This document shows, one piece after another, positions 1-32,408 of a DNA stretch of 32,408 nt; the stretch's first letter is position 1; each line of letters starts with the position of its first letter. The notes under the pieces are model-generated. The model had not been told where the DNA came from, made no database searches, and worked only from the letters and a program-made list of their open reading frames with translations. The DNA is taken from the NCBI GenBank assembly GCA_011046235.1, contig DSAX01000111.1, positions 1 to 32,408 of the forward strand, read 5' to 3'. This DNA is from Methanobacteriota archaeon (GTDB taxonomy: Archaea > Thermoplasmatota > Thermoplasmata > UBA10834 > DTMW01). The translations under genes were made by a program, and so were the position numbers.

Positions 1-87
1 CTATATAGATAACCGTAATAACATCGGCCCAACATTGAGCCATACGAATAGAAGTTATGGGAATATAACAGGATAGAGGAGACAAAT

Positions 88-1092
88 ATGGACATAATTC
101 GGAGGATACAGAAGACGGGTGGATCGACCTATATAGTCTCCCTGCCGAAGGATTGGATTTCCGACTCGGGCTTGGGCAAGGGAGACGAAGTAATAATGGA
201 ATACGACAAGGACGGCTCGCTGCGCGTAGGAATCGCAAGGACGCACAAGGGATCGAAGCTGTCAAAGGATCTGGAGATAGACAACGAAATCGACCAGAAG
301 CTGCTCATGCGCAAGCTCATCGGGATATACGTCTCCGGATACGATGTCATCAACGTACGGTCCAAGAGCCGGATATCCGCGGATAACAGGAAGACGATCC
401 AGGAGTTCGCGAGGCGGGTCATCGGACCCGAGATCATCGAAGAGGGGACGGGGACAATAATCCTGCAGGACGTCGCCGACCACGCTGACCTCTCAATGAA
501 GAAGGTGCTCAGGCGGATGCACCTGATGGTCCGCAACATGCTCGACGAATCCATCCGGTCGATCGAGGAGGGCTCCACGACCCTCGCGACGCAGGTGATC
601 GAGAGGGATGACGATGTGGACAGGCTATACTGGTTCGTGGAGAAGCAGCATGCCATGTTGGGCAGGAACCCGTCCTTCGCATCGAGGATGAGGATGTCCT
701 CGATCGAGGCGAATTCGTATCTGTCGGCCTCGAAGGCGCTCGAGCGGATAGCCGACCACGCCGCGAGAATCGCATGGAGCCTCACACTGACCCAATTCGG
801 AAAGATCGATGAGATGTTGATCGAGAAGCTCGTCTTCCTCGGAGAGAAATCCATATCCATACTGGACGAATCAATTGACGCGCTTGTACGCGGAAGCTCC
901 GAGATCGCGAACCGGTGCATAGAGAGGACCGCGCAGCTGAGGGACGAGACCAACGACTTCATCGGAGAGGCGGTGAAGAAGAGAGGCAAGGTCGCGGTCA
1001 GCCTCTCCTTCGCAGCAGAGAGCATCGAGAGGATTGGCGGTTACTCGGCCGACATATCCGAGATAGCCATAAACCTAGCCGAGGGCGGATAG
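88..1092 (+). CDS. phoU: PhoU-family phosphate uptake regulator with N-terminal AbrB/SpoVT-like domain
   Basis: 334 aa ORF; N-term 'RRIQKTGGSTYIVSLPKDWISDSGLGKGDEVIM' is AbrB-like, followed by a PhoU-like helical repeat ('ALERIADHAARIAWSL', 'SIERIGGYSADISEIAINL'). SD-like 'gaggag' upstream. Confidence 0.85.
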   Translation: MDIIRRIQKTGGSTYIVSLPKDWISDSGLGKGDEVIMEYDKDGSLRVGIARTHKGSKLSKDLEIDNEIDQKLLMRKLIGIYVSGYDVINVRSKSRISADNRKTIQEFARRVIGPEIIEEGTGTIILQDVADHADLSMKKVLRRMHLMVRNMLDESIRSIEEGSTTLATQVIERDDDVDRLYWFVEKQHAMLGRNPSFASRMRMSSIEANSYLSASKALERIADHAARIAWSLTLTQFGKIDEMLIEKLVFLGEKSISILDESIDALVRGSSEIANRCIERTAQLRDETNDFIGEAVKKRGKVAVSLSFAAESIERIGGYSADISEIAINLAEGG

Positions 1093-1165
1093 AAGGCCGC
1101 TCAGTGGAAAAATTGACCTAGTTTGACCGCCATTTGCATCCGGAATTCGCCGGGGGATACGAGGA

Positions 1166-1543
1166 ATGAAGCTGGAAATCTCGATCGACGGTGTAGGTCC
1201 TATCTCGGCCGAAATAGACGAGACTGGCACAGAGACTGTCGAAGAGCTGAAAAAATCCCTGCCCCTGAGGAGCACCGTGAACAGATGGGGGAGCGAGATA
1301 TACTTCTATGTGGACTTCAAGGCCCCTCTGGAAAACGGTGCCAGATCGGAGATGAAAGTGGGGGAGATCGCCTACTGGCCAAACGGTCCGGCGATCGCGA
1401 TATTCTTCGGGCCGACCCCCGCGAGCAGCGACGACAAGCCAATGGCGGCGTCCGACTGCAATGTGATCGGAACGGTGGAAGCCAGTCCGGATATGCTCAG
1501 CGGGGCAAGGGACGGTGCTTCGATCAAAGTGAAGCATATCTGA
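1166..1543 (+). CDS. cyclophilin-like (TM1367-like) superfamily protein
   Basis: 125 aa; 'NRWGSEIYFYV...VGEIAYWPNGPAIAIFFGPTPAS' matches the pattern of the small cyclophilin-like family. Confidence 0.65.
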   Translation: MKLEISIDGVGPISAEIDETGTETVEELKKSLPLRSTVNRWGSEIYFYVDFKAPLENGARSEMKVGEIAYWPNGPAIAIFFGPTPASSDDKPMAASDCNVIGTVEASPDMLSGARDGASIKVKHI

Positions 1544-1571
1544 CAACTATGGCGAAAGAACAGTGGTCCAT

Positions 1572-2072
1572 ATGAACCAACGGGCGTATCTCAAGTTGCT
1601 GATAGAGACGGTACCTGGCTACCGGGGATACGAGACCATCGAGGGCAAGACCTCGACGGACGCGCTTCTCCGGGAAAAATGCAGCATATGCATGAACAAA
1701 GCCAAGATCAACCTCGATCAGTGCAGGAGCCAGCTCCTTTCTTCAATGGGGCCTGACAGGTCGGAGATGAAGATGATTTCCGGTCTGATCAACCTGGCGA
1801 AAGAGGCGTTCATGGAAATCATGGGAGATTTCGAGTCCGAGCTGCCCAAGGTAGCTGATATTCGGAGACGTGAGAGGCTGTACGAGCTCGACCGCAATCT
1901 GCTGGAGCTGGCCGCACAGCTGGAAAATCTCTCGGATGAGATACTCGGTCATCTGATGGCCGCAGAAGATATCGATTACGGGGTGAGGGAGATGTTCATC
2001 CAGCGCGGGCTCAACAATTTCAGGGAGCTGTGGAAGGAGAGAGAGGCGCTGTTCAGAAAGCTCCAGTATTGA
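1572..2072 (+). CDS. conserved hypothetical, predicted helical protein
   Basis: ORF 1563..2072, likely start at the second Met (MNQRAYLK); 'PGYRGYETIEGKTSTDALLREK' start, helix-rich. Confidence 0.55.
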   Translation: MNQRAYLKLLIETVPGYRGYETIEGKTSTDALLREKCSICMNKAKINLDQCRSQLLSSMGPDRSEMKMISGLINLAKEAFMEIMGDFESELPKVADIRRRERLYELDRNLLELAAQLENLSDEILGHLMAAEDIDYGVREMFIQRGLNNFRELWKEREALFRKLQY

Positions 2073-2085
2073 TCATTCATCTGAG

Positions 2086-2802
2086 CTATTTTCGAAGGAA
2101 ATCGGCCACGATCTTGTCATGGTCGAACGCGAGCTTCGGGATTTTTTTCACAGATATCAGTTCAGCGGCGGTCTCTTCGCTGTCCGTCAAAGAACCGCCC
2201 ATGACTTTCATTACGAAGACGGCGCTTACGGTATGTCCTCTGGGGTCCCTTGCCGGATCGGAATATACTCCCAGAAGCCGTTCTATGCGCGTCTCCAGCC
2301 CGGTCTCCTCCCTGAACTCGCGGACTACCGCGTTCTCGAGCTTCTCACCGTACTCCACAAAGCCGCCTGGGAGGGCGTAGCGGTCCTTGAACGGCTCCTG
2401 CTTCCGCCTCACCAACACGATCTTTCCCTTAATGAGCGCAATCCCGTCTACGGTCAGGTTGGGTTTCTTGAACAGAGAATCGTGTGCCTTCATCAGCAGG
2501 TCGTTCCTGCTGTCGAATGCCATGAGCAGCCTTTTGCCGGCCTCGGTCAGGGCGCTCTGCCCCCGTCCCGAGCCCCCCCTCTCGGAGGCGACTATCTTCT
2601 CGCTAAGTATATCTTCCATGTGCTGGACGGTGCCCCAGGCGTGTCTGTATGACATGCCCATGTTCTTAGCGGCGGTCGAGAGCGATCCAGTCCTATCTAT
2701 CTCCCTGAGTAACCTCGCTCGTCCCTCGCCCATGACGGACTTGCCCCTGAACCTGAGCACTGGCCTGTAATCGAATTCCATGGACTTCGTGTCTTCACCC
2801 AT
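2086..2802 (-). CDS. ModE/MolR-type winged HTH fused to a Nudix hydrolase domain
   Basis: N-term 'GEGRARLLREIDRTGSLSTAAKNMGMSYRHAWGTVQHMED' is ModE-like HTH; C-term has a complete Nudix box 'GFVEYGEKLENAVVREFREETGL' (GX5EX7REUXEEXGU). Confidence 0.85.
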   Translation of the reverse strand: MGEDTKSMEFDYRPVLRFRGKSVMGEGRARLLREIDRTGSLSTAAKNMGMSYRHAWGTVQHMEDILSEKIVASERGGSGRGQSALTEAGKRLLMAFDSRNDLLMKAHDSLFKKPNLTVDGIALIKGKIVLVRRKQEPFKDRYALPGGFVEYGEKLENAVVREFREETGLETRIERLLGVYSDPARDPRGHTVSAVFVMKVMGGSLTDSEETAAELISVKKIPKLAFDHDKIVADFLRK

Positions 2803-2914
2803 TTAGGAGCCCCCGGCCTTCCTTCCCCTCATCCTCATACTCCAGGATAGACCGATATAAAGAAAAGATTTATGCTCATCGTTCCATGTCCGTGAGAAAG
2901 AAGGTGTATTCCAG

Positions 2915-3892
2915 GTGCTCAAGATACCCACAGTACTCACCGCAGACGAGCTAATTGACAAGGCGTTCAGGAAGGCGAGTAAGGTAACGGTTACCGGCAA
3001 GAGCCGGATAGACCTCATCCGGAAGAAGAACATCGCCAAGATCTCCTCGGTTTCCGATTCCGTATCTTCTACCCTGAAGCGGTATGTCAAGAAGTTCCCG
3101 AGCATCGACAACCTACCACCGTTCTACCTCGAGATGGTCGATCTCCTTATAGGTTCGGACCAGCTGAAGAAGTCGCTCGGAGCGGCCGACTGGTGCGCCG
3201 ATCAGGTGAAGAGGCTGTCGCACTCCGCGAGCTCGAAGATCAGGAGCAGCAAAAGCACCTTGGCCATCGATGAGGTCCGGAGCAAATACTACGGGCGCAC
3301 CTCCTCCCTGGTGAAGCAGATCGGGAAAGACCTCGTATTTCTCGGAGAGGCCAGGAACAAGATCAAGATGATGCCTACCATCGACCCGGCCATGAGGACG
3401 ATCGTGGTCGCGGGGGCGCCGAACGTCGGCAAGAGCCAATTGGTCGCGGCGATATCGACGGCGAAGCCGAAGGTCGCGTCATACCCGTTCACCACGAAGG
3501 AGATTTCCGTGGGAATACTGGAGCTGAACAGGGAGAGATATCAGATAATCGATACCCCGGGGCTGCTTGATCGTCCGATCGAAGATAGGAACGAGATAGA
3601 GCGCAGGGGCATATTGGCCCTAAGGCATCTCGCGAACCTCGTTATATTCCTGATCGATCCGACGGGCACATGCGGATATCCGGTCGATTATCAGGAATCG
3701 CTTCTGAAGAGCATTGGCGAGCAGTTTCCAGATGCTAGAATATTGGTAGTTGAGAATAAGGCAGATATGTTACAAATAAAAAGCAATCGTATCTCAGTTA
3801 GCGCGCTGAATAAGATTGGTCTGGACGAATTGAACAACGAGATTGCTAAACTGCTATTAGATTCCGTACAACATGAGATAGACGAAAAATAG
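2915..3892 (+). CDS. NOG1-family GTPase
   Basis: G1 'GAPNVGKSQL', G3 'DTPGLLDRP', G4 'NKAD'; N-terminal helical NOG1-type region. GTG start. Confidence 0.85.
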   Translation: MLKIPTVLTADELIDKAFRKASKVTVTGKSRIDLIRKKNIAKISSVSDSVSSTLKRYVKKFPSIDNLPPFYLEMVDLLIGSDQLKKSLGAADWCADQVKRLSHSASSKIRSSKSTLAIDEVRSKYYGRTSSLVKQIGKDLVFLGEARNKIKMMPTIDPAMRTIVVAGAPNVGKSQLVAAISTAKPKVASYPFTTKEISVGILELNRERYQIIDTPGLLDRPIEDRNEIERRGILALRHLANLVIFLIDPTGTCGYPVDYQESLLKSIGEQFPDARILVVENKADMLQIKSNRISVSALNKIGLDELNNEIAKLLLDSVQHEIDEK

Positions 3893-3956
3893 TTATTTGC
3901 CTCGTATGAAAAAGCTCATTTCGTTTTCAATATTTCATGTCGGGAAATACCTTGCT

Positions 3957-5138
3957 TTACTCCTTAATTCTTGAATTTTCTTGAATTCTAATCCCTCTTT
4001 CTTGGAGCTCCGAGGTGAACTTCTTGTACACTTTGACAACTCCTATTTCTGGAGGGATAACGCCTCTTTCCTTGATTTCTCCCCGCGCAACCATTCTAGC
4101 CACAATGGCAGCTGTGTAGCCGGTAGTGCGGGCCATCGAAGTCACTCCATGCGTCTCATCGAAGAAGTCCATCATAGAGAAGGAGAGCTCCACTTCTTTT
4201 CCGTCCTTTCTACCGGAGACATCTACCCTGAGCGCGGTCAAGTCTTTCTCTTCACCGAGCCTTAAAGTTTTTTCCAGTACAGAAACTGCTACCTCCCGTG
4301 GAATGACATTGGCACCGTGGATTTCCACGGGCTCGGTGTCGAAGAAACCTGTATCCCTCATTGCCAAGATTTTCTGTGCATGTCCCGGCCACCGGGCGGT
4401 TTTCTCCCCCATATTCTTGACTCTTCCTTTCATTGTGTGCAGCAAAGTAGAGAGCCCGTCTGTATAAAACGCCTCGAGCATACCTATTTCCGAGAATTCG
4501 ATCTGCTCCAATCCTGACATTGCGTCTACTTCGCTGATCTTCCCATCCCTCACGATCTTTACCTTTCCACAATACATGTTGATTAGTTCTTCGGTCGACC
4601 AAACGATCTTGTATCCGAGAGGAGGGATAGGTTTCTGGGGTATCCCGCCGCACACGATGCTAATGTTATCCACCTCGTCCATCAGATTTGCTCCCCGGCC
4701 AGCCAGGATGTTAGTAATGCCTGGAGCGACGCCACAGTCCACGAGAATCGTGATTCCAGCTTTCCTAGCCGGTGTATCTAATTCAAGCGGTCGGTCTCCA
4801 GACATAAGATCAACCAGATGTACTCCAGCTCCAACCGCAGCTTTGCTCACGAAGACGCTAAGATTTACCGGTAGGGCGCACACGGCAATGTCAACCCCCT
4901 TCATCAGTTTCCTCGTGGCTTGTTCGTCCTTGACATCGATCCGATGACCCGAGATTTTTTCACTCTTGAGCCGGGCGACAAGTCGCTCCGGCTTTTTCTT
5001 GTCGAAATCCGCGACAACTACATCAGAGACCCCATCTCTCTCAGCCATGTCCATTGCAATGACTGACCCCATCATCCCACAACCAAGAACCAGCACTTTC
5101 AACTTGTCAATCCTCCTTGCCCACTCGCTCTTCCACAC
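3957..5138 (-). CDS. saccharopine dehydrogenase-like oxidoreductase
   Basis: 393 aa; N-terminal Rossmann 'KVLVLGCGMMGSVIAMDMAE', 'DLMSGDRPLELDTPARKAGITILVDCGVAPGITNILAGRGANLMD' typical of the family. Confidence 0.8.
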   Translation of the reverse strand: MWKSEWARRIDKLKVLVLGCGMMGSVIAMDMAERDGVSDVVVADFDKKKPERLVARLKSEKISGHRIDVKDEQATRKLMKGVDIAVCALPVNLSVFVSKAAVGAGVHLVDLMSGDRPLELDTPARKAGITILVDCGVAPGITNILAGRGANLMDEVDNISIVCGGIPQKPIPPLGYKIVWSTEELINMYCGKVKIVRDGKISEVDAMSGLEQIEFSEIGMLEAFYTDGLSTLLHTMKGRVKNMGEKTARWPGHAQKILAMRDTGFFDTEPVEIHGANVIPREVAVSVLEKTLRLGEEKDLTALRVDVSGRKDGKEVELSFSMMDFFDETHGVTSMARTTGYTAAIVARMVARGEIKERGVIPPEIGVVKVYKKFTSELQERGIRIQENSRIKE

Positions 5139-5381
5139 GGATGTTCGACATTTTTAGCTTTCCGTGATGGATTGGGATGCGATGCAAATGATTCTTATGA
5201 TTGGATCAGGGATGAAAAATACAGTTCCTCAATTTCTACAAGACTTGCCAGCTGTCTGATTTCGTACAACAAGATATTTAGTCCCTTGTAGCACTGTCCA
5301 TTTGGTAGGCTGCACTCAATGGCCGCCGTCGCCTGCGAGTCTATTTTTACTTGCGGGGTATCAGGGGGAGCGATAGACACG

Positions 5382-8300
5382 ATGAATCATCCTGCATGTA
5401 GCGAGTCGATGCGGCAGTATTTCGATGCACTGAGAGAGGAGACCGACCGCTGCTACTCCGTCGCCCGAGCGGCCAGGGCGAAAGGTCTGGATCCCGTTAC
5501 TGAGGTCGAGATACCACAGGCGGAGGACCTCGCATCGAGGGTCGAGAAGCTGCTTTCCGACTGGGACACCAAGGGCATCGCCGATAGGATCCGGGAGCTG
5601 AGCAAGAACCTGGACCGAGAGGAGGTCTCCATCCAGATTGCGAAGGAACTCGCCAACAGGCCTGCAAGAACTCGTGAGGAATCGATCGACCGTGCGGTCA
5701 GGGTCGGCGTGGCCGTTCTAACCGAGGGTATTCTCGTGGCGCCCCTTGAGGGAATAGCGAGCGTGAAGATCAACAAGAACAGTGACGGGACCGAGTATCT
5801 GTCGATATATTTTTCCGGACCGATAAGATCCGCTGGTGGGACCGGACAGGCGATGTCCGTCCTGATAGCAGATATCGTCCGCAGGGAGCTGGGCATCAAT
5901 GAGTATAAACCCACGGAGGGCGAGGTCCAGAGGTGGAAGGAGGAGATACCCCTCTACAAGACCTGCCAGCATTTGCAGTACTCCCCTGGCAATGAGGAGA
6001 TCGACCTGGTCGCGCGAAATATCCCAGTATGTATCGACGGAGAGGGGACCGAGGATAAGGAGATATCCGGTTTTCGCGACCTCCCGAGGATAGAGACTAA
6101 CAGGGTCAGGGGAGGCGGGTGCCTCGTGTTCGCGGAAGGTCTTTGCCTGAAGGCTCCCAAGCTGCAGAAGCACGTCAAGAGGCTCAAGATCGACGGCTGG
6201 GACTTCCTGGACCAGTTGCTCCTCAAGCGGGACGCATCGATCGACGCGTCCAGCAACGGCATCGCCCCCAGCTCCAAGTTTCTGAAGGACATAGTCGCCG
6301 GAAGGCCCGTCCTGTCACATCCCTCCCGGATCGGAGGGTTCAGGCTGAGATACGGCCGCAGCAGGGCCAACGGGCTCGCGGCTGTCGGGATGAACCCTGC
6401 CACTATGACGCTGCTCGGGGAGTTCATAGCTGTCGGGACGCAGGTCAAGCTCGAGCGCCCAGGCAAAGCCGGGGCGGTGACCCCGTGCGACAGCATCGAA
6501 GGACCCATCGTTCTGCTCGATAACGGAGACCTCGTTCAGGTCGACACGATCTCCGGGGCAAATGCCGTAGCGGGGAAAATAGGCGAGATAGTGGATGTCG
6601 GGGAGATACTGATACCCTTCGGGGAGTTCGCCGAGAACAACCATCCGCTGGTTCCTGTTGGGCTGACACTCGAGGAATACATTGTCCGGCTGAAATCCAA
6701 GACTCAAGATGTTCCGGAAGACATCCTCGACCCCTCGCTAGAGCGCTCCATCGAGCTATCCAGAGAATACGATATGCCGCTTCATCCAAAGTTCAACCTC
6801 TTCTGGTCGGATCTATCGATGGATGAGCTCTTGAGACTGCGCAACCACTTGATCGCATCCGGAGAGATGCGCACCACACTCCATCTTGAGAACGATCCCG
6901 ATGTGAAAAAGGTTCTCGAGCTGCTCGGCGCCCTGCACTCCGTCAAGGAAAACGAGATTTCGATCGACGAGAGATACTCCGACGCGATGCTGCTGTGTCT
7001 GGGACTTCAGGTCGGAGAAGATGGTCGCATATCGGAAAGGGTCAAGCTGCCGGGGAGCAAGGAAACCCTCTCCGCGGTTTCCGAGATGTCCGGGGCCGCG
7101 GTCGCGCCCCGCGCCATGACGAGGATAGGCGCGAGGATGGCCCGGCCGGAAAAGGCGAAGGAGCGCAAGATGAAGCCTCCTCCGCATGTGCTCTTCCCGC
7201 TGGGTCAGGCGGGAGGAGCCCAGAGGCTGGTAAACGAGGCGGCCAAGAAGGGAGAGATCGAGATATCCATGGGCGAGAGGAGGTGCCCGGTATGCGGCAT
7301 GACCACATTCCTCGCCATATGCGAATGCGGATCACATACCGTTGCGAGGGGTACGGAGAATATCATGAAAGTGCCGCTTCGAGAACTCCTTGATGGCGCC
7401 TTCAAGAGACTGAACATCAGCATGTCTCTGGACATCAAGGGAGTCAAGGGGATGATCTCCAGGGACAAGATACCGGAGCCGCTCGAGAAGGGGGTGCTCA
7501 GGGCCAAGAACGGGCTGTTCGTATTCAAGGACGGCACCACGAGGTTCGACACCACGGACGTCCCGCTCACGCACTTCAGGCCTTCCGAGATAGGTCTCAA
7601 CCTGGATGACGCGAGGAGACTGGGATATGACCGGGACATTCATGGCATGGAGCTGGAGAACGAGGATCAGATCTGCGAGCTCAGGGTCCAGGACATAATC
7701 GTTCCAAGCGCGGGCGCAGAATACCTTTTACGTGTCGCGAAGTTCGTCGACGACCTGCTAATTCGGTTCTACGGACTCCCGGCATTCTACGGTGCCGAGA
7801 AGATCAGGGATATGGTCGGTCATCTCGTAGTCGGCCTCGCACCTCATACCTCGGGTGGGGTGCTCGCCCGTGTGATCGGCTTCAGCGACGTTCAGGCCGG
7901 TTACGCTCATCCGTACTTTCATGCGGCCAAGAGGAGGAACTGCGACGGGGATGAGGACTCGATAATATTGCTGATGGACGCCCTGCTCAACTTCTCACGG
8001 TCCTTCCTGCCGGAGAGGAGAGGCGGTCTCATGGACGCCCCGCTGGTGCTCACGATGCGCCTCGACCCCGACGAGATTGACAAGGAGGCCCACAACCTCG
8101 ACTTCAGGTCCGAATACCCGGTCGAGCTTTACGATGCGGCCCTGAAGTTCGCCCATCCCAAGTCCGTGGAGGGCATAATGGACCTCGCGGGCGGAAGGAT
8201 AGGCACCGTGCTGCAGTACGAGGGATTCGGTTACACGCATGAGATCGACAGGATCGACGCGGGCCCGAAGAGCTCCGCATACACCTCGTTCGGGTCGATG

Positions 8301-8690
8301 GACACCAAGATCGAGGCGCAGCTGGCGATCGCGAAGAAGATCAGGGCGGTAGACGCGAACGATGTCGTCCACAGGGTGATAACCAGGCATCTTCTCCCGG
8401 ACCTCATCGGCAGCCTGAAGAGCTTCTCGACCCAGCAGCTCAGGTGCCCGAAGTGCAACAGGAAGTACAGGCGCATGCCCCTCAGGGGCAGGTGCGAGTG
8501 CGGTCATGCGCTCGTCCTGACGGTTCCTGAGGGGGGCGTGAGCAAGTATCTCGAAAAGGCCAAGGAGATCGCCGACAGATTCGATGTTCCCAGATACACG
8601 CGTCAGAGGATAGAACTCGTCGAGACCTCGATAAATTCGCTTTTCACATCGGACAGGGTAAAAGACAGCAGGCTCGATGATTTCATGTGA
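5382..8690 (+). CDS. polC: DNA polymerase D (PolD) large subunit DP2
   Basis: Long ORF (open from 5319; probable start ATG at 5382). 'ISIYFSGPIRSAGGTGQAMSVLIAD', 'HTSGGVLARVIGFSDVQAGYAHPYFHAAKRRNCDGDEDSIILLMDALLNFSRSFLPERRGGLMDAPLVLT' are DP2 hallmarks; C-terminal zinc cysteines 'CPKCNRKYRRMPLRGRCECG'. No intein seen. Confidence 0.95.
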   Translation: MNHPACSESMRQYFDALREETDRCYSVARAARAKGLDPVTEVEIPQAEDLASRVEKLLSDWDTKGIADRIRELSKNLDREEVSIQIAKELANRPARTREESIDRAVRVGVAVLTEGILVAPLEGIASVKINKNSDGTEYLSIYFSGPIRSAGGTGQAMSVLIADIVRRELGINEYKPTEGEVQRWKEEIPLYKTCQHLQYSPGNEEIDLVARNIPVCIDGEGTEDKEISGFRDLPRIETNRVRGGGCLVFAEGLCLKAPKLQKHVKRLKIDGWDFLDQLLLKRDASIDASSNGIAPSSKFLKDIVAGRPVLSHPSRIGGFRLRYGRSRANGLAAVGMNPATMTLLGEFIAVGTQVKLERPGKAGAVTPCDSIEGPIVLLDNGDLVQVDTISGANAVAGKIGEIVDVGEILIPFGEFAENNHPLVPVGLTLEEYIVRLKSKTQDVPEDILDPSLERSIELSREYDMPLHPKFNLFWSDLSMDELLRLRNHLIASGEMRTTLHLENDPDVKKVLELLGALHSVKENEISIDERYSDAMLLCLGLQVGEDGRISERVKLPGSKETLSAVSEMSGAAVAPRAMTRIGARMARPEKAKERKMKPPPHVLFPLGQAGGAQRLVNEAAKKGEIEISMGERRCPVCGMTTFLAICECGSHTVARGTENIMKVPLRELLDGAFKRLNISMSLDIKGVKGMISRDKIPEPLEKGVLRAKNGLFVFKDGTTRFDTTDVPLTHFRPSEIGLNLDDARRLGYDRDIHGMELENEDQICELRVQDIIVPSAGAEYLLRVAKFVDDLLIRFYGLPAFYGAEKIRDMVGHLVVGLAPHTSGGVLARVIGFSDVQAGYAHPYFHAAKRRNCDGDEDSIILLMDALLNFSRSFLPERRGGLMDAPLVLTMRLDPDEIDKEAHNLDFRSEYPVELYDAALKFAHPKSVEGIMDLAGGRIGTVLQYEGFGYTHEIDRIDAGPKSSAYTSFGSMDTKIEAQLAIAKKIRAVDANDVVHRVITRHLLPDLIGSLKSFSTQQLRCPKCNRKYRRMPLRGRCECGHALVLTVPEGGVSKYLEKAKEIADRFDVPRYTRQRIELVETSINSLFTSDRVKDSRLDDFM

Positions 8691-8695
8691 GCCAA

Positions 8696-9541
8696 TCATC
8701 CCTCTAGGCTCGAAATCATTTCCCTGAAGCCGTCGAACTTCTCCTCGAGTATTTTCAGGCTTCTGATAACGAGATCCTTCGCGCCTATGGCTCCGTCGGT
8801 CTCGTACTTGAGTATGATTCTCGAGCGGTCCTCCTCCACCGTGATGCAATCGAGTTCGCATCTCTCGACGCATGCCATGCAGAGGTTGCATCTCTCGGGG
8901 TGTTTGATCACGATCTTCTTTCCCTCGCGTACGAACACGTCCTTCGGGCACACCTCGATGCATGCCTCGTCGAGGTCGCATCTCGCGGAGTCGATCCTGA
9001 TGTTCGCGGAGTATCTGTATCCGATCCCGCAGACCGGGGAATACTTCGCGTGCTCCCGTCCGGTGGAGAGCTGCGCGGTGGCATAGGCAAGGATCGCCTG
9101 GCCGTCCTTGAGCTTCACGATTGGCACGAGGTCGTCCTTGATCCTCAGCTTCGCGTCCCCGAGCGGCTCTAGATCGCCGCTGTAGACCGTGCAGGGCCCC
9201 TTCTTGTTAATCGAGTACATGATGGTGCAGTTCGGGCACCCCTCGCCCTCGCAGCTGCATTTCTCTCGCGGTACGAGCACATCGAGATCGGTCGGGATCG
9301 GAAGCATGCCGAGTCTGTGCGCGATCATCTCGTCGAACAGGGGCGATACGCTCTCGTACTCCTTGCCCTGGTCGTCCATTATCGCGCCCATGTGATACTC
9401 GACGGATTCGATCGCCATCTTGGGGACATCCGCGATCATAGTCCTCCTGATAGCGTTGACTATGGATGCGTCCGTTTCCGAGAACACGATCCTGCCGCGG
9501 TTCGCGGTCATCTCCTGTATCTCAGTATTCATCAGGACCAC
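8696..9541 (-). CDS. rpoD: DNA-directed RNA polymerase subunit D with ferredoxin-like domain
   Basis: 281 aa; 'VSETDASIVNAIRRTMIADVPKMAIESVE' alpha-like motif and inserted double Fe-S motif 'CDLDEACIEVCP...CNLCMACVERC'. Confidence 0.92.
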   Translation of the reverse strand: MVLMNTEIQEMTANRGRIVFSETDASIVNAIRRTMIADVPKMAIESVEYHMGAIMDDQGKEYESVSPLFDEMIAHRLGMLPIPTDLDVLVPREKCSCEGEGCPNCTIMYSINKKGPCTVYSGDLEPLGDAKLRIKDDLVPIVKLKDGQAILAYATAQLSTGREHAKYSPVCGIGYRYSANIRIDSARCDLDEACIEVCPKDVFVREGKKIVIKHPERCNLCMACVERCELDCITVEEDRSRIILKYETDGAIGAKDLVIRSLKILEEKFDGFREMISSLEG

Positions 9542-9557
9542 TCTGCTATTATCTAGA

Positions 9558-9950
9558 TTAGACTCTTCGTCCCCGTCGCCCGCCGCTCTTCTTCGTGCCG
9601 TCGTGCGGGACCGGGGTGACGTCCTCGATCCTGCCTATCCTCATGCCCGCCCTCGCAAGTGCTCTGATGGCCGCCTGGGCGCCGGGTCCAGGTGAGAGAG
9701 ATTTGTTCCCTCCGGGAGCTCTGACCCTCACATGCAGGCCTTCGATCCCCTTCTCCTTCGCGATCTCGGCGACTCTCTCCGCGGCCCTCATCGCCGCGTA
9801 CGGAGAGGCCTCGTCCTTTGCGGCCTTGACCACCATTCCGCCGGTGCATTTGGTTATGGTTTCGGCGCCGGTGATATCAGTGACAGTGATGACAATGTTG
9901 TTATAGCTCGCATATATGTGAGCGACTCCCCATTTCCCCATCGACCTCAA
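9558..9950 (-). CDS. rps11: 30S ribosomal protein S11 (uS11)
   Basis: '[26 protein letters not shown]...[21 protein letters not shown]'. Confidence 0.95.
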
Positions 9951-10762
9951 TCCTCCTTCTCAGCGACATCATCGGCTTCCTTTTTCTTCGCCTTCTCGGC
10001 CTTCTCCTCGGGCTCTGGCGCCTTCTCATCGGGCTTGGAAACCGGTTCTTCTTCCTTCTCGTCTTTGCCCTCTTCAACGTCCGCCGAGGTCTCAGCGATG
10101 TCTTGGTCGGCCGGCGAATCGGCATCGCTCATCTGTTCCTTGGGGAGCTCCTTTTTCTTCTCGGGTTCTCTATGCTCCTCCTTTTTCTTATCCCGCTCTC
10201 TTGCGGCCTGCTCCTTCTCGAGCTCGACCGCCTCTTTCGGCTTGGGATGTACGGGATGGAGATCGTCTGATATCGGCGATTTCTCCGTGAAACTGATGAT
10301 GTTCTCGTCCGTCCTGGTCACGATATAGCCGGGAACGGTCACTTTCCTCTCTCCGATCGCAATGTGTCCGTGGACGATGAACTGTCTTGCCTGGCCGTGG
10401 GTATATGCAAGTCCCTTCTGGAAAACCATCGTCTGAAATCTCCTGGTGAGGATGTCCTCGACGCCGAGAGATAGGATGTCGTTGAGGGTCGCGCCCTCCA
10501 TCGGCAGAAGCCCCAGCCTGCCACATTTCCTTAAAAGCTGTTCGGTCTCCTTCTCCGCCTGCGCGTCTCCCAGCCTCAGCCTTGCCTGCAGATCCCTGCT
10601 CCGTGTCCTGAGGGACCTGAGCATCGACTGCACCTTCCAAAGCTCTCTCTTGTTCTTGAGACCGTAGCGCTTGACCAGGTCGCGCTCCTGCTTGATCCTC
10701 TCTCCCTGCCAGGGATGCGATGGTGTGTCATATTTTCGTCTGGAGAACTTCGGATCACCCAT
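9947..10762 (-). CDS. rps4: 30S ribosomal protein S4 (uS4) with long charged C-terminal tail
   Basis: 'LRRLGL'-type uS4 core with S4 RNA-binding region '[45 protein letters not shown]'; ~90 aa K/E/D/P-rich extension. Confidence 0.93.
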
Positions 10763-10766
10763 TCAT

Positions 10767-11336
10767 TCACCCCTTGGTCGTCGGAGCCTGTCCAGGGACA
10801 CCTTTCTTTCTTATGACGCCCATCTGAAGCCCGGTTCTTCCGTTCGCCTTCGTTCTCTGTCCGCGGACCTTCTGTCCCTGCTCGTGGCGGACGCCCCTGT
10901 AACACCTAATCATCTTCATCCGGTTGATGTCGTCCCTGTTTGTGAGTTCGAGGTCGACATCGACTATGTGCAGGTCATCTCCAGTCTCCCAGTCGCGCTT
11001 GCGGTTCACCATCCACTCAGGCGCATGCTCAGAAAAGCCGGTGACGTGCTCCTCGATATTCGCAATGGAGTCGTCGTCCAAAGTTCCCAGCTTGATCTTG
11101 GGATCTATTTCCACGAGCTTGGAGATCGCTTGTGCGGAGCGGAGTCCTATACCCCTTATATTGGTCAGTCCGACCAGCAGCGATTTCTCGCCGTCAATGT
11201 CAGTATTGACTATCCTGACTATGAACTTGAAATCCTCGTCCTTGGAGGATGCGTCCTTCTTCTTTTCCTCGGGAGCCTCGCCCGGATTCTCTGGAGAGCC
11301 ATCTTTCAAATACAAACCTCCGAAGTGATTCGCCAC
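10767..11336 (-). CDS. rps13: 30S ribosomal protein S13 (uS13)
   Basis: 'TDIDGEKSLLVGLTNIRGIGLRSAQAI...GVRHEQGQKVRGQRTKANGRTG'. The track start is GTG; an internal GGAGG followed by TTG (about 11309) is an alternative start. Confidence 0.92.
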   Translation of the reverse strand: MANHFGGLYLKDGSPENPGEAPEEKKKDASSKDEDFKFIVRIVNTDIDGEKSLLVGLTNIRGIGLRSAQAISKLVEIDPKIKLGTLDDDSIANIEEHVTGFSEHAPEWMVNRKRDWETGDDLHIVDVDLELTNRDDINRMKMIRCYRGVRHEQGQKVRGQRTKANGRTGLQMGVIRKKGVPGQAPTTKG

Positions 11337-11732
11337 CGGGTATCTCGAAACCGAAATCCAGCGGAAGCATTGAAAGCTTGATGTAGAAGCTCCAAAATGC
11401 TATTCTATATAAAAGCGTTTTGGTCGTTTGGATTGACGTAGATCATGTCCCAGATATCTAAAAAAAGCCTTGAAAATAACCGTCCCTAATTATTATATTG
11501 ATTAAGCTATAATCTCCGACCGAGATGGATATCCTGCTCTTACGTTTGATGCTGGATTTGCATTTTTGATGTCAGCTGGCTATCGCCATTGTCGCAATAA
11601 ATCATGGCTATCGGATTCGCAATCGATGGGACCGGTTTACTGGAATAGTGGGACAATAGCCCAATCAAACTGAAAAATTGTCTAGCAAGCAGGATTAAAT
11701 ATTGAATTTGCACACTGTTCCATTTTGAGAGT

Positions 11733-12380
11733 TTGATCGGCAAACCACTGCATTTTACAGAATTCAGAAATTTTCTGAAGAAGAGGTATACCAATGTACC
11801 AGCTAATAATTATGAAAAGATCATTTTGGATGTCCTCAAGGTCCAGCAAGATCTGGGCGCGGTGGGCAAACCTCTGAGCGCTGTCATGAACGACCTGATG
11901 AGGCTGATCTACCGCCGATTCGAATTCAAGGAGATATGTATAGGCCTGCGGGGCCCCAGGGATGGAAAATTGAGATACAAATACTTCCTGGGAATCACGG
12001 GCACAGCGAGGAGTCAATTGGAGAAATTCGAATACACCCAGGAGGAGTTTTTCGACGAGAAGAAGAACCCCGGCCTCTGGATTTCACAGTTGACAAAGTT
12101 CTTCATCTCCGGGGAGGGCGAGTACGAGACGTGGGAGAGGGGCTCTTTCAACAGGCCGCTGATCATCAAAGCCACGAGGGACAACATAGACGAGGACCGC
12201 GAGGGCGACTACATCGATGTCCACATCTTCGGCAAGAAGAAGAAGCTATTGGGCTGGATCGAGCTCTCGCACACGAGCAGCGGCAAGATACCATCGCCCG
12301 ATAGCATCAGATGGATAGAGTTGATTGCCGGGATGCTCGCCCCCATCCTTCAATCGGAGGATGAGGGCTGCAGAAGATAG
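11733..12380 (+). CDS. hypothetical protein, possibly GAF-like
   Basis: 215 aa; 'EKIILDVLKVQQDLGAVGKPLSAVMNDLMRLIYRRFEFKEICIGL...LGWIELSHTSSGKIPSPDSIRWIELIAGMLAPIL' pattern resembles GAF sensors; weak. Confidence 0.55.
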   Translation: MIGKPLHFTEFRNFLKKRYTNVPANNYEKIILDVLKVQQDLGAVGKPLSAVMNDLMRLIYRRFEFKEICIGLRGPRDGKLRYKYFLGITGTARSQLEKFEYTQEEFFDEKKNPGLWISQLTKFFISGEGEYETWERGSFNRPLIIKATRDNIDEDREGDYIDVHIFGKKKKLLGWIELSHTSSGKIPSPDSIRWIELIAGMLAPILQSEDEGCRR

Positions 12381-12425
12381 ACTGGCAGACGGTCGGATTC
12401 CCTCTATTGCCTTTCTTGAAGACTT

Positions 12426-13619
12426 CTATTTCATCTTCGTGAACGCCAGGACGGCGAAGGCTGGCGCCGCGAGCAGGATTGTCAGAGATATGTCTATTCC
12501 AGCCAACAGTATCAGGAATACCATCGCCGCGCCGACCCCGGTCCCGAGGTTTATCATGAACTCCCTTATGGCGACCCCTCGTTTCCTCTCGCTCTCCAAC
12601 CTCTCCCCGACCTCAATGAACAGGAAAGACGGGATAATCGCCATCGACAGGTAGGCGATGCTCATGAGGGTGACGAAGCTCGCGAGATCGTTCAGCAGAG
12701 CGAGATGGAAAACCACGATCGCCGCGCCGATCGCGCTTGCCCTCAGGATCGTCCCCCTCCGGCCGATTCTGTCGGTCAGGTAGCCCAAAATGACGGTCAT
12801 TATCGCCCCGGCAAAGGCGAACAGGGAAAGCGCGCCTCCGGAAGAGAGCTCGGAATCGGTCAGCAGGAAGATCATTACAGGCGCATAGACCAGGATCACC
12901 CCTTCTTCTATTCCCTCGGAGATCAGGGAAGCTGAGAGCGGGCGACCGACACCCCTGAGGTCAAGATCCAGCTGCGGAAAGCCCTCGAGCTTGACCTTGA
13001 CGTATCTCAGCAGCTCCGGAATGATTATCCTCTCCCTGAGCTCCCTCGTCACTTTGAATATCCTGATTAGCAGCATGTCGGCTATGAGGATGCAGATCGC
13101 GGTCAGGAAGAGGAAGTCATACCCGATGGAGTGGATGACTATCCCACCGATGGACGGTCCCAGCACGCCGATGAACGGAAAGATCAGGAAATATACGCCG
13201 ACCGCTGTCCCGCGCTTCTTAGGCGATGTGATGTGCAGCACGAGTGAGTTGTAGGGTATCCAGAACAGTGCCAGGTACACACTGAAAAGCAGGGGCGGGA
13301 CGATGAGCAAGAGCGCATCATCCAGAAAAATGAAGGAAATGTAGTACCCGCAGAGGACCGCGAGCGCGGTCTGCATGGCTATATGGAAGTGCTTCACGAT
13401 CGTCCTGCTGATCATCGCGATTATGCCCGCGGAAGCGAAGCCAATGATGCCCATGAATATCGCGCAATCGGCGGGACTATATCCGTTCCGGAGCAGGTAG
13501 ATGAGCGCGAACGCGTTGGCGACCGTATTGGCCAACGCGATCATTATCTTGACGATCAGCAGCGGTAGGTACCTGTGCGTGACGCTGAGCAGTGTGGTCT
13601 TAAAACCGGTCCCGATCAT
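12426..13619 (-). CDS. MFS-type transporter
   Basis: 397 aa, ~12 hydrophobic segments; MFS-like 'GYLTDRIGRRGTILR' motif. Confidence 0.8.
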   Translation of the reverse strand: MIGTGFKTTLLSVTHRYLPLLIVKIMIALANTVANAFALIYLLRNGYSPADCAIFMGIIGFASAGIIAMISRTIVKHFHIAMQTALAVLCGYYISFIFLDDALLLIVPPLLFSVYLALFWIPYNSLVLHITSPKKRGTAVGVYFLIFPFIGVLGPSIGGIVIHSIGYDFLFLTAICILIADMLLIRIFKVTRELRERIIIPELLRYVKVKLEGFPQLDLDLRGVGRPLSASLISEGIEEGVILVYAPVMIFLLTDSELSSGGALSLFAFAGAIMTVILGYLTDRIGRRGTILRASAIGAAIVVFHLALLNDLASFVTLMSIAYLSMAIIPSFLFIEVGERLESERKRGVAIREFMINLGTGVGAAMVFLILLAGIDISLTILLAAPAFAVLAFTKMK

Positions 13620-13699
13620 TCAAATCTCCACTTTGGCAGACGCAAGAAACATGTGCACGAATTAGAAAATTGCTCTCCGACATTCAACGGGCGTCCTTA

Positions 13700-14278
13700 T
13701 CAGTGTCCTCCGATGAGCAACAGTATTATCGCCGTCGCCAGTCCCGCGACCACGAATCTCAGACCCGTGTAAATGATGGTCTCCTTGATCAAGCTGCCGA
13801 GGTAGACGCCCATCACGAACAGGAACAGGAGAGTCACGAATATCGCCACCGGCATGGCCTCCTCGGGCTCCATGAAGAAGAACGGGAGCAGCGGGACGAA
13901 GGCTGCGAGCAGAGGGGCGATGCCGTGAACGATCGCGCTTGCGTAGTTTCCGAACCTCATCGCATCCTTCCGCGTCCCCTCGATATGGGACAGCATCGCC
14001 CTTTCCAGGTCCAGATGCCTCAGGGAGGATTCGATCCTCTCGGCCTCGAACGCTCCGACGGCTGAGCTCACGCCGAGCGCGATGCCCGCAGAGACACCGG
14101 CCGCCAGTATCAGCTCCTTGGAAAACACGTTAACGGTATACGCTCCGACGATGATCCCCAGAATAGTGAGCGCGCCATCGAAAGCCCCGATAACGAAATA
14201 CCGCCTGGCAATGGGCAGAACGTTGCTGATCTCAATGGCCAGCTTAACCCGGCTCTTGAGTTGTCCAAGGCCTTGCAT
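13700..14278 (-). CDS. VIT1/CCC1-family membrane protein
   Basis: 'FVIGAFDGALTILGIIVGAYT...GVSAGIALGVSSAVGAFEAERIE' VIT1-like first helices. Confidence 0.75.
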   Translation of the reverse strand: MQGLGQLKSRVKLAIEISNVLPIARRYFVIGAFDGALTILGIIVGAYTVNVFSKELILAAGVSAGIALGVSSAVGAFEAERIESSLRHLDLERAMLSHIEGTRKDAMRFGNYASAIVHGIAPLLAAFVPLLPFFFMEPEEAMPVAIFVTLLFLFVMGVYLGSLIKETIIYTGLRFVVAGLATAIILLLIGGH

Positions 14279-14279
14279 A

Positions 14280-16979
14280 TTAGCTCTTTCCCGTCGATTT
14301 CACAATCTTCGCGATCTCATCGACCGCTATCTCTATAGCTTCCTCCGATTTAGAAGCATGCGGTCCGCCACCCTGCGCGAAGTCGGGCTTTCCGCCCCCG
14401 CTGCCGCCGACCCTATCCAGGGTCCTGCGCAGCACCTCCGAGCAGTCGATGTCCACATCGTCGCTCCTGGCGATCACCATCTTCATGCCATGAGATCCGG
14501 AGACGAGCACTGCCACCGTGTTCTCCCTGGAGATCAGCTCCTTGGCCATCTGAACCAGGTCCCTCAGGTCCACATGCCTGATGTGGCTTATGACATTGAC
14601 GTCGCCGACGCTCTTGGCTTCCTGAGGCGCCGTTACGCCCGTGACCAGCTCCTTCCTGAGCTTCTCGTTGTCCTTGTAGAGCGTCTTCATATCGGACAGC
14701 AGCTTCTCAATTGATGGGATGACGCGCTCGACCGGCGAGTTCAGCAGCTGTGCCGCATCCCGCACGGCGTGCCCCATTTTCTGCATCTGCTCCACCGCGG
14801 CCATTCCGGCAGCGAACTCCAATCTTATGACCCCGTCCTGGATGCGCTTCGCACCGAGGATCTTGATCGCCCCCACCTCGGAGGTGTTCTTGCAGTGGGT
14901 CCCTCCGCAGGCCTCCACGTCCAGCCCCTCGATGTTAACCACGCGTATCTCCTTGCCGGGGACGGCCCCTCCCTGGTATAGCCTGAAGCCGTAACGCTTC
15001 TCGGCCTGATTCCTCTCAATGAACCTCGATGTGACCTTGAGCGCGTCGAGCACGGCCTGGTTAGACTCCGCCTCGATCGTATCCAGCTGATCCCTGGAGA
15101 GATCGGCGAAGTGGGTGATGTCGAGCCTCGCTGAGTCCACGGATTTGTTTGCCCCGGTCTGCCAGATATGGTTGCCCAGGAGCCGGCGACAGACGCCGTT
15201 CACGATATGTGTCGCTGTGTGATGTCGCATCAACCTTCTCCTCCGGTCCCAGTCCACCATGCAGGTGATGTTCTTACCGTCCTTCGCGGTCACTGGGCCG
15301 TCGATGAAGTGGATTACAATGTTCCCGATCTTCTCCGCGCGGGACATCCTCATGTCCCCTATGAAGCCGGTATCGGACTCCTGCCCTCCGCTCTCCGCGT
15401 AGAAGTAGGTCTTGTCGAGGATTATCATATCCCGCTCAATCCCGATCACCTTCGCCCTGAACTTCTGCTTGTACGGGTCTTTGTAGAATGCGAGGTTCGT
15501 GGCTGGATAGCCCTTTGACAGCTTCTCCTCCTCGGGTTCCGGGCGCTCCTCGCCTCCGGTCTCGTGCTTCTGCGAGACCTTGATGTAGAAGTCGTCCGGT
15601 ATCTCGACCTCGGAGTCGGCGAACTCCTGCACCATATCGGGCGTCAGCCCGTGGGAGTCGTAGAGCTCTATGAGCTCATCGACGGATATCGCCTTCGTCT
15701 CCTTTCCTCGGTTTGCTTCGATCCTCGAGACGATCGCCTTGCCCCTGGAAAGCGTATCCGAGTACCTTTCCTCCTCGACATCGACGAGTATCTGAATGTC
15801 CTCTCGGTTCTCCTCGAACTCGGGAAAATCCTTCTGGAGATAGTCCATCTGCCATCCGACGATCTCGGAGAGCGGCATGGACAGTGCCAGCCGTTTGAGC
15901 GCCCTGAGCGCGCGCCTTATCAGCAGCCTCGCGAAGTACCCCCTTCTCACGTTCGACGGGACTACCCCATCGTTCAAAAGGAACGCGAGGGCGCGCGTGT
16001 GATCGCATATGTTGTACGCGTTCTCGAGCGGCTCGACATGCCTCAGCAGCTCCTCCACGGACATTCCCAGCCTGTCCGCGGTGTTCTTCCTGAGCTGCCG
16101 CAGGTCGAGCGCGGTCTCGAGCTTCATCAGCCCAGCCACCTTCGAATATTCTCCGAGGACCTGGGAGTCCATCCTGATGTCCACCTCCCTCTCCAGCTTC
16201 TGCAGCACATCCCCGAACATGGCGTCGTATGCGGTGGGCGTGCCCTGGGAGAGCCATGTCAGGCGCTCCAGGCCGTAACCCGTGTCCACGACCTTCATGG
16301 CCATCGGCGAGCGCTTCCCGTTCTCCACCTGGTACTGCATGAAGACGAGCGTCGCGGCCTCGACCCCTCCGACCTCCACTTCCAGGCAGGGGCCGGCGTT
16401 TCCGCCTCCCTCCCACCAGGCCTCCGCGAAGCGAATCTCCTTGGGATCCACGCCCTGCTCCCTAACGAAAAACTCGAAGCATAGCTCGGTCGTCCTGTCG
16501 GTCCAATATACCTGGTTCTTCTCGCTGTTGAAAACGTGATGGGCCATCATCTCGAACATGGTAAGGTGCGAGCCGGTCCTTCCGACATTGTCGATGTCGT
16601 TGAACCGGATGCAGGTCTGTGAAATCGCGAGCGGGTTGGCCGGCGGATCAACGACCCCTTTGATCACCCAGGGCTGGAACCCGTATATGCTCGCCTGGGT
16701 GAAGAAGACGTCGTCCCTCCAGCGGGCCGTGATCGGGTATCTCGAGATCCGTGTGTGGTCCCTCTTTTCCAGAAAGCTCAGGAAGCTCTCCCTCATATCG
16801 TGCAGCTGGAGCTTCTCCTTGAACAGGGGCCGGCCTATGAAGGAGTACTCCACGCACGGGCTCTCACCGCACAGCTCCTCGTCCCCCAGCGTCCAGAAGT
16901 ATCGTCCACAGTTGGCGCATTTGACCCTTCTGAATCCCTTGTCGGCGAAGAACTCCAATTTTAATTCGTCTTCCTGCAT
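14280..16979 (-). CDS. alaS: alanyl-tRNA synthetase (archaeal type)
   Basis: Probable start MQEDELKLEFFADKGF (ATG at 16979; track ORF opens at 17054). Editing-domain motifs 'RHHTATHIVNG', 'VEACGGTHCKNTSEVG'. Confidence 0.95.
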   Translation of the reverse strand: MQEDELKLEFFADKGFRRVKCANCGRYFWTLGDEELCGESPCVEYSFIGRPLFKEKLQLHDMRESFLSFLEKRDHTRISRYPITARWRDDVFFTQASIYGFQPWVIKGVVDPPANPLAISQTCIRFNDIDNVGRTGSHLTMFEMMAHHVFNSEKNQVYWTDRTTELCFEFFVREQGVDPKEIRFAEAWWEGGGNAGPCLEVEVGGVEAATLVFMQYQVENGKRSPMAMKVVDTGYGLERLTWLSQGTPTAYDAMFGDVLQKLEREVDIRMDSQVLGEYSKVAGLMKLETALDLRQLRKNTADRLGMSVEELLRHVEPLENAYNICDHTRALAFLLNDGVVPSNVRRGYFARLLIRRALRALKRLALSMPLSEIVGWQMDYLQKDFPEFEENREDIQILVDVEEERYSDTLSRGKAIVSRIEANRGKETKAISVDELIELYDSHGLTPDMVQEFADSEVEIPDDFYIKVSQKHETGGEERPEPEEEKLSKGYPATNLAFYKDPYKQKFRAKVIGIERDMIILDKTYFYAESGGQESDTGFIGDMRMSRAEKIGNIVIHFIDGPVTAKDGKNITCMVDWDRRRRLMRHHTATHIVNGVCRRLLGNHIWQTGANKSVDSARLDITHFADLSRDQLDTIEAESNQAVLDALKVTSRFIERNQAEKRYGFRLYQGGAVPGKEIRVVNIEGLDVEACGGTHCKNTSEVGAIKILGAKRIQDGVIRLEFAAGMAAVEQMQKMGHAVRDAAQLLNSPVERVIPSIEKLLSDMKTLYKDNEKLRKELVTGVTAPQEAKSVGDVNVISHIRHVDLRDLVQMAKELISRENTVAVLVSGSHGMKMVIARSDDVDIDCSEVLRRTLDRVGGSGGGKPDFAQGGGPHASKSEEAIEIAVDEIAKIVKSTGKS

Positions 16980-17113
16980 GACGGCGGTAGATTGGGGGAC
17001 TGTTTTATAAATCATTTGGATAGAGCCAAAAAGTCCAGAATCCGGGTCGTTCACATATTCGCCGATCCCGCCTCAATCCGGATAAGTTCGCGCGCCCATT
17101 CATCGAGTCGACC

Positions 17114-18232
17114 ATGGCAAGAGTCGGAATTGCCGAACTTCCGCTGCACGGGGGCAAGGCCCCCAGATGGCTGTTCACGCGCATGGTGGACCTCGCAGAG
17201 GCGATACTGACGGTCACCGTCGACGAGATCGGAAGCCGAGAGGCTCTCAAGCGTTTCTCCGACCCCTTTTGGTTCCAGGCGTTCAGCTGCGTGCTTGGAT
17301 TCGATTGGCACAGCTCCGGAACCACTACAGTTACCTGCGGCGCGGTGAAGGAGGCGCTGCTGTCGGCCGACCTGGGCATTTCCGCCGTCGGAGGCAAGGG
17401 AGGAGTCTCGAGACGGGTGGGCACGGAGCTGGGATCTATCTGCGAGGAGCGGTCGATCCCGCATGATGTGGAACGGAAGGTCTTGCGCGCAAGCAGGCTC
17501 TCCGCGAAGGTCGACAGTTCGGCCCTCCAGGACGGGCACCAGCTGTACCACCATTCCCTGCTCTTCGACAACGGCGGCAACTGGGCCGTTGTCCAGCAGG
17601 GGATGAACGAGGCGTCCGGCTTTGCCAGAAGATACCACTGGTCCTCGGACGGGCTGGATTGCTTCTGCGAGGAGCCGCACTCCTCCATCCTCGGGGAGAG
17701 GATGGATAGGGTCTTGGACCTCACATCGAGGTCTAGCTCGGAAGCAAGGAAGGTGTGCTGCGAGCTTGCCGGGGAGGACCCCAGGCGTACCTCGGAGGTG
17801 GTCAGGGCGGCATCCAGGGGCTGCCAGAGGAGCATACTGGAATGGACGCCGCAGGGGGAGAGCGTACCATCCGTGCTGAGCATGCCGAAGAGGATCAACT
17901 GGAAAGTCCTGAGGAGCTGTTACGAGATACAGCCGACAGAGTTCGAAGAGCTGCTGTGCGTGGAAGGCGTCGGTCCCTCCACCGTCAGGGCGCTCGCCTA
18001 CGCGGCCGAGATCATATACGGGAAGGAGAGCAGCTGGAAGGACCCCGTGAAATTCTCCTTCGCCGTGGGCGGCAAGGATGGAGTGCCCTATCCCGTGGAC
18101 AAGCGCGCCATGGACAGGACCATTCAGATACTCCGTCAGGGGGCAGAGGAGGCGAAGATCGGGAACCGGGAGAAGCTGGCCGCGGTGGAGCGGCTGAGGC
18201 GGTTAGTCCCGCCCGACATCGAATGGAAATGA
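17114..18232 (+). CDS. DUF763 family protein
   Basis: 'RVGIAELPLHGGKAPRWLFTRMVDLAEAI...HHSLLFDNGGNWAVVQQGMNEASGFARRYHW' characteristic of DUF763. Confidence 0.85.
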   Translation: MARVGIAELPLHGGKAPRWLFTRMVDLAEAILTVTVDEIGSREALKRFSDPFWFQAFSCVLGFDWHSSGTTTVTCGAVKEALLSADLGISAVGGKGGVSRRVGTELGSICEERSIPHDVERKVLRASRLSAKVDSSALQDGHQLYHHSLLFDNGGNWAVVQQGMNEASGFARRYHWSSDGLDCFCEEPHSSILGERMDRVLDLTSRSSSEARKVCCELAGEDPRRTSEVVRAASRGCQRSILEWTPQGESVPSVLSMPKRINWKVLRSCYEIQPTEFEELLCVEGVGPSTVRALAYAAEIIYGKESSWKDPVKFSFAVGGKDGVPYPVDKRAMDRTIQILRQGAEEAKIGNREKLAAVERLRRLVPPDIEWK

Positions 18233-18284
18233 GCCATTCTTTCAAAAGATAAATACAGCATTCTTCCATTAGCGACCGCTGCAT

Positions 18285-18908
18285 ATGACTGTAATCAGGG
18301 AAAAACAGAATGCGGGCACGGATACCCTCGGCGGCGAGAAGGGGCGGTACATTCGCAGGCTAGCCCATGGTATGATCATGATCGCCGCTGCCTACTACTA
18401 CTTTCCAGACGAGCTTCCCGTAACAGGTCTTCCGAAATGGACACTGGCACCCGCAGCTGTGGCGATTGTGCTGATCGCAGAAAGAGTGCGGATCAAACGG
18501 AGCATGTACGTTCCCGGCATGCGACCGCATGAGATGAAGCGATTGGGCAGTTACACATACGCGGTCATCGGAGCCGCCCTCGTCGTGCTCATTGCCCCTG
18601 CCGAGGTGGGCGTTCCGTCGATAATCGCAATGGCCTGGGCCGACCCAGTTGCGGGCGAGATCAGGAACCGCGGGCGATCGGAGCTCTCGGCCGCTATCCT
18701 TTCAGGAGCGACCTATGCCGTGATCTTTCTGACGATTGCCGCCCTCATCGAGCTGGATCCGGTGACCGCCTTGATTCTTGCGGCATGCCTTACGCCCGTG
18801 GCAGTAGCTTCCGAATCGTTCGACATAGTCGGGCTGGATGACGACTTCACGATGCTGTTCTTCCCGGCTGCAGTTGGCGCGTTACTCTGGATGCTGTTCC
18901 TTCAGTGA
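18285..18908 (+). CDS. integral membrane protein, possibly dolichol kinase/CDP-archaeol-synthase-like
   Basis: 207 aa, multiple TM segments; 'MAWADPVAGEIRNRG' resembles the conserved loop of polyprenol kinase/cytidylyltransferase-like proteins; weak. Confidence 0.5.
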   Translation: MTVIREKQNAGTDTLGGEKGRYIRRLAHGMIMIAAAYYYFPDELPVTGLPKWTLAPAAVAIVLIAERVRIKRSMYVPGMRPHEMKRLGSYTYAVIGAALVVLIAPAEVGVPSIIAMAWADPVAGEIRNRGRSELSAAILSGATYAVIFLTIAALIELDPVTALILAACLTPVAVASESFDIVGLDDDFTMLFFPAAVGALLWMLFLQ

Positions 18909-18989
18909 AATATCCACTTCACAACAATTATTTGTCGGAAAGCCGTTATCGCCTTCGATTTTGCATATTGCGGTGGGAGGCCGGACTCG

Positions 18990-19784
18990 ATGTTCAGGTC
19001 GAGGAAGGGACGCAACGACAAGACGATCGCCGAGATCGAGGATGCCGCCTGGAAGCTCGGCCTCGAGGTGGGGGAGAGAGGTCATCTCGAGGGCGTGGGC
19101 TGGGTCAAGAGCGAGCTGAGGGACATCGAGCGCAAGGCCCAGGAGCTCGGAGTTCTGGAGATCGTCCGGGAGAAGTACGAGACGGCCAAGCGCGAGGGGA
19201 AAAAGAGACGGAAGCTGCTCTCACAATCCACCAGCCAGGCCAAAAAGGAGGCGGAGCGTAAAAGACCTTTTGGGAGCGATCTCTATTCCAAGCGGAGTAG
19301 CTCACCATCTGCAGAATCGGGCGAGGACATCGTCATAGAGCGGGTCTCCGTCAGGCAGGGCATTCAGGGAATGATCACGCTAATGAAGATAGCCCAGAAG
19401 AATCCGGAGCTGAGGAAGAAGCTCAACCACTTGTTCGCCGGGATGTCCGACATACACGACAAGCTCGGCTCATTGGAGCCGGAGGATGATCCCAGGAAGA
19501 CGCTCGAGAAGGCGATGCAGCTGCTATTGGAGCTCGGATGGCTCGAGTCATATGATATAAAGAGCTTTGAAGCGGAGAGAGAGGAGATCAAGCTCGAGGC
19601 AACCTCTGAGTTCGCAAGGATGTTCGGGGTGGCAGGGGCTCCAATCTGTCAGCCGATTTGTAACGTATTGGAAACAATAGGCGGAAAGTGCTTCGGCAAG
19701 CCGATGGTCGCCGTCGAGGATAATTGCATGGCGAACGGGAACCGGGTCTGCATCTTCCGGCTGCTGCCGAGGGGCAGGCAATAG
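18990..19784 (+). CDS. hypothetical protein with possible C-terminal V4R-like domain
   Basis: 264 aa; C-term 'CQPICNVLETIGGKCFGKPMVAVEDNCMANGNRVCIFRLLP' resembles the Cys-containing end of V4R domains; charged helical N-terminus. Confidence 0.5.
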   Translation: MFRSRKGRNDKTIAEIEDAAWKLGLEVGERGHLEGVGWVKSELRDIERKAQELGVLEIVREKYETAKREGKKRRKLLSQSTSQAKKEAERKRPFGSDLYSKRSSSPSAESGEDIVIERVSVRQGIQGMITLMKIAQKNPELRKKLNHLFAGMSDIHDKLGSLEPEDDPRKTLEKAMQLLLELGWLESYDIKSFEAEREEIKLEATSEFARMFGVAGAPICQPICNVLETIGGKCFGKPMVAVEDNCMANGNRVCIFRLLPRGRQ

Positions 19785-19827
19785 CTCCTGTGCACAGCTC
19801 ACGCTGATTATCCGTTATGTCGAAGGG

Positions 19828-19833
19828 AAAAAA
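19828..19833 (-). terminator. candidate oligo-T terminator downstream of 23S rRNA
   Basis: T6 on the minus strand (AAATTTTTTCCC) just past the 23S processing stem. Confidence 0.45.
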
Positions 19834-19835
19834 TT

Positions 19836-19866
19836 TCATACGCAATTAGATTAACGGCAGAGCCGC
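19836..19866 (-). other. 3' strand of predicted pre-23S BHB processing stem
   Basis: Sense GCGGCUCUGC-CGUU-AAU-CUAAUUGCGUAUGA pairs with 23542..23572 as helix / 4 bp / 3-nt bulges. Confidence 0.8.
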
Positions 19867-20842
19867 AACGCTTCGTCGCAAACACCCGATGCGGTTACGG
19901 TGATTAGTGGCCGCGGACTGAATATCTCGGCGAACCTCGATACTTACATCCCGACTCTATCAACGCCGTCATTTTCGGCGACCGTAAGGTGCCTCTTTTT
20001 CGGGGAGGTTTCGAGCTTAGATGCGTTCAGCTCTTATCCTCCATCGCGTAGCTGCTCAGCAATGCCCTGTCGGACAACTGATCGACCAGCGGCGACGACC
20101 CCCCGTTCCTCTCGTACTAGAGGGACCTTCCCGTCAGGCACCAATGCACTTCCAGCGAAAAGCAACAAACCTGTCTCACGACGGTCTGAACCCAGTTCAC
20201 GATCCCTTTTAATGGGCGAACAACCCCACCCTTGGCAGCTGCTGCACCACCAGGATAGGGAGAACCGACAGCGAAGTAGCAAGCCTCCAGGTCGATATGA
20301 ACTCTTGCTGGAGACGACTCAGTTATCCCCGGGGTAACTTCTCTGTAATCACTGGCCCCCATTTGTGAGGCTCAGTGGTTCGCTAGGCCCTACTTTCGTA
20401 TCGTGGATCATTGTTGGGCTGATCCACGTCAAGCCAGCTTTTGCCCTTGCACTCTATGGTAGATTTCTGACCTACCTGAGCTGACCTTTGGGCGCCCTTG
20501 TTATCTTTTCGAGGGCGTGGCGCCCCACCCAAACTGCCCATCTATGGGTGTCCATCCTAGAATGTAAGTGATATGAGTTCGAAAGGGCAGTGTTTCAACG
20601 GTGACTCGGAACATACCTAGCGGCATGCCCTGGTAACGTCTCCTGCCTACGCTACACATTCAAGCTCATACCACAACCACAGACTGCAGTAAAGCTCCAC
20701 GGGGTCTTCGCTTTCAGCTGGAAGATAATGGACTGTGCGCCATTAAGTCGGTTTCACCGGCTTCAAGGCGGGGACAGTAGAGCTCTCGTTGGACCTTCAT
20801 GCAAGTCGCCAATTAAGCGACAAGGTATTACGTTACCTTAAG

Positions 20843-21567
20843 CAACTTCGAATCATTTCGAAGCCGGACTATATCTTCATCCATCTCCGGATGTCTGGCG
20901 TATAGTCTCTGAGGTTCCTGCGTCTTCGATTTCCTTTATAATCTCCTCGATCTTTCTTCTCCTCTGCTTTCCGTTCATGTTCATTGAATATGCTTTTTTC
21001 ACAAGGTAAATCAGTTTCTCACGATCCCTGTGTTCTCCGTTTTCCAATGCTTCAGTTATTTCAGCGAATTTCTGAAAATCATCCCATTTTGCTATGAGAC
21101 GATATCTCTGGAAGAAAGGAATCAATATCTCGGCGATCTGTCTTCTGTTGTCGACTATGAATTTCTTCAGTTCAGGCGATTCATGCTTCACGACCACCCT
21201 TCCGCATCTCAGTTCCCTCTTCAAAAGCTGAAGGATTACTTCGTTGTTCTCGTGTTGGGTGACATGAAATACTGGATCGAGGACCCAACCGAATCTCGCC
21301 GATTCCTGTTTCTTCAACGAAACGCAAAAGCAACTCTCTGCATCAATGATACCCAGAAGATAATATCTCAGGTACTTCTTCTTTGCAGGGATCCGTTCAA
21401 ATACAGTTAGGTCGGAATACTCTGACAATGTCATTGAATCACCTCATAGCGACGCAGTTACCTGCTGATTGTCATCACAGTTACGCATACTGTTCCTTAC
21501 TAAGGGATGCGTAACTCCGAGGTTCCAGCATATAGCCAGATTAGACACCCCCTGTTTAATTTTGCTA
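20843..21567 (-). other. group I self-splicing intron in 23S rRNA, apparent insertion site L1923
   Basis: Sense: 5' exon ...CUAUGACCCU^UAGCAAAA; IGS CAGGGGGU pairs ACCCU with terminal U.G; P 'UAUAUGCUGGAA', Q 'AAUCAGCAGGUAA' (P4 GCUG/CAGC), R 'CUCAGAGACUA', S 'AAGAUAUAGUCC' (P7 GACUA/UAGUC), P3 UCUGGC/GCCAGA, P8 CAUC/GAUG, P9 CUUCGAA/UUCGAAG, terminal G then ^CUUAAGGUAACG. Confidence 0.93.
20877..21434 (-). CDS. LAGLIDADG homing endonuclease (single motif), intron-encoded
   Basis: 185 aa; 'YYLLGIIDAESCFCVSLKKQ' LAGLIDADG motif; SD-like GAGGTGATTC just upstream of ATG; lies inside the intron. Confidence 0.9.
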   Translation of the reverse strand: MTLSEYSDLTVFERIPAKKKYLRYYLLGIIDAESCFCVSLKKQESARFGWVLDPVFHVTQHENNEVILQLLKRELRCGRVVVKHESPELKKFIVDNRRQIAEILIPFFQRYRLIAKWDDFQKFAEITEALENGEHRDREKLIYLVKKAYSMNMNGKQRRRKIEEIIKEIEDAGTSETIRQTSGDG

Positions 21568-23541
21568 AGGGTCATAGTTACCCCCGCCGTTTAGCGGTCC
21601 TTCTTCCCCTTGAAAAGGGCTTTCAGATACCGCCACTGGGCAGGCTTCAGCGGCAATACACATCCTTTCGGACTCGCTGCCACCTATGTTTTGGTTAAAC
21701 AGTCGGAGCTCCCTGGTCACTGCGACCAGCCATCTTCATGGCTGGCACCCCTTATCCCTAAGTTACGGGGCTAATTTGCCGAGTTCCCTCGCCTCGATTG
21801 CGCCGACACGCCTTGGACTTCTCATCCAGGGGCACCTGTGTTGGTTCTCGGTACGAACACCACAGCTGTAAGCAGAACCCTTTTCACTGGCACCTGGACT
21901 TATCCGAAGAGGGCCTTCGCCCTCCCACTCGCGCTTTCGTCCCCTTCTCACCATTACGGTTCTCCGAGGACTTCGACGCTTGGGCAGACAGACGAGTCTG
22001 CTCGGACTATCCGGATGCGTCAGGTAACTGCGCAGAGACTGCGATGGTGCAGGAATATTAACCTGCTTCCCTTTCGGCGTTTTCGATTAAGAAACGCCTT
22101 AGGATCGACTAACCCTCGACTGATGAACATTGTCGAGGAACCCTGGCCCCTTCGGCGGAGCGGATTCTCACCGCTCTTTGCTGCTACTCCCGCCAGGATC
22201 CTCATTCGTACGCGGTCCACTCGACGTCACCGCCGAGCTTCCGTCCGCGCACGACGCCCCCCTACCGGATTGCCTTTCGGCACCCCTAGGTATCGGTGGT
22301 TGGCTTAGCCCCGTCCATTTTCAGGGCCAGCAATCTCGACTGGTGAGCTGTTACGCTTTCTTTAAACGGTGGCTGCTTCTAAGCCCACATCCCAGTTGTT
22401 TTAGACTGCTGACTCCTTTTAGCCTTTCACACTTAGCCAACACTTAGGGACCTTAACCTAAGTTCGGGTTGTTCCCCTTTCGCGAGTGGAGCTTACCCCT
22501 CACGCGCTCACTCCCAGAGTCTACGGCGACAACAGATTCGGAGTTTGACAGGAGACCGAGGGATTTCTCCCCCTAAGTCTCCAATCGGTCGCTCTACCCC
22601 ATTGCCTACCTCGTCTGAGATCTACCTGCGAGTAGTTTCGGGGGGAACCAGCTATGTCCAGTTTAGATTGGCCTTTCACCCCTAAACGCAGCTCATCCGA
22701 GTGATTTGCACCTCAACACCGGTTCGGTCCTCCACCCAGGTTTCCCTGGGCTTCAACCTGGCCACGCTTAGATCAACTGGCTTCGGGTCTCTCACCGATG
22801 ACTACAGGCGAGTGCACCTAGTCCCTCATCCTTGCGGATTGCGGACTTTTCGGTTTCCCTTCGGCTTCGTGGTTGAACCACTTAACCTCGCCATCAGTTT
22901 GAACTCCCTGGCTCGTTTTTCGAAACGAATAACACGACACTGGTCCATCCTTTCGGACTTCGTTCCTTTCATGCCGTGTAAGATTATGACCGTCTGGTTT
23001 CAGGCTCTTTGCACCTCCCGTTAAGGGTACTTTTCAGCTTTCGCTCACGCTACTACTGCACTATCGGACTCGAGACGTATTTAGGGTTGGAAGCAAATGG
23101 CTCCCAGATTCACGCGCCATTTCCAAGGCACGCTACTCGAGAACATCCGGAATCTTCCTTCTGCCTTTCCTCTACAGGACTTTCACCCTCTCTGGTGCGC
23201 CGTTCCAGGCGACTTCGAGTCTGACAGTTAGGAAGTACCCAGAGTCTCCAACACCACATTTCCAGCTGATTTCTCAGTAGGATTCGGTTTGCCCTATGCC
23301 GCGTTCAGTCGCCCTTACTAACGGCATCTCGATTGATTTCTCTTCCTGGGGGTAATAAGATGCTTCAATTCCCCCCGTTCCCGATCCTTGCGGATCGCTC
23401 CGAAGAGCGGGAAGTCCCATTAGGTAATCGTCGGTTCATAGGCTCCTTGCGCCTACCCGACGCATATCGCAGCTTGGCACGACCTTCTTCAGCGCTCGAA
23501 CCCAGCCATCCACCAAACGGCGTAGCTAACCGCGGGCGTGT

Positions 23542-23572
23542 ACGACTCCGCAAACGTCCTAATTGCGTATGA
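23542..23572 (-). other. 5' strand of predicted pre-23S BHB processing stem
   Basis: Sense UCAUACGCAAUUAG-GACG-UUU-GCGGAGUCGU; 14-bp perfect outer helix with 19836..19849. Confidence 0.8.
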
Positions 23573-23785
23573 TCGGTATTCATCGACAAAGACGAGCCCT
23601 TCGTCTCGCAATGTCTCTACCCTTCCCCGGAAACGCCAACAGACGTCTTCGGGTGCACGAACAACTCCCCTCAGTTGGAAGCGCCTATAATTTAGGCGCG
23701 CACACCTATATAGGTATTGCTAGCCGAGGTTCCGCTCGTCTTCAGGCTTCTATCCGGCCTGAGTGCATCGTTGATTACTGATTTC

Positions 23786-23795
23786 GTATAAAAGC
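23786..23795 (-). promoter_or_regulatory. candidate TATA box for pre-23S transcript
   Basis: Minus-strand GCTTTTATAC about 210 nt upstream of the 23S processing stem; intergenic. Confidence 0.4.
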
Positions 23796-23819
23796 CTTAC
23801 AGTCAGATCCCTCGAAAAC

Positions 23820-25391
23820 TCACTTGCCGAGCAGTTCCCGAGCGGCGTATCTTATGTTCTCCCTCGGCTTCAGCAGCCTCGCGAAGTACCTGAGGTCGCC
23901 CAGGTCCAGCTCCCCCGCGAGCCAGCAAAGGGTCGCGTAAACGGCCCCGGCTGCGAATGCCAATATGATGATGTGCCATGGGGAGGTGGAGTGTATTACC
24001 GTCGTATCGAGAACATAGATCGTCGCCGCCATTACCAGTGAGCACACGATGTGTATCAGTGACCTGAATGTCGGAAGAGCCTGTATCTCCTTCCATGCCA
24101 TCCAACGCGTTCCGACGAACGAGACGAGGGAACCCGCGAGCACCGCGTAGGCAGCCCCGATCCCTCCCAACCCCATCATCTCAATCCCGAAAAGCGTCCT
24201 CGGGACCAGCACGAGTATCAGAACGACCGCCGAGATAACCGAGACTATCTGGATAAAGAATATGGTCCTGGCCAAGTTTTCCGCTACGAGTATCGCCCTG
24301 AGGGGGAAGACGAAGGACGCGAATATTGAGGAGATGACGAGCACCGTCATCATATCGCTTGCGGCTACGAACTCCCCGCCCAGGAACGAACGGAGTATCT
24401 GCGGGCTCAGCACGATGTAGAAAGCCGCCGCCGGGAAGACCACGATCGAGACATATCGTTCGGCCAGGGAGATCACCTCCCAGCTCGCGAGAGGGTCTTT
24501 CCTTGCCCTGTATGTTGTCACAGATGGCAGAATTAGGATCGCCACGCCGAGCGCGAAAGTGGTCACGAAGATGATCAGCTTCTGCGCCCCGAAGTACAGC
24601 CCCAGCTCTATCGGTCCCCAGAAATAGCCGACCAGGATGTTGTCGATGAAGCTCGTCAGCGAGACGGCGATAGAAACGATTACCACGGGGGAAAGGGCTG
24701 AGAAGTATCTGCCCAGCATCTCCCTGTCCGGAAGCTCGATCTCCATGTGTTTGAAGAGCAGCAACGACAGGATGAGACAGCCCAAGGCCCCCAGCAGATA
24801 GGCATAGGCCACGAGAACGACATTCTGGGGCGAGTCCGCATGGGAGCCGGATATCACGGCTACGAGAAGACCGACCCGGATCAGAAGGTCGAGGATCTCC
24901 GGGAATTGGCTTTTGACCACATTCCCCTGGGCCTCAAAGGTGTGCGTGGCAATCTGGCTGACCCCCAACAGAACATAGTACGCCAGGAAAATTAACAGCG
25001 TTGCAGAGGTCTCGTTGGTAGACGCCATCTGCCCGGTCATAAGCTCGGATTTCCAGAGCCAATATATGACGGCGCCGAGGACCATCATTATGCCGAGAGA
25101 GGCCAGCCTCATGACGGCATATGCCCCGACCGCCTTCGCCGGTCTGTCCGACTCCCACAGAATCCTGCCGTGGACGGAACCTATCCCGAAATCGGATAGA
25201 AATGATATTATTCCGAACAGTGAGATCGCGAAGCCGATGGTGCCGAGGACCTCGAGTCCGAGATTCCTCGCAATCAGCATCAGGGAGGCGGTACCGAGTA
25301 TCGCGCTCGAGGTGGCATGGATGACGGAAAATGCGGATTTCCTTCGAAGTAACTGCCTCTTCTGGTCTACCTGGCCATCCTCCTCAGGCAT
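23820..25391 (-). CDS. polysaccharide biosynthesis flippase (Wzx/MATE-like membrane protein)
   Basis: 523 aa polytopic; 'SVIHATSSAILGTASLMLIARNLGLEVLGTIGFAISLFGIISFLSDFGIGS' typical of O-antigen/lipid flippases. Confidence 0.85.
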   Translation of the reverse strand: MPEEDGQVDQKRQLLRRKSAFSVIHATSSAILGTASLMLIARNLGLEVLGTIGFAISLFGIISFLSDFGIGSVHGRILWESDRPAKAVGAYAVMRLASLGIMMVLGAVIYWLWKSELMTGQMASTNETSATLLIFLAYYVLLGVSQIATHTFEAQGNVVKSQFPEILDLLIRVGLLVAVISGSHADSPQNVVLVAYAYLLGALGCLILSLLLFKHMEIELPDREMLGRYFSALSPVVIVSIAVSLTSFIDNILVGYFWGPIELGLYFGAQKLIIFVTTFALGVAILILPSVTTYRARKDPLASWEVISLAERYVSIVVFPAAAFYIVLSPQILRSFLGGEFVAASDMMTVLVISSIFASFVFPLRAILVAENLARTIFFIQIVSVISAVVLILVLVPRTLFGIEMMGLGGIGAAYAVLAGSLVSFVGTRWMAWKEIQALPTFRSLIHIVCSLVMAATIYVLDTTVIHSTSPWHIIILAFAAGAVYATLCWLAGELDLGDLRYFARLLKPRENIRYAARELLGK

Positions 25392-25442
25392 ATGAACAGA
25401 ATGTCTTGGAAGGTAGATAACGCTTTCAGTTGGAGCCCGTTG

Positions 25443-25565
25443 ATGGCAGTGGGGACAAAGCTTATAGAATTAGAGAAATCGGAGCTTATCGTATATTGCG
25501 AGGGTCCGTATTATTGCCTGGGATTTGATGATGATCCAAGCTGGTTGCCTCACATACCGGTATGA
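25443..25565 (+). CDS. candidate 40-aa small protein
   Basis: ATG...TGA: MAVGTKLIELEKSELIVYCEGPYYCLGFDDDPSWLPHIPV; GGAG upstream; below the 60-aa threshold of the ORF track. Confidence 0.25.
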   Translation: MAVGTKLIELEKSELIVYCEGPYYCLGFDDDPSWLPHIPV

Positions 25566-25702
25566 AATTAGCGGATTCAGAGCGCATTTTCTTACCATTG
25601 GAGACTATCGGTGCCTTTCCTCCTCTGTGACCTTTTCCAAATCGCTTTGGAGCTGTTCAACTCACTGGTTAAGAAAAAAAATGGAATTGAAAGAAGTTTA
25701 GC

Positions 25703-27778
25703 TCAGGCTTTGAGCAGACCGAATTTGTAGTTGGTCGGGCCGGTGTCCGGTGATATGATTATGTATATGTCCCTGTATCCGGAGAAATCCGCGAGGCTCA
25801 CGGTCACGGTCTCGGTATCATCAGCCAGATCCAGTTTTTCCATCCTGTACGGCAACGATATCTCGTCGTTGCTATACGCCGGTGCGTAGATGGTGACCGA
25901 GAAGTCGACCTCCACAGGCGGCAGCATCGATACGAAGGAGCGTATGTCATCGCCATCATCGACGATCAGCCCATTTATGGCGATGTTGTCCACGAACCAA
26001 CCCAGCTCGGTGTAGGCCCAGTCGGTCATGTACCGGAACGCGATGTTCACCTCGCTGCCTACATAGTCAGTCAGATCGAACGCCATGTTACCTGAGCCGG
26101 ATCCTGTGAGCCCTGGCAAGTTCGCCGCGATATCAGGGTGCCCCTCGAAGAAGATGTCATAGGTGGTATATTCGTTCTCCAGAGAAATCCATGTGTTCCC
26201 GCCATCCGTGGATATCTGCACGAAGCCGAAGTCCCACGCCGTTTCGATCTCATAGTAGGTGTCGAAAGTCAGGGTCGCGTCCGTCATTCCGCTCAGGTCG
26301 ACCGTCCCAAAAATGGAGACGTCTCTGAGATCGCTCGCACCCGAGTACCAGGCCATACCTGAGAGCCCTGGGACAGCGGGGGCCGCGGTGAGCTTCCAGC
26401 CCGGATCGCAGTAGTCGTTACCGTCGAACTCGAAGCTGAGCTTGGGCAGCTGTCCGGTCCTGACCCCCTGGATCTTGAGATAGTCAGTGCCGTATGGCCC
26501 AAGCAGATAGGTTCCGGTATTGTACCCGTCCTGCGTCCAGGTATATTGGAAGGCGTATGACTGGGTGACGAACCCCATCCCGGGCTTGATCTTCAGGGTA
26601 GTGAGCTCTCCCGCCCTGGGATCGTTCAGGTCGATCGACACGTAGTTGTACCATCCGTCGCCGAAGTCGTCGGAATGGATCAGGTTGGCCATTTTCCATG
26701 CCTCGAAGACCCTATCGAAGTCCCAGTCCCCATAGCCGGCAGCGGCCAGAGTCGCGGTCAGTCCCTCCTCACCGTTGGCTTCATTGGCTGCCAGGGCGGA
26801 GATGAAGCCCGCTCCTCCGAAGTGATCGTTCAGGTAGATGGCGAACATCGCTGCGGCGCCGTAATCGGCGATGATGTTGATGTCACCCTGGTCGCCCCAC
26901 TCGGTCAGGGAGTTGTCGGGAGTGTACAGGAACTGTTCGATGTATCCCCATGGCTCCCCGTAACCGCAGAGCATCTCTGAGTACATCGAGCAGCCCTCGT
27001 TGATAAAGGCTACTTCATCCGCGTCGAGGTCGTCGTGCAGCAGGTGCTGGTACTCGTGAGCGACCGTGGATTCGTATACGAACGGCCGGGAGACGTCGGG
27101 ACCGATCCGGTTTGTCCAGTCGTAGCTATCCAGATGTATGACATTTCGATCGTAGTAAGCCTCGATGGCCGGTGAATAGTAGCCGACGATGTAGCTCGGA
27201 TATGTCGGATCATAGTAGCTATCATCGATCATGTTCCAAACCATGATCATGAGCTTTCCGTCATCGTCGTTGAAGAAGGGCAATTCCCAGTCCTCGAAGA
27301 GGGAATTTGACCCGTCGTGGAAATTAGGTGTGCCGAAGTATTGCGACTCGATCGGATAGATGACGTTCTCGTATTCACTGATGATGTACTCGACCTGCCA
27401 GTCATATATCGTGATCTTGTCCGGGTCGTCGTTGCGAGGGTCTCCGACCGGGAAGCTCAAGTCCGTTGCTATCCAAACCTCCACCATGGAGCCCTCCCCT
27501 CTCTTCTCGAACTCAATGAAATCACTTAGACCGTACCCATTCACGTAGTACTCCTCTTTCTCACCGACTTCGTAGAAGTCGGCCGAGACATACCTACAGG
27601 ATATCCCTGACGCTGCGGCCAAGACCTCCGCTTTGTCAGGCTGCAAGCTCCGTATCTCAGGTCCAATATCCTTCTTTACCACGTCAGCAATGTTGGGGAT
27701 GTCCGAGGTCGTCGCTGCGCAGGGCGCGGCCATGGCGGAGAAGACCCCGCCAACCATCGGCATAACCAACAAAAACAT
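25703..27778 (-). CDS. secreted zinc metallopeptidase (immune inhibitor A/M6-like) with jelly-roll C-terminal domain
   Basis: 'VAHEYQHLLHDDLDADEVAFINEGCSMYSE' HExxH with downstream Glu; 'DVSIFGTVDLSGMTDATLTFDTYYEIETAWDFGFVQISTDGGNTW' choice-of-anchor-like domain; hydrophobic N-terminus. Confidence 0.75.
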   Translation of the reverse strand: MFLLVMPMVGGVFSAMAAPCAATTSDIPNIADVVKKDIGPEIRSLQPDKAEVLAAASGISCRYVSADFYEVGEKEEYYVNGYGLSDFIEFEKRGEGSMVEVWIATDLSFPVGDPRNDDPDKITIYDWQVEYIISEYENVIYPIESQYFGTPNFHDGSNSLFEDWELPFFNDDDGKLMIMVWNMIDDSYYDPTYPSYIVGYYSPAIEAYYDRNVIHLDSYDWTNRIGPDVSRPFVYESTVAHEYQHLLHDDLDADEVAFINEGCSMYSEMLCGYGEPWGYIEQFLYTPDNSLTEWGDQGDINIIADYGAAAMFAIYLNDHFGGAGFISALAANEANGEEGLTATLAAAGYGDWDFDRVFEAWKMANLIHSDDFGDGWYNYVSIDLNDPRAGELTTLKIKPGMGFVTQSYAFQYTWTQDGYNTGTYLLGPYGTDYLKIQGVRTGQLPKLSFEFDGNDYCDPGWKLTAAPAVPGLSGMAWYSGASDLRDVSIFGTVDLSGMTDATLTFDTYYEIETAWDFGFVQISTDGGNTWISLENEYTTYDIFFEGHPDIAANLPGLTGSGSGNMAFDLTDYVGSEVNIAFRYMTDWAYTELGWFVDNIAINGLIVDDGDDIRSFVSMLPPVEVDFSVTIYAPAYSNDEISLPYRMEKLDLADDTETVTVSLADFSGYRDIYIIISPDTGPTNYKFGLLKA

Positions 27779-28006
27779 GACATCTTAGTTACTTTCAATC
27801 ATACCCCCCCGTTCTGGACCATCTAAGAGAGTCCTCGGCTGCATGCATCTGATAATAATTAATTGTTCTGATTGCAGTTCCAGAAAGCAAGCGCCGAGGT
27901 CTTGCCTAGTCCAATGATCGCTTGACGAAGATTTTCCCGGATGTTCGCGAGCATTCGTTGCTCCGTTTATGATCCGAATATTAATACATTCTACGAAATT
28001 AAAATG

Positions 28007-28113
28007 TGCGAGGGACCGGATTTGAACCGGTGAACCACTTCTGGAACAGATCTTGAGTCTGTCGCCTTTAGCCCCGTCCTTTCCACGGTTTGACCTAGCT
28101 TGGCTACCCTCGC
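28007..28113 (-). tRNA. tRNA-Leu(CAA) with predicted 22-nt intron at 28068..28089
   Basis: Acceptor GCGAGGG/CCCTCGC, anticodon arm ACAGA-CTCAAGA-TCTGT, variable arm CCA/TGG, T-arm ACCGG-TTCAAAT-CCGGT, discriminator A, no encoded CCA. Removing the 22 nt restores the D-arm GCC-AAGCTAGGTCAAA-GGC. Confidence 0.92.
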
Positions 28114-28351
28114 CCATCATCTGATAAGCAAGGGTCATAATTAATTGTTTCATGTTCATAAGGGATTATTTCAGATGATTGCGGATACAATGAGACCTCT
28201 TCGAATATCCCGAAAATCCAGTTTCGATCCATGGGCGATTCGGGAGGGACGACGAAGGAAACTTCTACTTCTATTTTGTTTTCTGCAAAGGTTTATTATA
28301 ATCGTCATGTTAAAGGATAAGTTAGGAAATAGGAAAATTGAAGCTCTTAAT

Positions 28352-28446
28352 GGAGAGGGATCACAAGCACACCTCGCCATTTCCTCCAGAATTCGAACCA
28401 CCCACAAAAAATGTTTTGTAAAAAGGAGGTGTTCGTGATCCTCTCC
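28352..28446. repeat. imperfect ~22-bp inverted repeat forming a long hairpin
   Basis: Left GGAGAGGGATCACAAGCACACCTC, right reverse complement GGAGAGGATCACGAACACCTCC; inner ACAAAA/TTTTGT mini-hairpin. Confidence 0.7.
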
Positions 28447-28525
28447 ACCCAGAGATTCTAGGAAGTTTATAACGGCATTATATCCCGAGGAGTCATCGTA
28501 TCTGAAAGTCAACGAACGCGGCTAT

Positions 28526-29416
28526 TCAACGTGTATAGACTATGGAGGTGTCTTCCAGAATCAGGGCGGAATGTTCGTTCTGCGAGACCATGCCTCCCGC
28601 GATCTCCGAGAGCACGGGATAGCTGTGCAGGTTCCCGTGTCTCCACAATCTTCTTATCAGCGCCTCGTACTTATCGGAGAAAGGTGCGCACCATCGGGCG
28701 GCGAACGGCAGCCTGCCGAAGCGATTGATTATGTCCTTCAGTAGGTCATTGCCCGCCTGATCCTTCAGATCTCTTTCTCGGGTTACCTGGTAGATGTTCC
28801 CCTTACGGTTCCCATCCACTCTCCCCCGACCGTTGGTTGCGAATGGTTCAATGGCAACGGCGGTTCCGGAAGGGAGGACGGCCGCCTCTCCGCCGGAGAC
28901 ATTCGGTACCGCGATGCCTGCGTGAAGGTTCCCCCTCTGCATGGCATGCCCGGTCAAATTGGCAATCGGCCTGAACCCCCTGCTCGTTATGGCCATCTCG
29001 ACGGCCGTGCCGATCGATGCTACCCCGACTCCCGGAGAAAGCATCTCGAGCGCGATGTTCAGAGCCTCCTCCGAGGCCTTCATGAGCTCCCTCCAGTTGT
29101 AGGTGGAGATCTCGACCGTTATAGCTGTGTCGGCGATGAATCCGTCCACATGCGCTCCCAGGTCTATCTTGACGAGGTCCCCCCTCGCCAGTAAAAGAGG
29201 GTCCCCCTCCTCCGGTGTGTAGTGCGCGGCCGCATCATTTATGCATATGTTCACGGGAAAGGCGCATCTTGCGCCCTTTTCGATAATATGCCGTTCGAGC
29301 CTTGTGGCGATATCTATAACGGATGCCCCTTCAACGGCTATCTCCCTTCCAAGCTCGAGCGCCTCCCGCGCAATCCTGCCCGCCCGTCTGTACTTCTCGA
29401 CGGTCTCATCGTCCAG
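28526..29416 (-). CDS. map: methionine aminopeptidase type II
   Basis: 'FPVNICINDAAAHYTPEEGDPLLLARGDLVKIDLGAHVDGFIADTA...NLTGHAM...GTAVAIEPFAT'. The frame is open upstream of the track start (29254) and encodes the missing N-terminus 'LDDETVEKYRRAGRIAREALELGREIAVEGASVIDIATRLERHIIEKGARCA'; start codon non-standard. Confidence 0.85.
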   Translation of the reverse strand: MDDETVEKYRRAGRIAREALELGREIAVEGASVIDIATRLERHIIEKGARCAFPVNICINDAAAHYTPEEGDPLLLARGDLVKIDLGAHVDGFIADTAITVEISTYNWRELMKASEEALNIALEMLSPGVGVASIGTAVEMAITSRGFRPIANLTGHAMQRGNLHAGIAVPNVSGGEAAVLPSGTAVAIEPFATNGRGRVDGNRKGNIYQVTRERDLKDQAGNDLLKDIINRFGRLPFAARWCAPFSDKYEALIRRLWRHGNLHSYPVLSEIAGGMVSQNEHSALILEDTSIVYTR

Positions 29417-30056
29417 CGAGGGCGTTATCGATCTCCTCCTTGGTGATGATGCCCGGTCTGACGATCTCGACCTCGCCCTCGGAGATGTCGACTATGGTGG
29501 AGGGTGCGGCGCACTTCGTCTTGCCGCAGTCGACATAGCAGTTCACCAGCTCCCCGAACTCCTTCTTCGGCTTTCTGATGTCGACTGGGTTCGGGCTCGC
29601 ATGAAGGTTCGCGCTCGTGGAAGTGATCGGACCGACCATTCTTATGAACCGAAGCGCAAACGGATGATCCGGAATCCTGATCCCGATCAGGTTTTCCCCG
29701 GAAGTAAGCAGGTCTGAGATGGAGGGCTTCTTGGTCAGGAGCACCGTCAACGGGCCCGGAAGAAACCGGTCGATGAGCTTCCTCGCGGAATCGTTCATGA
29801 CCGCGATGCTCTCGAGCATCCGGGAGTCCGAGACCGCAATGGAAAGCGGCATATCGAAAGGGCGGTTCTTGGCGATGAAGACCTTCTTGACCGCGTTATC
29901 GTTGAACGGGTCTGCCCCGAGACCGTACAGAGTATCTGTCGGGTAGACCATAAGATTCCCCGAACGTATCACGCCGGTGCTCTCTTCCATGAACGAATCT
30001 TCCAGATTGCATTCGGTACAGTTCTTTCCCCTATTCGGACAGTTAATCATTTTCAT
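29406..30056 (-). CDS. Sua5/YrdC/YciO-family threonylcarbamoyl-AMP synthase-like protein
   Basis: 'GNLMVYPTDTLYGLGADPFNDNAVKKVFIAKNRPFDMPLSI...GPLTVLL...IGIRIPDH...GPITSTSANLHASPNP'; start ATG 30056 (track ORF extends further); N-terminal CPNRGKNCTEC. Confidence 0.88.
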   Translation of the reverse strand: MKMINCPNRGKNCTECNLEDSFMEESTGVIRSGNLMVYPTDTLYGLGADPFNDNAVKKVFIAKNRPFDMPLSIAVSDSRMLESIAVMNDSARKLIDRFLPGPLTVLLTKKPSISDLLTSGENLIGIRIPDHPFALRFIRMVGPITSTSANLHASPNPVDIRKPKKEFGELVNCYVDCGKTKCAAPSTIVDISEGEVEIVRPGIITKEEIDNALAGR

Positions 30057-30703
30057 CACATTACGCTCCTGACCAATCCCAAAGACATCCTCACATGCTC
30101 GGAACCGTCGCCAAAGACGGCGCCTCCATGTCCTGGGTACAGATTCTCGATCTCCATCTTCGAAAGCCTCTCTATCGACGAGACGAGCGTGCGAAAATCC
30201 CCGGATGGCAGGTCGTACCTGCCGATCCCGCCGTCCGAGAATACGGTATCGCCCACGATCAGAGATCTCGAGCTTTCTTCCCACAATCCGATGCTTCCTA
30301 TCGAGTGGCCGGGCAGATGCATGACCTCGAATACACCAGTTCCGGTCTCGATCCTCGAACCCTCGTCAATGGGAGACCATTCGAATTTCCGCATTCGCTC
30401 ACCGAACATATCCTCCAAGGTCAAAGTGTTATCTCCCGACGAGAGTCTCTCACCCTCTGCCGGATGGACTAGTATCTTCGCACCGGTGAGATCTTGCATT
30501 CGTCTTGCACCGCCAGCGTGATCGTAGTGCGTATGAGTCAGAACGATTTTGTCTATGTTTTTTCCTCCCAAATGATCGGTGACGAAGCCCTTCAGCTCAT
30601 CGGCGCGTCCCTCGCTGCCAACATCCACAAGGATCGACTTTTCGTCCCTTATCAGATAGGAGTTGCACTCGAATCCGACGCCAGGAAGCATCTGGATATC
30701 CAT
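30056..30703 (-). CDS. MBL-fold metallo-hydrolase
   Basis: 'VLTHTHYDHAGG', 'MHLPGHSIGSIGLW', 'LYPGHGG' metallo-beta-lactamase motifs. Confidence 0.88.
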   Translation of the reverse strand: MDIQMLPGVGFECNSYLIRDEKSILVDVGSEGRADELKGFVTDHLGGKNIDKIVLTHTHYDHAGGARRMQDLTGAKILVHPAEGERLSSGDNTLTLEDMFGERMRKFEWSPIDEGSRIETGTGVFEVMHLPGHSIGSIGLWEESSRSLIVGDTVFSDGGIGRYDLPSGDFRTLVSSIERLSKMEIENLYPGHGGAVFGDGSEHVRMSLGLVRSVM

Positions 30704-30814
30704 ATGAGAATACGAGAAAACGAACCCAATTAAAACATTTCTGTGGTACTAAGGTATTGTGTCAAATATTAGCAAGGACGGAACCACAAATATTGCCGAT
30801 ATGATCAAACATGT

Positions 30815-31717
30815 TCATTTTCCGATGGAATCGATCAATCTCTTTCGTTCCTCGAAATTCACCTTTGCAACGGTATCGCTGAGAGTTATCTGCTCCGCCT
30901 TCATCAGCCTGTTCAGAGCGTCGTATATGGCCTCCTTCTTCGGCTTTCGAATGTCCACCCCTGCCTCCGCGAACTGGTGCTGGACTATCAGCATCGCCTT
31001 CTCTAGGTCGCCGTACTGCGCGCAGAAATCCTGAATAATATGATCAACCGCCTCAGCGAGCGTCGCGGGAGCTGTCTCCAGGTTGGCCCTCGAAGCGTCG
31101 ACGATGTCGCCGACGAGCTTTTCGCCGATGCTCCGGAACACCTCCTCCACTCGCTCACCCGTCTTCGCGCTGCTCATGAAGACATCGGCGTTCCTCCTCG
31201 ACCCGATGGACTCCAACAGCTTGGCGGATGGGCTGTCGTCGGATACGAGGTCCAGCTTGTTTCCGACAAATATCGCCGGCAGCTTTCCCACCAACTTCCG
31301 CGACTCCTCGAGCCAGAACTCCTCCATTGAGGTGATCGTCTCCGGCCGGCTGAGGTCACCCACGATGATGATCCCGTGCGCCCCGGTCAGGCTTGCGGAC
31401 CTGATCTTCGAATACTCCTTCTGACCGAGTATGTCCCAGATCATCAGGCGCAGGTTGATTATCAGGTTGGGGTAGATCAGCTGGATATCCTTCCGGGACA
31501 CCTTTGTTCCGATGGTCGCTATGTACTTGTCGTCGAACTTGTTGATTACATATCTGGCGATCATCGATGTCTTCCCGACACCTCCGTCGCCCAGAAGTAC
31601 GACCTTCTTCAGGATCTCCTTTAGCTCCATGACCTCTCGTATATCGGAAAGTTGTGATGAATACTTCATGCTTGCGATATGATGCTCACTCCATGCAATG
31701 AAAAAAGGAGGGAGCAC
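30815..31717 (-). CDS. Rab/Ras-like small GTPase with ~100 aa C-terminal extension
   Basis: 'KKVVLLGDGGVGKTSMIARYV', 'IATIGTKVSRKDIQL', 'LMIWDILGQKEY', 'VGNKLDL', 'SSAKTG' G1-G5. The GTG at 31717 overlaps the upstream stop; ATG at 31630 is an alternative start. Confidence 0.85.
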   Translation of the reverse strand: MLPPFFIAWSEHHIASMKYSSQLSDIREVMELKEILKKVVLLGDGGVGKTSMIARYVINKFDDKYIATIGTKVSRKDIQLIYPNLIINLRLMIWDILGQKEYSKIRSASLTGAHGIIIVGDLSRPETITSMEEFWLEESRKLVGKLPAIFVGNKLDLVSDDSPSAKLLESIGSRRNADVFMSSAKTGERVEEVFRSIGEKLVGDIVDASRANLETAPATLAEAVDHIIQDFCAQYGDLEKAMLIVQHQFAEAGVDIRKPKKEAIYDALNRLMKAEQITLSDTVAKVNFEERKRLIDSIGK

Positions 31718-32304
31718 TATATCCTGCCTAGTAACTTCTTCATTACACCGTCAATCTGCCTGATATCGGACATGTCCCCGTCCCAGTCCTTGAGCTTATG
31801 ACCGCAGAGGCTCTCGATCTCCCGCACTGCGGAGGAGAGCTTCTCCTTGAGCTTCTGAGGGTTCTTCGAGGCGATGACCGCTGCTAGCACGACATTGTCC
31901 GAGTAGGAGATCATGATGTCTAAGTTCTCGAACTTGATCTCCCTCAGCCTCCCCCCTCCCTCGTCAAACGACTCCTTTATGAAGTTCTGCACGGCGGTCA
32001 ACATGCCCGCCATTATGTTCTCGTCCTGGTCCGGCCTGAGACGCCTCGTGTAATGCTTGAGCAGCATTCCGGACGGGGTCATCACAAATATCTCGTCCAC
32101 GAGCGTGGAGTCCGAACCCCATACCAGGAAAAAACCGATCACATTTACGGTCACGAGGAGCGCGTTCATGAATAGAACGAAGGTCTTCACATCGTTGTCC
32201 TGCCCCGAAAGGAGCACTACGGATAGAACGAGTATCACCGCGACGACCGCGGTGACGAGCATTATCGTCTGGTATCTGACATCACCGGCTGCCATGGACT
32301 GCAC
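31717..32304 (-). CDS. membrane protein: two TM helices plus possible roadblock/longin-like cytosolic domain
   Basis: N-term 'TIMLVTAVVAVILVLSVVLLSG' and 'FVLFMNALLVTVNVIGFFLVWG'; C-term 'DEIFVMTPSGMLLKHYTRRL...NIMAGMLTAVQNFIKESFDEGGGRLREIKFENLDIMISYSDNVVLAAVI'. Confidence 0.6.
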   Translation of the reverse strand: MQSMAAGDVRYQTIMLVTAVVAVILVLSVVLLSGQDNDVKTFVLFMNALLVTVNVIGFFLVWGSDSTLVDEIFVMTPSGMLLKHYTRRLRPDQDENIMAGMLTAVQNFIKESFDEGGGRLREIKFENLDIMISYSDNVVLAAVIASKNPQKLKEKLSSAVREIESLCGHKLKDWDGDMSDIRQIDGVMKKLLGRI

Positions 32305-32408
32305 CGAATAGTTGGATACCTACGAATAATACTTTCGACCAACAGTTGTGATAGTAACGTCTATACAAAATGGTAGAATATATCCAAATATATTGAATAA
32401 GCGGGTTC

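Follow-up and report, generated by a model that had tools for sequence, protein, structure and literature searches.

The 23S rRNA gene in the window, by which we mean the whole 32,408-nt stretch of DNA analyzed here (contig DSAX01000111.1), is interrupted by a 725-nt insertion. We are highly confident that this insertion is a mobile IB4-type group I intron at E. coli position 1923 of an archaeal 23S rRNA, equipped with a homing endonuclease gene (HEG). Its anatomy, its site and the covariation of its helices were established directly.

The split 23S rRNA gene and the exact junction

The first-pass annotation had read the host as an archaeal 23S rRNA gene and proposed a search with a 23S covariance model. 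This search was carried out and agreed with that reading, since the gene (23538..19886, minus strand) matches the Rfam archaeal LSU model RF02540 over its full length (model positions 1-2987, 2755.8 bits). The sole interruption is the 725-nt insert on the minus strand, with its first base at 21567 and its last base, a G, at 20843. Because the RF02540 match is continuous from end to end, another large insert would have no place in the 23S gene. The 16S rRNA gene lies on another contig, apart from the 23S gene; it is continuous over its model and contains no intron. From this separation of the two genes, the uncultured archaeon probably belongs to the Thermoplasmatota.

Joining the exons yields ACTATGACCCT/CTTAAGGTAACG, and intact relatives have AACTATGACCCTCTTAAGGTAGCG. 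Of 200 genomes of the class, 100 contain the uninterrupted sequence AACTATGACCCTCTTAAGGTNNCGTAATACC with no more than one mismatch; the order, represented by 20 other genomes, accounts for four of these. Since relatives carry the intact sequence, the exon-exon junction is fixed by comparison, and the boundaries given in the first-pass annotation (21567..20843) proved correct to the base. By alignment with E. coli 23S rRNA, the insertion follows U1923, the I-CeuI position; the bacterial form of the exon is seen in L003, a locus described below. The L1923 (I-CeuI-type) position assigned earlier was borne out.

Downstream of the junction the 3' exon differs from the relatives at one base, with GTAACG instead of GTAGCG. 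The exon (window positions 20830-20842, minus strand) reads CTTAAGGTAACG, and the relatives listed have CTTAAGGTAGCG or CTCAAGGTAGCG. The changed base corresponds to E. coli G1933 and lies in a nearly universal stretch that adjoins the homing site.

The following features were assigned, with the evidence given in brackets:

19886..23538, minus: archaeal 23S rRNA gene (host), split by the intron (RF02540)
20843..21567, minus: group I intron (IB4-like), 725 nt, LSU/1923 (RF00028 E 8.2e-6; empty site in relatives; covariation)
21568..21572, minus: P1, 5' exon strand ACCCU, whose last U forms the U.G pair (sequence; intron comparison)
21547..21551, minus: P1, internal guide strand GGGGU (becomes GGUCU where the exon is AGACU)
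21535..21540, minus: P3, 5' strand UCUGGC (intron comparison; covariation)
21526..21530, minus: P4, 5' strand UGCUG (intron comparison; invariant, silent on covariation)
21479..21516, minus: P5 hairpin, AGUUACGCAU ... AUGCGUAACU (sequence; fold)
21463..21467, minus: P4, 3' strand CAGCA (intron comparison; alignment)
21451..21462, minus: P6 (GGU) and P6a (CUGCGUC), 5' strands (fold; covariation)
21440..21445, minus: Shine-Dalgarno-like GAGGTG, a few bases 5' of the ATG (sequence; the 16S rRNA of the genome ends GGATCACCTCCTA)
20877..21434, minus: LAGLIDADG_1 homing endonuclease ORF, 185 aa, one motif, LLGIIDAES (Pfam PF00961; PDB relatives)
20913..20924, minus: P6a (GACGCAG) and P6 (ACC), 3' strands (fold; covariation)
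20903..20907, minus: P7, 5' strand GACUA, R (U-A to C-G in three homologues)
20894..20899, minus: P3, 3' strand GCCAGA (five of six pairs covary)
20878..20893, minus: P8 hairpin, CAUCC ... GGAUG (sequence; Rfam; intron comparison)
20867..20871, minus: P7, 3' strand UAGUC, S, within AAGAUAUAGUCC (Rfam; covariation)
20846..20863, minus: P9 hairpin, CUUCGAA ... UUCGAAG (sequence; fold)
20843, minus: terminal G, omega-G (sequence; empty-site comparison)

Group I core and its covariation

The insertion had been called a group I intron from its core helices, with an Intron_gpI search suggested as a check. Rfam Intron_gpI (RF00028) detects it significantly, with 30.6 bits (E 8.2e-6 in the window, E 7.8e-6 in the whole genome), though below the curated gathering score of 50, because the 185-aa ORF in the P6 loop splits the model. 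The Rfam alignment is correct for the 3' half, comprising R, P3, P8, S and P9, but misplaces the 5' half, which it puts inside the ORF. The intron possesses a conserved core with P3-P8 and P4-P6 domains, a P3/P7 pseudoknot, a P1 with U.G at the splice site and a terminal guanosine. All helices named in the first-pass annotation (P1, P3, P4, P5, P7, P8 and P9) were recovered together with the terminal G, and P6/P6a, which was missing there, brackets the ORF. The 242-nt core without the ORF folds at z = -4.0, and its unconstrained centroid shows P3, P4, P5, P6, P6a and P9. From the site and the precedent of archaeal L1923 introns (PMC6125680), rather than from a subgroup model, we infer subgroup IB4.

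To this intron we added ten homologous L1923 introns (L018-L027) from MAGs or other genomes of the phylum to which the Micrarchaeota MAG JACQBR010000018.1 belongs. The 11 introns were aligned with MAFFT and 23 core pairs were counted, of which 96.4% of the cells are paired; when the partner strand was slid, only 28-46% were paired. Both sides have changed at ten of the 23 pairs, giving 24 double-change cells as opposed to a mean of 6.9 after shuffling, and none of 500 shuffles reached the observed number. P3 covaries at five of its six pairs, its strands being separated by the ORF, and in the P7 pseudoknot U-A is replaced by C-G in three sequences. P4 is invariant across the 11 introns and therefore gives no covariation signal. 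For P6/P6a, one or more pairs are broken in each of three homologues in this alignment. The exon takes part as well: three homologues have AGACU instead of ACCCU as 5' exon strand, and their guide strand changes to match (GGUCU), the P1 pairing count being biased toward pairing since the guide strand was located by its pairing. A U.G at the splice site was present in all introns compared (17/17). The covariation with the ten homologues lies far beyond chance and is decisive; it settles the structure. Together with the RF00028 match, the covariation of P3, P6/P6a and P7 (0/500 shuffles) upholds the assignment to the group I introns.

The endonuclease, the predicted mode of action and other explanations

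The claim that the intron encodes a LAGLIDADG endonuclease was likewise confirmed, as the ORF matches PF00961 (LAGLIDADG_1) with E 1.1e-16 and 62 bits against a cut-off of 23.1. The protein thus has both the family profile and a motif with an acidic residue, and the motif residues D31 and E33 are invariant in seven homologues. Among its solved relatives are many double-motif enzymes, the archaeal rRNA intron endonuclease 3e54 and I-CeuI (2ex5). The ten homologous L1923 HEGs contain no internal stops. The ORF starts in the P6 loop, and its 3' end crosses P6, the 5' strand of P7 (R), the 3' strand of P3 and P8, where the stop codon lies. In most homologues the reading frame through the core is the same (SSETIRQT or similar), with L003, L023 and L027 as exceptions, and the C-terminal tail encoded by the core is therefore unlikely to be needed by the protein.

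From what is known of the two families, we infer that the intron splices and homes and that its protein cuts DNA as a homodimer. The core would fold within the pre-rRNA, and P7 would bind an exogenous guanosine, which would attack the bond that follows the U of the U.G pair in P1. The exon U released by this step would then attack after the terminal G, so that the exons are joined and the H69-H71 region is restored. The single-motif LAGLIDADG_1 protein encoded in the P6 loop is predicted to act as a homodimer and to cleave, around position 1923, a 23S allele that lacks the intron; the intron would be copied into the cut allele.

The BHB introns, which are excised by the tRNA splicing endonuclease, commonly carry LAGLIDADG genes in archaeal rRNA (PMC6125680), so that the insertion might belong to this class, its group I likeness being accidental. 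The BHB geometry, two 3-nt bulges around a 4-bp helix, is however absent at the exon-intron junctions: at the junction fixed by comparison, the central helix of AGCA with UUAA pairs at only one of four positions. A BHB intron would also leave the covariation of the core and the pairing of exon and guide without a reason. We consider this explanation to have practically no chance of being correct, in line with the earlier reading of the insertion as a group I instead of a BHB intron.

An assembly or binning artefact, in which a foreign 23S gene or intron was joined to an archaeal contig, has to be weighed since the draft genome consists of 154 contigs and is 89% complete. Against it, the 23S gene is archaeal over its full length and shares its 32-kb contig with archaeal neighbors (PolD DP2, RpoD with Fe-S motifs and NOG1). 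The guide sequence of the intron fits its own exon, and an L1931 intron is present in the equivalent 23S gene of a genome of the same order. Such an artefact is thus very improbable. Less far-fetched, though still unlikely, is that the group I intron does not splice alone, being either retained in a split 23S rRNA or dependent on a protein of the host or of the intron. Self-splicing is a prediction, and several LAGLIDADG proteins are maturases. A loss of splicing is at odds with the intact state of all core helices and of the terminal G, and an insert retained in H69-H71, which lie at the subunit interface, would probably be harmful.

Known introns, relatives and possible transfer

Archaeal group I introns at LSU/1923 were already described in 2018, and with this precedent the group I intron analyzed here falls into a known class, of which it is a well-supported further example. 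That work listed 39 group I introns from archaea, every one of them in rRNA; 27 are IB4, about nine are at LSU/1923 and 21 carry LAGLIDADG genes (Nawrocki, Jones and Eddy, 2018; PMC6125680). With these numbers and the ten of 302 genomes found here, the rarity of such introns had been overstated in the first-pass annotation. The published IB4 introns at LSU/1923 (among them IB4.9,.11,.13,.17,.18,.20 and.28) share domain, gene and position with ours, several of them are of similar length (~690-760 nt; 725 nt here), and LAGLIDADG cargo is common among the 39. Their 1923 hosts are Micrarchaeota, Thaumarchaeota, Aigarchaeota, Pacearchaeota, Aenigmarchaeota and one unclassified archaeon, whereas our host probably falls within the Thermoplasmatota. 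The introns L018-L027 have the same site, helices and P6-loop ORF, but differ in their P1 and P3 sequences in a compensating way. What is added is this probable new host lineage, whose 23S and 16S genes are separate, and an HEG clade that our searches otherwise found mainly in Micrarchaeota; the existing picture of archaeal introns is unchanged.

The Chlamydomonas eugametos chloroplast LSU intron, which encodes I-CeuI, has the same insertion point, after U1923. I-CeuI (2ex5) is recognizable by profile from our HEG (E 5.6e-26), but it is far from the closest solved relative and many other LAGLIDADG enzymes score better. I-ShaI, encoded in a 23S group I-like intron of CPR bacteria, is also a single-domain LAGLIDADG_1 enzyme, in a bacterial instead of an archaeal host (PMC11270868). 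Cutting of its target and homodimer formation were shown, and this tested homodimer supports the mode of action proposed for our HEG. The 23S sites rich in LAGLIDADG_1 in that study are 1917, 1931, 1952, 2593, 2604 and 2657; 1923 is absent.

Among 302 genomes from the phylum to which the Micrarchaeota MAG belongs, 14 contained HEG homologues, ten of them in introns at L1923 (10/302 genomes, HEG identity 44-55%) and three at L1931. No other L1923-type HEG was found in 392 genomes of the window's own phylum, and the viral contigs searched contained no HEG relative. In the HEG tree, our protein and the L1923 proteins of the Micrarchaeota phylum lie on one side of a 100/100 branch, apart from the archaeal L1931 HEGs, and our HEG forms a separate branch within the L1923 group. 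The HEG of L003 (Mycoplasmataceae MAG JAITNN010000019.1) is also on the L1923 side, with a long branch, although its intron is at L1931. Within these searches, the clade is otherwise confined to the phylum of the Micrarchaeota MAG and this Mycoplasmataceae MAG.

The patchy spread together with the resemblance across phyla suggests horizontal movement between phyla. An ARMAN archaeon has been grown in co-culture with Cuniculiplasma, which belongs to the Thermoplasmatales (PMC5498576); a direct passage of the intron between a Micrarchaeota symbiont and a Thermoplasmatota-like host is conceivable, but we give it only a small chance. It has become possible to test a narrow question, namely whether introns of this kind pass between DPANN symbionts and the hosts they live with.

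Several further introns were seen in the course of the searches. The L1931 intron of L003 (~3800-4560) resembles other L1931 introns in its 3' part and has an HEG that groups with the L1923 clade, which hints that HEGs have been exchanged between introns whose insertion sites are 8 nt from each other. Under table 11 the L003 HEG frame opens just before the motif, and upstream is an in-frame TGA, which is W in Mycoplasma. An ORF-less group I intron at 23S L1931 is present in the same order as the window (L006, G004:C20, 1491-1770), and an L1931 group I intron with a LAGLIDADG ORF occurs in the 23S gene of another family of the phylum (L012, G110:C32, 1340-2040). Introns L005, L009, L010, L011, L007 and L008 were set aside because the genes around them resemble genes of bacterial phages. 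The first four are group I introns on one 109-kb contig (G306:C1, 12394-25882), three of which apparently split one terminase-like gene related to Bacillus and Clostridioides phages; this contig is probably a misbinned bacterial phage. L007 (G234:C16) and L008 (G222:C5) are also group I introns, and their contigs had been binned as archaeal. The genes beside them are a major-capsid-like gene, accompanied by an HNH/NUMOD-like ORF, and a tape-measure-like gene; the best relatives of the capsid protein are from bacterial phages.
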